From positions 3,038,001 through 3,102,000 of the forward strand of contig NZ_CP007032.1 in NCBI RefSeq assembly GCF_000231405.2: a stretch of DNA of 64,000 nt, read 5' to 3'. A program made the translations under genes and the position numbers. The notes below the pieces were generated by a model, which worked only from the letters and a program-made list of their open reading frames with translations, was not told the origin of the DNA and ran no database searches. Below are positions 1 through 64,000 of this stretch, in pieces. Source of the stretch: Desulfitobacterium metallireducens DSM 15288 (GTDB lineage Bacteria > Bacillota > Desulfitobacteriia > Desulfitobacteriales > Desulfitobacteriaceae). Every line of letters starts with the position of its first letter. Positions within the stretch are counted from its first letter, which is position 1.

Positions 1-1480
1 AAGAACCGTATCTCTCTTCTTTCCAAAGCAAAGGTAAAGCCCGATAACTGCAAAAGGCCCCCTGACAGGTTCCCATCCCCAAACGAGTTTTGCGCCGAAT
101 ATCCGACAGAGTGTAATCATCACTATCTTTAACAGCATGCTCGACCTCAGCAACGCTTACTCGCTCACATTCACAGAGCATCTGCCCCTTCGCCGGATTT
201 TTCTCGATCTGATCCAGGACAACTTGGGATTGCTCTCCAAGCCGTTCCAACATTTTATCTGATGCTCCCAGTGGCAAAAGTTGAAAGGCCCGAGCTCGAA
301 GCTCTTCTGTGATATGAGGAACAAGACTCTCCTCAGCCGTCCGACATGGGACCGTGTTTCCTAACTTTTGTGCGACCCAGTCTGCGACCTTTTCTGCCAT
401 CAAGCGGTAGGTTGTAAATTTCCCCCCGACAATACTCAAAAATCCTTGAACGCCATCCTGAACTTCATGGTCAATGAGCGCAAAAGTCCGACTCACTTCA
501 CGACCTTCTTCCTCTGATCCAGGAACTTCCGAATCCTCACGATGTAACGGCCTCACTCCGGAAAACGCCCGAATGACCCGTTGCTGGTTTATGGCCGGAA
601 GAAGCTTTGCTCCTAGTGCCATCAACTGTCCGACTTCTTCTTCTGTCGGTCGGTTTTCCAAAGGGGAATTGACAACTTCCGAGGTCGTACCGAGGATCGT
701 TATAGTCTCATGGGGAACAAAAATATCACCATCTCCAGGTGTCCGTAGGCGATTGATCACATGTTTGAAGAGGCGACGATTAAACGCGAGAAGTGTTCCC
801 TTATCACAAATGACTTCAAGCGAAATATCCGCTGATAGGGCAACTTGTGATGTCCATGCTCCCGCTGCATTCACCACAATCTCAGCTTCTGCTTGAAATT
901 CCTCCCCCGTTAAACGGTGAATTCCAGTTACACCCGTAATCTGATCCCCTTTGCGGAGAATTTGATTAACCTGATGATACGTCTTGTACTCTCCACCGTA
1001 GCGTTGCGCAGAGCGGGCATTCGCCCAAACTAGCTTAAAACCATCAACCGCAGCATCAGGCACTTCGAAAACCTGCACCGTATCTTGATTAAGCAGCGGT
1101 TCTTGAACAAGCGCTTCAGCAGTCGATATTTTTCGGACCGGAATTCCTGACCTTTGACAACCTGCTAACCAACGCCGTACAAAGCTAGGATCATCTTCCT
1201 CAGTCTGAATAAACCATCCTCCTGTATCGGCTACACAATTAGCCGCTATCTTTTTAAGTATGCGATTTTCTCGGATGCATTCCTCTGCTGAAACCGGATC
1301 TTTCACCGCGTATCGAGCTCCGCTATGCAACAATCCATGAAAGCGTGAACTCGTCCCATAAGCCAGATCTCCCTGTTCAAAAAGCAGGGCTGATATACCA
1401 CGCATACTTAAATCTCGTAGGATCCCAACACCGGTTGCTCCCCCGCCGATAATGATGACCTGAGCCGAATACGCTAACAT
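1..1480 (-). CDS. glpA: Anaerobic glycerol-3-phosphate dehydrogenase subunit A, 3' end outside window
   Basis: FAD-dependent oxidation of glycerol-3-phosphate to dihydroxyacetone phosphate, passing electrons to the respiratory chain. The gene starts at an ATG preceded by GGGAGGAAAGTTA and stays open to the window edge (493 codons visible). The N-terminus has the dinucleotide-binding motif IIIGGGATGVGIL (about residues 8-20), followed by RFHGLLHSGARY, typical of GlpA/GlpD. Near residues 440-480 there is a CEC motif and then TCQGAFC; this four-cysteine pattern is that of the BFD-like [2Fe-2S] domain that marks the anaerobic GlpA rather than the aerobic GlpD. In many bacteria GlpA works with GlpB and GlpC; these would lie beyond position 1 and cannot be seen. 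It follows rpoN after a 108-base gap containing a hairpin, so it is probably a separate unit. Confidence 0.9.
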   Translation of the reverse strand, partial: MLAYSAQVIIIGGGATGVGILRDLSMRGISALLFEQGDLAYGTSSRFHGLLHSGARYAVKDPVSAEECIRENRILKKIAANCVADTGGWFIQTEEDDPSFVRRWLAGCQRSGIPVRKISTAEALVQEPLLNQDTVQVFEVPDAAVDGFKLVWANARSAQRYGGEYKTYHQVNQILRKGDQITGVTGIHRLTGEEFQAEAEIVVNAAGAWTSQVALSADISLEVICDKGTLLAFNRRLFKHVINRLRTPGDGDIFVPHETITILGTTSEVVNSPLENRPTEEEVGQLMALGAKLLPAINQQRVIRAFSGVRPLHREDSEVPGSEEEGREVSRTFALIDHEVQDGVQGFLSIVGGKFTTYRLMAEKVADWVAQKLGNTVPCRTAEESLVPHITEELRARAFQLLPLGASDKMLERLGEQSQVVLDQIEKNPAKGQMLCECERVSVAEVEHAVKDSDDYTLSDIRRKTRLGMGTCQGAFCSYRALPLLWKEERYGS

Positions 1481-1515
1481 TAACTTTCCTCCCTATCCTG
1501 ACTCTCGGAATAACT

Positions 1516-1562
1516 AAAGCCACTGAAAAAACTGCTCCTGCGAACACTTCTTTCGGTGGCTT
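1516..1562 (-). terminator. Probable terminator after rpoN
   Basis: An inverted repeat AAAGCCACTGAAA / TTTCGGTGGCTT with a loop of about 22 bases lies between rpoN and glpA. On the minus strand it begins 27 bases after the rpoN stop. There is no long U-tract, so termination efficiency is uncertain. Confidence 0.5.
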
Positions 1563-1588
1563 CTCTTCTTTCGCGGCAGTCAAAGGAT

Positions 1589-2995
1589 TTAATATCGTTT
1601 CCGCAACGCCGTTGATGGAATTCCTAATTCATCTCGATATTTAGCAACGGTACGACGAGAAATCTCCATTTCCTTCTCTTTTAATAATTCCGAAAGTTTT
1701 TGATCCGAATAAGGCGCTTTGGGGTTCTCACTGGCGATTAAATTCTTTAACGCTTGCTTAATCCCTTCAGTCGTCACGCCGGGTTCATTTTTTATTCCTG
1801 AAGCAAAGAAAAATTTAAATTCGAAAATTCCTCGCGGAGTCTGCACATATTTATTGGAGGTAGCTCGACTTACTGTCGATTCATGAACCCCAATTTCATC
1901 CGCAATATCTTTCAGTGTCAAAGGACGTAAGTATCGTACCCCTCGGCGTAAAAATTCCTCTTGTCGGTTTACTAGAGCATTAGCGACCTTATAAAGGGTG
2001 GTCCGGCGCTGTTCAATACTCCGAATTAACCAAGCTGCAGAATTAAGCTTTTGTTCTACGAACTTCCGGGTATCATCCTCTTTATTTTGACTTAGAGCTG
2101 TACGATAGGCTTGATTGATTCCTAGCCGCGGCACTGTAATATCATTGACTAAAATAATAAATTGACCCTCAATCTCTTCAACCACAACATCAGGCACAAT
2201 ATAACGAACTTCGCTTGATCCAGAAAAGCGCCGACCCGGTTTAGGATCGAGCTTTCGCACCCAATCTGCAAGGGCCTGAACTTCGGGGGTCGAAACTTTC
2301 ATTTGAGTCGCAATTCGTTGCAAACGTCCCGCCGCTAAATCCTCCAAATGTCTAAGAAATTCCGACATATGAGCAGGTGCATCAGGAATCAAGGGAAGCT
2401 GAAGACGTAAACATTCTTCCAAATTGCGTGCCCCTACTCCCAACGGGTCAAATGACTGAACGATAGATAGTGCCTTTCCCGCACTTGCCACAGGAATCCC
2501 CTGTTCCCGAGCAATCTCTTCTAAAGGAAGTTCAAGATAGCCATTGTCGTCCAAATTACCGATGATATATTCAACCTGGTTTACCGGAATCGAAAGCTTT
2601 TGAACGTGAAGCTGTTCGAGCAAATGCTCCTGCAAAGTAGGAGCTGTGGCAACAAAAGGTTCCATACGCTTTGTTTCGGAAGAGCCAGGCTCATATTCCC
2701 GCGTCACTCTTTCTTCCTGTCTCTGAAAGTATTCCTCCCAGTCCATATCCCAGGTATTTTCTGCTTCATTATGTTCTTCCGAATTTTGGGTTGCATTTTC
2801 TTTCTCTGTTTCTGAATTTGCGCTCGATGCATTCTCCTCAACGACTTCCAGCAAGGGATTCTCCATCAACTGCTCGTCAACAAAGCTTGAAAGCTCAAGT
2901 GCAGAGAACTGCAAGATCGTGATTGCCTGACGTAATTCCGGAGTCATTATTAACTTTTGAGTTTGTTCTAGTCGAAGACCATAACCCATCCGCAC
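1589..2995 (-). CDS. rpoN: RNA polymerase sigma-54 factor
   Basis: Alternative sigma factor recognising -24/-12 promoters; it needs an AAA+ activator to open DNA. The product (468 aa) has a glutamine/leucine-rich region I at the N-terminus (LRLEQTQKLIMTPELRQAI, then LQFSALELSSFVDEQLMENP), an acidic stretch at about 55-110, the core-binding region, an HTH (DIADEIGVHESTVSRATSNKY, about 350-380) and the RpoN box SRRTVAKYRDELGIPS near the C-terminus. The start is a GTG with AAGGAGG 12 bases upstream. It is the last gene of the rapZ-yvcK-whiA unit, where Bacillus has crh. No enhancer-binding activator lies nearby, so its targets cannot be told from this window. Confidence 0.96.
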   Translation of the reverse strand: MRMGYGLRLEQTQKLIMTPELRQAITILQFSALELSSFVDEQLMENPLLEVVEENASSANSETEKENATQNSEEHNEAENTWDMDWEEYFQRQEERVTREYEPGSSETKRMEPFVATAPTLQEHLLEQLHVQKLSIPVNQVEYIIGNLDDNGYLELPLEEIAREQGIPVASAGKALSIVQSFDPLGVGARNLEECLRLQLPLIPDAPAHMSEFLRHLEDLAAGRLQRIATQMKVSTPEVQALADWVRKLDPKPGRRFSGSSEVRYIVPDVVVEEIEGQFIILVNDITVPRLGINQAYRTALSQNKEDDTRKFVEQKLNSAAWLIRSIEQRRTTLYKVANALVNRQEEFLRRGVRYLRPLTLKDIADEIGVHESTVSRATSNKYVQTPRGIFEFKFFFASGIKNEPGVTTEGIKQALKNLIASENPKAPYSDQKLSELLKEKEMEISRRTVAKYRDELGIPSTALRKRY

Positions 2996-3037
2996 GCTTT
3001 TTCATTTCCTCCTTGCAAATACTGCTTTGATCCATGT

Positions 3038-3973
3038 TTAACCGTTCTGTTCCTGGATCTTCTCAGCGAGTTCATCAATCTTTCTCATACGGTGATTCAC
3101 TCCTGACTTTCCAACCTTAGGATGAAGCATTTCCCCAAGTTCTTTGAGACTCGCATCAGGGAATTCCAGCCGCAGTTCTGCAATTTCTCTTAAGGGCTCT
3201 GATAACGATTGTAAGCCTATAGTGCTCGAAATCTTATTTATATTTTCAACTTGGCGAACTGAAGCATCCACCGTCTTATTCAAATTGGCGGTTTCACAAT
3301 TCACCAAACGATTCACTTGATTACGCATATCCTTAAATACTCGGACATTCTCGAATTCCAATAGCGCATGATGGGCCCCAATAAAACCAAGGAACTCCAC
3401 AATATGTTCACTTTCTTTGATATAAACAACATGCCAATTTTTACGAATACTCACCTTGGCTCCAAGGTGAAACCGATTTAAGAGTTTGCATAACCCTTCA
3501 GCCTGATGCTCATCATTTGTAATAATCTCCAGATGATAAGTTCCTTCCGGGTTATTAATTGAACCTCCAGCCAAAAAAGCTCCTCTTAAGTAAGCTTTTT
3601 GATCACAACGATGCTTAATCAGATCTTCGGAGATTCCGGGTTGAATATCTCCATTTGCATCTAATATTCCCAACTTTTGAAGATCAGATTGACCTTTGGG
3701 ATAAATTCTCACAAGATAAGAATTATTTTTTTTCAGACGAAGCTTCCGGCGAACGACGATATCGGCTGGTAATTTCAATACCGTCTTTGCTAACCGATAA
3801 ATCTTCCGAGCAACCGGAGCGCTTTCGGTCACGACATTTAAAGCGTAAACTTGATTTGAGATCTGCAACGTTCCATCCATCCGGATCAATGCCGCAAGTT
3901 CAGCTAAATTACAACACACCTTGGGCACTGTGATTCGAGCTAACTCCTCTTTTGTCACCGCACTAAAAGACAC
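3038..3973 (-). CDS. whiA: DNA-binding protein WhiA
   Basis: WhiA family protein, conserved in Gram-positive bacteria, with a LAGLIDADG homing-endonuclease-like fold at the N-terminus and a helix-turn-helix at the C-terminus. It is a sporulation regulator in Streptomyces and linked to cell division and chromosome segregation in Bacillus. At 311 aa the length is normal. Visible are the [12 protein letters not shown]-like segment ([12 protein letters not shown], about 26-37), [17 protein letters not shown] (second homing-endonuclease repeat) and the C-terminal [20 protein letters not shown] helix-turn-helix. The start is a GTG with AAAGGACTGAGG upstream. It lies 15 bases after yvcK, the usual neighbour. 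Confidence 0.96.
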
Positions 3974-3988
3974 TGCCCTCAGTCCTTT

Positions 3989-5362
3989 CTAAGACTCATC
4001 CCTTAACTTTTGACTTAAAAGGTAAGAATCCACTAACGCGATCTGTTCGCCCATAGGTTTTAACCGAAACAGAAGACGAACCAATTCCCGAGCCAGACGC
4101 GTCGAATCATGGCGTATGATGTCATCAGCCTGCAGCACATCTCGTTCTACATATTTTACCCCTAACCATTCTACATTACGGGCTTCCCCATTAACCGGAA
4201 AGGAGTCTTGCTGAGCATAACGTTCCAACAATTCTTGGGGAATCTCTCGATTATTAGCGAGAACAACATCAACAAAATTTGCGCCGCAATGATCGACAAT
4301 CGCCTGAAGATGATCAGCTACCGTGTAATCATCGGTTTCACCCGGCTCAGTCATAATGTTACAGACGTAAACACACGGAGCGGAAACCTCCTTGATCTTA
4401 TCCCGAAGTCCCTCCACTAAGAGATTAGGAAGAACGCTCGTATAAAGACTTCCCGGTCCCAAGACGATCAAGTCTGCTTCTTCAAGCGCTTTCAAAGCCT
4501 CAGGCATAGGATGGCAATCACTGGGTTCCAAAAAGACCTGTTTGATTCGCCCTTCCGCATCGCGGACGGCTGTTTCACCTTTAATTACGGTTCCATCTGC
4601 AAGCTCTGCACCCAATATGACTTGTTCTAGCGTCGAGGGATACACATTTCCCCTCAGGGCAAAGACCTTACTCACAGACTCAATTCCCTTTTGGAAATCG
4701 CCAAAAGTATCAGCTAAACCAGCGATCAGTAAATTCCCCAAGCTATGTCCCTTTAACGTCCCCGTATTAAAGCGGTAGGAAAATAAATGCTCCATGATAT
4801 TTTCTGTATCAGCTAAAGCGACAAGACAGTTACGAACATCTCCCGGGGGCAAAATTCCCATTTCATGACGAAGTTTTCCCGAGCTTCCTCCATCATCCGC
4901 AACCGTGACAATTGCCGTTAAATTACACGTATATTCCTTTAAGCCCCGCAAAAGGGCCGAAAGTCCAGTTCCTCCGCCAATCACGACAATTTTGGGACCG
5001 CGTCGCAAATGTTGGCGTGTATACATTACATCTACAATTTTTCCCTCATCATCAGGCAAAAGGGCTGAAATGATTGAACTTAACATGCGTTTAAAACCAA
5101 TGAAAATCGCAACAATCCCTATTATCGAAATAAAAATACCCATCGGCACAGCGGTTCTTGGTGCACTTCCCGTTAAATGATAAACCATTTCACGAAACTG
5201 CACTTCCAAGTACCCCAAGGCAACTCCATAATTCATGACGGATAAACCCGCAGCAAATAAGAAGATCCCTAAGACGGCTAAAAGGAACCAACGTTTCACA
5301 CCGAGATTAGGATAAAGCCACTTAAGGGCATTGGATCGGAAATCGCCTGCTTTTCTTTTCAT
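3989..5362 (-). CDS. yvcK: YvcK/CofD-like gluconeogenesis factor with membrane anchor
   Basis: YvcK family (CofD-like fold, binds UDP-sugars in homologues), needed for growth on gluconeogenic carbon sources and for correct envelope morphogenesis in Bacillus. The conserved domain begins at about residue 122 with KIVVIGGGTGLSALLRGLK, then VADDGGSSGKLR, and LIVLGPGSLYTSVLPNLLV. At 457 aa it is about 120-140 residues longer than the Bacillus protein, because of an N-terminal extension with two hydrophobic segments (about 25-48 and 72-90), so it is probably membrane-attached. Its ATG overlaps the rapZ stop by four bases, indicating translational coupling. Confidence 0.95.
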   Translation of the reverse strand: MKRKAGDFRSNALKWLYPNLGVKRWFLLAVLGIFLFAAGLSVMNYGVALGYLEVQFREMVYHLTGSAPRTAVPMGIFISIIGIVAIFIGFKRMLSSIISALLPDDEGKIVDVMYTRQHLRRGPKIVVIGGGTGLSALLRGLKEYTCNLTAIVTVADDGGSSGKLRHEMGILPPGDVRNCLVALADTENIMEHLFSYRFNTGTLKGHSLGNLLIAGLADTFGDFQKGIESVSKVFALRGNVYPSTLEQVILGAELADGTVIKGETAVRDAEGRIKQVFLEPSDCHPMPEALKALEEADLIVLGPGSLYTSVLPNLLVEGLRDKIKEVSAPCVYVCNIMTEPGETDDYTVADHLQAIVDHCGANFVDVVLANNREIPQELLERYAQQDSFPVNGEARNVEWLGVKYVERDVLQADDIIRHDSTRLARELVRLLFRLKPMGEQIALVDSYLLSQKLRDES

Positions 5363-6252
5363 CGCGCTTTCTCCCCTTTTCGGTTACGTGCAGCATCCCG
5401 GTGCTTAACACTCATCGTATAATGCTGCTCGTTCAAAAAAAGCCCGATCCTTTCCGCAATCGCAACTGAACGATGTTGCCCCCCCGTACAGCCAACGCCA
5501 ATCACCAAATGACTTTTTCCTTCTTTAACATAGTAAGGAAGAATATATTCAAGCAGATGAAGATATCTATTCATAAATTCTTGTGCCACTGGATTATTAA
5601 AAATATAATTTTGGACCAGAGGATGTTCTCCTGTTAGAGGACGAAGTTCTTCCACATAAAAAGGATTAGGCAAAAAACGAACATCAATTAACAGATCAGC
5701 ATCAAGGGGTACCCCGTATTTAAAGCCAAATGAAATAACAGAGATCGCGAGCTGTCCTTGTCCTCGCCCTTCGCCATAAAGTTCAGTAATTTGCTGTCTT
5801 AACTGCTGCGAAAGGAGATTTGAGGTATCCATAATCTTATGAGCTTGCCCGCGTAATTCTGCTAGAAGTTTCCGTTCCTCATTGATTCCATCCAGAATCC
5901 GTCCTTGAGGCGATTGCGGATGCCTACGGCGGGATTCCTTATAGCGTCGTACAAGAGCTTCATCTGAGGCTTCAAGGAAAAGAATCTCATAAAGGAAGCC
6001 TTCTCTTTCCAAGTCTTTAAGGGCTTCAGCTAAAGAAGTAAAGAATTCTCCTCCTCTTAAGTCACACACAATAGCGGCTTTAGATACTTTTCCTTGAGAC
6101 TGAGCACATAGCTCAACAAATTTTATAATAAATGCGGGCGGTAAGTTATCAATACAAAAATAACCTTGGTCTTCGAGGCACTGCAACGCCTGGGTTTTAC
6201 CAGCCCCCGATAAACCCGTTATTACTAACAGTTTCATAGATTTACGATCCAA
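5359..6252 (-). CDS. rapZ: RNase adapter/nucleotide-binding protein RapZ (YvcJ)
   Basis: P-loop protein of the RapZ/YvcJ family. In E. coli it controls glucosamine-6-phosphate synthase through small-RNA decay; in Bacillus the homologue hydrolyses GTP and affects competence. Walker A GLSGAGKTQALQ is near residue 14, the family motif IDNLPP follows at about 35, and the C-terminal half has VGCTGGQHRSVAIAE, the conserved RapZ signature. An in-frame GTG at 6261 overlaps the AAGGAGG; I chose the TTG at 6252, which sits eight bases after it, giving 297 aa. First gene of the rapZ-yvcK-whiA-rpoN unit. Confidence 0.94.
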   Translation of the reverse strand: MDRKSMKLLVITGLSGAGKTQALQCLEDQGYFCIDNLPPAFIIKFVELCAQSQGKVSKAAIVCDLRGGEFFTSLAEALKDLEREGFLYEILFLEASDEALVRRYKESRRRHPQSPQGRILDGINEERKLLAELRGQAHKIMDTSNLLSQQLRQQITELYGEGRGQGQLAISVISFGFKYGVPLDADLLIDVRFLPNPFYVEELRPLTGEHPLVQNYIFNNPVAQEFMNRYLHLLEYILPYYVKEGKSHLVIGVGCTGGQHRSVAIAERIGLFLNEQHYTMSVKHRDAARNRKGEKAR

Positions 6253-6399
6253 CCTAGCCACCTCCTTAAATTTTGTCTGTATATCTTATTGAATGATAAA
6301 AATGTCTAGTACCCGTCTATTATATTATGTTAAAACTGAGTCCTTAACCTCTCTAAGATCTTGCAAACGGAGTTACGTTACAGACACTCGGACGGACGC

Positions 6400-6880
6400 T
6401 CGCAGACCAAGCTAAGAGCCTAACTGCTTATGCAAGTAGCAGGGTTCCCTCCCGATTCGCCGTCCTTGGCTCATGGTCGGCGAGTCACATCCGTGTGACT
6501 CGTCCCGCTAAAGCAAGAGCAGTTTTGCCCAAGCTTGGTATCTGCTCGCTTTAAGTCCTCGCTTACTGTAATCGTAACTCGCTTCGAAGAATTTCACGAG
6601 TAAAACCTTTCATCAATTGCTTAAGTAAAGCCTAAGAAGCAACCGAAGGATTTTGATTTACAAGAGGGAGCGACTTCAAAGCGAGCGGATACCAGACTTA
6701 GCAAAAAGGGCGTAGCGGAGACGGGTTGGAAACAGGACGTTTCCAACTGGCCAGTAAGGCAAGGATGCCGATTTTGCCAGCGCCCCGTCGGAGAGAAGGA
6801 CTTGAGCGTTAGTCTGGTACCGCGCAGCTTACAGAGTGACCGGTGTAAAGCAAAATCCTGGAGAATATGCTCTGATAACA
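6400..6880. repeat. Large imperfect palindrome with internal hairpins
   Basis: The 637-base gap between rapZ and the next gene holds no convincing gene. It folds as an imperfect inverted repeat centred near 6616. The clearest paired arms are 6531-6557 and 6672-6700 (for example GGTATCTGCTCGCTTTAAGTC against the complement of GACTTCAAAGCGAGCGGATACC). Matching continues outward to about 6455 and 6780. Each arm also carries its own hairpin at a similar distance from the centre: CGAGTCACA/TGTGACTCG at 6481-6502 and GTTGGAAA/TTTCCAAC at 6725-6747. The remaining 100 or so bases next to rapZ should hold the rapZ promoter, but I see no clear consensus. Confidence 0.7.
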
Positions 6881-6889
6881 CCTTAAGCT

Positions 6890-8080
6890 CTACTTCGCTG
6901 CAGCAATTTTGGTGGCTTCAGTCTGAGCCTGTGTTAACGCGTCTTGTGGTGCTGTTCCTCCCCAGGCTTTCTGCCACGCTGTATCTTGTAAGGGCAGGAG
7001 TTTCCATTCCAAGGCGTCCCCAGTTAAAGGCCAGAGCTTATTCAAACTCTCCGCGACTTGAGGAGCGACTCCTTTTTGTCCCTCCGGTGTCTGATAATAA
7101 GCCACACTTGCCGGGAAATGTGATCCAGCCTGAGCAAAAACTCCTTCGACCTCAGGTTTAAGAAGTGCTTCTTCTACGCTCTTAATTAAGGGCTTAAGGG
7201 CATCCGTTGTTTTAATCGAAGAATTTGCGATTCCAAGGGTTGAACCCGCTAAGCCTTGTCCTTGTCCACCCAAAAGGTTCGACAACGGGATACTTCCCCA
7301 AGGAATATTCGCCTGAGTTAGGGCAGGAGCTTGACTTGCCGGCGCAATCATATAGACAGCCTCTTTATTTGTAAACAACGCCTGCGGATTTGGGTCAACC
7401 CGAAGAATCTTCGCATCGCGCCAGGCTTGAAGCTGCTGGAGAAATAATAAATTCGCCGGATCGTCTAAGGTAAGGCTTGCTCCGTTAACAAGCTTTCCGC
7501 CTTGACCGTTCCACCATAAACCGAGAAGATTACTATTAAGTGAAGGTATCGCCATCACCCCTTTAGTCTCGATCCAATAGGTTAAATTCGGCGGAGGCTG
7601 AACACCATCTGTACGGTAGTAAAGTAACGGAATATCAGTAAGCCAAGGCTGTGCATAAACTTTATCCCCATAACGATAAGGAGAAACTAACCCCGTAAAT
7701 GCATCTCCTTGCGCATCCACAGCTGCTAGAGCCCCTTGAGCATAGAGTTTCGTCAGCGTTTGCTGAGATGCGATAAAGATTTCCGGGCCTTCACCACCCG
7801 CTTGGGCTTGATAGGTTAATCCCGCTAATTGTTCCTCTGGTATCGCCTTAGCCTGGAGTAAAACCTCAGGGTGCTGATCCATAATAAGTTGCAGTTGTTT
7901 GTTTAAATTATCCGCTTCAGCGCCCTGCAGTGTATACCAAATCTCAATCACTGCTGGAGCCGATCCACCAGGCAGCCCCTGCTGAGGAGCTCGGTTACAG
8001 CCCGTCATAAATCCAAGTCCAAAAATTAGTGTTATGATGGTCAGTCCAAATCTGATCTGCGAAGAAAGCCTGTTTTTCAT
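6890..8080 (-). CDS. Extracellular solute-binding lipoprotein (family 1-like)
   Basis: 396 aa with a lipoprotein signal peptide: basic start, hydrophobic stretch at about 10-27 and lipobox FMTGC with the acylated cysteine at residue 28. The mature part resembles the maltose-type solute-binding proteins (IEIWYTLQGAEADNLNKQL near the N-terminus, later GVMAIPSLNSNLLGLWW and ALFTNKEAVYMIAPAS). Start ATG has GAAGGAGCGAAACG upstream. No permease or ATPase gene adjoins it, so the transporter and ligand are unknown; it may be an orphan receptor or work with a transporter elsewhere. Its 3' end runs directly into the palindrome at 6.4-6.9 kb. Confidence 0.8.
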   Translation of the reverse strand: MKNRLSSQIRFGLTIITLIFGLGFMTGCNRAPQQGLPGGSAPAVIEIWYTLQGAEADNLNKQLQLIMDQHPEVLLQAKAIPEEQLAGLTYQAQAGGEGPEIFIASQQTLTKLYAQGALAAVDAQGDAFTGLVSPYRYGDKVYAQPWLTDIPLLYYRTDGVQPPPNLTYWIETKGVMAIPSLNSNLLGLWWNGQGGKLVNGASLTLDDPANLLFLQQLQAWRDAKILRVDPNPQALFTNKEAVYMIAPASQAPALTQANIPWGSIPLSNLLGGQGQGLAGSTLGIANSSIKTTDALKPLIKSVEEALLKPEVEGVFAQAGSHFPASVAYYQTPEGQKGVAPQVAESLNKLWPLTGDALEWKLLPLQDTAWQKAWGGTAPQDALTQAQTEATKIAAAK

Positions 8081-8103
8081 CGTTTCGCTCCTTCGTTAAT
8101 TAC

Positions 8104-9855
8104 TCATGAATCGTGTTCAAGGGAAGTCATCGTATAAACTTCAGTCAGTCCCTTTTGATAGAAAAACAAAACCCATTTTTCTTTTGAAAAATACTCAACA
8201 GCTGTTGCGCGTGCCCATTGACGCCGATCCATCTGCTTTTTGGGGGGAATTTGAGTTTCCCAACGTTCATCCCCTTGGATTTGAGCCTTATAACTCAAAT
8301 AATCCTCAATCCGTTCCCCTTCTGGAATTTGTAAAAATTCCGGAACCGATGCAGGACGTTCCCAATAGAAATAGTCATAACGCAAACGTTCCCTAAGCTT
8401 TTCTTTGAGGGAATAAACTCCTTCTTCGGCCTTTATTAAGCTCGCTTCGAGAAACTCCCACAACTTGTTAAAGAGCGCTTTACCTGACCAGCTTTGTCTA
8501 AACCATCCCTGGTCGTGCCAATACTCTGCCATTTCATGATAAAAATCAAACGGAGTAGGAAAGAGAAGCACTGCTTCGCGCAAGATCTCCCGAAACTTAC
8601 CCGAATTATAATATCGGTCGAGAACCTCCTCTAATCGATGGAGTTTAAGAAGCTCTTCATGACTCAGCGTACGTGTCTGCAGAATGGTATAGGGAGGATC
8701 TGGGGAAAAAACCAGTCCATATTCCTGACTTTTCTCACGCAAACCTGACCCTTTCAAAACCTTAAGAAATCCGAGTTGCAGCATATCGGGTTGAACCTCA
8801 TAGACATCATTAAAGGACAATCGAAAATGTTCCCAATCTTCTTCTGGTAAGCCTGCTATGAGGTCTAAATGCAGGGGTATCGTTCCTAAGCGTTGTATTT
8901 CTCGTATGTAACCTGACCAGTGATCAAAATGCTGGGTGCGTTCAATAATTTGCAGCGTTGGACGATAGGTTGATTGAACACCTACTTCGAATTGCACCAG
9001 CCCCGCAGGATATTCCTTAAGATAATTGCCCCATTCTTCATCTAAAAGTTCCCCTGCAATTTCGCAGTGAACTCGAATTCCTTCATCGGGCGGATAATTT
9101 TCAGCTTCTTCTCTCACAATGTTGAGAATTTGAAAAGCATGTTTTTTATTAACATTAAAGGTCCGATCGACAAATTTGATCGTTCGTGCGCCATAGTTAA
9201 GCAATCGCTTTAAAATCATTCGAAACGTCTCAGGGTCTATGTAACGAACTCCAGGTATAGTCGAAGAAAGACAATACTGGCAATTAAAAGGACACCCTCG
9301 TGTCGTTTCAACATAAACTAGACGTCCTTTAAAATCCTCTTCTTCTTGATAAGGAATCGTGTTTTCCGATAAAGGCAACAATGGGCGAGGGGGATTAACT
9401 CTAATCTTTATGCCTTCTGAAGTCCGTTTACGCCAAGCTAAACCCAGAACCTGTTCCAGATTCAGCTTATCACGCCACGTTCGAAGCAGCTCTATAAAAG
9501 TGACTTCTCCCTCTCCGTAAACAACCCCGTCCACCTCTGGATTTTCCTTCAGAAACTCACCTGCATCATACGAAACCTCTGGGCCTCCTAAGATAAAACA
9601 AGTGTCTGGACAAACAGGACGTAATCGTCGAATGACCGCTAAGGTCTCCGTAAGATTCCAAATATAACAGGAAAAGCCAACGACTTCTGCCTTGGCTTCA
9701 TATATTTCTCCCGCAATTTTCTCGACACGTTCGTTAATCGTAAACTCACGGATTTCCGTTTCCGGGAACTCAGGACAAACGGTATCACGCAGGTAGCGTA
9801 GGGCTAGATTGGTATGCACGTATTTTGAGTTGAGACAGGCTAAAAGGATACGCAA
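8104..9855 (-). CDS. B12-binding domain radical SAM protein (DUF4080-type)
   Basis: 583 aa. The N-terminal domain (about 1-130) looks like a cobalamin-binding Rossmann fold (RILLACLNSKYVHTNLALRYL, then VVGFSCYIWNLT and FILGGPEVSY). The radical SAM core begins at about residue 180 with TTRGCPFNCQYCLSS, the CxxxCxxC motif that binds the [4Fe-4S] cluster. The C-terminal part matches the DUF4080 layout common in clostridia. The start is a TTG with a GGAGAGGAGTCG ribosome site. Substrate unknown; homologues are annotated only by domain. Its 3' end is 23 bases before the lipoprotein start, so the two may be cotranscribed. Confidence 0.88.
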   Translation of the reverse strand: MRILLACLNSKYVHTNLALRYLRDTVCPEFPETEIREFTINERVEKIAGEIYEAKAEVVGFSCYIWNLTETLAVIRRLRPVCPDTCFILGGPEVSYDAGEFLKENPEVDGVVYGEGEVTFIELLRTWRDKLNLEQVLGLAWRKRTSEGIKIRVNPPRPLLPLSENTIPYQEEEDFKGRLVYVETTRGCPFNCQYCLSSTIPGVRYIDPETFRMILKRLLNYGARTIKFVDRTFNVNKKHAFQILNIVREEAENYPPDEGIRVHCEIAGELLDEEWGNYLKEYPAGLVQFEVGVQSTYRPTLQIIERTQHFDHWSGYIREIQRLGTIPLHLDLIAGLPEEDWEHFRLSFNDVYEVQPDMLQLGFLKVLKGSGLREKSQEYGLVFSPDPPYTILQTRTLSHEELLKLHRLEEVLDRYYNSGKFREILREAVLLFPTPFDFYHEMAEYWHDQGWFRQSWSGKALFNKLWEFLEASLIKAEEGVYSLKEKLRERLRYDYFYWERPASVPEFLQIPEGERIEDYLSYKAQIQGDERWETQIPPKKQMDRRQWARATAVEYFSKEKWVLFFYQKGLTEVYTMTSLEHDS

Positions 9856-9919
9856 AGAATCGACTCCTCTCCATATTCAGTATAGCCTGAACTCGGGCAC
9901 ATTGCAATTCTTATGCCAA

Positions 9920-10957
9920 CTAACGTTTGAACCCTCCAGGGAAAAGAATCGGTGCTACCTTGGAACTCAAAATTCCGAAGGTATACCCCTCTTGCTTAAG
10001 ATATTGGATGATTTGCGGTAAAGCCTCAACCGTAGTTATTTTACCTTGTGCATCATGCATGAGCATAATCACTCGATCTTTCCCTGGTACTTGTCTTTTT
10101 ACATTCTGAACCAATTTATCTACCGGAACCAGAGGGGCAACAGCGTCGTCAATACTTACATTCCAGTCATAAACAAGATAGCCAGCAGCATCTACAGTGT
10201 TGTAGTAGCTTACCGAAAAGTGTCCTTGTGTACCACCGGGAGTCCGAATAATAGGAGGGCGGATTCCGACTAAATTATTAATCAAAGCTTCGTTCTTTTT
10301 AATGTTAACTAGGTATGATTGTGGGCTATTATAGATCTCTTCATACTTATGAGAATAGGTATGATTTCCAATCGCGTTTCCTTCTGCGAATTCCTGTTTT
10401 AAATAATCCGGATATTTCTGGATTTGCGTTCCGATTACAAAAAAAGTAGCATGAACCCCTTCGTCCTTAAGAATTTTCAAGATTTGGGGAGTATTGGGGG
10501 ATGGGCCATCATCAAAAGTTAGATAAACAACCTTCGCCGGTTCGGTACTAAAGATCCGCGTACGCATAGCAAGGCCAGGTGCCATCGGCGGACTTCCTGC
10601 TAATTCGTAAAACGGTCGAAGCGGAGTTTGGGGAGGATCAGGCTGAGGCGGTGCCATGAAAATGGGTACATCTGAAACAAGTTCCTGCTGAGAGAGTGAC
10701 TCTGTCGTATCTGAGTCACTCTGATTTTCTGATGGGGAATTTCCGTTCTCTTCTGTCCCCCCACTTTTCGATGATTGCCCAGCTAAATCGTTTTGACTGA
10801 CTTGGGTTGTCTCCATCGATCCTTCTGAATGATAGGCTTGGGAAGAAGCAGAGGCTGTTCTACTGCATCCTGAAAGGCCAAAGGAAAAAACGATCATTAA
10901 CAAAAACAAATAACGTATCACGAGATTTAACTCTCTTGGCTTACTTATGATTAACAT
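9920..10957 (-). CDS. Polysaccharide deacetylase (NodB domain) lipoprotein
   Basis: 345 aa with an N-terminal hydrophobic segment and lipobox FGLSGC (cysteine about residue 31), so it is likely anchored outside the membrane. A Ser/Thr/Gln-rich linker follows (about 35-100). The NodB homology domain has the five expected motifs: YLTFDDGPS (metal and catalytic Asp), NHTYSHK (metal His pair), RTPGGT, YDWNV and IMLMHDA. The family removes N-acetyl groups from peptidoglycan or other polysaccharides; which one is used here is not evident. Likely monocistronic, with a stop 64 bases before the radical SAM start. Confidence 0.9.
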   Translation of the reverse strand: MLIISKPRELNLVIRYLFLLMIVFSFGLSGCSRTASASSQAYHSEGSMETTQVSQNDLAGQSSKSGGTEENGNSPSENQSDSDTTESLSQQELVSDVPIFMAPPQPDPPQTPLRPFYELAGSPPMAPGLAMRTRIFSTEPAKVVYLTFDDGPSPNTPQILKILKDEGVHATFFVIGTQIQKYPDYLKQEFAEGNAIGNHTYSHKYEEIYNSPQSYLVNIKKNEALINNLVGIRPPIIRTPGGTQGHFSVSYYNTVDAAGYLVYDWNVSIDDAVAPLVPVDKLVQNVKRQVPGKDRVIMLMHDAQGKITTVEALPQIIQYLKQEGYTFGILSSKVAPILFPGGFKR

Positions 10958-11012
10958 TCTGTCTGCCCTTCTTTAGCTAATATCCTATTAAAATATTTCA
11001 TTTATTCCTGTT

Positions 11013-11840
11013 TTACTCACTCGCTCGCTTGAGAACATATCTTTCGATGGCTTTGGCCACTCCGTCTTCTTGATTCGTTGATGTCACAACATTAGCCACC
11101 TCTTTCACCTCTTGACGCGCATTTCCCATGGCCACACCCATACCCGCATATTGAATCATTTCTAGGTCATTCAAGCTGTCACCTACAGCCAGAACCTCCT
11201 CTTGTTTAACCCCCAGGCGCTTCGCTAAGGAGGATAAAGCGACCCCCTTACTGACTTCAGAATGAATAAGTTCTAAAAAATTAGGTTTTGATTTAGTGGT
11301 TCGTATTTTTCCCTCATACTGGAGATTAAATTTGTCATCCCAACCTTTTAATATCTCAGGTTCTCCAAAAAGAAGAATTTTCTCAACGCCCTCTTTTTCA
11401 AGGGCCAAACGTTCCTGTAGATTCGTTTCTATAATAGGAACCCGAGTTGCGCGTTCATAGCTCCTGGACCACTCATTCATTTCTTCGACAAAAACCTGGT
11501 CTTTAAGATAAACCTGAAAATGAACCTCTTTTAGTAAAAGCCAATTGATAATATTCTGAGCCGTTTCAATCGGTATCACTTTTCGATAAAGTACTTTTTC
11601 ACTTAGCGCTTCCTGAACCATTGCGCCATTATACGTAATCACAGGCACATCTAGCTCTAATTGTTGAGCATATGGGCGTACCGAAGCAGGCATTCTTCCT
11701 GTAGCAATCGTAACATAAACGCCTTTCCCCTGAGCCTGCCGAATCGCCTGAACTGTCCGTTCAGAAATCGTCCAATCTTCCCTAAGTAGGGTATCATCCA
11801 TATCCATCGCTATTAAGCGAATATTTTCGTTCAATGGCAA
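11013..11840 (-). CDS. Cof-type HAD-superfamily phosphatase
   Basis: 275 aa HAD hydrolase of the Cof/YwpJ subgroup (C2 cap type IIB), which dephosphorylates sugar phosphates or flavin/pyridoxal phosphates. Motif I is MDMDDTLL (residues 11-18), motif II the TIATGR segment, and motif IV GDSLNDLEM near residue 220. The start is TTG with AAGGAGATGGTAGT upstream. It lies downstream of uvrA across a strong hairpin, so it is probably expressed separately or by read-through. The substrate cannot be predicted from the sequence. Confidence 0.9.
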   Translation of the reverse strand: MPLNENIRLIAMDMDDTLLREDWTISERTVQAIRQAQGKGVYVTIATGRMPASVRPYAQQLELDVPVITYNGAMVQEALSEKVLYRKVIPIETAQNIINWLLLKEVHFQVYLKDQVFVEEMNEWSRSYERATRVPIIETNLQERLALEKEGVEKILLFGEPEILKGWDDKFNLQYEGKIRTTKSKPNFLELIHSEVSKGVALSSLAKRLGVKQEEVLAVGDSLNDLEMIQYAGMGVAMGNARQEVKEVANVVTSTNQEDGVAKAIERYVLKRASE

Positions 11841-11903
11841 ACTACCATCTCCTTATATTTCTTATAATTCGACAGATCTAGAACTTTTCCTTTAAGTTTT
11901 AAC

Positions 11904-11946
11904 AATCATAGAAGGCATGTGAATCGCTCACATGCCTTCTATGATT
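11904..11946 (-). terminator. Hairpin after uvrA
   Basis: A 19-base near-perfect inverted repeat, arms AATCATAGAAGGCATGTGA and its complement with a five-base loop, directly follows the uvrA stop codon. It has no strong U-tract, so it could also be an mRNA-stabilising structure. Confidence 0.65.
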
Positions 11947-14762
11947 TAGTTTAAATAACGTTTTAAAAACTGCCCTGTATAAGACGATTCCTCTGCTACT
12001 ACTTCTTCTGGAGTCCCCGCAATTAAAACTTCGCCCCCGCGATTTCCACCTTCTGGTCCGAGGTCAATCAAATAATCGGCCGTTTTAATCACATCAAGAT
12101 TGTGTTCGATCACGAGTACCGTATCACCGGCGTCAACCAAACGATGAAGAACCTGAAGCAACGTATCGACATCGGCCATGTGTAGACCTGTCGTCGGTTC
12201 ATCCAAAATATAAATCGTTTTCCCCGTACTGCGTCGGCTAAGTTCGGTTGCCAGCTTAATTCGCTGCGCCTCTCCACCCGAGAGGGTTGTTGCCGGCTGT
12301 CCGAGGCGAATGTAACCGAGACCCACGTCCTTTATGGTTTGCAACTTACGCGCGATTCGAGGGAGTGCTTGGAAGAATTCCACCGCTTCCTCTACCGTCA
12401 TATCGAGAACTTCGGAAATACTTTTCCCCTTATAACGAACCTCAAGCGTTTCTCGATTATAACGCTTTCCATGACATACCTCACAGGGAACGTAGACATC
12501 GGGTAAAAAGTGCATTTCAATTTTAATAATCCCATCCCCGCGGCAAGCTTCACAGCGACCGCCTTTAACATTAAAGCTAAACCTTCCGCGAGCATAACCG
12601 CGCATCTTCGCCTCTGGGGTCTGGGAGAAAAGCTCGCGAATAAAGTCAAACACCCCTGTATAGGTCGCTGGATTTGAGCGTGGCGTCCGCCCAATGGGCG
12701 ACTGATCAATATCAATGACTTTATCTAGGTACTCCAACCCTTCGATACTTTTATAAGCACCCGGTCTGAGTCTAGCCCTGTTGAGTTGCGAAGCCAAGGT
12801 TTTGTAGAGAATCTCATTAACTAGAGTACTTTTACCCGAACCTGAAACTCCGGTCACGCAAGTAAATAACCCTATCGGAATTTTGACCGTGATATTTTTC
12901 AAATTGTTTTCTTTAGCCCCTTTGACGACCAGCCATTTGCCGTTGGGCTTACGACGCTCCGTCGGAACCTGAATCTTTTTGTGACCGCTTAAATATTGAC
13001 CGGTAAGAGAGTCCGGGTTCGCCTTAATCTCTTCTATCGTACCCTGAGCGACAACTTTCCCTCCGTGAGCCCCGGCACCCGGTCCAATATCAATAATATG
13101 ATCTGCTGTTCGCATCGTATCCTCGTCATGCTCAACGACGATTAGAGTATTCCCCAAATCACGCAAATGCTCTAACGCCAAAAGCAACCGTTCATTGTCC
13201 CGCTGATGAAGCCCAATACTGGGTTCATCCAGAACATAGAGAACCCCCATCAAACTCGCCCCGATTTGCGTTGCCAAACGAATCCGCTGAGCTTCGCCAC
13301 CCGATAGGGTCCCTGCCGCTCGACCGAGCGTAAGATAATCTAACCCCACATTAACTAAGAAGCCTAAGCGCTCGCGAATCTCCTTCAAAACTTGCTGGGC
13401 AATGATCTTTTCTTTTTCACTGAGTTCCAGATGGCGACTAAACTCTAAAGCTTCCGTAATCGGCATTCGGGTCACATCATCAATTGAGGCTTCTCCCACA
13501 GTGATCGCTAAAACTTCAGGCTTAAGACGTTTCCCATGACAAACCGGACAGGGGCGTTCACTCATATAACCTTCCATTTCTGTCCTGACATAGTCGGAAG
13601 ACGACTCTTTATAGCGACGTTCAAAATAAGGAATGAGTCCTTCAAAGGGGGCATTAAAGATCTTGGGTTGATCAAAAATATTGTGATATCGGAATTGAAT
13701 CGGTTGATCCGTCCCGTGCAAAAGTTCCTGCCATTGCTCGTCGTTTAACTGATCAATGGGAGTATCCATCGTAAAGCCAAGCGCTTTGGAAACGGCTTGG
13801 AGCATTTGCGGATAATAGTTGGATTGAGACTTTGCCCAAGGAGCAACCGCACCTTCATTTAAAGAAAGCTTTCGGTCCGGGAGGATCAAGTCGACATCAA
13901 CTTCAAGGTTCGCCCCTAAACCGGTACAGGCTGGGCAAGCTCCATAGGGACTATTAAAAGAGAAAAGCCGTGGTGATATTTCCTCAATCGCAATCCCACA
14001 CTCTGGGCACGCAAAATTCTCGCTAAAGAGAATCTCTTCCCCATCAATAATATGGACAATTACATTTCCTTCACCTAGTTTCAAAGCGGTTTCTAAAGAA
14101 TCGGCTAAACGCATTTCACTATCCGGTTTGATTACAATTCGATCGATGACGACCTCAATCGAGTGCTTCTTGTTCTTCTCCAGTTTCAGTTCCTCGCTCA
14201 AATCATGGGTTTCCCCATCGACGCGGACTCGGACATAGCCTGATTTGCGCGCTTCTTCAAAAACCTTAATATGCTCCCCTTTTTTCCCTTTCATCAAGGG
14301 AGCCAAAATTTGCAATTTTGTTCGCACCGGAAAGGTCATGATCTGGTCTACCATTTGCTGAACGGTCTGTTGGCTAATTTCCCGGCCACAACGTGGACAA
14401 TGGGGATGACCAACCCGAGCAAAAAGCAACCGCAAATAATCATATACTTCAGTGACCGTTCCCACCGTCGAACGTGGATTACGGCTCGTTGTTTTTTGAT
14501 CGATAGAAATTGCTGGGGAAAGCCCCTCGATATAATCCACATCCGGCTTATCCACTTGTCCTAAAAATTGACGAGCATACGCGGATAAGGACTCAACATA
14601 TCTTCTCTGCCCCTCCGCATAAATCGTATCAAATGCTAAAGAAGACTTTCCTGACCCAGATAAGCCAGTAACAACGACCAGTTTGTCCCGCGGAATATCT
14701 ACGCTAATATTTTTTAGATTATTGGCACGAGCACCTCGTACCTTAATAAAATCCTGGGTCAT
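11946..14762 (-). CDS. uvrA: Excinuclease ABC subunit A
   Basis: Damage-recognition ATPase of nucleotide excision repair; a UvrA dimer loads UvrB on lesions. At 938 aa it is full length. Two ABC ATPase halves are visible: Walker [14 protein letters not shown] (about 32) and [13 protein letters not shown] (about 640), each with its LSGGEAQRI signature (about 485 and 825). Zinc-finger cysteines are present (CPRCG, CPECG with CPAC, and [14 protein letters not shown] with CEVC). Initiates with ATG after an AAGGAGGATAT site. Third gene of the uvrB-FMN protein-uvrA cluster. Confidence 0.98.
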
Positions 14763-14809
14763 ATATCCTCCTTAAAATGCTTCCCTGTTTCACCTTATCA
14801 CAACAAAAC

Positions 14810-15283
14810 TCAAGTTAAGCGTATTTTACCGGTTAAATGTTTAACCTCTAATTTAAAAACCCGACAATTAGGTTCATCCGCTTCAAGATACTTTACGCCT
14901 TTCTCCATAAATTCACGAGAGTATTTTATTAAGAACGCAGTCAAAGCCTCGATCTTCTCTCCTTCATTGACTTCTGAAACCTTCCCAAAGGCAATGACGC
15001 TTTGAAATTTAACACTAAATCGATCAGGTAAAGTTTGAGCTTCACTCACCACGCAAAATGAAGCTTTGTTATTGATGGCCATATTATCTAACTTATGTCC
15101 TTCTCGCGCGCAGTGAAAATAGAGGGTTTGTAACTTTTCGTTGTAGACATAACTTAGAGGAACACCATAGGGATTTCCTTCTGCATCAACCGTTGATAGT
15201 GTTCCATATTCGGCTTTAAAAAGCGCTTCTTTTATCGCTCCATCTTCCATTTTGCGATCTTGCCTACGAAGTTCATGAAACAT
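14810..15283 (-). CDS. Pyridoxamine 5'-phosphate oxidase-like / NimA-like FMN-binding protein
   Basis: 157 aa split-barrel flavin-binding family protein. The sequence [11 protein letters not shown] at the start, then [20 protein letters not shown] and [13 protein letters not shown] (about 60-75), is characteristic of the NimA/5-nitroimidazole-resistance-like branch. These proteins bind FMN and are thought to reduce nitro compounds or act as general flavin proteins. An upstream ATG at 15289 abuts the GAGGA, so I use the ATG at 15283. It overlaps the end of uvrB by 11 bases, showing translational coupling with a repair gene, which is unusual. Confidence 0.82.
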
Positions 15284-17351
15284 GACCATTCCTCACTCTC
15301 TTAGCCTTGCCCGTTTTACTGCCCGCTTTGCTCGCTTGAGTCCCGCGGTTCTCACGTTTCTTGCCCCGAGTCTGTATGGAATGCTTATACTTATTTTCTT
15401 CCCCTTTGAGTTCAATAATCGCATCCCGGATTTCTGCCGCCCGCTCAAAATCCATGTCCTTAGCAGCTAAGCGCATTTCTTGTTCCAGGCTTTTAAGAAG
15501 CGATTCCAATTCTTCAGGAGGAAGCTTACCTCCATATGCTGCTTTTTTCTCCGCGACCTTTGTTGCTTCCGGAACGTCATATATTTTCTTGCGAATCGTT
15601 TGCGGGGTAATCCCATGTTCTTCATTAAAAGCATGTTGAATCGTACGACGCCGATTTGTTTCGTCAATGGCTAATTTCATCGATTTCGTGATTTGGTCAG
15701 CGTACATAATGACCTTACCTTCTGAATTCCGAGCTGCCCGTCCAATCGTCTGGATCAAAGAACGTTCAGAACGTAAAAACCCTTCCTTGTCCGCATCCAA
15801 AATAGCCACTAAAGAGACTTCCGGTAAATCCAGACCCTCACGGAGGAGGTTAATTCCAACAACCACATCAATTTCCCCAAGTCGAAGTTCGCGAAGAATC
15901 TCAACCCTGTCAAGAGTGGTAATATCTGAGTGGAGATACTTAACCGCTAGGTTCAGATTTTTCATATAGTCGGTTAAGTCTTCCGACATTTTCTTAGTCA
16001 ACGTTGTCACTAAAACTCGCTCATCACGGTCGATGCGCTGCTGAATCTCATTTAACAAATCATCGATCTGACCTTTCGAGGGGCGAACCGAGATTTCTGG
16101 ATCAAGAAGTCCTGTCGGCCGAATGATCTGCTCGACAACTTCAGGACAATGCTCCTGTTCATAAGGTCCAGGAGTTGCACTGATATACAACCGTTGGGGA
16201 ACCAAGTGTTCAAACTCATTAAACTTAAGCGGCCGGTTATCTAAGGCTGAAGGTAACCGAAAACCATAATCAATCAACGTTGTCTTACGAGAGCGGTCTC
16301 CTTCATACATACCTCGCACCTGAGGTAAGGTCACATGAGACTCGTCGATCATAAATAAAAAGTCCTTCGGGAAATAATGAATTAAAGTAAAAGGAGTTTC
16401 CCCTGGTTCTCGGAACGTAATATGGCGTGAGTAGTTCTCAATCCCGTTGCAGAAACCCATTTCACGGAGCATCTCAAGGTCATACCGAGTCCGTTGCTCC
16501 AAGCGTTGCGCTTCCAATAACTTATTTTCAGATTTTAAGAATTTAAGTCTTTCCTCAAGTTCTGCCTCAATATTTTCACAGGCCACCATCAATTTATCCC
16601 GCTCGGTAACATAGTGAGAATTCGGGAAAATGGAAACATGCTGACGTTCCCCGAGGATTTCTCCAGTTAAAACATTCACTTCATAAATATGCTCAATTTC
16701 ATCGCCGAACATCTCCACACGAATCGCGCTTTCTGTGGACGCGGCAGGATAAATTTCGACGATATCGCCTCGCACTCGGAAGGTTCCGCGCTGAAATGCA
16801 ATATCATTACGGTCATATTGGATAGAGATCAGTTTACGGAGTATATCATTACGATCGATTTCCTGTCCTTGCCGCAGTGACAAGATCAAATCATAATACT
16901 CATCCGGCGAGCCTAAGCCATAAATACAGGACACACTGGCGACTACGATAACATCCCGCCGTTCAAACAATGCAGCCGTCGCCGAGTGACGTAACTTTTC
17001 GATCTCATCATTAATCGAAGCGTCTTTTTCAATAAACGTATCACTCGAAGGAACATAGGCTTCAGGTTGATAATAATCGTAATAACTGACAAAATACTCA
17101 ACGGCATTTTCCGGGAAAAATTCTTTAAACTCACTATAGAGTTGCGCGGCTAGCGTTTTATTATGAGCCAAAATAAGGGTTGGTCTCTGAACTTTTTCAA
17201 TAATATTCGCCATCGTAAACGTCTTCCCGGAACCGGTTACCCCGAGTAGAGTTTGATGACGCTTTCCTTCTAATACCCCGGCGACCAGGGCTTCTATCGC
17301 CTGTGGCTGATCTCCGGCAGGTTGATAGGGAGCATGTAAGCGAAACTCCAT
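15273..17351 (-). CDS. uvrB: Excinuclease ABC subunit B
   Basis: Helicase-like subunit that verifies damage and recruits UvrC. Walker [16 protein letters not shown] is near residue 35, the beta-hairpin region [12 protein letters not shown] at about 90, the DEAD-like IDESH box at about 335, and helicase motif [11 protein letters not shown] at about 540. A C-terminal UVR motif ([17 protein letters not shown]) is present for UvrC contact. An in-frame ATG at 17381 exists, but [19 protein letters not shown] at 17351 matches the family start and follows AAAGGAGATC, so I use 17351 (692 aa). The basic tail is lysine/arginine-rich. Confidence 0.98.
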
Positions 17352-17389
17352 GAACCTCTGATCTCCTTTCATTGGATTCATTCTAAATT

Positions 17390-17399
17390 AGATTATAAC
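17390..17399 (-). promoter_or_regulatory. Candidate extended -10 promoter of uvrB
   Basis: On the minus strand TGTTATAAT, an extended -10 element (TGnTATAAT), lies about 40 bases before the uvrB start. The -35 region (TTAAGT, 17 bases upstream) is weak. I see no Bacillus-type LexA box (GAAC-N4-GTTC) here. Confidence 0.5.
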
Positions 17400-17431
17400 A
17401 CTAATTCAAGGAAAACTTAAACGTACTTAAG

Positions 17432-17472
17432 AAACCTCGCATCATTTTCTTTTGGACAATGACACGAGGTTT
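17432..17472 (-). terminator. Hairpin after the 17.5-18.9 kb lipoprotein gene
   Basis: Arms AAACCTCGTGTCATT and AATGATGCGAGGTTT on the minus strand, 13 bases after the stop codon. Long stem, weak U-tract. Confidence 0.65.
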
Positions 17473-17484
17473 ACTTTTTGTAAC

Positions 17485-18906
17485 TTAACTCTTTTTATCC
17501 TTAGAGCTATCTTTACTTTGCTGTCCCTGTTGTTCTTGCTTTCCTTGATCTTGTTGGCTCTTCTGTTGAGTTTCCTGTTGGATCATTTGGGGAGGAACGG
17601 TTCGATTCTGTTCACTTGAACTTTTTTCAGTCCCCAAAACCTTCCCTTGATCATCAAGGTACTCCCGCGTAATAGTTGTCTGCACCTTTTCCGTCACTTT
17701 AGTCGCACCTTGGGGAATATTCCCGCCTGTTCCAGTTCCCCCGCTTTGATTTTGTCCCTGCCCCGAGCTTCCCTTTTGGCCTTGACTGCTTGCTTGACTT
17801 CCTGAGTCTTTCTTGTCTTGACTCCCACTACTACTCGTAGAACCCTGCTTTTGTTGGTTCTGGCTTGATGTTTGCGCAGCCGTCTCAACCGCTTTGGCAT
17901 AACTCTTCTGCACAACGGCTAAGTTCTCCGACGTGACTGATTTTACAGGGACGACTTTAGCCGGGACTTCTCCTTGCTCTCCTGTCACAGACTCACTGAT
18001 ATCCAACGTTTCTTTATTGACGATTCTTTGCGCCCACTGAAAAGCATTAACCCCTTGGATATATGGAGAGGTATCAACATCAGCCACTTGAGTACCGCCG
18101 GCCATTCGTTGTAAGGATTGTTGATTTGCCTGCCCCCCAACCAAGAGAACTTTTTTCTCCAACTGTTGGCTTTTTAACACCTCTGCTGCTTGAGCTGCCA
18201 GCTTTTCAGTTTGGGCAATCACCGCTGGAACCTTGTCCGGATTTTTTTGAAGTAAGTCCAGCAATCCCTGACGAGCTACAGCTTCTGACCCTGCTGGGCT
18301 CGCAATGACATGAACCGTTAATTTGGGATTCTTACTTAAGCTTTGCTTAATTACAGCTACGATTTCCTGAGAGGTACTATCGCTCGGATCCCCCTGCAAC
18401 ACAACAACCTGGCCCTCTGTTGCTTTGGTTAAAACGGGTTCTGCCATTAACTCTCCCGCTTTTTGGGGGTCAGGTAAAATGATTCCTGCAGGCTTAACAC
18501 CAGCCGGTAATTCATTTAAAGCGACGACTGGGATTTTCTCTTCTTGAATGCTTTGCAGAAGTTCTGGGTTTCCGCCTTGATAAATGAGAACTTTTGCTCC
18601 TTTAAGTTGAGAAGCAGCGTCCTGGTTACTGCTCCCACCTGAGCTCTGTCCCTGACTGCTTTGACTCTTAGAGGAGGATATTACTTTGACCTCTATATTT
18701 TCCTTCTGAGCCATATCCTCAATGCCACGTTGAATTAAAGCTTTATTGGGATCCTGTTCATTTAAGGCTACTGCCATGACCATCTTCTGCTGACTTTGAG
18801 AAGTGCTTTGCGATTTTTGCTTTTTTCCAAGCAGGTCTTGTAGACTGCATCCCGTTATGGTTAAACTAAGACATAAAGGAAAAATAATCAGGAGTATTCT
18901 TTTCAT
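17485..18906 (-). CDS. Periplasmic-binding-protein-like lipoprotein with Ser/Gln-rich tail
   Basis: 473 aa. Signal peptide with lipobox TITGC (cysteine about residue 20). Residues about 40-330 resemble the type-1 (sugar/LacI-like) periplasmic binding fold: MVMAVALNEQDPNKALIQRG, IPVVALNELPAG, VVVLQGDPSD and VLLVGGQ. The C-terminal 130 residues are low-complexity, rich in Ser, Gln, Gly and Lys, probably a flexible extracellular stalk or wall-spanning tail. No ABC permease is nearby. It may be a sensor-type binding protein; function unknown. Confidence 0.75.
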   Translation of the reverse strand: MKRILLIIFPLCLSLTITGCSLQDLLGKKQKSQSTSQSQQKMVMAVALNEQDPNKALIQRGIEDMAQKENIEVKVISSSKSQSSQGQSSGGSSNQDAASQLKGAKVLIYQGGNPELLQSIQEEKIPVVALNELPAGVKPAGIILPDPQKAGELMAEPVLTKATEGQVVVLQGDPSDSTSQEIVAVIKQSLSKNPKLTVHVIASPAGSEAVARQGLLDLLQKNPDKVPAVIAQTEKLAAQAAEVLKSQQLEKKVLLVGGQANQQSLQRMAGGTQVADVDTSPYIQGVNAFQWAQRIVNKETLDISESVTGEQGEVPAKVVPVKSVTSENLAVVQKSYAKAVETAAQTSSQNQQKQGSTSSSGSQDKKDSGSQASSQGQKGSSGQGQNQSGGTGTGGNIPQGATKVTEKVQTTITREYLDDQGKVLGTEKSSSEQNRTVPPQMIQQETQQKSQQDQGKQEQQGQQSKDSSKDKKS

Positions 18907-18988
18907 GGGACACGCTCCTTCCCAGGCTCGAATCCTAACTTAGTTTTCCCCTGATTCTATGAAAAATGCGTATGAAAGGATGTCTTTA

Positions 18989-19327
18989 ATGACTGGATTT
19001 TTAACAAGATTGTTGATCAACGCCCTAGCCTTTCTTATCACCCCATTTTTTATACCTGGTTTTTATCTTGAAGGTGTCTCAGCCGCAATCTTTGCCGCCT
19101 TGGTTTGGGGAATGATCAACACACTCATCCGACCCCTTTTCTCATTTTTTACATTTCCCTTGCAGATTTTATCGCTTGGCATTTTTACGTTAGTTATCAA
19201 TGCTCTCATGCTCGTCCTAACCGCTACACTTGTGCCCGGATTTAGTATTCTCAGCTTTTCTTCGGCATTCTTTGGGGCCATCATTTTGAGTTTTGTAAGT
19301 ATGGTTTTAACCCATTTATTTAAGTAA
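18989..19327 (+). CDS. Small membrane protein, YvlD/phage holin family 4 type
   Basis: 112 aa from the ATG at 18989, which follows GAAAGGATG by the right spacing (an earlier in-frame ATG at 18959 lacks a site). Four hydrophobic helices are apparent: LLINALAFLITPFFIPGF, AIFAALVWGMINTLIRP, LGIFTLVINALMLVLTA and AFFGAIILSFVSMVL. The NTLIRP segment is typical of the YvlD family (Pfam phage_holin_4_2), which despite the name occurs in many chromosomes, often next to stress genes. One of the few plus-strand genes here, divergent from the lipoprotein gene. Confidence 0.85.
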   Translation: MTGFLTRLLINALAFLITPFFIPGFYLEGVSAAIFAALVWGMINTLIRPLFSFFTFPLQILSLGIFTLVINALMLVLTATLVPGFSILSFSSAFFGAIILSFVSMVLTHLFK

Positions 19328-19378
19328 ACTTTTAATATTTTTCCCTTTATTCTTTTTAATATCTATTCGCTATGAAAT

Positions 19379-20302
19379 TTATGTCCAAATCCGGATTCCT
19401 CGGGGTATAAGCGAAAAATGCGCCGGGGTACATCCAGGCTGTTCTCCATCAACCTCAAGGAGCCCATCAGGATCTGACATAATCGTAATATTTCTCCCTC
19501 GATAAACAGAGACGCCAGGGACCTCAAGATGTTTACCTTGATAAATTTTGGGTAAATGTTGCAGAAGTTCTAGAGTGGTAAAGTCCCCCAGAGTGATGAC
19601 ATCAAAAAGTCCATCCGTAAAATCAGCGTTTGGAGCAATCATCATACCGCCGCCGAAAAAATGTCCATTGGCTATCATAATACTGTTGATCTGGTCGTTT
19701 ACTACGTCTTTTCCATCAATAATACATTTCATGCGTTTGTTTTTATACGTTAAAATGCTCACTAGACTGCCTGCCATAAAGGATAACTTTCCACCGAAAA
19801 ATTTGCTATGCCGGTTAACTCTCGCTACAGTCTCCCCACCTAAACCCACATCCGCGACATTGAGAAAATATCGGTGATGTTGAACCCCGAAAGAATCTTG
19901 ATATTGAACGAGACCACAATCGATTGGGATAATTCGTTCGCGACGAAGGACATCAAGAAATGCTGCAAGTCCTCGTTCTTGATTTAGAGAACGAAGAAAG
20001 TCTCCTCCCGTTCCATGTGATAAAATTCCGAGACTTGCTTCTGCATTAATGGTTCGATTGTTTTCAAAGAAACCATTTACAACTTCGTTAAGTGTACCAT
20101 CCCCACCGACAGATAGGATTTGAGAATAATCCTGTAAAGCTTGTCTCGTCAGTAAAGTGGCTTCTCCTGGATAAGTGGTTACGGCATAGTCTACGTTGAT
20201 ATTATTTTCTACTAGGGATTTATGGATTCTAGGCCACTCTTTCCTTGTTCGCCAGTTGGCAGATGCGGGATTTACGATAGCAAACCATGTCTTGTATTTC
20301 AT
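19379..20302 (-). CDS. Diacylglycerol kinase-family lipid kinase (YegS/BmrU)
   Basis: 307 aa, start ATG at 20302 after AAAGGAGATTAAC (an earlier in-frame start at 20356 has no site). N-terminal catalytic domain has FAIVNPASANWRTRK, then the nucleotide-binding loop GGDGTLNEVVNGF (about 66) and GTGGDFLRSL. The family phosphorylates diacylglycerol or related lipids in membrane phospholipid recycling. Convergent with the small membrane protein gene upstream in coordinates. Confidence 0.9.
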   Translation of the reverse strand: MKYKTWFAIVNPASANWRTRKEWPRIHKSLVENNINVDYAVTTYPGEATLLTRQALQDYSQILSVGGDGTLNEVVNGFFENNRTINAEASLGILSHGTGGDFLRSLNQERGLAAFLDVLRRERIIPIDCGLVQYQDSFGVQHHRYFLNVADVGLGGETVARVNRHSKFFGGKLSFMAGSLVSILTYKNKRMKCIIDGKDVVNDQINSIMIANGHFFGGGMMIAPNADFTDGLFDVITLGDFTTLELLQHLPKIYQGKHLEVPGVSVYRGRNITIMSDPDGLLEVDGEQPGCTPAHFSLIPRGIRIWT

Positions 20303-20352
20303 GTTAATCTCCTTTATCTTTTCCAGTATAAAGGAAATTCTTAGAAAAATGA

Positions 20353-20388
20353 ACAAGCACTGAGTGCTTAATCGCGCCCTGTGCTTGT
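20353..20388 (-). terminator. Terminator after the P-loop ATPase gene
   Basis: ACAAGCAC / GTGCTTGT arms with an inner GCACT/AGTGC hairpin, followed on the minus strand by TCATTTTTC. Begins 11 bases after the stop codon of the gene at 20400. Confidence 0.75.
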
Positions 20389-20399
20389 TATATTCTTTG

Positions 20400-21431
20400 T
20401 TACTTAAGTCCTTCGAGATCTCTTAAGATCTGATTCAGCATTTCATCCCTTAGCTGATCCACTCGAGAGAAATCAATTTCATTCATATAAATGGATTTTA
20501 AACGTTCCCTTGCATTTTGAAACTGAACTAGGGCATTTTTGAGAGCACTACTAAAAGGACGATCAAGCCCTTGATCTTTTAATTCTTCGGGTCCACCCTG
20601 CCAAATCGCAAGATTTCTTTGGGGAAAAACAATACCGATGACCTTATCTGGGTAAAGAGGATGGAGTACCATATCTATAATCTGACCTAATTGCTCTGCT
20701 TCGCTAAGAATCCAATCCATCGCTTCTGAGGTTTCTTTTCCGTCCAAACGAATCTGATCAAAATCACTCAAATAATGAGGAGCAAGATTCAACCAACCTT
20801 CACAATCTAAACCATGGAGAAAAAAAGGAGTGACCTTACTTTTTTGAAGCTTGCGTAACGCGCCTTGCGCTTTACTCCAAGGCTCCTCCCTTCCTTCATT
20901 AAGATCTGAGGACGAATAGATGTTAAGTAACCAGGGGCGTTCCTGTTTTCCTTCAAAGGTAGGCGCCTTTGGCCGGATCTTTTCTCCAAATTCTTCAGCT
21001 AATCGGATTCCTATCTCTTTCTGAAGGCGTTTTTCTATATCTTCTAGCTCCAAAATCTGCAAACGATGCTGGTCAAGTTTACGTAGATCACATAGAGGCA
21101 TGAAATCAACAAACTGCTCCACAATCCCAGGAGCACGCCACTTTAGGGGAGCCACTTCATAGAGGTCCAGCATGGCCAAATTACTCCGGCGAATACTAAA
21201 ACCCGCCATTGAATCAGGATCTTGCGCAGAGCGCATGAAATCCACTTCATAACCCCGATCGAGTAGTTCCAGTCCAATCATTTTTATCATTGTCGATTTA
21301 CCCGTTCCCGGACCGCCCATGAGGACATAAGTACGTTTCCATTCTGACATCATATCTGGCAAAAGCGATATGTAACCCCGACTCGTTACTCCTTCAGCGA
21401 AATAATGACGCACGCCCGGTTTTTGAACCAT
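20400..21431 (-). CDS. P-loop ATPase, PRK06851-type, function unknown
   Basis: 343 aa. Walker A MGGPGTGKSTMIKM at about residue 38, following GVTSRGYISLLPDMM. A second half with IYSSSDLNEGREEPW and FFLHGLDCEGWLNLAPHYL is seen. The order resembles the PRK06851 family found in spore-forming Firmicutes, often noted as a hypothetical ATPase. Start is the ATG at 21431 with GGGGGGAAGGAC upstream. No functional partner can be inferred from the neighbours. Confidence 0.75.
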   Translation of the reverse strand: MVQKPGVRHYFAEGVTSRGYISLLPDMMSEWKRTYVLMGGPGTGKSTMIKMIGLELLDRGYEVDFMRSAQDPDSMAGFSIRRSNLAMLDLYEVAPLKWRAPGIVEQFVDFMPLCDLRKLDQHRLQILELEDIEKRLQKEIGIRLAEEFGEKIRPKAPTFEGKQERPWLLNIYSSSDLNEGREEPWSKAQGALRKLQKSKVTPFFLHGLDCEGWLNLAPHYLSDFDQIRLDGKETSEAMDWILSEAEQLGQIIDMVLHPLYPDKVIGIVFPQRNLAIWQGGPEELKDQGLDRPFSSALKNALVQFQNARERLKSIYMNEIDFSRVDQLRDEMLNQILRDLEGLK

Positions 21432-21502
21432 GTCCTTCCCCCCTGTTTGTTTTGCTCGTCGTAGTCTATGCAAACGGAAGGTGAAAGGTCACAGCTTTTG
21501 CA

Positions 21503-21535
21503 TGAAAAATGCCGTCCTAAAACGTAGGACGGCAT
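21503..21535 (-). terminator. Rho-independent terminator after ctpA
   Basis: GATGCCGTCCT / AGGACGGCAT arms with a 6-7-base loop, followed on the minus strand by TTTTTC. Ends the ftsE-ftsX-M23-ctpA unit. Confidence 0.9.
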
Positions 21536-21542
21536 CATCGTT

Positions 21543-22730
21543 TTATTTTATTTTTTCTCGCAGGATCTGCACGGCTTGAGTTAATTGTGAATCATATTTT
21601 CTATCCGTCGGTGCAATAGTGGCTTCTTCACCTTTTTTTAACTCCACCTTAACATCAGGCTCGATTCCTTTTTTATGAATATCAATTTTATTCGGAGTTA
21701 AATATTTTGCAGTCGTCAGTTTAAGGCTTGTTCCCGTATCAAGTGGGAAAATGGTTTGAACAATCCCTTTACCAAAGGTCTTCACTCCGACAAGGGTTCC
21801 TGTTCCTCGGTCTTTAATCGCGCCCGCAACAATTTCTGATGCTGAAGCGCTTTCTTCATTGACAAGTACAACAAAGGGTTTTCCTAGAAAATTATCTTCA
21901 GCGGATTTTGTAAGCGTACGTCCTTCATTATCCACGATATATACCACTGGACCAGATTGCACAAAGCGACTGGCGACCCCAACTGCTGCATCGAGTTCAC
22001 CGCCATGGTTGTACCGAAGATCTAACACAATTCCCTTGTATTTCGAAATATCCATTGTTTTTAATACACTAGCCAATTCATTTGCCGTATTCGTTGAGAA
22101 TTGGGAAATGTCGATATAGGCAATGTCAGAATTACCGGGTAAGGCTTCTCCATCAACCGTGGGCACCGCAATCGCTTCCCGAGTTAAAGGTACTGACAAC
22201 GTCTGTTTTGTGCTGTCACGATAGATCGTTAAATTAACTTTTGTACCGGGATCCCCACGCATCAACGCAACTGCTTTATCTTGTGGAATCGTTGTAGCGT
22301 CTTGATCATCAATCTTCGTAATAACATCACCCGGTTCAAGCCCGGCTTTAGCGGCTGGCGTATTTTTAATGGGACGCAAAACGACAAGTTTATCGGGATC
22401 TTTAAGGCTGATAATGATACCCACCCCGCCAAACTTCCCTTCAATCTGTTCCATTAACTGCGCATTTTCCTCAGCATCCATATAGACTGAATAAGGATCT
22501 CCCAATGAATCGACAATTCCACGTGTCGCTCCCTCAATGAGCTGATTACCGGAGGATTTTTCCAGATAGTCACTTTTTACAAGTTGTACTACACGAACCA
22601 ATCTACCCATGTCCTGCAAATTCGCAACAACAAATCCAGCAACTGTTACGGTAAAGACAATACTCACAATACCTACGATCAACCCGACCTGCTTAAAAAA
22701 GTCTTTCCAATTTCTCTCTTGCAAAGTCAT
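21543..22730 (-). CDS. ctpA: S41 carboxy-terminal processing protease
   Basis: 395 aa membrane-anchored serine protease (CtpA/CtpB-like), which cleaves substrates at C-termini; in Bacillus CtpB acts in the sigma-K checkpoint. TM segment at about 15-37; PDZ domain with GVGIIISLKDPDKLVVLRPI and GLEPGDVITKID; catalytic region with GIVLDLRYNHGGELDAAV, VLVNEESASASEIVAGA (Ser) and FGKGIVQT (Lys). Start ATG at 22730 after GGGAAGGGGCTA; a start at 22784 would add an odd Gly-rich leader built from a duplicated ribosome-site sequence. Follows the murein hydrolase activator, as often seen downstream of ftsEX. Confidence 0.93.
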   Translation of the reverse strand: MTLQERNWKDFFKQVGLIVGIVSIVFTVTVAGFVVANLQDMGRLVRVVQLVKSDYLEKSSGNQLIEGATRGIVDSLGDPYSVYMDAEENAQLMEQIEGKFGGVGIIISLKDPDKLVVLRPIKNTPAAKAGLEPGDVITKIDDQDATTIPQDKAVALMRGDPGTKVNLTIYRDSTKQTLSVPLTREAIAVPTVDGEALPGNSDIAYIDISQFSTNTANELASVLKTMDISKYKGIVLDLRYNHGGELDAAVGVASRFVQSGPVVYIVDNEGRTLTKSAEDNFLGKPFVVLVNEESASASEIVAGAIKDRGTGTLVGVKTFGKGIVQTIFPLDTGTSLKLTTAKYLTPNKIDIHKKGIEPDVKVELKKGEEATIAPTDRKYDSQLTQAVQILREKIK

Positions 22731-22835
22731 TAGCCCCTTCCCACCCTGCAACTCCTCAAAGTCATTAGCCCCTCTTGTCCCCATAGTTGAGACAAACCTT
22801 TGTGATATTATATGCTCATCCTATTGCACTCATAC

Positions 22836-23969
22836 TTAATTAAAAAATTGCATGGGATCAGTAGGGTTCCCATTAACTCGAACTTCGAAATGCAAGTGGT
22901 TACCAGTACTCCAGCCTGTAGTACCTACATAGCCAATAACTTCTCCCGCTTTGACCTCATCTCCTACAGAAACTCCTAGTCGAGACTGGTGACCATAAAG
23001 CGAGGTATAGCCACCTCCATGATCGATAATTACAGCGTTACCGTAGGCTCCATACCAACCTGCCATGATAACCTTACCCGTTCCCGCAGCGAGGATCGCG
23101 GTTCCCCCTGGAGCGGGAAGATCTGTTCCCGTATGTAAACTTTTCTGGCCTGTCACAGGATGGATTCTCCAGCCGTAAGGACTGCTGACTTCATAATGCC
23201 CTGGCAGAGGATAAGTGCTTATTGTCCCTAACACTTTGCCCGATGAGGCCGCTGTTAATTGACGGATTTTCTGAGCCATCGCGGCAGAATCAGCCGCCAA
23301 GCGCACATTTTGTTCCGATAACTCATCTTGCGCTTTTTTATTCTGACTCAGGGCCTCTTGGTATTGTTGATTCTTCCCATCCAAATCCGCTTTCGCTTGC
23401 GCCGCCTGAGTTTGGAGTTGAGCCGCCTGATCACGGCGACCCTGCAATTCCTTCGTTTTCTGCTCAACAGCCACTTTCTCAGCTTGAATCTCCAACAAAA
23501 TTTGTTGGTCATTTTCCACTAATTTTGTAAAATACTCGAGTCGGGTAATAAAATCCTCCAAGTCAGTCGATTGAAAAAGAACCTCCAAATAACTGAGTTG
23601 GCCTTCTTCATAAATTACCCGTACCCGTTTCTGTAAAACCACTCGACGATCGTCAAGCTCCTGCAGACGTTTCGCTAACTCCTTTTCAGAGAGACTAACA
23701 TCCTTCTGGGCTTGATTATATGCCACTTGTTTTTTACTTAATTCTGTTTTGGCAGAGGTAATTTGCGTTGTTAGCGATTGAATTTGCGTTTTCAGCTTGT
23801 CCTCAGAATTGGTCAGTTGATTTAACTTTCCTGCGATTTGATTCTGCTCTTGTTCTAAATCTTTTTGTTGCTGAATCGCATCATTAAGTTCCCCCGCCTG
23901 GAGTGGGAGAACTATACTTCCGAGTAAAACGCCCGTTAATATAAGAGCTATTACTCCTCGTCTAGACAT
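22836..23969 (-). CDS. Murein hydrolase activator / M23 peptidase with coiled coil
   Basis: 377 aa. Signal peptide RRGVIALILTGVLLGSIVLP, then long coiled coils (about 27-225, rich in Gln, Lys, Glu), then an LytM (M23) domain at about 255-375: HTGTDLPAPGGTAI (H-x3-D), GNAVIIDHGGGYTSLYGH and NHLHFEVRVN. All zinc and catalytic histidines are present, so it may be active, unlike EnvC of E. coli. Position just after ftsX suggests FtsEX controls it (as PcsB/CwlO/EnvC-type partners are controlled). Stop 33 bases from ftsX. Confidence 0.92.
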   Translation of the reverse strand: MSRRGVIALILTGVLLGSIVLPLQAGELNDAIQQQKDLEQEQNQIAGKLNQLTNSEDKLKTQIQSLTTQITSAKTELSKKQVAYNQAQKDVSLSEKELAKRLQELDDRRVVLQKRVRVIYEEGQLSYLEVLFQSTDLEDFITRLEYFTKLVENDQQILLEIQAEKVAVEQKTKELQGRRDQAAQLQTQAAQAKADLDGKNQQYQEALSQNKKAQDELSEQNVRLAADSAAMAQKIRQLTAASSGKVLGTISTYPLPGHYEVSSPYGWRIHPVTGQKSLHTGTDLPAPGGTAILAAGTGKVIMAGWYGAYGNAVIIDHGGGYTSLYGHQSRLGVSVGDEVKAGEVIGYVGTTGWSTGNHLHFEVRVNGNPTDPMQFFN

Positions 23970-24001
23970 CTTTCCCCTCCTTTCTCATAACGTCCGCTGA
24001 T

Positions 24002-24886
24002 TTATACTTTTAAAAATTTACGAAGCGAAATTACACTTCCGATTGCTCCTATTGCCATACCTATCAATAGGAGTAAGGACAGCACTTGGCCAATCAGATG
24101 ATAATCTTGGACGACTGGCATAAACGTCAAATTAGAGCTGACATACCCTGCAAGCCATTGATAACCAAAACCAACAACAGGGATAGCCAACAATCCACCC
24201 ATCATCCCAAGGAACATCCCTTCGATCAAAAAGGGCCCACGAATAAAACTATTGCTAGCCCCAACAAGCTTCATGATCTGAATCTCGCGGCGTCTTGAGA
24301 AAACATTCATCTTAATATTGAGAGAAATCAAAACTAAAGAAGCAACCGCAAAAGCGACAACAATACCAATCCCGATCCACCGTAACCAATGCGTAAAACT
24401 CAAAAGCTGTTCCATAATTCCTTGTCCATAACGGACTTTATCCACGCCCTTAAGCGCTTGAATCTGCTCTGCAATCGTTTTAACCTGTTGTGGGTCAGAC
24501 ACTTGCACCGTTAGTTTGTCAGGGAAAGGATTAGTCCCCCCTAAATCAGAAACTAACGTACTCGACTCCATGGATTGCGAAAATTCCTTTAAGGCCTGCT
24601 CTTTAGTCGTTAGGTCCACTGTAGTTACGCCGCTTAATCCTTTGACCTGGTTCTGTAATTCTTTAACTTCATCCAAATTCATCTTATCATTGGCAAATAC
24701 GGCAATCTCGAGTTGAGATTCAAAATCCTTAGCCATGTTATTAGCATTAATCAAGAAGAAGACAGATGCCCCTAAAATCACAAGAGAAGCCATCACCGTG
24801 AAGACGGAAGCCAGACTTAGCCAGAAATTTCGACGTATGGATTTGAAAACAACTTGTAACATGTATTTTAGGGAGTTAATCGACAT
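24002..24886 (-). CDS. ftsX: Cell division ABC-transporter-like permease FtsX
   Basis: 294 aa from the ATG at 24886, which lies inside the end of ftsE and follows GGGAGGATACGG (in-frame starts further upstream, inside ftsE, lack a site). Four TM segments: about 20-42, then an extracellular domain (about 45-165; sequence LEIAVFANDKMNLDEVKELQ), then 175-195, 220-245 and 265-290. FtsX transmits the FtsE ATPase cycle to extracellular peptidoglycan hydrolases. Overlaps ftsE by 11 bases. Confidence 0.95.
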   Translation of the reverse strand: MSINSLKYMLQVVFKSIRRNFWLSLASVFTVMASLVILGASVFFLINANNMAKDFESQLEIAVFANDKMNLDEVKELQNQVKGLSGVTTVDLTTKEQALKEFSQSMESSTLVSDLGGTNPFPDKLTVQVSDPQQVKTIAEQIQALKGVDKVRYGQGIMEQLLSFTHWLRWIGIGIVVAFAVASLVLISLNIKMNVFSRRREIQIMKLVGASNSFIRGPFLIEGMFLGMMGGLLAIPVVGFGYQWLAGYVSSNLTFMPVVQDYHLIGQVLSLLLLIGMAIGAIGSVISLRKFLKV

Positions 24887-25562
24887 ATCCGTATCCTCCC
24901 TGTTGATCATCTCGAGCGACTTTTCCATTTTCAATCGCTATGACCCGTTTCTGCATCTGATCGACTATATCGCGAGCATGAGTAGCCATAACGACAGTAG
25001 TACCCCGTTTATTAATGTTATAAAGCAAATCCATAATCCCCCATGCTGTCTCCGGATCAAGGTTACCTGTGGGCTCATCCGCGACGAGTAAGGCCGGATT
25101 ATTCACGATAGCTCGCGCAACAGAAATCCGTTGTTGCTCTCCTCCTGAAAGCTCATTCGGAAAAACCTTTTCCTTAGAGGCTAAGCCCACAAGATCTAGG
25201 GCCTGCCTAGTTCTATCCCTTACTTCATTCTTCGACATCCCGATAACTTCTAAAGCAAAGGCCACATTTTCAAATACGGTTTTACTGGGTAATAGTCGAA
25301 AGTCCTGAAAAATAACCCCGATATTTCTTCGAAGTCGTGGAACGTCATGGTCCCTCATCCGCAGAAGGTTCTTCCCATTAATTATAACTTGCCCGCGGGT
25401 TGGAGTTTCCTCACGATAAAGCAAACGAATGAGTGTTGATTTTCCTGCACCACTTGGCCCGACTAAAAAGACGAATTCGCCATTTTCAATCGTTAGATTA
25501 ATATCGACAAGGGCCCTGGCACCATTCGAATAAATCTTCGAAACATTTGTAAACTGGATCAT
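24876..25562 (-). CDS. ftsE: Cell division ATP-binding protein FtsE
   Basis: 228 aa, start ATG at 25562 after GGGAGGAAAGGGCTAAA. Walker A LVGPSGAGKSTLIR (about 34), signature ELSGGEQQRISVARA (about 137), Walker B LLVADEPTGNLD, and switch ATHARD. The ABC ATPase partner of FtsX. Preceded by a terminator after the transketolase genes, so it probably has its own promoter in the 25.57-25.65 kb gap, though I see no strong consensus there. Confidence 0.96.
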   Translation of the reverse strand: MIQFTNVSKIYSNGARALVDINLTIENGEFVFLVGPSGAGKSTLIRLLYREETPTRGQVIINGKNLLRMRDHDVPRLRRNIGVIFQDFRLLPSKTVFENVAFALEVIGMSKNEVRDRTRQALDLVGLASKEKVFPNELSGGEQQRISVARAIVNNPALLVADEPTGNLDPETAWGIMDLLYNINKRGTTVVMATHARDIVDQMQKRVIAIENGKVARDDQQGGYGYVD

Positions 25563-25654
25563 TTTAGCCCTTTCCTCCCTCAATTAATGTGTCAGATCCC
25601 TTTTTTTCCCCTAACCTTATTTCAATTCGACACGAGGTAGTGATTTCCTGTAGG

Positions 25655-25695
25655 AAAAATAAAAAGCCCTTCATCTATTTTCACAGATTCAGGGC
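25655..25695 (-). terminator. Rho-independent terminator after transketolase genes
   Basis: On the minus strand GCCCTGAATCT / AGATGAAGGGC stem followed by TTTTTATTTTT. Strong, classical form. Confidence 0.9.
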
Positions 25696-25787
25696 AAGAT
25701 GACAAAGGATTTATTTACCAGAACGAAAGGAGTCCTGCAAGAATTAGGGTTTCATAAAATAACCCATAAATTTCGGCTATTTCCTCA

Positions 25788-26723
25788 TTACTTTCTTTTT
25801 AGGACTTCATCAACTGCTTTAACAATGTCTGTCGGAGTTAGTCCATATTTCTCTAACAGCTCAAGGGGACGTCCGGATTGGCCGAAGCTATCTTTAAGCC
25901 CGACTCGAACCATGGGAGTAGGCGCGTTCTCAGCTAATACTTCGGCCACTGCACTCCCCAAGCCACCAATAATCGTGTGTTCTTCTGCTGTAACAACAGC
26001 GCCAGTAGCTTTAGCCATACGGGTGATTGTCTCTTCATCGAGCGGTTTAACGGAAGCTACATTGACAACTGCAGCCTGAACTCCGCGTCCTGCTAATTCT
26101 TCCGCTGCTTCTAATGCTGCAGCAACCATAACGCCATTCGCAAAAATAGTAACGTCAGAACCCTCACGAATAACGTTGGCCTTACCAATTTCAAACGTAT
26201 AGTTTTCATCAAAGAGTATAGGAACATCAAGCCGTCCCATGCGGATATAAACAGGTCCCTTATATGCAGCTGCTGCGTCAATAGCTTGGCGTGTTTCTTC
26301 ACCATCAGCAGGTACAAGAACTGTCATATTGGGAAGCGCGCGCATAATGGCCACATCTTCGATAGCTTGGTGAGAACCACCATCTTCACCCACGGTAACA
26401 CCGGAATGAGTAGCCGCAATTTTAACATTAATTTTCGGGTAGGCAATTGAGTTGCGGATTTGTTCAAAAGCCCGTCCTGTTGCAAAGACAGCAAAGGTAC
26501 TCGCAAAAGGAATCTTCCCGGCAGCAGCAAATCCAGCCGCTGTGCCCATCATATTCGCTTCTGCAATCCCCATATTGAAAAAGCGCTCTGGGTAATGCTT
26601 AGCAAAATCAGCAGTTTTTGTAGATTTTGATAAGTCCGCATCTAAAACCACGATGTTTGGGTTCTCGGCTCCTAAGGCGACTAAAGCCTTCCCATAAGCC
26701 TCCCGTGTTGATTGCTTAGCCAA
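25788..26723 (-). CDS. Transketolase, C-terminal subunit
   Basis: 311 aa: the pyrimidine-binding and C-terminal domains of transketolase. Motifs TREAYGKALVALGAENPNIV, TFAVFATGRAFEQIRN and SHQAIEDVAIMRALPNM; C-terminus EEHTIIGGLGSAVAEVLAE. Starts with TTG (SD GAGGAGG), overlapping the N-terminal subunit gene by 8 bases. Split transketolases of two proteins are common in Firmicutes and archaea. Moves two-carbon units in the non-oxidative pentose phosphate pathway. Confidence 0.95.
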   Translation of the reverse strand: MAKQSTREAYGKALVALGAENPNIVVLDADLSKSTKTADFAKHYPERFFNMGIAEANMMGTAAGFAAAGKIPFASTFAVFATGRAFEQIRNSIAYPKINVKIAATHSGVTVGEDGGSHQAIEDVAIMRALPNMTVLVPADGEETRQAIDAAAAYKGPVYIRMGRLDVPILFDENYTFEIGKANVIREGSDVTIFANGVMVAAALEAAEELAGRGVQAAVVNVASVKPLDEETITRMAKATGAVVTAEEHTIIGGLGSAVAEVLAENAPTPMVRVGLKDSFGQSGRPLELLEKYGLTPTDIVKAVDEVLKRK

Positions 26724-27546
26724 GATGTGATGCCTCCTCTCTTAATTCAGCAAGCGCCTGTTCTGCTTGTTCTGCACTTGGAGCATTACCATGCCAGCCA
26801 ACCTGGTTTTCCATGAAGGAAATCCCTTTACCTTTGATTGTCTTAGCTAATAAAAGAGTGGGTTTTCCCTTTGTCGCTTTTGCTTCCTCAAAAGCAGTGA
26901 ATAACTGTTCAATATCATGACCGTCAACCTCGATCACATGCCAACCAAAGGCCTGCCATTTATCCAATAAAGGACTGGTCGACATCACCTGATCAGTGGT
27001 TCCATCAATCTGGAGTCCGTTGTAATCTAAGATGCCAGTGATGTTATCTAGTTTATAATGAGCTGCAGCCATCGCTGCCTCCCAAATTTGCCCTTCAGCC
27101 ATCTCACCGTCACCCATCACTACGTAAACACGGTAATCTTTCTTATCCAGTTTCCCCGCCAAAGCCATACCATTGGCTGCGGATAAACCTTGACCCAAAG
27201 AACCTGTAGACATATCAACACCCGGTGTCTTTTTCATATCAGGATGCCCTTGAAGCATCCGTCCAGTTTGTCTTAAGCCTAAAAGCTCTTCCTTTGAGAA
27301 AAATCCTTTTTCAGCCAGAGCCGCATAAAGAACCGGTGCTGCATGGCCTTTTGATAGTACAAAGCGATCCCGATCTACCCAACTGGGGTCTTCGGGTTTA
27401 ATCCGCATCTCGTGGAAATATAGCGTTGCCACGATGTCCGCAGCAGATAAGCTTCCTCCGGGATGACCTGATTTAGCTGGTAAAAGCTCAGTGATGATAT
27501 CCTGACGAAGCTGGTTCGCCATGCGTTTCACTTCAAGAACTGACAT
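26716..27546 (-). CDS. Transketolase, N-terminal subunit
   Basis: 276 aa thiamine-diphosphate-binding half. Contains LLPAKSGHPGGSLSAADIV, MSTGSLGQGLSAANGMALAG and the TPP motif GDGEMAEGQIWEA...NGLQIDG. Works with the adjacent C-terminal subunit as one enzyme. Start ATG after TTAGGAGGGATTAAGC. Preceded by the prfB terminator-like hairpin, so the pair is probably its own unit. Confidence 0.95.
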   Translation of the reverse strand: MSVLEVKRMANQLRQDIITELLPAKSGHPGGSLSAADIVATLYFHEMRIKPEDPSWVDRDRFVLSKGHAAPVLYAALAEKGFFSKEELLGLRQTGRMLQGHPDMKKTPGVDMSTGSLGQGLSAANGMALAGKLDKKDYRVYVVMGDGEMAEGQIWEAAMAAAHYKLDNITGILDYNGLQIDGTTDQVMSTSPLLDKWQAFGWHVIEVDGHDIEQLFTAFEEAKATKGKPTLLLAKTIKGKGISFMENQVGWHGNAPSAEQAEQALAELREEASHLG

Positions 27547-27596
27547 GCTTAATCCCTCCTAATAACTGTTATTTCTCCTGTATTGGATTAAATTAC

Positions 27597-27629
27597 TGAA
27601 CTCATTATTCCCGAGGGATAATGAGTTCA
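27597..27629 (-). terminator. Hairpin after prfB
   Basis: TGAACTCATTAT / ATAATGAGTTCA with a short CCCTCGGGA centre. 27 bases after the prfB stop; U-tract missing, so termination is likely partial. Confidence 0.6.
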
Positions 27630-27656
27630 TCGTATCATCTATTAAGCTAATTCTTA

Positions 27657-28767
27657 TTATTTTGCAGTTTTAGTGCTTTGCAAGTAGGCCGCAATGAATT
27701 CATCAATTTCGCCATCCATAACCGCAGCAACATTGGCAGTCTCCACATTGGTTCGATGGTCTTTAACCATATTATACGGATGGAACACATATGAACGAAT
27801 TTGGCTACCCCAAGCGATTTCTTGTTGTTCCCCACGGATTTCAGAGATCTCATCTGCTTGTTGTTGGCGCTTAAGCTCTAACAGTTTGGCTTTAAGAACC
27901 CGCATCACATACGCACGGTTTTGAATTTGGGAGCGTTCACTCTGACACGCCACTACGATTCCTGTCGGTAAGTGAGTAATCCTCACTGCTGAGCTTGTTT
28001 TATTGATATGCTGACCACCCGCACCACTTGCTCGGTAAGTGTCAACTTTAAGCTCATCGGGATTGATCATGATTTCAGAATCATCCTCTTCCACTTCCGG
28101 TATAACATCTACTGAAGCAAAAGAGGTGTGCCTACGCCCAGCTGCATCAAAGGGCGAGATCCGTACGAGACGGTGAACCCCTTTCTCTGATTTGGCGTAA
28201 CCATACGCATTCTCACCCGCGATTGAAATCGTAGCGCTCTTGATTCCAGCCTCATCGCCTGGAAGCAAGTCCATGGTTTCCACTTTATAGCCACGCCGTT
28301 CACCCCAGCGGACATACATCCGGTAGAGCATGGAAACCCAATCTTGGGCTTCTGTACCTCCTGCACCCGCGTGTAAAGTCAAAATAGTATTATTCTGATC
28401 ATAAGGGTTACTGAGAAGGATCTCAAGTTCCAGTTTCTCAAAAATCCCCTGCAATTCCTTAACTTCTGTCTCAACTTCTGTCTCGAGAGAATTATCTTCC
28501 TCCTCCGTCGCCAGTTCGTAAAGCACAGTCAAGTCCTCAAACTTCGCATGAAGATCCTCATACATTTTAACTTTTGCTTGCTGAAAGCCGAGTTCTTGCA
28601 TAACCTTCTGGGCAGAATCAGGATCGTCCCAAAAATCCGGGCGAGTCAAATCCAATTCTAAAATACTAATTTTATCCTTACGCTGAGCGACGTCAAAGAG
28701 AAACCCTCAAATCGGCTAAGCGCATTTCTAAACTTTCAAGCTCTCTTTTCCAGTCAGCTACTAACAC
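27657..28767 (-). CDS. prfB: Peptide chain release factor 2, with +1 programmed frameshift
   Basis: Release factor for UGA and UAA stop codons. Translation starts at the GTG at 28767 (SD AAAGGGATG) and reads 24 codons (ending ...ADLRVSL) to an in-frame TGA at 28695-28693. The +1 frame continues with [10 protein letters not shown]... into the 332-codon main frame. The slippery site reads AGG GTT TCT CTT TGA C. The main part has the GGQ motif ([18 protein letters not shown]) for peptidyl hydrolysis and the SPF motif ([13 protein letters not shown]) that reads the stop codon. Total about 370 aa, normal for RF2. Autoregulation by frameshifting is established for this family. Confidence 0.97.
28692..28707 (-). 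other. Programmed +1 frameshift site of prfB
   Basis: Minus-strand AGG GTT TCT CTT TGA C: an SD-like AGGG upstream, CTT slippery codon, in-frame UGA followed by C (poor termination context). The same CUU-UGA-C arrangement controls RF2 synthesis in many bacteria. Reading in the new frame restores a conserved N-terminus. Confidence 0.96.
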
Positions 28768-28823
28768 TTATTTCATCCCTTTCAGTTGTATTGCGAGAGC
28801 ATGTTCTGACAATGGCGCTTGCC

Positions 28824-28848
28824 TATCAAACTAGGGTTCAGTTTGATA
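28824..28848 (-). terminator. Hairpin after secA
   Basis: TATCAAAC / GTTTGATA stem with a 9-base loop, in the 152-base gap between secA and prfB. No U-tract on the minus strand, so it may only attenuate read-through. Confidence 0.45.
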
Positions 28849-28919
28849 ACGGCTCGCTTAAAGTCTTCACCTGCTTCTCGCAATTCATTTAGTATTATTA
28901 TAGTATTATTCTGTGGTCT

Positions 28920-31421
28920 TTACTCAGCTCCGTGGCAGTTCTTATACTTTTTCCCGCTTCCACAAGGGCAAAGGTCATTGCGTCCAATTTTAGGTCCCTC
29001 ATTATGCACAGGGCGTGCTGGTTCCTCTTGATCCCGATTTGTATGGATGTGTTGAGGTTCTTCCGGAGCTTGCTCCCTCACCTGTGGTGCAACTCTCATC
29101 ATATAGCGAACAATATCTTCCTCAATTGAATCAATCATGCCCTGGAACATATCATAAGCTTCATGTTTATACTCCACAAGAGGATTCTTTTGACCATAAG
29201 CACGCAGGCCAATTCCTTCACGCATCTGATCCATAGCATCTAAGTGATCCATCCATTTGCCGTCTACAACTTGTAGCATGACCGCACGTTCGATTTCGCG
29301 CATCAACTCAGAGCCAAAAGCATTCTCTCTCGCTTCATACAAAGCAATCGTTTTATCTAATAATAGCTCGACAACTTCTTCCTTGTTCATATTCACAACT
29401 TGATCAGCCGTAATATCGTGGTTGGGTAAGAAGTTAGTATCGATATACTCTACAAAGCTATCCAATTCCCATTCTTCCGGGTAGGAACTTTCTCTACTAA
29501 AGATATCAACCGTGTCATTAACGACCTTTTTGATATACTCCATAATATTTTCACGGAGATTTTCGCCCATCAGAACCATACGGCGTTGTGCATAAATGAT
29601 TTCCCGTTGTTGATTCATGACATCATCATAGTCAAGTACATTTTTCCGAATCTCAAAGTTCCGGTTTTCAACGCGATGTTGGGCCGTTTCTATCGAACGG
29701 GTAATCATTTTCGACGTAATCGGAATGCTATCGTCCATGCCCAACTTATCCATAATCCCCATAATATTCTCGGCACCGAAAAGGCGCATCAAATCGTCCT
29801 CCAAAGAAATGAAGAACTGTGAAGAACCAGGATCTCCTTGCCGTCCGGCACGTCCCCGTAACTGATTATCAATCCGGCGCGATTCATGGCGTTCCGTACC
29901 GATGATATGCAAACCACCCAGTTCGGATACTCCCTCGCCCAAGATAATATCTGTCCCCCGGCCTGCCATATTCGTCGCAATGGTGACCATGTCACGCTGT
30001 CCAGCTCCAGCTACGATTTCAGCTTCTCTTTCATGATATTTAGCATTCAAGACTTGGTGCGGAACGCCTCGTCTCTCCAGCAAAGCGCTCAATCTTTCGG
30101 ATTTATCAACAGAGACCGTACCAACTAGAATCGGTTGTCCCTTGGCATGACGCTCTACAATCTCATCGACAACAGCCTCAAACTTACCCTTTTCCGTTCG
30201 ATAAACGACGTCGGGTATATCCTCACGTCGCGCGGGTTTATTCGTAGGTATGACGACAACATCAAGTTTATAAATTTTCTTAAATTCAGGTTCCTCAGTC
30301 AAGGCCGTACCTGTCATTCCGGCAAGTTTGTCATACATCCGGAAATAATTTTGGAAGGTAATCGTTGCTAACGTTTGCGATTCCTTCTCAATCTTCACGC
30401 CCTCTTTGGCTTCAATTGCCTGATGGAGCCCTTCACTATACCGCCGGCCGAACATCAAGCGTCCTGTAAATTCATCGACAATAATGACTTGTCCATCTTT
30501 TACAACATAATCACGATCCAGCTTGAAGAGAGCATGTGCTTTTAAGCCTTGATTCACATGATGCGTTAACTCGGTATGAACATCATCATACAGATTCTCA
30601 ATACCGAGCATGGTTTCGACTCGGCTGACCCCTTTTTCTGTTAGGGTCACCACTTTGTCTTTTTCGTTCAAATTATAATCTTCTTCGGGTTTTAAACGAG
30701 GAATGATTTGAGCGACCCGATAATATAGCTCAGTAGGCTTATCCGCCTCACCCGAAATGATCAAAGGAGTCCGAGCTTCATCGATTAAAATTGAGTCTAC
30801 TTCGTCCACAATTGAAAAATTCAAATCACGTTGTACCAGAGCTTCTGGACGTGTGACCATATTATCTCGTAAGTAGTCAAAACCAAATTCGTTATTCGTT
30901 CCGTATGTTATATCCGCAGCATAACTTTCGCGGCGTTCAGCATAATTTAAGCCATGCACAATCAGCCCTACAGATAACCCCAAAAATTGGTGAATCTGTC
31001 CCATCCATTCACTGTCACGACGAGCTAAATAGTCATTGACTGTAATAACATGAACTCCTCTGCCTGTCAAAGCATTAAGGTAAGAGGGTAGAGTCGCCAC
31101 GAGGGTTTTCCCTTCCCCTGTACGCATCTCAGCAATACGGCCATCATGCAAAACCATACCGCCGACTAATTGCACATCATAATGCCGTTGCCCGATGACC
31201 CTGCGTGAAGCTTCACGAACGACAGCAAAGGCCTCCGGTAAAAGATCGTCAAGGCTTTCTCCATTTTCTAACCTTTGTTTAAATTCATCAGTCTTTCCTC
31301 GCAAATCTTCATCACTTAAAGCCTGTATCTCCGGTTCGAGCGCGTTAATGACCTGTACGCGTTTCTGGTACTTTTTCACTTCTCGCGCATTGTCATCTAG
31401 AAAGTTTTTTAAAAACCCCAT
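28920..31421 (-). CDS. secA: Preprotein translocase ATPase SecA
   Basis: 833 aa motor of Sec export, acting at SecYEG. Walker [15 protein letters not shown] (about 100), [15 protein letters not shown] (about 205), [17 protein letters not shown], and [13 protein letters not shown] (about 490). The C-terminus ends with the zinc-binding SEC-C motif [14 protein letters not shown], needed for SecB or ribosome contact. Start ATG at 31421 ([18 protein letters not shown]) after AAAGGTGGATC; the GTG at 31433 overlaps the site. Own promoter upstream. Confidence 0.98.
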
Positions 31422-31460
31422 TAACAGATCCACCTTTCAAATGTCCCAGCGTATCATCTC

Positions 31461-31489
31461 ATTTTAGCATTACCCCACTTTAGGTGCAA
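31461..31489 (-). promoter_or_regulatory. Candidate secA promoter
   Basis: On the minus strand TTGCAC, 17-base spacer, TAAAAT, ending 40 bases before the secA start. Good sigma-A match. Confidence 0.65.
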
Positions 31490-31548
31490 CTCTGATCGTA
31501 TAAACAGCCGGAAAAATTTGGTTTAAGCATTTCAAATAAGGAACAGAT

Positions 31549-31578
31549 AAAAGAGGCCGTACAAAACAGGCCTCTTTT
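31549..31578 (-). terminator. Rho-independent terminator after hpf
   Basis: AAAAGAGGCC / GGCCTCTTTT perfect arms with a 10-base loop, 29 bases after the hpf stop; followed by T-rich sequence on the minus strand. Confidence 0.85.
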
Positions 31579-31607
31579 CAGAGAATATTCATATTCAGAT
31601 CTATAAC

Positions 31608-32135
31608 CTATGCTTCCGGTTCTAACAAACCATAATCGCCATTATATCTGCGGTAAACCACATTCACAGCCTGACTATCCGAATTCGTAAATACGAAGAA
31701 GTTGTGCCCAATGAGATTCATCTGCATGATGGCTTCCTCTACGGACATCGGTTTCAAGGTGAACTTCTTATCCCGAACAACTTTTTCCTCTTCGTCTTCA
31801 ATTTCCACCGGATGCGCGGGTTCATGGTCTTTCAAGACTTTTGAACGCATCCGTTTGTTAATCCGGGTCCGATATTTATCAATTTGACGTTCTAGCTTTT
31901 CAACCACGAGGTCAATGGAAGCATACATATCTGTGCTTTCTTCTTCTCCACGCAGGATAATTCCATGAATAGGGGCTGTGACTTCTACCCGGTGGCGTCC
32001 TTCTTCTACCAGCAAGGTCACTTTGACATCCATAAACTCATCTGAGTATTTTTCAAGTTTGCCGACGCGTTTCAACACATACTCTTTCAGGGCATCCGTA
32101 ACTTCAATATGTTTGCCTCGAATCATGATGTTCAT
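31608..32135 (-). CDS. hpf: Ribosome hibernation-promoting factor, long form
   Basis: 175 aa. N-terminal domain (IMIRGKHIEVTDALKEYVLKR..., about 1-95) binds the decoding site of 30S; C-terminal domain (about 118-175, containing VVRDKKFTLKPMSVEEAIMQ and FTNSDSQAVNVVYRR) dimerises two ribosomes. The long form makes 100S ribosomes in stationary phase. Start ATG after AAAGGGGG. Single gene with its own terminator; promoter not clear. Confidence 0.96.
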   Translation of the reverse strand: MNIMIRGKHIEVTDALKEYVLKRVGKLEKYSDEFMDVKVTLLVEEGRHRVEVTAPIHGIILRGEEESTDMYASIDLVVEKLERQIDKYRTRINKRMRSKVLKDHEPAHPVEIEDEEEKVVRDKKFTLKPMSVEEAIMQMNLIGHNFFVFTNSDSQAVNVVYRRYNGDYGLLEPEA

Positions 32136-32227
32136 AGTTTGAACCCCCTTTTAATCAGCTTAATTGTAATATTCCCTATTTCACGAAAAAATCCTGCTGA
32201 ATTTGAACTATAATTTTTCCTTCGTAA

Positions 32228-32266
32228 ATAAAAAGAGAATCGTTGTACATTATTTCAACAATTCTC
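32228..32266 (-). terminator. Rho-independent terminator after cold-shock gene
   Basis: GAGAATTGTTG / CAACGATTCTC stem on the minus strand, followed by TTTTTATTTACG. About 70 bases after the csp stop. Confidence 0.8.
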
Positions 32267-32336
32267 CTTTTCAATACCTGTAAAAGTTTATTATCTATAG
32301 TTCATAGAAAATTTTATACTTCGTGCCTCTGAGATC

Positions 32337-32543
32337 TTACTGAACACTTACACTTACAACATTCGAGGCTTGCTCTCCACGCGGCCCCTGAATGACATCA
32401 AATTCGACCCCCTGGCCTTCTTCCAAGGTGCGAAAACCATCACCCATGATGGAGGAAAAGTGCACAAAAATGTCCTGTCCGTTTTCACCCTCGATAAATC
32501 CATATCCTTTTTGCTTACTAAACCATTTGACTTTACCTAACAC
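32337..32543 (-). CDS. csp: Cold-shock protein
   Basis: 68 aa OB-fold single-stranded nucleic acid binder. RNP1-like KGYGFIEG and RNP2-like IFVHFSSI are present. Starts with GTG, ten bases after GGAGGT. RNA chaperones of this kind melt mRNA structure, and their own mRNAs are often temperature-regulated; the hairpin just upstream (see 32545-32584) suggests this here. No other gene is linked to it; it has its own terminator. Confidence 0.95.
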
Positions 32544-32544
32544 T

Positions 32545-32584
32545 GAAAAACTACCTCCTTGAATTTGGCCACTTGGAGGTTTTC
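32545..32584 (-). promoter_or_regulatory. Hairpin that can mask the csp ribosome binding site
   Basis: On the minus strand GAAAACCTCC pairs with GGAGGTAGTTTTTC across a 16-base loop. The second arm contains the Shine-Dalgarno GGAGGT of the cold-shock gene, and the first arm is its exact complement ACCTCC. This would block ribosome binding until the stem opens or an alternative fold forms. Confidence 0.55.
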
Positions 32585-32654
32585 AAAAAAGAAAACACTT
32601 GCCATAAGCCTTACTCCATGAGGATAACCAAAAAATGCCCATTTTAAACACGAA

Positions 32655-32677
32655 AGGTGGAGCCTACAACTCCACCT
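32655..32677 (-). terminator. Terminator after the amino-acid ABC ATPase gene
   Basis: AGGTGGAG / CTCCACCT arms with a 7-base loop, followed by TTTCGTGTTTAA on the minus strand, about 50 bases after the ATPase stop. Confidence 0.7.
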
Positions 32678-32729
32678 GCAATCAATCGATTCCTTGATTT
32701 ACCTAATCGCCTAAGCTTTCTCCTTGCAC

Positions 32730-33449
32730 TTAGAGAATTTTGCTTAAGAAGGATTGGGTCCTAGAATTCTGAGGATTTCCAAAAACCTCTTCCGGTTTCC
32801 CTTCTTCCATAATAATGCCCTCATCCATGAAAATGACTCGATCTCCAACCTCGCGTGCAAACCCCATTTCATGGGTCACGACAACCATCGTCATTCCTTC
32901 ACGTGCCAAATCTTTCATAACCCCAAGAACCTCACCGACCATTTCTGGATCAAGTGCTGAAGTGGGCTCGTCAAAAAGCATAACTTTGGGTTTCATCGCT
33001 AAGGCTCTGGCAATCGCAACACGTTGTTGCTGCCCACCAGAAAGCCGGTCTGGATATTCGTGAGCCTTATCCACTAAGCCTACTTTTTTCAGAAGCTCCA
33101 TCGCGTTTTCTTCCGCTTCCTTTTTTTCTGTTTTACGAACAACGCCCGGAGCCAACATAATATTCTGCAAAGCGGTCATATGCGGGAAAAGATTAAAACG
33201 CTGAAAGACCATGCCAACTTCGCGACGAATGGCATTGACATTCGTATCCGAATTGAGAGGAATATCATCGACTACAATCTCTCCACTAGTGGGCTCTTCA
33301 AGTTTATTTAAACATCGTAAAAATGTGCTTTTGCCTGAGCCACTGGGTCCAATGACAACGACGACTTCCTTTGCTTTGATATGGCAGTCTATTCCACGGA
33401 GAACTTCAAGTTTGCCGAACGATTTATGCAGATTTCTAACGATTATCAC
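32730..33449 (-). CDS. Polar amino-acid ABC transporter, ATP-binding protein
   Basis: 239 aa of the GlnQ/HisP type. Walker [14 protein letters not shown] (about 34), signature [14 protein letters not shown] (about 135), Walker [18 protein letters not shown], and VTHEMGF (switch His). Starts with GTG after AAAGGAGG, overlapping the permease gene by 14 bases. Energises uptake of a polar amino acid; the ligand is set by the two binding proteins encoded upstream. Confidence 0.94.
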
Positions 33450-34113
33450 TCTTACCGAACCTCCTTTCGGTATAGCTGACCACGCGAGAAAGAACGAGGG
33501 TCATTGCTAGATAAATAAGTGCAACCTCAATGTAGATCGGGAACGGTTGGAAAGTCCGTCCGACAATAATTTTCCCGGCATACATTAAATCTTCCAAAGC
33601 GATAAAAGCAACCAATGATGAATCCTTGAGGAGAGCAATAAATTCATTGCCCAGCGGCGGAATAACGCGTTTAAAAGCTTGAGGGAGAACAACATACCAC
33701 ATTGCCTGAGCTTGAGTCATACCCAAAGAACGGGCAGCCTCTGATTGTCCCCGATCTATCGATTGGATTCCTGAGCGAAAGATCTCCGCAATATACGCTC
33801 CGGAGTTTAATCCCATTGCACAAATCGCTGCAATATCCCTATAATTATCTGGAGGAGTGAAGTTCAAAAGTTGCGGGAGTGCAAAATAAACTAGAATTAT
33901 TTGGACTAGAAGGGGCGTTCCCCGAAAAAAGTCAATATAAGAAATAGCGATTCCTCTGAAAAGGCGCCTGCTGGATAACCTCATTAACGCCAAAAACAAA
34001 CCAAGAATAATACCTATACCTACGGCTCCTGCTGTAAGTTCTAACGTTATCTGTGCCCCTCTAAGTAAGGGCTTAAAACTAGGGATCATTAGGTCCCAAC
34101 GGATACCTCCCAC
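33436..34113 (-). CDS. Polar amino-acid ABC transporter, permease
   Basis: 225 aa membrane protein of the HisM/GlnP family. Hydrophobic segments at about 15-40, 55-80, 85-105, 150-170 and 185-205. The EAA loop is the stretch [20 protein letters not shown] with the conserved Glu-Ala-Ala. N-terminal hydrophobic half [19 protein letters not shown]. Starts with GTG after AGGAGGATTCCG. Own near-consensus promoter at 34152-34180. Confidence 0.93.
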
Positions 34114-34151
34114 CGGAATCCTCCTCTCAAAAACCTGATCATACCTTGGTC

Positions 34152-34180
34152 ATTATACATTTTTGCACATAATTATTCAA
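34152..34180 (-). promoter_or_regulatory. sigma-A promoter of the permease-ATPase unit
   Basis: TTGAAT, 17-base spacer, TATAAT on the minus strand, -10 about 38 bases upstream of the permease start. Identical hexamers to the two promoters at 35478-35506 and 36457-36485. Confidence 0.85.
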
Positions 34181-34225
34181 GCTAAGAAATTAAGCTTCCT
34201 TGTTGTCGTAAAGCTTAAAGACAGT

Positions 34226-34557
34226 CGCAAAACTTATGGTCGTGTAGTTTCGCGCCTTCCGTTCACTCTGGCGCTCCGAAACTGGTTCACTTGGCCTTCG
34301 TAGCAGCTATCTTCAGCGGATAAGCACTCTTTGGAGATAGCCGCTTCGAGCGAAAGTGTCCACCGGACATTTTCGTGCCAAACCTCTGGGCAATAGCCAA
34401 GGTACGTCGCTCCTGTGCGTCCATGCACCCGCGACATCAGGCCTTCCTTGGCCAAGTCCTCTGGCTGCGCTACGCTACGAAAGCCTTGTTCATCTGCACG
34501 TCCCTCCGCGAATCGTTCACTTCTATGCGCGGAACTACGCTTTCGGGTCTTTTGCAA
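34226..34557. repeat. Second large palindromic multi-hairpin element
   Basis: The 525-base gap between the permease and the binding-protein gene contains no supported gene. Outer arms 34226-34258 and 34527-34557 are complementary (shared GCAAAA, GTAGTT, CGCGC blocks at matching offsets). Inside are hairpins CGAAAGTGTCC/GGACATTTTCG (34351-34375) and a three-step stem 34396-34452 built of GCCAAGG/CCTTGGC, GTCGC/GCGAC and GTGC/GCAC. The rest of the gap holds the permease promoter and the binding-protein terminator. A 107-codon minus-strand frame covers it but looks like chance. Confidence 0.65.
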
Positions 34558-34582
34558 TAGTCGATAATGATTTTGAACACCG

Positions 34583-34614
34583 AAAGAGGGGCTGTTTTGC
34601 GACAGCCCCTCTTT
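34583..34614 (-). terminator. Terminator after binding-protein gene 2
   Basis: AAAGAGGGGCTG / CAGCCCCTCTTT perfect arms, 8-base loop, 25 bases after the stop codon; runs TCTTTCGG follow on the minus strand. Confidence 0.85.
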
Positions 34615-34638
34615 CTTTATCAGCGCTTTTCAATTCAA

Positions 34639-35442
34639 TTATTTAATGGCTGGTGCATCTACATTAAACCACTTTTTATAGATATCATTATATTTACCGG
34701 AATCCTGGAGTTTTTTCAAAGAAGCGTTGATCTTATCTTTAAGCTCATTGTTTCCCTTTTTCACAGCAATACCATAGTATTCTTTGCTGAAGTCTCCATT
34801 AACATATTGAATATTAAAGTTTGGATTTTGTTTAATAAAATAGAGAACGACAGGTGAATCTGCAACCACGGCATCAACTCCACCGTTCAGTAAGTCATTC
34901 ATTGCATCGGGGATCGCATCATATTTCATTGGAGTAATTCCCATTGCTTCAGCAACGGTTTGTCCGGTAGTACCACTTTGGACACCGACCTTTTTCCCTT
35001 TCAGGTCTGCAGCAGTCTTAATGGGAGAACCCTTTTTAACTGCAATAAATTGTTCAGCCATGAGATACTTTTCACTGAAATCCACACTCGCCTGACGGTC
35101 AGGTGTAATCGTCATAGCCGCAATAACAGCATCATAATTACCCGCTTGAAGAGAAGTCACTAGACCATCAAAAGCGGAATTTTCATATTGAACAGTGTAT
35201 CCCATATCATCAGCAATAGCCTTCATCAGGTCAATATCAAAACCTGTGGTATTATTTTTATCATCCACAAACTCAAATGGAGCAAAGGTCGGATCGGTTC
35301 CCACTTTAAGTGCTTTAGCACTGTCAGTCTTTGCTGCTTGTTTTGAAGCATCAGGTGCAGTGCTTGTATTCCCACATCCTGCTAACCCTACGGATAAAAT
35401 AACTAAAGAAGCTAAAGCTACTTTTAACCCTTTCTTAAACAC
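34639..35442 (-). CDS. Amino-acid ABC transporter substrate-binding lipoprotein (paralogue 2)
   Basis: 267 aa, family 3 solute-binding protein. Lipobox SVGLAGC (cysteine about residue 23). Mature domain starts with LKVGTDPTFAPFEFVDD, then GFDIDLMKAIADDMGY (ligand Asp) and the second lobe KKVGVQSGTTGQTVAEAM. About half of all positions match the paralogue at 35586 by eye. Starts with GTG after GAAAGGGGATA. The likely ligand is a polar amino acid; the two receptors probably share the permease and ATPase downstream. Confidence 0.93.
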   Translation of the reverse strand: MFKKGLKVALASLVILSVGLAGCGNTSTAPDASKQAAKTDSAKALKVGTDPTFAPFEFVDDKNNTTGFDIDLMKAIADDMGYTVQYENSAFDGLVTSLQAGNYDAVIAAMTITPDRQASVDFSEKYLMAEQFIAVKKGSPIKTAADLKGKKVGVQSGTTGQTVAEAMGITPMKYDAIPDAMNDLLNGGVDAVVADSPVVLYFIKQNPNFNIQYVNGDFSKEYYGIAVKKGNNELKDKINASLKKLQDSGKYNDIYKKWFNVDAPAIK

Positions 35443-35477
35443 GATTTATATCCCCTTTCAGATTTCATCAATATATG

Positions 35478-35506
35478 ATTATACACAAGGCTACAAATTT
35501 ATTCAA
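35478..35506 (-). promoter_or_regulatory. sigma-A promoter of binding-protein gene 2
   Basis: Minus strand TTGAAT, 17-base spacer, TATAAT, ending about 35 bases before the start codon. Confidence 0.85.
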
Positions 35507-35524
35507 TACTCGCCTAAAATGAAA

Positions 35525-35565
35525 AGGGCTGATGCACGAACTATAAGTTCATTGTGCAACACCCC
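35525..35565 (-). terminator. Terminator after binding-protein gene 1
   Basis: Nested hairpin with arms AGGGGTGTTGCAC / TGCATCAGCCC and an inner GAACTTATAGTTC palindrome, followed by TTTTCATTTT on the minus strand. Confidence 0.75.
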
Positions 35566-35585
35566 TAATCGATAAGCAATATCGA

Positions 35586-36389
35586 TTAAAGCTTTGGAGC
35601 CTCTCCATTAAACCATTTCTTATAAATTTCGCCGTATTTCCCATTATTCATTAGTTTTTTCAATGAAGTGTTGATTTTATCGGCTAATTCTTTATTATCT
35701 TGCTTAATGGCAATTCCATAATATTCTTTATCAAAGTTTCCTGAAATTGTAACAATATTTTTATCCGAATTTTGTTTAATAAAATAAGCAACAACGGGCG
35801 AATCAATGACAGCCGCCTCTACTCCGCCATTGATCAAGTCATTAAGCGCATCAGGTGCCGTATCATATTTTTGAGGGGTTATGCCCATTTTCTCAACAAC
35901 TTCCTGGCCTGTCGTTCCAACTTGAACCGCAACTTTCTTTCCTTTAAGATCGGCTTCAGACTTAATAGGAGAACCTTGCTTTACTGCAATAGACTGAGTT
36001 GCTTGAAAATACTTGTCTGTAAACAATACCGTTTTAGCCCGTTCTTCTGTAATCGTCATCGCTGAAATTACGGCGTCATATTTTCCTGCATTAAGAGAGG
36101 GAATTAAGCCATCAAAAGTTGCCGTTTCAAAATTAACTTTATAGCCCATATCTTCCCCGATCGCATTCATTAAATCAACGTCAAAGCCTTCAGGTTTCTG
36201 TTGCTCATTCATATACTCCATCGGGGCATAAGCAATATCCGACCCGATTTTAAGAACTTTCTCACTTGAAGTACTACCCGAGTCCTTTTGTGCAGGTTCT
36301 TTAGCAGTTTGTGTTCCTCCACATCCTGCCAGCCCTAGCAAGCTTACAACTAAGACGCTAGCTATGCCTGCTTTAAATAACTTCTTCAT
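35586..36389 (-). CDS. Amino-acid ABC transporter substrate-binding lipoprotein (paralogue 1)
   Basis: 267 aa from the ATG at 36389 (SD AAGGGG); a TTG at 36416 would add nine residues containing the site itself. Lipobox LGLAGC. Mature lobe 1 has LKIGSDIAYAPMEYMNEQQK and GFDVDLMNAIGEDMGY; lobe 2 has GKKVAVQVGTTGQEVVEKMG. Same length as paralogue 2, from which it probably arose by tandem duplication. May widen the ligand range of one transporter. Confidence 0.93.
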   Translation of the reverse strand: MKKLFKAGIASVLVVSLLGLAGCGGTQTAKEPAQKDSGSTSSEKVLKIGSDIAYAPMEYMNEQQKPEGFDVDLMNAIGEDMGYKVNFETATFDGLIPSLNAGKYDAVISAMTITEERAKTVLFTDKYFQATQSIAVKQGSPIKSEADLKGKKVAVQVGTTGQEVVEKMGITPQKYDTAPDALNDLINGGVEAAVIDSPVVAYFIKQNSDKNIVTISGNFDKEYYGIAIKQDNKELADKINTSLKKLMNNGKYGEIYKKWFNGEAPKL

Positions 36390-36456
36390 TTTTCTTTTCC
36401 CCTTCCATCTCAACAAAAATTACCCTCTATTTTCTCCTAGGAAACATCTTGTTGTA

Positions 36457-36485
36457 ATTATACACACTTATGTATTTTTATTCAA
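36457..36485 (-). promoter_or_regulatory. sigma-A promoter of binding-protein gene 1
   Basis: Minus strand TTGAAT, 17-base spacer, TATAAT, about 68 bases before the ATG. Confidence 0.85.
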
Positions 36486-36536
36486 CTGGCATTTGCACAA
36501 ATTTCTGCTCTATTTATTAATATTTAATTAATAATA

Positions 36537-36565
36537 AAAGGCATTGGGCCTAGCCCAATGCCTTT
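36537..36565 (-). terminator. Terminator after the zinc-ribbon gene
   Basis: AAAGGCATTGGGC / GCCCAATGCCTTT perfect arms with a 3-base loop, 22 bases after the stop; the stem ends in CCTTTTATTATT on the minus strand. Confidence 0.9.
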
Positions 36566-36587
36566 CTATGTTCGCGTATATTACCGA

Positions 36588-36881
36588 TTAACGAGCTACG
36601 CGATGGTTTTGGTAGCACTCACGGCAATAAACGGGACGATCAGATGTCGGTTGGAACGGTACTTGTGTTTCAACTCCACATTCTGCACAAACAACGGTAT
36701 ACATTTCACGTTGACGGCCTTCAGAATTGTTACGAGCAGCTTTACGCGTATTGCGGCATTCGCGGCAACGTTGAGGTTCGTTTTCGAATCCTTTTTCTGC
36801 GTAAAATTCTTGCTCACCAGCTGTGAAAATGAATGTAGCTCCGCAGTCTTTGCAAACAAGTTCTTTGTCTTGAAACTCCAT
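36588..36881 (-). CDS. CxxC zinc-ribbon domain protein
   Basis: 97 aa, no membrane segment. Four CxxC knuckles: CKDC (about 10), CREC (about 39), CAEC (about 66) and CREC (about 87), with the family-like start DKELVCKDCGATFIFTAGEQ. Two zinc ribbons are predicted. Known as a zinc-ribbon domain family of unknown role, common in clostridia; nucleic-acid or protein binding is likely. Start ATG after AAGGGGATTTTCTTC. Own terminator; possibly cotranscribed with comF upstream. Confidence 0.88.
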   Translation of the reverse strand: MEFQDKELVCKDCGATFIFTAGEQEFYAEKGFENEPQRCRECRNTRKAARNNSEGRQREMYTVVCAECGVETQVPFQPTSDRPVYCRECYQNHRVAR

Positions 36882-36981
36882 GAAGAAAATCCCCTTACCT
36901 TAAAAAATGTAACAGACTCACGCCTATCCAATGCCATTATAGCATTTTATCGGCTTAAGTAAACACTATTTTTTTATTTTT

Positions 36982-37731
36982 TTAATTTTCAGACTCTTTC
37001 TGGAGCCCTGCTGCCAAAGTCAGTCCATAGACTTTCATTGCCCCCTGATCCCTCAAAACATGTGTACAGGATTCCAAAGTAGCCCCTGTAGTCACCACAT
37101 CATCAATCAACCAAATCCGTCTCCCTTTGATCCCCCACTCTTTTCCTAGCCCCGAAAGTGCAAATACACCCGTTAAATTATGCAGGCGATCGCGACGGCT
37201 TAAACCGACTTGCGGTGTCGTCGGAGTCAACCGTTCCAATCCCTCAACAAGGGGTATCCCCAATTCCCAATGGAGAGCTGAAGCGAGCACTGAAGATTGA
37301 TTAAACCCTCTTTCTGCTAAACGTTCAGGATGCATCGGGACAGGTATTAGGACATCCGGTGGCGGTAAATTTCGTATAGCCCAATCTGAAAATGGATGTA
37401 CAATTTTCTTAAGAAGATAGGGTTGTGATTTGAATTTAACAGCATGAATAAAATCTCGCCAGGCACCGGTATAATGCCCCCAAGCCGCGACTCGTTCTAG
37501 TCCCTTAGGTCCCCGTCCTTCACTACAGTCTAAACAAAGAAGGTGTTCCTTCATGATTAATTTTCCACAATGTTGACATCGTCCACGTTCTGGATGAAAA
37601 TACTCTGCTTCACAATTTGAACAGATTGGTCCGCCAACGTTTCCACACAAAAGACAATCTTCTTGCTTCTCATATAATAACGACTGGCAAAAGAGTTTAA
37701 CCGTTTCCCAAGGTTCTTTTATTCTAATCAT
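36982..37731 (-). CDS. comF: Phosphoribosyltransferase-like competence protein ComF
   Basis: 249 aa ComF/GntX family. N-terminal zinc fingers CLLCGNVGGPICSNC and CQHCGKL...CLDC; C-terminal phosphoribosyltransferase fold with the PRPP loop WLIDDVVTTGATLES (about 205). ComFC assists DNA uptake or strand transfer in Bacillus competence, but the biochemical role is unsettled. Start ATG after GAGGAGGATATCT; it follows comFA by 15 bases. Confidence 0.92.
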   Translation of the reverse strand: MIRIKEPWETVKLFCQSLLYEKQEDCLLCGNVGGPICSNCEAEYFHPERGRCQHCGKLIMKEHLLCLDCSEGRGPKGLERVAAWGHYTGAWRDFIHAVKFKSQPYLLKKIVHPFSDWAIRNLPPPDVLIPVPMHPERLAERGFNQSSVLASALHWELGIPLVEGLERLTPTTPQVGLSRRDRLHNLTGVFALSGLGKEWGIKGRRIWLIDDVVTTGATLESCTHVLRDQGAMKVYGLTLAAGLQKESEN

Positions 37732-37746
37732 AGATATCCTCCTCTC

Positions 37747-39423
37747 TTAATCAATGAGTCCCTGTTCCAAAGCAAGATTATTCTGTTCCTGAATCCAATA
37801 GATTGCCTTTTCAACTGCTGGTGTTTTCTGTTTAGCTAAGAACAAGGCTCTTCCCTCCGGATTTTCACGGGTCCGGCCCACTCTCCCCGCCATTTGGACG
37901 AGTGCTCGCTCATCGAAGACTGCATGATCCGCTTCTAACACAATGACCTGAGCATTAGGAACGGTTACGCCGCGTTCCAGAATCGAAGTTGACACAAAAA
38001 TTGAATATCTCCCCATTCTTAACCGCTCAATTTTTTCTCGCCGCCCCGGATCCGAACTATAGCTTCCCTCAATTGACCCTCCAGGAAACAGGACCTGGAG
38101 CTTTTTTACATATAAATTAACCCATGAGATTTTAGGAACGAAGATAAGTACAGGTCCAAATTCTTCAAGAGATTTTATGTGAGAATAAAGCTCCACATTA
38201 TGATCTTGGCTTGTCGACATAATCCACTCAGGAACGGGTAAAGCCTTACGATGATGACGAGCAGGCAAACGTACAAGTTCCATTTCCTTACGCTGTACCC
38301 TAGCCCTATTTTCAGGAGAGGGGGTCGCCGTCAAATAAACAATCTTTCCCTCAGGTTTTAGGGCGTGTTGTAACCCCCAAGTTAAAGCTTCATTCCCATA
38401 GTAAGGAAAAGCATCTACTTCATCCATAAAAATTAAATCAAAGGCTTTTATAAAGCGTAAGACTTGGTGAGTTGTCGCCAGGACTAAAGAAGCTGAGGAA
38501 AACCGTTCTATACTTACTCCGGTCAGTACGCTTACGTTTAATCCCGGGAAGTCCCTTTCCAAGCGAGGAGCTACATCCAAAACGACATCCTGACGAGGTG
38601 CAGCAAAGAGAACCTTATACCCCCGCTCTAAGGCCCAGGCTGTAGCCGGAAAACAAACCTCTGTTTTTCCTGCCCCACATGCAGCCCAGAGTAGTAAGTT
38701 CTTACTCGTTTCATTCGAAACAAATGCTAAGACTTCCTGGCTTGCCCGTTCCTGCGCTATGCTTAAGGCCCAGTGTGGGGTGAAGGTAGGAAGTCTATTC
38801 AATTGCATTTCATCCGCTTTACAAGTTAAGCGCTTTCCCATACTTCGGTGCACTACCTGTAGTGAGCTAAGTGCTCCCAAGGAAGCACACGAAGGACATG
38901 TTCCAGCCAAACCGTAAATACTAGGCCATTCCTTTATTTCGGTCTCCCCACAACGCATACAACGCCATCCTTGTCCCTCCTTCTGCACAGCAGGGATCCA
39001 TTCGGCTTGACCCTGAAGTACGGCCTCGTGACAAAGCCGTACAACTTCCTGGAGACTAAGCTCCATTTCATTCGCTAACCGCTGTAAATCAGCTTCTGAA
39101 AGTTGATGGCCTTGAATACGGGAAGTGAAGGAACGATTTTCAACCTCCGCCTTTTTCAGAGGTGCTGTATTCACCTCTTCGGATTGCATATTTCGCCAAC
39201 GCCAATCCATACCCTGTAGTCCAGGATATTTCCGAAGGTATTTCAAAATTTCCTTTTTCCCATTTTTTATCTGTTTTGATTCAAGGACTTTGATCAGACT
39301 TAGCGCGAAACTAAACGGCAACCCCGGAGTGAGCATCTCGACTCTCATAAGAAGCTTGTCCGTTCGAACAATTGGAGAAAGCGAAAATTCTCCCTCTTCT
39401 GTTCTAATAATATAAAACAGCAT
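37747..39423 (-). CDS. comFA: ComFA-type DEAD/DEAH helicase
   Basis: 558 aa. A four-cysteine zinc motif CMRCGET...CPSCASLG lies at about 155-185, Walker A WAACGAGKTEVCF at about 248, motif II FMDEVDAFPYYG at about 330, motif III TATPS, and motif VI QMAGRVGRTRENP near 510. This order and the DEVDAFP box are those of ComFA, the ATPase that pulls single-stranded DNA into competent cells. Start ATG after GAAGGATGTAAAAA. Next to comF, as in Bacillus. The organism may have had competence or retains these for other uses; late com genes are not in the window. Confidence 0.9.
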   Translation of the reverse strand: MLFYIIRTEEGEFSLSPIVRTDKLLMRVEMLTPGLPFSFALSLIKVLESKQIKNGKKEILKYLRKYPGLQGMDWRWRNMQSEEVNTAPLKKAEVENRSFTSRIQGHQLSEADLQRLANEMELSLQEVVRLCHEAVLQGQAEWIPAVQKEGQGWRCMRCGETEIKEWPSIYGLAGTCPSCASLGALSSLQVVHRSMGKRLTCKADEMQLNRLPTFTPHWALSIAQERASQEVLAFVSNETSKNLLLWAACGAGKTEVCFPATAWALERGYKVLFAAPRQDVVLDVAPRLERDFPGLNVSVLTGVSIERFSSASLVLATTHQVLRFIKAFDLIFMDEVDAFPYYGNEALTWGLQHALKPEGKIVYLTATPSPENRARVQRKEMELVRLPARHHRKALPVPEWIMSTSQDHNVELYSHIKSLEEFGPVLIFVPKISWVNLYVKKLQVLFPGGSIEGSYSSDPGRREKIERLRMGRYSIFVSTSILERGVTVPNAQVIVLEADHAVFDERALVQMAGRVGRTRENPEGRALFLAKQKTPAVEKAIYWIQEQNNLALEQGLID

Positions 39424-39435
39424 TTTTTACATCCT

Positions 39436-40281
39436 TCACTCCGCATTCGCTGAAAGTAACGGTTCATACATCATAATGGCATGGTTCTCTGTTATCACTT
39501 CATCCGCTATTTCAGTAGCCTGCTCATCAAAAATCTTACGGCAAATAACGTTATGCCGCATATAACCGCCCCACCATTCATGGGTAATCTTATGCTCTCT
39601 TTCGTACACCTCATATTGGTAGGGACTCTTTTGTCCACATCGCCATTCCCCAAATAACTCATTATCTCCTACTTCCAGATAAAGCTGATACTCTTCTTCT
39701 GTATCATTGCGAATCTGCAGATCAACATAGTTATAAACGACCGTTGCCCCACTCGCAAAAGGCTGAGTCCGATTGGAATCAGGAAACACATCATGGGTGT
39801 GCCTCCACCTTTCCGTTACCGTTAAGGGAGTATGCAGAGTCATCCAATAAATTAAATTAGAAAGTTGGCAAAGTCCGCCTCCGACACCCGGATGAAAAGT
39901 CCCGTTCGATAAAACCATCCCCTCCAGATATCCCTTCGCTTTAGTCGGTTTTCCTACGAGCCGCCAAAAAGAAAAGGTTTCTCCCGGCCTTAGGATAATC
40001 CCATTCATTTTCGAACTTGCTAACTTTAAGTTTGTTACTTTATTTGTCTGTAACCCCATATCTACATTCTTTAATTGGCGAAATAACGGAGTCTGATGTT
40101 TGGTAATCAGAAAGGGCAGACTCTCTGTAGTAGGGCTAAATGTTCGAGCATATCGAATTGTTCGGCCGAAATGCCACAAGAAATAGCGGTGTAAGGTAAA
40201 ATAAAGTTTTCCAAAATACAAGCGTACTTTTGAGCGCTCCTTCGGTCGTTCGGACAATCCTAACCTCTTTATCTTACGCAA
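39436..40281 (-). CDS. VanW family protein
   Basis: About 281 aa if the TTG at 40281 is used: it sits eight bases after AAGGGGG, whereas the long frame (start 40392) has a hairpin and no site. VanW domain features: GETFSFWRLVGKPTKAKGY, LSNGTFHPGVGGGLCQLSN and IYWMTLHTPLTVTERWRH. The extension before them (YFTLHRYFLWHFGRTIRYA) is typical of VanW. VanW is found in some vancomycin-resistance clusters but is widespread and its activity is unknown. Followed by comFA after 12 bases. Confidence 0.8.
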   Translation of the reverse strand: MRKIKRLGLSERPKERSKVRLYFGKLYFTLHRYFLWHFGRTIRYARTFSPTTESLPFLITKHQTPLFRQLKNVDMGLQTNKVTNLKLASSKMNGIILRPGETFSFWRLVGKPTKAKGYLEGMVLSNGTFHPGVGGGLCQLSNLIYWMTLHTPLTVTERWRHTHDVFPDSNRTQPFASGATVVYNYVDLQIRNDTEEEYQLYLEVGDNELFGEWRCGQKSPYQYEVYEREHKITHEWWGGYMRHNVICRKIFDEQATEIADEVITENHAIMMYEPLLSANAE

Positions 40282-40452
40282 ACTTTTCACCCCCTTATAT
40301 CTCTTCACGATTTCTCTAGCAACTTCCGATAGCCTAAAATAAAAAAGGCTTGCGAATCGAGCTTTTCCTAGATGCTTTTCCCGATGATGCAAACCCTTTT
40401 ATTTAAGATTCTGACATTTACTTCCTGATCGTGTACCCTAATTCCTGCTTTT

Positions 40453-41559
40453 CTATTCTTCATACCAACTCTTTATGATCACTACACTCTGCTCACTTGG
40501 GTAATAATTTTTAAATTCATCTATTTTTCCAATTGCAAAAACAGAAAATCCTAAATTCCAGGTTTCCTTTTCAAATACTTCTTTATAGGCTTGAAACCCA
40601 TTCGCTTGTTCTTGGTCATTAACAATCGTTGAAGGTATAGGATTCCAGGGATGGACCGCTGCCTTATTCCTCTTTGGAAAACCCAGTTCGCCAAAATACA
40701 CAGGTTTATTCCATTGAGCAGATAAGTTCTTTAGTTCCTCATAGATATTCTGATGTCGGTCAAAGATTGGGGTTTTGTATATCGAGCTTACCAATTCCTC
40801 AACGGTATTGGTTTCTTTATCCGTTAATTCAAAATAAGCTGCGACTGAGATAAAATCAACTTTTTGAAGTATCGGATTATTTAACTTTAACGAATAGCTC
40901 CCTATTCGTTCGTTTTTTTGTTGATCCCACTCAGCGGTATACCACCAATTCGTCTTATACGTAATTCGTCCCTGATAATTTGTCCGGACAAAATCAGCCA
41001 CATCAGTCCAGTAATCATATTGATTTTCAAACTGATCGAAGTTCGAACCTAAACATAAGGCATAGACCTTATAAGGTTTAGCAATATCCTTAATCAACGG
41101 GCTCAACACAACTTGTTTCCAATTCCAGAACCATTCATTGATATCGGACGGTTTTAATTGAGTTTCATAAAGCTCACCGTTTTGAATATATGGATAAGGT
41201 TCTAAGATCACATTGATCCCTTTATATCTCAACTTCTTAATCAATTGAATCGCTTTCGCTTTGCTCTCAAGATTTACAGTCATCGTGCTTGCTGTTAACG
41301 AAGAAATATCAATTTGCACAGGGACATTCACCGTATTGAGACCAAGCTGCTCAATATCGACCATAACCTGTTCAATCGAATAATCTACGGAAAGATTTGC
41401 TGATTTAATCTTCTCGCCATATGGAGTGACAATTCTTTTTTTCTCGTACTGCTGATCAACATAGACAACATCAATCAGGACTCCCTTAACGAGAATTACC
41501 ATAATCAACAAGATAACCAGACTTAAAAATATCCGTTTTTTTCGATTTAGATAGCCCAC
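40453..41559 (-). CDS. Glycoside hydrolase-like membrane-anchored protein (GH113-like)
   Basis: About 368 aa from GTG at 41559, which follows AAGGAGAAAACGG (an ATG at 41595 has no site). One N-terminal TM anchor (about 7-28), so extracytoplasmic. TIM-barrel features: VNVPVQIDISSL, GINVILEPYPYIQNGELYE, YALCLGSNFDQFE and VYFGELGFPKRN, where the Glu in GELGF fits the nucleophile of clan A glycosidases such as family 113 mannanases. The acid/base residue is less clear, so it may be an active-site-degenerate binding protein. Next to VanW and an anti-sigma gene. Confidence 0.6.
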   Translation of the reverse strand: MGYLNRKKRIFLSLVILLIMVILVKGVLIDVVYVDQQYEKKRIVTPYGEKIKSANLSVDYSIEQVMVDIEQLGLNTVNVPVQIDISSLTASTMTVNLESKAKAIQLIKKLRYKGINVILEPYPYIQNGELYETQLKPSDINEWFWNWKQVVLSPLIKDIAKPYKVYALCLGSNFDQFENQYDYWTDVADFVRTNYQGRITYKTNWWYTAEWDQQKNERIGSYSLKLNNPILQKVDFISVAAYFELTDKETNTVEELVSSIYKTPIFDRHQNIYEELKNLSAQWNKPVYFGELGFPKRNKAAVHPWNPIPSTIVNDQEQANGFQAYKEVFEKETWNLGFSVFAIGKIDEFKNYYPSEQSVVIIKSWYEE

Positions 41560-41595
41560 CCGTTTTCTCCTTATCCCTTTGAATTTAAGTTGCAT

Positions 41596-42558
41596 CTAAT
41601 ATTTATCCACAATAACCCCAAAGGTAGCGGCTTTAATATGAGGATTACCCAAGAGGGATTTGAGTTCATCCTTTGTACCATAGACGATAACCCCAAGAAT
41701 TGGAACGTTAGCATAATTAGTATAGTTTTGGGTGATAAGTTCATCATAAACTTCATTATATCTTGGGTCTTTACTGTTCTTCAAACCATCAAGCAGAGCG
41801 CTATATCTTCCTGCAAAATCAGACTCTCTATTGAACGGGCTCACACTAACACCCAAGACCTGAAATTCATAAATAAAGGTCGCTTTCGCATCGTATTCAC
41901 GAGCTTCCTTTTGATATTGCACAAGATCACTTTTTCTAAAGGCATTTATCCAATACCAAGACGTCTTGACATTGGGCAAGATTGTCGAAATCTCAGAGAT
42001 TTCATAAGGTTTATCAAATGAAATCCCCACCTCAATCAGTTTATCGGCTGAGATTTGATCGAGCAGTTCCAAGTCATTTTTATATTCTTTATACGTTATT
42101 TCCGGGTGAAAGAAAATCATCTTTCGATAACCCTCTTCCCAATAATTAGTTGGCCATTCACCCGCTATTTGTCCCCCGCCACCACGTCCCCTATTAAGTA
42201 TCAATTGAGGAACATAGCCGAAGGGCTGGACTCTATCTTCGAGAATCACGGGCTTATCTCCGACAAGTCGTGAAATCGTATAATTGCTTATTCCTCCCAA
42301 AAAGCCCATTGTATCTGAGGACTCACTGATATAACCGTTAGGTACAGTAAACTGAACATCGTATTCTAAATAAGAATTCATTTCATTACTCTTTTTTATC
42401 ATAAGTGCTGCGTTACCAACAAGTAATATTGCGAAAACCAGTAAAGCAATAAGAACAGAAATAAGAATAATTTTTAGTGTCGACTTCTTTTTTCCCTTTT
42501 GCATAGCTGCTTGCAGCTTTTCGTCATCAAAGAAGTCATCGATTGGATGATCATCCAT
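41596..42558 (-). CDS. Anti-sigma factor with Sigma_reg_N/C-like domains, orphan
   Basis: 320 aa from the ATG at 42558, preceded by GGAGGGAAAAGA (the longer frame starts inside the sigma remnant). Short cytosolic N-terminus with an Asp-rich cluster (DDHPIDDFFDDEKLQ), one TM segment (about 28-52) and a large extracellular part, like anti-sigma regulators YhdL/YfhL-type. The extracellular domain has WEEGYRKMIFFHPEITYKEY and a C-terminal ILGVIVYGTKDELKSLLGNP, typical of the Sigma_reg_C domain. No intact sigma-factor gene adjoins it. Stop overlaps nothing; the next gene begins 36 bases on. Confidence 0.75.
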   Translation of the reverse strand: MDDHPIDDFFDDEKLQAAMQKGKKKSTLKIILISVLIALLVFAILLVGNAALMIKKSNEMNSYLEYDVQFTVPNGYISESSDTMGFLGGISNYTISRLVGDKPVILEDRVQPFGYVPQLILNRGRGGGGQIAGEWPTNYWEEGYRKMIFFHPEITYKEYKNDLELLDQISADKLIEVGISFDKPYEISEISTILPNVKTSWYWINAFRKSDLVQYQKEAREYDAKATFIYEFQVLGVSVSPFNRESDFAGRYSALLDGLKNSKDPRYNEVYDELITQNYTNYANVPILGVIVYGTKDELKSLLGNPHIKAATFGVIVDKY

Positions 42559-42723
42559 TCTTTTCCCTCCATAATCGTTTAAACTCATTTCTTGCCCGAT
42601 AAAGGTAAGTCTATACAGTAGTTTCTCTCGATAACTCAATTCCAGCTCATACTTAAGAACTAATAGTTCCCTAAAACTTTCTTTTAGACTGTTGAGACAG
42701 TCCTCCTTTGTTCCAATCGTATT
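42559..42723 (-). pseudogene. Remnant of an ECF sigma factor, region 4 tail
   Basis: In the same frame as the anti-sigma gene, directly before its start, the minus strand reads SLKESFRELLVLKYELELSY (42690-42631) and then RE. It fits region 4 of ECF sigma factors, where the pattern is L-p-yRevl-LkY-eglSY-EIA. The frame is closed upstream by TGA and lacks any start or region 2. The rest of region 4 (recognition helix) is missing, so it appears to be a decayed fragment. Confidence 0.5.
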
Positions 42724-42742
42724 TCAGTCCTCATTCCAAACA

Positions 42743-43432
42743 TCAAAACCGTGGAAAACGAAAGTGCCCAGTCATCGGTGAAGGCCAGCTCTCTAATTGA
42801 TCTGACTCTGTGGGTATCGGCCCCGCATTATGGATAATGTAAGGAACTCCATCAGGCCGGCGTTTATCAGAAACAACAGCGATATGTTCATGAGGAGGAG
42901 CATAAGTAACAATATCACCCGGTTGCCAAAGCGTTAGATTCTCTATATCGCCTGGTTTAATCTCCATCGTTAATTCTTGACCATTTCGCCGACAAAAAGA
43001 GATGAGATTAGGCACTCTCCGAAAGTCAATGTTCGGATCGGGCTTACCTCCTACACGAGGATATTGATTCAAATTTAAGCGAATATCTTGATCGACTAAG
43101 CCTTTGAGATCATAACCTGCGTCACGAAAGGCTCGCCATACGACATCTGTACAGACGCCTTCATTCTCAGGTGGATACCCCTTTTGATAATAATTACTGC
43201 GATATTGCGGCTTTCTCTCTACCTCTGCTTTCGCCCCAGTAACAATATCTTTCAGGTCATCTAAGCCATCTCCATCTTGATCGGAGGGACAAACTGTAAT
43301 TGGTATTTTTACGGAGGGCTGAAAAGGGATTGAATTTTTAAAATCAGATTTCCCAAAAATGAAAGCGACGCTTATCACTCCACCTAGCAGTAAAATAATA
43401 AAAGACAGCCGCATCGCCCGTTTCCTTCGCAA
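42743..43432 (-). CDS. DUF1287 family, NlpC/P60-like amidase
   Basis: 229 aa from TTG at 43432, seven bases after AAAAGGAGG. N-terminal TM anchor (about 7-28). Residues CTDVVWRAFRDAGYDLKGLVDQDI (split here) carry the catalytic Cys; downstream HIAVVSDKRRPDG with His, and VPYIIHNAGPIPTE. The family (DUF1287) is a subgroup of NlpC/P60-like cysteine hydrolases, probably acting on peptidoglycan or other amide bonds outside the cell. Four-base overlap zone with the DUF5316 gene frame before trimming, so it may be cotranscribed. Confidence 0.82.
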   Translation of the reverse strand: MRRKRAMRLSFIILLLGGVISVAFIFGKSDFKNSIPFQPSVKIPITVCPSDQDGDGLDDLKDIVTGAKAEVERKPQYRSNYYQKGYPPENEGVCTDVVWRAFRDAGYDLKGLVDQDIRLNLNQYPRVGGKPDPNIDFRRVPNLISFCRRNGQELTMEIKPGDIENLTLWQPGDIVTYAPPHEHIAVVSDKRRPDGVPYIIHNAGPIPTESDQLESWPSPMTGHFRFPRF

Positions 43433-43470
43433 AGACACCCCTCCTTTTAAATACACTAAAACACCTATTC

Positions 43471-43758
43471 TCACTTCGCATTAAGATAATATATTGCCAA
43501 GAACGCTAGAAAACACGGTAAACCAAATAGGAAAAGTTGCAATGACCAATTCATACGTTCCCTAAAATCTTCTTCATCTGAATAGTTCGCTCTACCCCGA
43601 TCTCCGCTGCTTAAAACCCCACTGAAAATCGCTGCAAGTAATAGCGCACCCAGTCCAAGGATTAAAAGTCCCTTCTCAACTAACCCCGGTTCTTTGAGAA
43701 AAAAAGAAACAAGGAACCCTAAGCTCCCACTTACAAGCCCTATAAGAAAAGCACGCAT
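43471..43758 (-). CDS. Small membrane protein, DUF5316-like
   Basis: 95 aa, three hydrophobic stretches: FLIGLVSGSLGFLVSFFL, GLLILGLGALLLAAIFSGVL and LQLFLFGLPCFLAFLAIYYL. The layout (short TM hairpin, charged loop DRGRANYSDEEDFRERM, C-terminal TM) resembles the DUF5316 family. Start ATG after GGAGGAGTAAAAA. First gene of the envelope cluster that runs down to comF. Confidence 0.6.
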   Translation of the reverse strand: MRAFLIGLVSGSLGFLVSFFLKEPGLVEKGLLILGLGALLLAAIFSGVLSSGDRGRANYSDEEDFRERMNWSLQLFLFGLPCFLAFLAIYYLNAK

Positions 43759-43901
43759 TTTTTACTCCTCCATTCAGCTCGTTAAAACTCCGACAATAAA
43801 ATTTTATTCACAGAATCTTGACAGATTCCTGAAATCTTCTTCCTGTAAATTGGGCATTCTAAAAACGTTCCAGTTAAAAAAATTTACGAGGAGGAGTGCA
43901 C

Positions 43902-44258
43902 ATGTTGAAGAAGTTTGCCGTGAGTTTGCTAACATTAGCTTTTCTGACTTTAGGTGCTGGAACGTGCTTAGCCGCTCCAAATGCTACTCAGATTGATGAG
44001 CTTAAAGCGTTAAACCAGCAAATGTATACGCTGAAAAAGCAAATGGTGGACAAACAACTGGAAGCAGGGCTTATCGACAAGGAAAAGGCGGCTAACATTA
44101 AGACCTTTATCGACAAACGCCAAAAGCAGATGGAAGAGAATTTTGCTAATGGGCAGTACACGGGTTTTGGGAAGAAACACGGTCAGGGCTTTGATAAAAA
44201 CTGCAAACACAAAGCTCAGGACGCTCCCCAAACGAGTTCTTCTCCAAGTAACTCTTAA
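43902..44258 (+). CDS. DUF2680 secreted protein
   Basis: 118 aa, start ATG at 43902 after GAGGAGGAGTGCAC. Signal peptide KKFAVSLLTLAFLTLGAGTC-LAA, then the DUF2680 segment, where a Gln/Leu/Lys-rich helix (ELKALNQQMYTLKKQMVDKQ) is followed by EAGLIDKEKAANIKTFIDKR. Metal-binding of the C-terminus (His, Cys, Lys) is possible: FGKKHGQGFDKNCKHKAQ. Family is common in clostridia, function unknown. On the plus strand, divergent from DUF5316. Confidence 0.8.
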   Translation: MLKKFAVSLLTLAFLTLGAGTCLAAPNATQIDELKALNQQMYTLKKQMVDKQLEAGLIDKEKAANIKTFIDKRQKQMEENFANGQYTGFGKKHGQGFDKNCKHKAQDAPQTSSSPSNS

Positions 44259-44297
44259 TCTAGTACGCTTACAGATTAATAACTGGAACTTGTCCCA

Positions 44298-44325
44298 ATC
44301 CCCCAGCTTATAAGCTTGGGGGATT
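44298..44325. terminator. Bidirectional terminator
   Basis: AATCCCCCAGCTT / AAGCTTGGGGGATT perfect arms with a short AT loop, between two convergent genes. Confidence 0.85.
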
Positions 44326-44332
44326 TAATTTA

Positions 44333-44743
44333 TTAATCACACTCTGTCTGCCCTACCCAAGAGAGTTCGGGAAAACGACGGCTTAAGCAGGAAAAAAACT
44401 GCTGCCTAATCTCGGGAACGCAATTTGAAGAATCTCCCCCATCACACTCTGCTATATCCGCTACCAGCTCCGGTCCCTTCCACTCAATTTCTATGCTTAC
44501 TAGAACCCCAAGCTCTCGTTGCAACTCCGATAATGATAATTTTAAAGACCAAGCAAACTGCTCTAAATCTTCAAGGGGACTAGTGCTTATTACCCTGATG
44601 ATAGTCTGAGACCAATACCATTTTCTTTTCCACCCTACAATTTTTTCTTCAATACTTTTAGGAACCATCCACTCCCATTGTCCACTGATCCCCCAAATCG
44701 TTCCTGTTAAAATTATGCCTAAAATTGGCCAATATTCACGCAT
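44333..44743 (-). CDS. Hypothetical membrane-anchored protein
   Basis: 136 aa, one hydrophobic N-terminal segment (YWPILGIILTGTIWGISG, about 4-21), then a soluble part with two cysteines (ECDGGDSSNC) and a C-terminal FSCLSRRF-type stretch. I recognise no family. It lies 35 bases downstream of the ligase-like gene and may be cotranscribed with it. Start ATG after AAGGGGGGATTAAC. Confidence 0.65.
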   Translation of the reverse strand: MREYWPILGIILTGTIWGISGQWEWMVPKSIEEKIVGWKRKWYWSQTIIRVISTSPLEDLEQFAWSLKLSLSELQRELGVLVSIEIEWKGPELVADIAECDGGDSSNCVPEIRQQFFSCLSRRFPELSWVGQTECD

Positions 44744-44778
44744 GTTAATCCCCCCTTAACCCTAGACTATGTCTAACG

Positions 44779-46605
44779 TTAAAAAAGGGTTAGTTGTCTA
44801 TCCTTAGCCGTACTCTCTAAGAGCTTCATTAGCTCAGAAGGTTGAACGTTCGCTGAAGCTGGCCACAACCTGCCCTCAAAAGTGCTCACCGTTGCGATAT
44901 CTTTTAGGCGAGAAGGCACGCTCTCACACCACTGATAAAGGATAAGTGCGTCACTCGGATCTGTAGTTCGTCGCTTTTCTGCTTCTTCAAGCACTCTCCC
45001 TTGGATCCATTCATAGGTTCGGAGATCGAACTTTTCCCATGCTAGAACATTTTCAGCAGCAGCTAAGCCCTTCGCTCCCTTTATCTCGAGCTCTATGTCA
45101 GCAATTTCTCGCCTTACTTTAAGCTGGGTTTGATCCTCGATTAAGCTCTTCTTAAGAATTTCAAGGGTGCGTTGCTTATTCCCAGTCACCTCAGCTAACT
45201 CTTGCGCTAAAGCCTTTGACGGATCAAGCCATTGAGGATAAACCCAGGCTCCCAAAAGAGCCAAAGCAGAAAATAAGAAGAGTAATCCTGCCAGAAGATT
45301 TTTTTTAAAAATCGATTTAAAAATAAGATGTCTTTTTAAATCATTTATTCTTGAACCTCTTACTCTATATGGCGGACTTATAACTTGGGCTTGTTGCGTA
45401 AGAAATATGCCCAATAAAATCGAAAATAATATTCCAAGCGTCCCGAATAAAAAATCCACATCAATCATCGAATGCAAGATTAAAAATAAAAGTGCGCTAA
45501 AAATCTCTTGGCGCCGATTACCACCCTCCTGTGTTAGCAATGAGGTATGCATATACCTATACTTTCTACCCATAGCCATCTTTTTAAAAATAAGGATTGT
45601 CCAAAGGATTATCGCCAATACTCCATAAACTCCCTGATTCAATAGGACTCGAATTAACGTAGAATGAGGATCGGTCGTCCAGTAAGGAATGTTTTGGGCG
45701 ATAGGAAACGCTAGCCAGCCTCCTGCTTGTGGCATTCCCTGATGAGCCCATGCTAATCTTAGACCATCTCGAATATAAAGTAGCCTCTCTCCTATAGAGT
45801 TTTGAATTCCCCAATCGAAAAGATGGTGAAGAGCTCCCGGATTAAGTCCCCATGTTAAAAGCAAACCAGAAATAATGAGAATCCCTATAAATATCCCCTC
45901 GCGAACGCTCGAAAGAATTCCTCCGACTCGCCACCTTATTAACCCGCGAATACTCCACACCATCAGAAATAGAAATACTGCTGCTCGGGAACCCGTACTC
46001 AGTAACGATAAAAAAAGTAATGCTTGAATTATCTTAGAATGTGGGCGCAACAATAGCACTGTTGCCAGATAAACCCCCAACGCATTCGGATAGCCTAATA
46101 ATGACGACAGCCGTTGTGTACCCGCAAGAAAAAGTCCTTGCCCTTGAACCCAAAGGCTAAGCGGTCTAATCCATGCTAAAATCGCCAGAAAAGCACCGAT
46201 CCCTTCAATCCAGGAAAGCATTTTTTCCTGTTGTAATCCTTTGGGTATCTCCCGAGATTGATGATAAACCATCCATAAAATACCCCAGCGTATAGCATCC
46301 AACAATCCTTCACTGCGTTTAACCGGATGATATAAACCCAATAGGGAAAGACCGATAAGGATAAATAGCAAGCCATCGGTTATCGATAACGTGATTTGAA
46401 TTTCTTTTAATTCGTGGAGTTCGGAAATTTCTACCCTCTTCCAGGCCTCCCACGATAGGACAAAAGCAAGGCCTGCTCCAAGCCATAACCACTCCTGAGG
46501 GAAAAAGATGCCATGCGCTAGGACACTAAATCCTAAGAAAAAAGCTAGGGAACGTACATTGTTGTCCCTGGCTTTGCTGCCTCGATCTAAAGTTTCACCC
46601 ATCAT
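44779..46605 (-). CDS. O-antigen ligase/polymerase-family membrane protein
   Basis: 608 aa with about ten to twelve hydrophobic segments in the first 435 residues and a soluble C-terminal region (about 450-608) with helical repeats resembling tetratricopeptide-like structure ([20 protein letters not shown]...). Segments such as [19 protein letters not shown] and [19 protein letters not shown], followed by [12 protein letters not shown], fit the WaaL/O-antigen ligase superfamily. Its ATG overlaps the fabZ stop by four bases. Probably builds or attaches an envelope polysaccharide, fitting the glycosyltransferase and deacetylase genes nearby. Assignment to a precise function is not possible. Confidence 0.75.
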
Positions 46606-47042
46606 TGGTTTTCTTGCTTTGGTCCCACGGCAAATTTCATAATGCCCTGCGCTGCGATTTTATCATCTACATAAGCTTTGCCTTCAGCAACCCCGATTCC
46701 ATGTCTCATTTTCAGAAGCTCCACTTCTAAACGAAGTTGATCTCCGGGAATAACTTGCTGTTTAAACTTAACTTCGTCCAACCCAGCATAAAAGGCTAGA
46801 TGACCCGCATATTCGGGCATTTTAAGGAGTACAACTGCGCCTACTTGAGCCAGTGCTTCCATAATCAGTACGCCAGGCATCACCGGATACCCTGGAAAAT
46901 GTCCTTGAAAAAAGGGTTCATTCGCAGAAACATTTTTAATCCCTACGGCCCGTTTTCCTTCCTCTAACTCTACGATACGGTCCACTAATAAGAACGGATA
47001 ACGATGCGGTATTATCGCTTGAATTTCTTTGCTGTCGAGCAT
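46602..47042 (-). CDS. fabZ: (3R)-hydroxyacyl-ACP dehydratase FabZ
   Basis: 146 aa, dehydration step of fatty-acid elongation. Hot-dog fold with the signature [17 protein letters not shown] and catalytic [20 protein letters not shown] (His and Glu). Start ATG after AGGAGGAAATCAA. It is coupled to the ligase-like gene by ATGA overlap, an unexpected operon partner. Confidence 0.97.
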
Positions 47043-47186
47043 TTGATTTCCTCCTAGACTTGCATATCAGAATACTATTCCCTATGATGAGAATACATAC
47101 TTAATTTTGAACCTGCGAGTATTGTATTCATCTCTATAGATTGTCTTTAGTATATCGAAGTTTAAGCAAGAAGGGAAGGATTCGGG

Positions 47187-48305
47187 GTGGAAAACTACCA
47201 TATTTTACAATTGATCGGGGGCGGAGAAATTGGAGGAGCTGAGCAACACGTTTTAACCCTTCTCCAAGAATTAGATTCAGCTCGTTTCAACCTCAGCTCT
47301 GGCTGTCTTATTGATGGACCCTTCGCCCGCCTAACAGAGGAGTTAGGAATTCCTACGCTTCGCTTTCCGATGAAACATGCCCTCGATCTTTCCCCTCTCC
47401 CGGGTCTCCTTGCTAAACTTCGTAAAGAGAAAATCGCCCTCATTCACACCCATGGTTCGCGAGCTAATCTTCTTGGACGTTTGGCTGGACGTAGAGCCAA
47501 AATTCCCGTAGTTAGTACCTATCACAGCTCCTTAAGCAAGGACTATCTCTCCCCTAAAGCCGCCCTTGTCGCTCTTGGACTGGATCGTCTCACCTTACCC
47601 CTTACTTCAGGGATAATCACCGTTTCTGAAGCCCTATCTTGTGAAGTAGCTTCTCGTGGAGGCAAAAACCTCCATACAATTTATAACGGTATTCAGCCGT
47701 TGCCTCAGCTGGGAAACAAAACCTATCGGCAAAATCAGCGAACCCTTTACCGTAAACAATGGGAGATCCCCGATAATGCGCTTGTTCTTGGGAGCATCGC
47801 ACGCTTGCATCCGACCAAAGGACTTGAAACTTTAATCGATACTGCTGCTCAACTTCTCCCTCACTTTCCTAACCTCCATGTACTCCTTGTAGGTGAAGGT
47901 CCACTCCGCTCGACCCTTGAAGAGAAACTCAAAAATTCCGGTATTCCCTATACTCTTCCTGGCTTTATTCCTGATGGTTATCAAACGCTTCCCGCAATGG
48001 ATCTCTTCATTTTACCTTCACTGAGTGAAGGAATGGGACTCGTTCTACTTGAGGCAATGCAAGCTCATCTCCCCATCGTAGCCACCCGTGTCGGCGGTAT
48101 CCCCGAAGTCATCCGCGACGGTCAGGATGGTCTTCTCATTCCTCCTGCAGATTCCTGTGCTCTAGCAGAGGCATGTGAAACCCTGCTTACTCAGCCTTTG
48201 CTCGCTATGCAGCTCGTACAATCCAGCCTTAACCGTTGGCAATCATTTAATATTGACCATATGATTCAAAAAACAGAGAACTTCTATGAAGAAATTCTCT
48301 GTTAA
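47187..48305 (+). CDS. Glycosyltransferase, family 4
   Basis: 372 aa. N-terminal GGGEIGGAEQHVLTLLQEL glycosyltransferase 4 motif, later IARLHPTKGLETLIDTAAQL, LVGEGPLRSTLEEKL and, in the C-terminal GT-B half, ILPSLSEGMGLVLLEAMQAH followed by VGGIPEVIRDGQDGLLIPP. The conserved E-x7-E motif (EGMGLVLLE) is intact. Start GTG after GGAAGGATTCGGG. Plus-strand gene between minus-strand clusters. Sugar and acceptor unknown; likely envelope polysaccharide. Confidence 0.92.
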   Translation: MENYHILQLIGGGEIGGAEQHVLTLLQELDSARFNLSSGCLIDGPFARLTEELGIPTLRFPMKHALDLSPLPGLLAKLRKEKIALIHTHGSRANLLGRLAGRRAKIPVVSTYHSSLSKDYLSPKAALVALGLDRLTLPLTSGIITVSEALSCEVASRGGKNLHTIYNGIQPLPQLGNKTYRQNQRTLYRKQWEIPDNALVLGSIARLHPTKGLETLIDTAAQLLPHFPNLHVLLVGEGPLRSTLEEKLKNSGIPYTLPGFIPDGYQTLPAMDLFILPSLSEGMGLVLLEAMQAHLPIVATRVGGIPEVIRDGQDGLLIPPADSCALAEACETLLTQPLLAMQLVQSSLNRWQSFNIDHMIQKTENFYEEILC

Positions 48306-48314
48306 AATAGGGGC

Positions 48315-48337
48315 AAGTCATACTTTACTGACTTTTA
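48315..48337. terminator. Weak convergent terminator
   Basis: AAGTCA / TGACTT arms with an 8-base loop between the glycosyltransferase and rsgI, overlapping the rsgI stop. T-rich run only on the plus strand (TTTTAACTT). Confidence 0.45.
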
Positions 48338-49503
48338 ACTTCACTAATTATATTGGATTGAGGAGTCCCACTATTATCACTCTCTTCCTCGCTCTTTAAC
48401 TCCTTCAACTTTTCTTGTTCCTCTTGTTTAGCCTGTTCTTCCAGTTTAGCTTGCTCTTCTAGTTTAGCCTGCTCTTCTAGTTTAGCCCGCTCTTCTAGTT
48501 TAGCCTGCTCTTCTAGTTTAGCCTGCTCTTCTAATTTAGCCTGAACTCCTGTCCCATTCTCCTCTGTTTTACCTTGCTCCTTTTTTCCACTTTCTTTTTG
48601 AGAAGAGTTCGAAGGATTGGCAGTGCTCTTTCCAGACTGAGACTGAGACTGAGCATGAGTATTAGGTTGGTTCTCTAGAGTATTGATCAATGGATTATTA
48701 TCTTCCGTTGGAGTTTCTATATTATTGAAAATTTGTTTAATATGATTCTGTATAACCATCTGTTTCTGAACTTTTGGCTGTTCGAGAAGATTCACTCGTT
48801 CATTCGTACTCTTCACAGTACTGGCATCGACTTGAATTCCAGCGTCTTTAGCCGTGTTAATCAACGCATATTCACCTAAAGTTAATCCTTGCTCTTTGGC
48901 TTGTGTCTGTTCTTCTGCGCCCAGTTGATATACTGCAACCTTTGGGGCTATCCCTTCTGCCTGAGCTGCAATTTCAATTTTCTGAGCAATATCGTCTGGA
49001 TTTATCCCCTTTGGGGCCGCCTCCCCCGCTTTTACGGGTGAATATCCAACTAATACCCAATCATGGTTTAGATTCAGATAGTTAAGCGTAACGGCTTGCC
49101 CGATAATATTTTCAAGAGCCTGATTCCAGGGTTCCCCCTTTAATTCTAGACCCGCCAATACTTGTTCAGCATCTGAATTAAGAGCCTCAGACTGAATTAC
49201 ACGGCCTTCCCGATTTAAAGTCAGTTGAAGTCTGGGGTTAATATCAACTGAAATCATAGCCACAGCAGTTGTTCCTTGATAGAAGTTCCAACTCATTGAG
49301 CCAATCCAAGTGATAAGGAAGATAGCTGCAACACTCGCCAGAACCCGCCACAACGGTTGCTGTTGCTGTATTTCTGCGATTTCAATTTCGGCTCCAACCT
49401 CAACCGGTTTCCGATAACGGACTTTCTGAAAAGATCCATCAGATGCCAAAACCGTAACCATTGGGCCCTTTTTGTCTAAGACGACAGCCTTCAGTTGCTT
49501 CAT
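48325..49503 (-). CDS. rsgI: Anti-sigma-I factor RsgI-like
   Basis: 392 aa from the ATG at 49503 (SD GGGGGTGAAGGA, 4 bases after the sigI stop). N-terminal RsgI_N cytosolic domain, about 1-52 (KQLKAVVLDKKGPMVTVLAS, VRYRKPVEVGAEIEI), one TM segment (about 53-73, LASVAAIFLITWIGSMSWNF), an extracellular RsgI-like domain (MISVDINPRLQLTLNREGRV, then VTLNYLNLNHDWVLVGYSP) and a Ser/Gln linker. The C-terminal tail holds an eight-unit AKLEEQ repeat. RsgI proteins sense extracellular signals (in cellulolytic clostridia, polysaccharides) and release SigI. Confidence 0.92.
   Translation of the reverse strand: MKQLKAVVLDKKGPMVTVLASDGSFQKVRYRKPVEVGAEIEIAEIQQQQPLWRVLASVAAIFLITWIGSMSWNFYQGTTAVAMISVDINPRLQLTLNREGRVIQSEALNSDAEQVLAGLELKGEPWNQALENIIGQAVTLNYLNLNHDWVLVGYSPVKAGEAAPKGINPDDIAQKIEIAAQAEGIAPKVAVYQLGAEEQTQAKEQGLTLGEYALINTAKDAGIQVDASTVKSTNERVNLLEQPKVQKQMVIQNHIKQIFNNIETPTEDNNPLINTLENQPNTHAQSQSQSGKSTANPSNSSQKESGKKEQGKTEENGTGVQAKLEEQAKLEEQAKLEERAKLEEQAKLEEQAKLEEQAKQEEQEKLKELKSEEESDNSGTPQSNIISEVKSQ
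48400..48543 (-). repeat. 18-base tandem repeat encoding AKLEEQ units in rsgI
   Basis: Eight 18-base units encode AKLEEQ, with one AKLEER, one AKQEEQ and a last EKLKEL copy. The array is nearly exact at DNA level (GCTAAACTAGAAGAGCAG-type unit), so it can vary in length by slippage. Predicted highly charged alpha-helix outside the membrane. Confidence 0.9.
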
Positions 49504-49507
49504 TCCT

Positions 49508-50212
49508 TCACCCCCTTTGACTTGGAAGTACATATTCACGCAAATAGATAAAATCATGTTGGTTTGCGATCAAAACCGCCACCGCTAAAATAAATTTTCT
49601 TCCCCGTTCTAAAACCTTGGGATGGACCTGGCTCTTCAAGGCTAAAGAACGCATTGGGATTTTTCTTCTTTTTACAACAAAGTCCCATAATTCCGAGTCA
49701 TTAGCTAAAATTCTAGCCACTCGAAGTAGTGTCTCTCGAGTATCTCTATGCTTTGGGGAAACTTCTACTAAGTCGTTAAACTTTAAATCATACTGAGCAA
49801 GAGCCTTCGCAAATTCTTGAATCTCCATTGCCCGTTCCTGATTCTGCTCCCGTTCACGAAATTCATTCAAACCCAGATGAATCTCTACCGCTTGATTTAC
49901 ATCTTCCTGATCCAGTGGCAAGGCTTCCCGTGACTTTTTCCGTCGGTAATAGTCAATTAGTCGACGTTTAATAAGTAAGCGAGCATACGCTAAAAAGGGA
50001 ACGCCTCGCTCTTCCTCATAATGATCAATGGCTTCATTAAAGGCGATCAGAGCTTCTGATAATTCTTCATCCCTGCCCCAATCCAAAATTCGATGACAGA
50101 CCTGATTGGTGACATGACGAATAAAGGGTTGGGACTCTTGTAAGAAATCCTCCCTGACCAAAGGCTCATCTTTAATCTTTTGCCATGGCCATCCCAGTTC
50201 CCACTCAGGCAT
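49508..50212 (-). CDS. sigI: RNA polymerase sigma-I factor
   Basis: 234 aa of the SigI group. Region 2 is visible as FNEAIDHYEEERGVPFLAYA with RLLIKRRLIDYYRRKKSRE; the C-terminal domain includes LRVARILANDSELWDFVVKR and SLALKSQVHPKVLERGRKFI, the SigI-type C-terminus in place of the usual region 4. Heat and wall-stress sigma in Bacillus; paired with RsgI here as the rule. Start ATG after AGGAGG; two-gene unit with rsgI. Confidence 0.93.
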   Translation of the reverse strand: MPEWELGWPWQKIKDEPLVREDFLQESQPFIRHVTNQVCHRILDWGRDEELSEALIAFNEAIDHYEEERGVPFLAYARLLIKRRLIDYYRRKKSREALPLDQEDVNQAVEIHLGLNEFREREQNQERAMEIQEFAKALAQYDLKFNDLVEVSPKHRDTRETLLRVARILANDSELWDFVVKRRKIPMRSLALKSQVHPKVLERGRKFILAVAVLIANQHDFIYLREYVLPSQRG

Positions 50213-50247
50213 TTTTCATCCTCCTGTTTATCAATACGTTTCTAAGT

Positions 50248-50324
50248 TAGCTTTTTAAGTCGGTTTAAACTTAAAATTCATTTTTATTATTTTTTAGTTT
50301 ATTTTTTTAGCTTTAGTCGGTTTT
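50248..50324 (-). promoter_or_regulatory. Direct repeats upstream of sigI
   Basis: Minus strand AAACCGACTTAAAAAGCTA (50266-50248) and AAAACCGACTAAAGCTA (50324-50308) about 60 bases apart in the AT-rich stretch before sigI. The first overlaps the tagA stop. Might be sigma-I or regulator elements, since sigI genes are usually autoregulated; no known consensus matched. Confidence 0.35.
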
Positions 50325-51066
50325 ACCTCGATCGACGCGTATGCGACTTTCCTTCGTCCTTTCCTTGCTTAACCACTCGCCAGGCGAATTTAGGCAATAC
50401 CATTTGCCTTCTCAACCGCTGCGGCTGTTTCAGTAGTCGATAAAACCACTCTAGATGAATATCTCGGATCCATTGAGGAGCGCGCTTATTCAGTCCAGCC
50501 AAAGCATCAAAGCTTCCGCCTACACCAATACTGACCGTCGCTAAATCCAGATGGGATGCGATCCAGAATTCCTGACGTGGTGCACCCAAGCCAACCAACA
50601 AAAGGTCGGGTTTAAATTCGCGAATTTTCTCAGTGATTTCCGGTTGCTCTTCGAGTTGAAAGTAACCATGTTGCGCTTGCCATACTACACCCGGATATTG
50701 TTCAGCCACTTTACGGGCTGCAAGCTCCGCCACCCCCGGTTTACTCCCTAGAAAGAAAATCCGCCATTTTTTTTCTGTAGCAATTGGAAATAGAGATTCG
50801 AGCAAATCTATCCCTGTTACCCGCTCAGGCACTGGATGACCTAGTCGATTCGCTGCCCATACCACCCCGACTCCATCCGGAGTCACGAGTTGCGCCCTAT
50901 TAATCAATTGCTTTAGCCTGGCATCTGCCCCTGCCGCAAAAATAAGTTCTGGATTCGCTGTGACAACCCAGGTCTGCTCCTTTTTCTCGACGGCCTCCTG
51001 AATATGTATTACCGTTTCCTGCATTGAGTAATCGTCGATTTTTATTCCAAGGACTTCGACTCGCAC
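50323..51066 (-). CDS. WecG/TagA/CpsF-family glycosyltransferase
   Basis: 247 aa, family 26. Motifs VTANPELIFAAGADARL, LVTPDGVGVVWAANRLGHPV and RVTGIDLLESLF, later LVGLGAPRQEFWIASHL and GVGGSFDALAGLNKRAPQWI. In Bacillus TagA adds N-acetylmannosamine in wall teichoic acid linkage; in E. coli WecG acts in enterobacterial common antigen. Which product is made here is unknown. Start GTG after AAGGAGAGAGTAAA. Follows mbl across a large terminator. Confidence 0.9.
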   Translation of the reverse strand: MRVEVLGIKIDDYSMQETVIHIQEAVEKKEQTWVVTANPELIFAAGADARLKQLINRAQLVTPDGVGVVWAANRLGHPVPERVTGIDLLESLFPIATEKKWRIFFLGSKPGVAELAARKVAEQYPGVVWQAQHGYFQLEEQPEITEKIREFKPDLLLVGLGAPRQEFWIASHLDLATVSIGVGGSFDALAGLNKRAPQWIRDIHLEWFYRLLKQPQRLRRQMVLPKFAWRVVKQGKDEGKSHTRRSR

Positions 51067-51082
51067 TTTACTCTCTCCTTGT

Positions 51083-51151
51083 AAAAAAGAACCGAGGGCA
51101 TCACTTCCTCTGAAAGATTACTTTAGAGGAAGCTCTTACCTCGGGTCTTTT
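51083..51151 (-). terminator. Two-tier terminator after mbl
   Basis: On the minus strand AAAAGACCCGAGG pairs with CCTCGGTTCTTTTTT, enclosing a second stem TTCCTCT / AGAGGAA. Followed by a U-tract. Unusually long (69 bases). Confidence 0.85.
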
Positions 51152-51193
51152 CATTTTCTTTTTAGTCCATGTGCCTAAGCTCTAAACTGCTTC

Positions 51194-52180
51194 TTAAAAA
51201 CTATGATCCAAAACCTTCCCTGTTCCTAACGCAACACAAGAAATGGGATCTTCAGCTAAACTAACAGGTAACCCCGTCTCTCTAGACAATCGAATATCAA
51301 ATCCATAAACCATCGATCCCCCGCCAGTCATAACAATCCCTTTATTCAATATATCCGCTGAAAGTTCAGGCGGAGTATGCTCGAGAACCTCTTTTACTGC
51401 ACTAACAATAGCTTCCACTGATTCTTCGAGGGCGGTGTAACATTCCTTGGAATTCACCGTAACTGTTTTGGGTAATCCTGTAACAAGGTCACGCCCACGC
51501 ACATCTATTTCTGCATTTTCAGGACGGCCTTCAGGAATCGCAGTACCTACAGCAATTTTGACTTCTTCTGCCGTACGCTCTCCAATCATTAAATTATATT
51601 CACGACGAATATGACGAATGATCGCTTCATCGAATTTATCGCCGCCCACGCGAAGACTTCGTTTGGTTACTATTCCCCCTAAAGCGAGAACCGCAATATC
51701 GGATGTTCCTCCCCCAATATCAACAACCATGTTCCCCGCAGGTCCAGCAATATCCAGTCCTGCACCTAACGCTGCCGAATAAGGTTCTTCGATGACTTTG
51801 ACCTGTCTTGCTCCTGCTTGATAAGCTGCTTGTTTAACTGCACGCTCCTCAACCTCAGTGACACCAGAAGGAATGCAAACCACCACACGTGTTTTAAAAA
51901 ATGGAAATTTCCGTGCGCCTGCCTTTTCCAAAAAATACTTAAGCATAAGCTCCGTTGTAACATAATCCGCGATAACACCATCGCGCATTGGACGAACCGC
52001 GACAATATTACCAGGAGTCCGTCCCAACATCATCCGAGCATCTTCACCCACTGCGATTCGCTTATTTGTGTTCTTATCAATAGCTACCACCGAAGGCTCG
52101 TGTAAAACAATTCCTTTTCCTTTTACATAGACTAAAACACTTGCTGTTCCTAGGTCAATTCCTAAATCAATTCCGAACAT
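51194..52180 (-). CDS. mbl: Actin-like cell-shape protein Mbl/MreB
   Basis: 328 aa from the ATG at 52180. Phosphate-1 motif GIDLGTASVLVYVKGKG, later VVCIPSGVTEVEERAVKQAA, phosphate-2 VVDIGGGTSDIAVLALGG, and the adenosine motif ILNKGIVMTGGGSMVYGFD. Forms membrane filaments steering side-wall synthesis. The start 52228 would add 16 residues with no site; GFLGIDLGIDLGTAS-like start at 52180 fits after AAAGGGG. The order spoIIID-mbl matches Bacillus, where Mbl is encoded here. Confidence 0.95.
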   Translation of the reverse strand: MFGIDLGIDLGTASVLVYVKGKGIVLHEPSVVAIDKNTNKRIAVGEDARMMLGRTPGNIVAVRPMRDGVIADYVTTELMLKYFLEKAGARKFPFFKTRVVVCIPSGVTEVEERAVKQAAYQAGARQVKVIEEPYSAALGAGLDIAGPAGNMVVDIGGGTSDIAVLALGGIVTKRSLRVGGDKFDEAIIRHIRREYNLMIGERTAEEVKIAVGTAIPEGRPENAEIDVRGRDLVTGLPKTVTVNSKECYTALEESVEAIVSAVKEVLEHTPPELSADILNKGIVMTGGGSMVYGFDIRLSRETGLPVSLAEDPISCVALGTGKVLDHSF

Positions 52181-52337
52181 TCTTGGCGGTACCCCTTTCT
52201 TCTTTTGCCCATATAAGTAAAAGTACAATCTCCCATAAAGGGAGATTATACATAATATACCACATTATCTTATTCGATGAAAATCTCCTAATTCCTTTAA
52301 GTAATAACCCATTTTTCTAAATTTCAACCATTAATTA

Positions 52338-52589
52338 TTAATTCTCTTGATATTTCTTCCGTGTCGCTTCCCCGCCTCGTATATGACGCTCTGCTTTGTT
52401 ACTTTCTAGAATCTGTTTAACCTCCATCGCCAACTTCTCGTTAATTAAAGGCAGCCTCTCTGTTACATCCTTATGTACGGTAGACTTCGAAACGCCGAAA
52501 ACATCAGCGGTTTGCCTAACTGTGGCACTGGATTCCATAATGTAATTTCCAATGTCGAGTACCCGCTTGCGGATATATTCTTGCACGCT
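52338..52589 (-). CDS. spoIIID: Sporulation transcription factor SpoIIID
   Basis: 83 aa from GTG at 52589 (SD AAGGAGGGCTCAGC). Starts with QEYIRKRVLDIGNYIMESSA; helix-turn-helix TADVFGVSKSTVHKDVTERL (split here at about 25-45) and C-terminal ERHIRGGEATRKKYQ, which is characteristic. DNA-binding regulator of mother-cell genes under sigma-E control. A sigma-E-like promoter is not obvious. Neighbours mbl and spoIIQ agree with the Bacillus order. Confidence 0.97.
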   Translation of the reverse strand, partial: SVQEYIRKRVLDIGNYIMESSATVRQTADVFGVSKSTVHKDVTERLPLINEKLAMEVKQILESNKAERHIRGGEATRKKYQEN

Positions 52590-52639
52590 GAGCCCTCCTT
52601 CTGTACCCCGAATTTTATACATTTATATGCAGTGAAAAT

Positions 52640-52667
52640 TAAAAAAGACATCCTTCACGGACGTCTT
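52640..52667 (-). terminator. Terminator after spoIIQ
   Basis: AGACGTCC / GGATGTCT stem with a short loop, followed by TTTTTTAATTTT on the minus strand. Confidence 0.8.
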
Positions 52668-52700
52668 CCTCTGGTAAATCATGTATATGCAATTTTTATG

Positions 52701-53315
52701 CTATTCTGCCTGTGCCTGATCTCCATTCCAAACTTCATAATGAAGTTGGGTTCGATCATTTATTCCATCCGCTCCGGAATAATACCCAATTTGGCCCAAA
52801 ACAGTGTTATTTTCAATTATTTCACCTTGTTGAACTCTTAAATTGTCTAGTCCTCCGTAGACCACACGCCAACCTTCGCCACAATCGATCTCGACTTTCT
52901 GACCTAAAATCGGGTCAGCTCCTGCAAAAGTCACTTTTCCTCCGTGAGTAGCCCTGATCACGGCTCCTTCGACCAGTGGATAATCTCTGCCTGCATGGAA
53001 AAGATAAGCATTTACATTTTCGGAAAAATAATTTTCTACCCCGCGAAGCGGTTCAACTCGAACAGGGCTTGGAAAATCCTCCAACGATATTTTAACTTGG
53101 CTCTTATTTCCTCCTTGATCCTCGGTTTTTACTGGATTGCCCAAATCGAGCTTCAATGATCCTTCTTTCGTCTGATCGTTACCCTGAGCCACTACTTCCT
53201 GCCCCTTTGGCATTAACTCTAATCTTGCTAATCCATACGTTAAAGCGGTCAAACCCAAAATCAATATCATAACGAAATAGGCGGCCCCCATTTTCCAACC
53301 CTTTGGCAACTTCAT
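52701..53315 (-). CDS. spoIIQ: SpoIIQ-like M23 protein, probably inactive peptidase
   Basis: 204 aa from the ATG at 53315 (SD AAAGGGAG). One N-terminal TM (about 8-28), spacer, then an LytM-like domain at about 105-200. The first metal motif HAGRDY (H-x3-D) is kept. The DHG stretch reads DCG, the YGH stretch reads YGG, and HxH reads QLHYE, so several catalytic histidines are replaced. SpoIIQ in Bacillus is also degenerate and acts as a forespore-side docking partner of SpoIIIAH. Its position between spoIID and spoIIID supports this name. Confidence 0.85.
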   Translation of the reverse strand: MKLPKGWKMGAAYFVMILILGLTALTYGLARLELMPKGQEVVAQGNDQTKEGSLKLDLGNPVKTEDQGGNKSQVKISLEDFPSPVRVEPLRGVENYFSENVNAYLFHAGRDYPLVEGAVIRATHGGKVTFAGADPILGQKVEIDCGEGWRVVYGGLDNLRVQQGEIIENNTVLGQIGYYSGADGINDRTQLHYEVWNGDQAQAE

Positions 53316-53417
53316 AAAAATACTCCCTTTCGCCACTCTATGAAAGCATATATAAGAACAATCGTTCTAAGAATATCCTTTCCTAATCTGCCTTCTTTTA
53401 GACGAACCGGAGTTAAA

Positions 53418-54368
53418 TCAGGGGTTTTGATTCCCTTTGCTTAATGCGAGTATTTGTGTTCCGGGATAAAAATGACTAAGAATTTCTGAATAAGTACTTC
53501 CTGCCTTTCCTAAATCATTCGCTCCGTACTGGGACATTCCCACAGCATGTCCGTTTCCATAGGTTTTAAGCTGAATTTCCTCAGGCTGAATCGTAAATTC
53601 GATATCTGTGGATGCTAGTCCTAAGAGGGTTCGTAGTTGCGGGGCTGTAAAAACTTTACCTAAAACACGAACTTCCTTTGCTCGCCCGGCTGTGGTTTGA
53701 CTTATAATTGCAAAGTCTGAGGCTTTAAAGTTTTGGGGCGTTTGAGAAATTCCGAGTTTTTGATAGAGTACGTTCGGAGTATACGTATAAGTTTTAACAA
53801 AACGGGTTTGATTCGTTTCTCCAGATTCCACATTCTGCAAATATAACCTTGAGGAGCTCCAGACTTCTTCCGCCCGTTCAGTTGGTTTGCGTCCACTGCT
53901 ACTATGATAAAAGGCATCAATGTATTGACCATTAGCAACAAGAACTTGACCCTTTGTGCTTTCGACTGAGTCTAAAACTGGTTTATGATAACGCCAATAA
54001 CCCCACCATCCCCACTTCACTTTCATTTGAGTATCCGTAAGCCAGGCTTGAGTCTGAACTGTCGTATCCACATCATAGCCTTGATCTGAATCTGATCTCC
54101 GGCTGATCTGTTTGGCAGCATAGGTTCGAGCCGCTACAGCTTGAGCTTTCAATGCTTCACTATCAAACTCTGCCGGCATTTCTGCTGCAACAACTCCAAC
54201 CAAATATTCTTCTAAAGCAAGAGTTTCAACATTTCCACCTGGCATTTTCACTCGAATATTAAAGTCTCCTAAAGGAATCTCCTCCTTTTGCCAGCGCATA
54301 ATTGACCAAGGAATTAAGAAGATAATAATCAATGAAAGCACTAGGATGGTTATCCCTTCTTTTTTCAA
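53418..54368 (-). CDS. spoIID: Stage II sporulation protein D (lytic transglycosylase)
   Basis: 316 aa with an N-terminal TM (about 6-24). SpoIID domain: LALEEYLVGVVAAEMPAEFD with the catalytic Glu, AVAARTYAAKQISR, SVESTKGQVLVANGQYIDAF and NGHAVGMSQYGANDLGKAGS, then GSTYSEILSHFYPGT at the end. Cuts glycan strands during engulfment. Start TTG after GAGGAGGAAGACCT. Downstream of murA, as in Bacillus. Confidence 0.96.
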   Translation of the reverse strand: MKKEGITILVLSLIIIFLIPWSIMRWQKEEIPLGDFNIRVKMPGGNVETLALEEYLVGVVAAEMPAEFDSEALKAQAVAARTYAAKQISRRSDSDQGYDVDTTVQTQAWLTDTQMKVKWGWWGYWRYHKPVLDSVESTKGQVLVANGQYIDAFYHSSSGRKPTERAEEVWSSSRLYLQNVESGETNQTRFVKTYTYTPNVLYQKLGISQTPQNFKASDFAIISQTTAGRAKEVRVLGKVFTAPQLRTLLGLASTDIEFTIQPEEIQLKTYGNGHAVGMSQYGANDLGKAGSTYSEILSHFYPGTQILALSKGNQNP

Positions 54369-54445
54369 AGGTCTTCCTCCTCTCTGCAGTACAAGCTTTG
54401 CTAAACCTTATGCTTGCTGAAGAGGCAATATGACTGTCAATGAGG

Positions 54446-54474
54446 GGATAAAAATAAGGAGCACTCGTGTGCTC
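54446..54474 (-). terminator. Rho-independent terminator after murA
   Basis: GGAGCAC / GTGCTCC stem with a 4-base loop, followed by TTATTTTT on the minus strand, about 40 bases after the murA stop. Confidence 0.9.
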
Positions 54475-54515
54475 CCCTAAAAAAATCACATTTTAAAAGT
54501 TTTTATAATACCTCA

Positions 54516-55766
54516 TTAGGCCATCCTGCGAATATTAGCTCCAATTCTGTTGAGCTTATTTTCTATATCTTCATATCCTCGGTCAATGTGTTCCACCCCA
54601 GAGATCTCAGTTTCTCCTTCTGCCGTCAATGCTGATAAAATCAAAGCCGCACCGGCTCGGAGATCTGTAGCCTTCACTGGTGCTCCAGTCAAGCGTTCAA
54701 CTCCTTGCACGATTGCACTTCGGCCCTCGATTTTAATATCTGCACCCATGCGTTTAAGTTCATCAACATGCATAAAACGGTTTTCAAAAACAGTTTCTGT
54801 CACCATTCCTGTCCCTTGCGCTGTACAGAGAAGTGCTAAGAAAGGAGCTTGAAGGTCGGTTGGGAAACCGGGGTGGACCTGGGTTTTAATATCTACAGCG
54901 TGATAATGTCCATTTCCTCGAACTCGTATTCCATCATCTTCTTCTCGGAAGTCTATTCCTGCTTCACTCATCTTAGCAAGAAGAGGTTTATTATGATCTG
55001 CAATTACGTTTTGAACGAGGACATCCCCACCCGCCGCTGCAGCCATTAATAGGTAACTACCCGCTTCAATCCGATCAGGAATTACCGTATGATTTGCACC
55101 ATGAAATTCTCGGACCCCCTCAATATGAATCACACTGGTCCCTGCGCCACGAACTTTCCCCCCCATTTGGTTAAGGAAATTCGCAAGGTCAACAATTTCA
55201 GGTTCTTGTGCTGCATTCTCAATGAGTGTTGTCCCTTCAGCTCCGGCCGCAGCCATCATGATATTCTCTGTGGCTCCTACGCTCGGAAAATCGAGATAAA
55301 TTCGAGTGCCCTTTAAAACAGTGGCACTGACATCAAGAAAGCCGTGTTCCATCCGAACTTCTGCCCCTAAAGCTTCAAGTCCCTTTAAATGCCAATTAAT
55401 AGGGCGTGATCCAATAGCACAACCACCCGGATGTGAAATCCGTACATGACCTGTCCTTGCAAGCAGAGGACCCATTGTTACGATCGAGGCTCGCATTTTT
55501 GAGACCAACTCATGTGGTGCTTGAATTTCTGTAATTTCAGACGTATTTATGAATAACTGCGATCCTACCCGCTTAACCTGAGATCCAAAAGAACTAATAA
55601 CTTCGCACATCACATCAACATCCAATAGATGCGGAGCATCATCAATTCGCAAAGGCTCAGGTGACAGCAAGCTGGCCGCGATAATTGGCAGAACTGCATT
55701 TTTAGCTCCACTGACGGTAATCGTTCCTTCTAAAGAATTTCCGCCAGTAACAATTAGTCTACTCAA
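54516..55766 (-). CDS. murA: UDP-N-acetylglucosamine 1-carboxyvinyltransferase
   Basis: First committed step of peptidoglycan synthesis: transfers enolpyruvate to UDP-GlcNAc. 416 aa from TTG at 55766 (a GTG at 55778 sits inside the AAAAGGGGG). Has SRLIVTGGNSLEGTITVSGA, the active-site Cys in HPGGCAIGSRPINWHLKGLE (about 115), MEHGFLDVSA and the repeated inverted-barrel pattern. The Cys makes it fosfomycin-sensitive in principle. Preceded by ywmB, followed by spoIID. Confidence 0.97.
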   Translation of the reverse strand: MSRLIVTGGNSLEGTITVSGAKNAVLPIIAASLLSPEPLRIDDAPHLLDVDVMCEVISSFGSQVKRVGSQLFINTSEITEIQAPHELVSKMRASIVTMGPLLARTGHVRISHPGGCAIGSRPINWHLKGLEALGAEVRMEHGFLDVSATVLKGTRIYLDFPSVGATENIMMAAAGAEGTTLIENAAQEPEIVDLANFLNQMGGKVRGAGTSVIHIEGVREFHGANHTVIPDRIEAGSYLLMAAAAGGDVLVQNVIADHNKPLLAKMSEAGIDFREEDDGIRVRGNGHYHAVDIKTQVHPGFPTDLQAPFLALLCTAQGTGMVTETVFENRFMHVDELKRMGADIKIEGRSAIVQGVERLTGAPVKATDLRAGAALILSALTAEGETEISGVEHIDRGYEDIENKLNRIGANIRRMA

Positions 55767-55863
55767 GTGTTGAAGCACCCCCTTTTCGATTTAACATACC
55801 TTGACTTGCATTTATTCTCCCTCTACACTCGTTTTTCCTGCTAATTATACAAAGTTTGCTACT

Positions 55864-56532
55864 TTAAAATTCTTCCAATAGGACGGGTACTGCTAAGACC
55901 GTCATCGCTCCTTGAGATGTACTTCGCGTGAGAAGTTGAATATTTACGGAGTCTTCTCCCGCTTTAACTTCCGGAAAGAAACCGTCTTGCCAACCTGCAA
56001 TCGATGAAGTCGTCCCTGAAAAGGCCACTTGCTTAGGTTCAAAACTATTGCGACGGAGATAGGTCTCCCCATCTATTCCAGCTCGAACTCGTTCGTCAAA
56101 ATAGGCTTTTCCACCTTCTAGCTCAACCTTTTTTGCCATAGTCTTAAACCAAGTCCATATCTCTGCTTCTTCTAATGCATTAAGATGACGATAACCTGAA
56201 ACCGTGAGTGATTGTTTCGAATCTAAACCCTGCGTCCAGTTTGCTGCTTGAATCTCTACTCCATGAATTTCCCATCTCCATCCAGATTGAGATCGTATCT
56301 GCTCTTGGAGAAAGGAAGATGCTGAATCACTACGTTCCTCCCCGAACCAAAATACAACTTCGACTTCTGCTTCAGCGACTTCTACTAACCCTGAGTTGAG
56401 TAATAGGGGGGGAATGTTTTTCTGTTGCCTGCTAGCAATCACTCCGTTTGCTTCATAGCCCAAATCAATCAGAATTATTAAAACAATGAATATGAATCCC
56501 ATAATATATAAACGAACGTTACGATTCGTCAA
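55864..56532 (-). CDS. ywmB: YwmB-family sporulation-associated protein
   Basis: 222 aa with one N-terminal TM segment (about 8-25, IMGFIFIVLIILIDLGYEAN). The soluble part (about 45-222) resembles the YwmB/TATA-box-binding-like fold family: VEVAEAEVEVVFWFGEERSD, SLTVSGYRHLNALEEAEIWT and SGTTSSIAGWQDGFFPEVKA. Function unknown; linked to spoIID-murA in many spore formers. Start TTG after AGGAGAATTAAC. Followed by a 204-base gap with the atp terminator. Confidence 0.85.
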   Translation of the reverse strand: MTNRNVRLYIMGFIFIVLIILIDLGYEANGVIASRQQKNIPPLLLNSGLVEVAEAEVEVVFWFGEERSDSASSFLQEQIRSQSGWRWEIHGVEIQAANWTQGLDSKQSLTVSGYRHLNALEEAEIWTWFKTMAKKVELEGGKAYFDERVRAGIDGETYLRRNSFEPKQVAFSGTTSSIAGWQDGFFPEVKAGEDSVNIQLLTRSTSQGAMTVLAVPVLLEEF

Positions 56533-56683
56533 GTTAATTCTCCTCTCGCTCCATGGTATGTTGAAATCATTTCATATATATTAGCCTACAGAATTAGTGT
56601 TGCCAAAGCACGAAAAAGTTAACGTCTTACCATAGCGATAATTAATATTTTTATGGATACGTTTTTAATTGTAGAATGCATAA

Positions 56684-56724
56684 AAATAGCGCGATAAATC
56701 TCAAGTCGATTTATCGCGCTATTT
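56684..56724 (-). terminator. Terminator of the atp operon
   Basis: AAATAGCGCGATAAATC / GATTTATCGCGCTATTT perfect 17-base arms with a 7-base loop, 13 bases after atpC; TTTTATGCATT follows on the minus strand. The neighbouring 56533-56680 gap shows nothing else. Confidence 0.9.
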
Positions 56725-56736
56725 GTTAATTTTTAG

Positions 56737-57147
56737 TTAGTCATTCTTACCATCTGCAGCATTAAGCCTTGTAATTGCTCGACGCAGTGCATATTCTGCA
56801 CGCTTCATATCTGTATCATGGGCTTTTTGAAGCAAGCGTTTTTCAGCTCTTGCTTTAGCCTCTAGGGCACGTTGGACATCAATAGACTCTGCAAATTCTG
56901 CTGTATCGGCGAGCACTGTCGCCTTATTCTCAGAGACTTCCACAAATCCCCCAGAGATGGCTAACTTCTTTTTGTTGCCATTCACAGTGTAGTGAACCAC
57001 TCCCGTATCTAATGCCGCAATCATTGGAGCATGGTTCGGCAAAATCCCGAGATCTCCATCTACCCCTGGTAACACAACAAATTCAATCTCTTCTTTAAGG
57101 ACGTTACCTTCAGGAGAAACCACATGGAAAGTAAATGTACCAGCCAT
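56737..57147 (-). CDS. atpC: ATP synthase epsilon subunit
   Basis: 136 aa. N-terminal beta-sandwich (GTFTFHVVSPEGNVLKEEIE, DGDLGILPNHAPMIAALDTG) and C-terminal helical hairpin (VDQRALEAKARAEKRLLQKAH-like, about 88-136). Central-stalk subunit that can inhibit hydrolysis. Start ATG after GGGGGCATAAAC; last gene of the operon. Confidence 0.96.
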   Translation of the reverse strand: MAGTFTFHVVSPEGNVLKEEIEFVVLPGVDGDLGILPNHAPMIAALDTGVVHYTVNGNKKKLAISGGFVEVSENKATVLADTAEFAESIDVQRALEAKARAEKRLLQKAHDTDMKRAEYALRRAITRLNAADGKND

Positions 57148-57149
57148 GT

Positions 57150-59428
<2,279 letters not shown>

Positions 59429-59448
59429 CTCGTTCACCTACCCCCCAT

Positions 59449-60966
<1,518 letters not shown>

Positions 60967-61003
60967 TCACCCCTATTTTCTGAGGTCTTCAAAAACTCCC
61001 GGT

Positions 61004-61540
61004 TTAGGCTCGGCCTAAGCTTAGGCGAATCTGAGAAAGCTTGTAGGCCACCGTTCCATCCATGACCCGATCACCAATTTGAACGATTACGCCACCGATG
61101 AGTTCGGGACGGACTTCCTTGACCATGCGTACATTCTTTCCGGTAATCCGGACCAATTCCTTATGCAAACGTTCTTCTTGAGTTTTGCTCAAGGGCGCAG
61201 CACTCGATATCCTAGCTTCGATAATGTTTCGCGCTTTATCTGCAAGCAACTTAAATTCCCGTTGAATATCAGGAAGCAAGTTTTCTCTTCTCTTATCGAT
61301 AAGTAAATAGAAAAAGCGGCGAACCGTGTCACTCAAGCTTCCAGAAAAGAGCTTGTCCATAATCTCTTTCTTCTCGGTCAAGGAAATATGCGGATGATAA
61401 AGGAGATGCGCAACCTCAGCATTCTCTTCTATTAAACCTATAAGCTGGTCAAGCTCGGTCTCTATTTGATTCAGATCTTGTTGTTCAGCTAATTCAAATA
61501 AGGCCTGAGCATACCGGCGGGCTAAAGCTCCCTTTAACAT
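61004..61540 (-). CDS. atpH: ATP synthase delta subunit
   Basis: 178 aa stator subunit at the top of F1. KGALARRYAQALFELAEQQD at the start, six-helix N-terminal domain, VRPELIGGVIVQIGDRVMDG near the C-terminus. Start overlaps atpF by seven bases, site GTAGGGGAATTGCC. Confidence 0.96.
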   Translation of the reverse strand: MLKGALARRYAQALFELAEQQDLNQIETELDQLIGLIEENAEVAHLLYHPHISLTEKKEIMDKLFSGSLSDTVRRFFYLLIDKRRENLLPDIQREFKLLADKARNIIEARISSAAPLSKTQEERLHKELVRITGKNVRMVKEVRPELIGGVIVQIGDRVMDGTVAYKLSQIRLSLGRA

Positions 61541-62028
61541 GGCAATTCCCCTACTTCTTGAATAAATTGCTCAATGAGATCTTCCTGACCTTTGACATCC
61601 AAGTTTTTGCGAATAATCTTTTCGGCGACAGCAACCGATAAATCGGCAACTTGAGCCTTTACTTGGGCAACAGCCAAGTCACGTTCGCGTTCAATGTCGG
61701 CGAGGGCCGATTTTTTGATCTTTTCAGCCTCTACATGAGCTTCTGCCAAGATCTCCGCAGACCGTTCTTCGCTCAATTTCGTCGCTTTCGCGATAACTTC
61801 TTGAGCTTCTTGACGTGCCTTACGCATTTCTTCCTGGTACTCACGTTTTATTTGTTCAGCCTGCTGGCGTTCTTTTTCTGCTTGAGCGATATTAGACTCA
61901 ATGAAGTTACGACGTTCTTCCATCATATTCATGATTGGATTCCACGCGTACCGTCTAAGAATATATACAAGTAATAGGAAAGATATGATTTGGGCGACTA
62001 GCGTCCAATCAAACGATATGGGATTCAC
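61534..62028 (-). CDS. atpF: ATP synthase b subunit
   Basis: 164 aa. TM segment WTLVAQIISFLLLVYILRRY (about 8-27), then a long right-handed coiled coil rich in Glu, Lys, Gln and Ala (about 35-160). Peripheral stalk. GTG start after GAGAGGGGGGTAAACT. Confidence 0.97.
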   Translation of the reverse strand: MNPISFDWTLVAQIISFLLLVYILRRYAWNPIMNMMEERRNFIESNIAQAEKERQQAEQIKREYQEEMRKARQEAQEVIAKATKLSEERSAEILAEAHVEAEKIKKSALADIERERDLAVAQVKAQVADLSVAVAEKIIRKNLDVKGQEDLIEQFIQEVGELPC

Positions 62029-62072
62029 AGTTTACCCCCCTCTCAAGTCTAGTCCATCCATGAATGATTTTT

Positions 62073-62101
62073 ACAAGGGGGAACGATCCGTTCCCCCTTG
62101 T
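62073..62101 (-). other. Intergenic hairpin between atpE and atpF
   Basis: ACAAGGGGGAACG / CGTTCCCCCTTGT 13-base perfect arms with a three-base loop. On the minus strand it lies about 45 bases after the atpE stop. No U-tract on that strand, so it is more likely an mRNA-stability element than a terminator. Confidence 0.6.
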
Positions 62102-62146
62102 TTTGACGGGCTGGGACTTAAGACTCAAGCCCAATTCAATTCAGAC

Positions 62147-62401
<255 letters not shown>

Positions 62402-62486
62402 CTATAAATTATTTCGTAATATTTTCTCAGTAGGCACATGCTCCACTGAAATCTAACAATAACTAAAACGAACTGAACAATCCCGA

Positions 62487-63227
62487 TTACTCCTCACCCA
62501 CTGCTTGGGCAACATAGGCCGTTGTCAGAACTGTAAAAACATAGGATTGGATTGCTCCAATAAAGATACTAAACGCAAGCCAAATCGTATCTGGCAAAAT
62601 ACCGCCAAATACCCAAACACCTGGGAGCATTAAAATAACACTAATAAGAATTTCACCTGCATAAATATTACCAAATAAACGGAAGGCCAGTGTCATCGGC
62701 TTGGAAATCATATCGATTCCATGGATGAGTACAAAAACCGGATGCGGCTCTAGGAAATGTTTGAAATAATGACTTCCTTGGTACTTAATCCCCATCCTTA
62801 CAACCAAGACCATCGTTAGCAACGCTAACGCCACAGTCGTATTGATATCTGCTGTTGGAGACATCCAGGAGGCCCCTTCAAAGATTTTATTCAGCTGCGC
62901 AAACTCAACATTATGAAAGAGATTAAGTGTAAAATTTGGAAGCAGTCCAAACATATTAGAAACAAAGACAAACAATATCAACGTCAATAAATAGCCAAGT
63001 AACGGACGTGCCTTTTCTAAGTCCATGTTATCAGAGACGAGTTTGCGTACGAAGTCAATCATCCATTCTAAGACATTCTGCATTTTACCCGGCTTGCCGC
63101 TCGTTAAATTCCGCACCCCTAAAAGCACAAAAAGCAAGATAACGACCATAACCATCCATGTCATGACAAGCGTCTTTGCGTGGAAGGTCATACTACCTAA
63201 ATGCCACAATATAGTTTCCTCATGCAT
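62487..63227 (-). CDS. atpB: ATP synthase a subunit
   Basis: 246 aa from ATG at 63227, two bases after the atpI stop (a GTG at 63242 overlaps AAAGGGG). Membrane protein of about five to six helices; the essential Arg sits in LAFRLFGNIYAGEILISVI, and the last helix holds FIGAIQSYVFTVLTTAYV. Forms the proton half-channels with the c ring. Separated from atpE by 109 bases. Confidence 0.95.
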   Translation of the reverse strand: MHEETILWHLGSMTFHAKTLVMTWMVMVVILLFVLLGVRNLTSGKPGKMQNVLEWMIDFVRKLVSDNMDLEKARPLLGYLLTLILFVFVSNMFGLLPNFTLNLFHNVEFAQLNKIFEGASWMSPTADINTTVALALLTMVLVVRMGIKYQGSHYFKHFLEPHPVFVLIHGIDMISKPMTLAFRLFGNIYAGEILISVILMLPGVWVFGGILPDTIWLAFSIFIGAIQSYVFTVLTTAYVAQAVGEE

Positions 63228-63231
63228 ATAT

Positions 63232-63594
63232 TCATAACTCACCCCTTTCTGCCTTCATATATTCTATTATCCCTACAATAAGAGAAACCACAAGTCCTAA
63301 CGCAAATCCCAGGGCTAAACTAAAAAGCCACTCTTTCTGATAGCGACCGACTGCCGCTACAACTAAAGTCACAAACCCAAGGCGCGCAAAAAAGCTTCGA
63401 CGCATTTGTCGAATAGCCATGGAAATTTCTAATTCAACATTTCTTTGCGTATTTTTATAAAGCCATTGCGTATACAAAAAACTAGTCCAATATCCCACAA
63501 TGGCTCCAAGTAAGCCCTCGTTATGGGTCATCCCCATCGCAAGGAATAATCCGGAAGTGCCTAAAAGTAAATAGACAAGTTTACTTTTTGTCAT
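63232..63594 (-). CDS. atpI: ATP synthase I-type subunit
   Basis: 120 aa, four hydrophobic segments (LVYLLLGTSGLFLAM, LLGAIVGYWTSFLYTQWLY, LGFVTLVVAAVGRYQ, ALGFALGLVVSLIVGI). AtpI helps assemble or stabilise the c ring. Starts in the end of atpZ (14-base overlap), indicating translational coupling. Confidence 0.9.
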   Translation of the reverse strand: MTKSKLVYLLLGTSGLFLAMGMTHNEGLLGAIVGYWTSFLYTQWLYKNTQRNVELEISMAIRQMRRSFFARLGFVTLVVAAVGRYQKEWLFSLALGFALGLVVSLIVGIIEYMKAERGEL

Positions 63595-63811
63595 CGGTCA
63601 TCCCAAGCTTTCTTAAACTTACTACTACATAACTTCCTCCGAAGACTAACCCAACTAAAATAAACAGAAGTTGAAACCACGGTTGGGTTTCCCATCGCTG
63701 ATCGAGATATTTACCCAGCAGATAGCCACCCCCAACTAAAATCGCGAGTGTGGTAGCAATACTTGTACCCAGCGCCATAGCTTTAACCACGTTCAGACGG
63801 TTATCGCCCAT
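63581..63811 (-). CDS. atpZ: AtpZ/AtpI-family protein
   Basis: 76 aa, two TM helices (MALGTSIATTLAILVGGGYL and FQLLFILVGLVFGGSYVVV) with WETQPW between. First gene of the operon, as usual for Firmicutes; homologues are proposed to support Mg2+ supply and complex assembly. Start ATG after GTGAGGTAGTCGTAT. Confidence 0.88.
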   Translation of the reverse strand: MGDNRLNVVKAMALGTSIATTLAILVGGGYLLGKYLDQRWETQPWFQLLFILVGLVFGGSYVVVSLRKLGMTDDKK

Positions 63812-63829
63812 ATACGACTACCTCACCCT

Positions 63830-63865
63830 ATCACGAATAATCGATAGTTATATCTTATTCGCGAT
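63830..63865. promoter_or_regulatory. Inverted repeat in the atp leader
   Basis: ATCACGAATAA / TTATTCGCGAT with a 14-base loop, about 20 bases upstream of the atpZ start. Possible leader hairpin or operator. The remaining 63866-64000 sequence is AT-rich; the sequence TTGTAA...TACAAT resembles a promoter but the 21-base spacing is too long to be confident. Confidence 0.4.
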
Positions 63866-64000
63866 GGCATTTTTAAAATCCTGCTTCATTTGAAAGAAAA
63901 GCAGTTTTTTTCTATACTCCCTTATTATTCTATAAAATTCTGTTTTTTATTCTATTGTATCTTTTGTTTCTGGATAATATTTACAATACGGTCAGCTGCT

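Follow-up and report, generated by a model that had tools for sequence, protein, structure and literature searches.

A head-to-head pair of TwoAYGGAY-like elements between a lipoprotein gene and rapZ in Desulfitobacterium metallireducens, and its possible link to CsrA

Two inverted elements in the lipoprotein-rapZ gap

The window, the whole 64,000-nucleotide stretch of DNA that was analysed, carries a lipoprotein gene followed by rapZ on the minus strand, with a large palindrome in the gap between them (Table 1). The fold-back that an earlier note had placed near position 6616 is real. It had been read as one palindrome drifting apart; its arms are instead two homologous elements in inverted orientation, identical at 65% of positions over 133 nt (E=2e-4). 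The fold-back is made of two diverged copies, placed head to head, of one structured element of ~215 nt, with a spacer of ~60 bp between them in which no sigma-70-like promoter was found. Each half is a closed fold domain by itself. The left half (6370-6582, minus strand) folds to -104.5 kcal/mol (z -8.5) and the right half (6645-6861, plus strand) to -86.5 kcal/mol (z -6.0), and for either half 0 of 200 shuffles folded as low. The reverse strand folds stably too.

Table 1. Features of the lipoprotein-rapZ gap and its neighbours, in window positions
Feature	Position	Strand	Remarks
rapZ, downstream neighbour	5359-6261	-	conserved beside the lipoprotein gene in relatives
Left element (B-type), TwoAYGGAY-like structured RNA	6366-6584	-	5' end at 6584; R1 185.9 bits, E=1.5e-45, a score that is not independent because the element is in the R1 seed
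Apical hairpin 2, left element	6453-6481	-	GAGCC-AAGGAC-GGCGA, flanking GA/GA
Apical hairpin 1, left element	6481-6502	-	loop ACGGAU, C-G closing pair
Spacer between the two 5' ends	6585-6644		no stable fold
Right element (A-type), same family	6645-6860	+	R1 75.4 bits, E=2.5e-17, outside the R1 seed
Apical hairpin 1, right element	6725-6747	+	loop AGGAC
Apical hairpin 2, right element	6747-6780	+	GGCA-AGGA-TGCC
Lipoprotein gene, upstream neighbour of the pair	6890-8080	-	

Two perfect 9-bp hairpins had been described, one in each arm, and both are present as the first apical hairpin of each element. They had been called unrelated. They are homologous: one hairpin, whose stem has changed in a compensatory way while the GGA loop stayed. 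The two GGA loops of an element lie ~25 nt apart, and their number is suited to one CsrA dimer. Among 58 aligned copies GGA is found in loop 1 of 50, in loop 2 of 57 and in both loops of 49, while the surrounding stem bases vary. The loop form C-ANGGAY-G fits what we take to be the CsrA/RsmE consensus; the second loop base can be any base, and the strict AYGGAY is not always retained. An ANTAR target, with tandem hexaloops having A1 and G4, was also considered, since some loops fit it, and would be a less likely role; members with pentaloops or tetraloops fit poorly.

A dispersed and covarying family related to TwoAYGGAY

No Rfam family reached its gathering threshold in the window. At a relaxed threshold TwoAYGGAY (RF01731) matched the left element over the full model length (6401-6544; E=0.0009, 34.6 bits, cutoff 43), and the two AYGGAY loops of the model fall in register with those of the element. 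The right element has no RF01731 match of its own at E<=10, and it was therefore assigned through the family, that is, through its copies in the same genome (82-85% DNA identity) and a covariance model, R1. R1, whose seed is eight left-type (B) copies including the left element of the window, recovers the remaining copies, among them right-type (A) copies outside the seed. The best copy in the D. metallireducens genome scores 37.3 bits against RF01731, under the 43-bit cutoff, and copies found with R1 in sister genomes pass this cutoff at 44-52 bits. As judged from these sequence comparisons, membership of the TwoAYGGAY family holds, with the individual copies of this genome scoring under the curated cutoff.

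BLAST with either half found dispersed copies in the D. metallireducens genome (a single 3.18-Mb contig), which has at least 28 copies together with shrunken remnants. A 0.73-Mb region (2.32-3.05 Mb, ~23% of the chromosome), partly a polysaccharide gene region, contains 22 of the 28; regional clustering is visible in some relatives too (G014, G020, G032). Matches were found in 42 of 101 genomes (this one and its relatives), nearly all from the same taxonomic family and usually with at least 8-20 copies each; as no more than 22 candidates were scored in each genome, the copy numbers are minimum values. The apical hairpins are lost in some copies. One such shrunken copy lies in the window at 28787-28888 (minus strand; R1 45 bits), between two minus-strand genes. 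Same-strand runs of three to four copies at ~300-356 bp spacing were also seen (G032 L105:7848-9132; G024 L106:5565-6722), the run in G024 standing behind one inverted copy. Beside one element pair of the D. metallireducens genome, on its left side (L036, about 4055-4080), is a GGGGACGGTTCTT motif, which we take to resemble a widespread dispersed repeat of Firmicutes.

Alignment of 58 copies to the model showed two-sided compensatory changes at 67 of 74 base pairs, and no shuffle came near this number. Paired cells made up 90.3% of the alignment, against 34-39% when the partners were slid by 1-3 columns; the alignment was fitted to the model, which somewhat inflates the size of the covariation but hardly affects its existence. 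The earlier note had held that structure is under selection here, and this is borne out by the many copies and the massive covariation. It had proposed a copy search and a covariance model, and copies and covariation were both found, contrary to what a chance fold would give. The covariation also has a strand signal. At pairs predicted from both strands, left-type copies have G-U over A-C at 23:4 (cells not independent), the bias that an RNA role of the forward strand would produce. In right-type copies the two are equal (6:6, cells again not independent). A G/C asymmetry of the linkers was seen around copies, of a kind that neighbouring coding strands can cause.

The two-loop core pattern, found in many copies in Desulfosporosinus, is equally common outside the phylum in Lysobacteraceae (Lysobacter, Luteimonas). 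In nearly all Lysobacteraceae copies only the apical core aligns (model positions ~75-146). Inverted pairing is frequent among these copies too, and at five loci of Luteimonas both the neighbours and a paired site are shared. In Lysobacter and Luteimonas (L148-L193) a second repeated hairpin, GGTTACTTTTCTTTGGGC...AAAGAAAAGTGACC, adjoins the two-hairpin core, and the two repeats recur together. Occurrence in Lysobacteraceae agrees with the published TwoAYGGAY taxon list. It suggests old sharing or transfer; convergence of the core is the alternative.

Insertion and placement of the copies

The element is absent from the rapZ locus of relatives (0 of 29 loci). A lipoprotein gene lies beside rapZ in 28 of these loci, the remaining one (L146) having no lipoprotein match. 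The lipoprotein-rapZ gap is 628 bp here and about 10-190 bp in the relatives' junctions that were read out. From these element-free sites and short junctions, the simplest account is that the pair, a unit of about 0.5-0.6 kb, was inserted into a conserved operon in this lineage alone. Four mutually similar pairs of the same genome are ~0.58-kb units bounded by imperfect terminal inverted repeats (about GAGMATGYGTCTGGGGYG), and no target-site duplication was obvious by eye at these four units. Other copies are older than the lipoprotein-rapZ pair. At the ftsW-murG junction this genome and three genomes from a second genus have elements in a comparable A/B order, so that the pair there is common to two genera; most other relatives have no element at that site.

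The earlier note had remarked that the palindrome lies where the lipoprotein mRNA ends, and such a placement is typical for the family. Among 50 clusters with both neighbours identified, the neighbours being simple ORF calls, 40 are between co-directional genes, 9 between convergent genes and 1 between divergent genes. Within operons the median distance is 32 bp to the upstream stop codon and 88 bp to the downstream start. In 17 of the 18 operon clusters with more than one element the arrangement includes a head-to-head pair; the other cluster consists of four copies in a row on the same strand. A sense-strand preference, expected for a small RNA made by read-through, was not seen in lone copies and is if anything reversed (antisense to the operon 16:6, p=0.05). 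Upstream of the copies promoter scores were the same as those of shuffles, and no terminator signal was found at the copies.

CsrA, mobility and comparison with known systems

The D. metallireducens genome has one csrA, adjoining a putative fliW, which we so name, as an assumption, from its sequence. Within the taxonomic family the median copy number is 14 in genomes with csrA and 1 in those without it (p=3.5e-4), and presence of the element goes with csrA (Fisher p=0.025); kinship is ignored in both comparisons and the copy counts are lower bounds. TwoAYGGAY is patchy over the phylum (40 of 398 genomes). Outside the family csrA was found in 37 of 38 TwoAYGGAY-positive genomes, against 29 of 42 negatives (p=8e-4), the negatives being taken by index number and unmatched, and kinship again ignored. 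In six family genomes elements were found and csrA was not, several of these genomes being incomplete. Some relatives (G017, G023, G033, G041, G044) have three to four csrA-like genes, and element copies tend to be fewer in genomes that carry two or more csrA genes (p=0.049, uncorrected).

The reading favoured here, in which we place middling confidence, is that the locus is a TwoAYGGAY-type pair of a dispersed family and that the two GGA hairpins of the forward RNA would bind a CsrA dimer. Forward-sense transcription of an element would expose the two hairpins, ~25 nt apart, and both could be held by one CsrA dimer. The element RNA might then titrate CsrA, as a dispersed sponge, or bring CsrA to the transcript, as a local CsrA site. 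Copies would spread by some mobilisation system. In a head-to-head pair one member would be in sense whichever strand is transcribed; here this would be the left element, within a lipoprotein-rapZ transcript. In favour of this reading are the full-length RF01731 match and the sister copies above the cutoff, the conserved GGA loops, the covariation, the csrA co-occurrence and the csrA beside the putative fliW, the G-U excess of left-type copies, the insertion between lipoprotein gene and rapZ, and the earlier proposal that TwoAYGGAY binds CsrA. Other results count against it. The strongest points against a read-through sponge are the missing promoters and the antisense bias of the lone copies, from which read-through would mostly make the wrong strand. 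The terminator signal is likewise missing, right-type copies have no G-U excess, some copies are without apical hairpins, and csrA was not found in the six family genomes mentioned above.

The main rival reading, in our view less probable, is a non-autonomous mobile DNA repeat of REPIN/BIME or MITE type, in which the inverted pair moves, the hairpins serve transposase recognition and CsrA is irrelevant. The dispersed copies, the lineage-specific insertion, the prevalence of head-to-head pairs in multi-copy operon clusters, the terminal inverted repeats of the four ~0.58-kb units, the many copies in an unrelated phylum and the tolerance of antisense orientation all accord with it. A mobiliser is the difficulty. 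The Y1/RAYT transposase (PF01797) has no match in this genome or in two others with 14 copies each (G016, G017), and no transposase or other gene family recurs among the ORF families near copies. Weighing most heavily against a pure DNA repeat are the GGA loops, conserved beyond what a hairpin needs, and the csrA co-occurrence, to which the G-U excess of left-type copies may be added. Carriage by a plasmid, phage or virus was also considered; neither the window pair nor the core pattern gave a match there.

The position of the copies, close behind an upstream stop codon and between divergent genes in only 1 of 50 clusters, would also suit a cis-acting 3'-UTR or intercistronic element, whose hairpins would protect the upstream mRNA against 3' exonucleases or adjust how strongly the two genes are expressed relative to each other, as some REPs do. 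The stable fold of the reverse strand and the retention of some sites across genera point the same way. A generic barrier, however, would have no need of a conserved GGA in two loops, and relatives have these operons without the element; we regard this role as improbable. A site acting as double-stranded or extruded DNA (a cruciform, or a nucleoid or recombination site) is very unlikely. It would be in keeping with the long inverted repeats and with the gathering of most copies of the genome into 0.73 Mb, but it leaves the GGA loops and the csrA association without a reason and does not account for the left-type G-U excess. A chance fold or neutral remnant, which the truncated copies and the sub-cutoff Rfam scores might recall, is scarcely credible against the low z scores, covariation at 67 of 74 pairs and an independent Rfam family match; it is refuted for the family, and this particular pair could be decaying. 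Of the three possibilities in the earlier note (mobile element, structured RNA, DNA-structure site), a structured RNA and an inserted repeat both stand, and a pure DNA-structure role is conceivable and not required.

A broader proposal, which we offer as speculation and think unlikely as a whole, is that TwoAYGGAY would be a mobile REPIN-like repeat whose RNA carries CsrA sites. Its head-to-head spread would put a sense copy into any operon that it enters, and copy number, not a dedicated sRNA gene, would set CsrA titration in Firmicutes with csrA/fliW and in some gamma-proteobacteria. If both parts were true, a global post-transcriptional regulator would be adjusted by the copy number of a repeat. 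An orphan since 2010, the TwoAYGGAY family is under-annotated, since no copy in this genome was found above the cutoff and Rfam reports only part of those in sister genomes. Why an RNA that looks regulatory should disperse and insert like a repeat, and in inverted pairs, is a question that follows.

TwoAYGGAY was listed as probably RNA, from gut samples, gamma-proteobacteria and Clostridiales (Weinberg et al. 2010, PMC2864571), and a 2015 proposal made it a CsrA-binding sRNA from two CsrA motif matches (PMC4333381). No published test of this proposal was found in the literature, nor a report of a dispersed, inserted, inverted-pair organisation of TwoAYGGAY; a search for CsrA with REP-like repeats, or for repeats in Desulfosporosinus or Lysobacter, brought up no relevant report. 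Co-occurrence with csrA, conservation of the loops in 58 copies and the element-free site in relatives make the proposal directly testable. The element has the stem topology of the TwoAYGGAY RNA, with two apical hairpins whose AYGGAY-type loops are in register. It differs in that its basal stem is longer (~215 nt, the model having 168 positions) and in that it is present in multiple copies, as head-to-head pairs or tandem runs, with demonstrable insertion.

Like REPINs and BIMEs (Bertels and Rainey 2011, PMC3116915), the element occurs in dispersed intergenic inverted doublets, higher-order runs and decayed singlets. Its units are ~215 nt and not short REPs, RAYT is absent from the genome, and it has two conserved GGA loops with RNA-like covariation. 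Like MITEs it is a short non-coding insertion of several hundred bp, and four units elsewhere in the genome have imperfect terminal inverted repeats reminiscent of theirs; unlike them it has no matching transposase that could be found and no target-site duplication that was seen, and its copies diverge widely yet retain structure. The sponge RNAs CsrB, CsrC and RsmX/Y/Z have many GGA hairpins in one RNA, whereas the element has two, is without a detected promoter or terminator and is spread over dozens of loci; common to both are GGA hairpins suited to dimeric CsrA.
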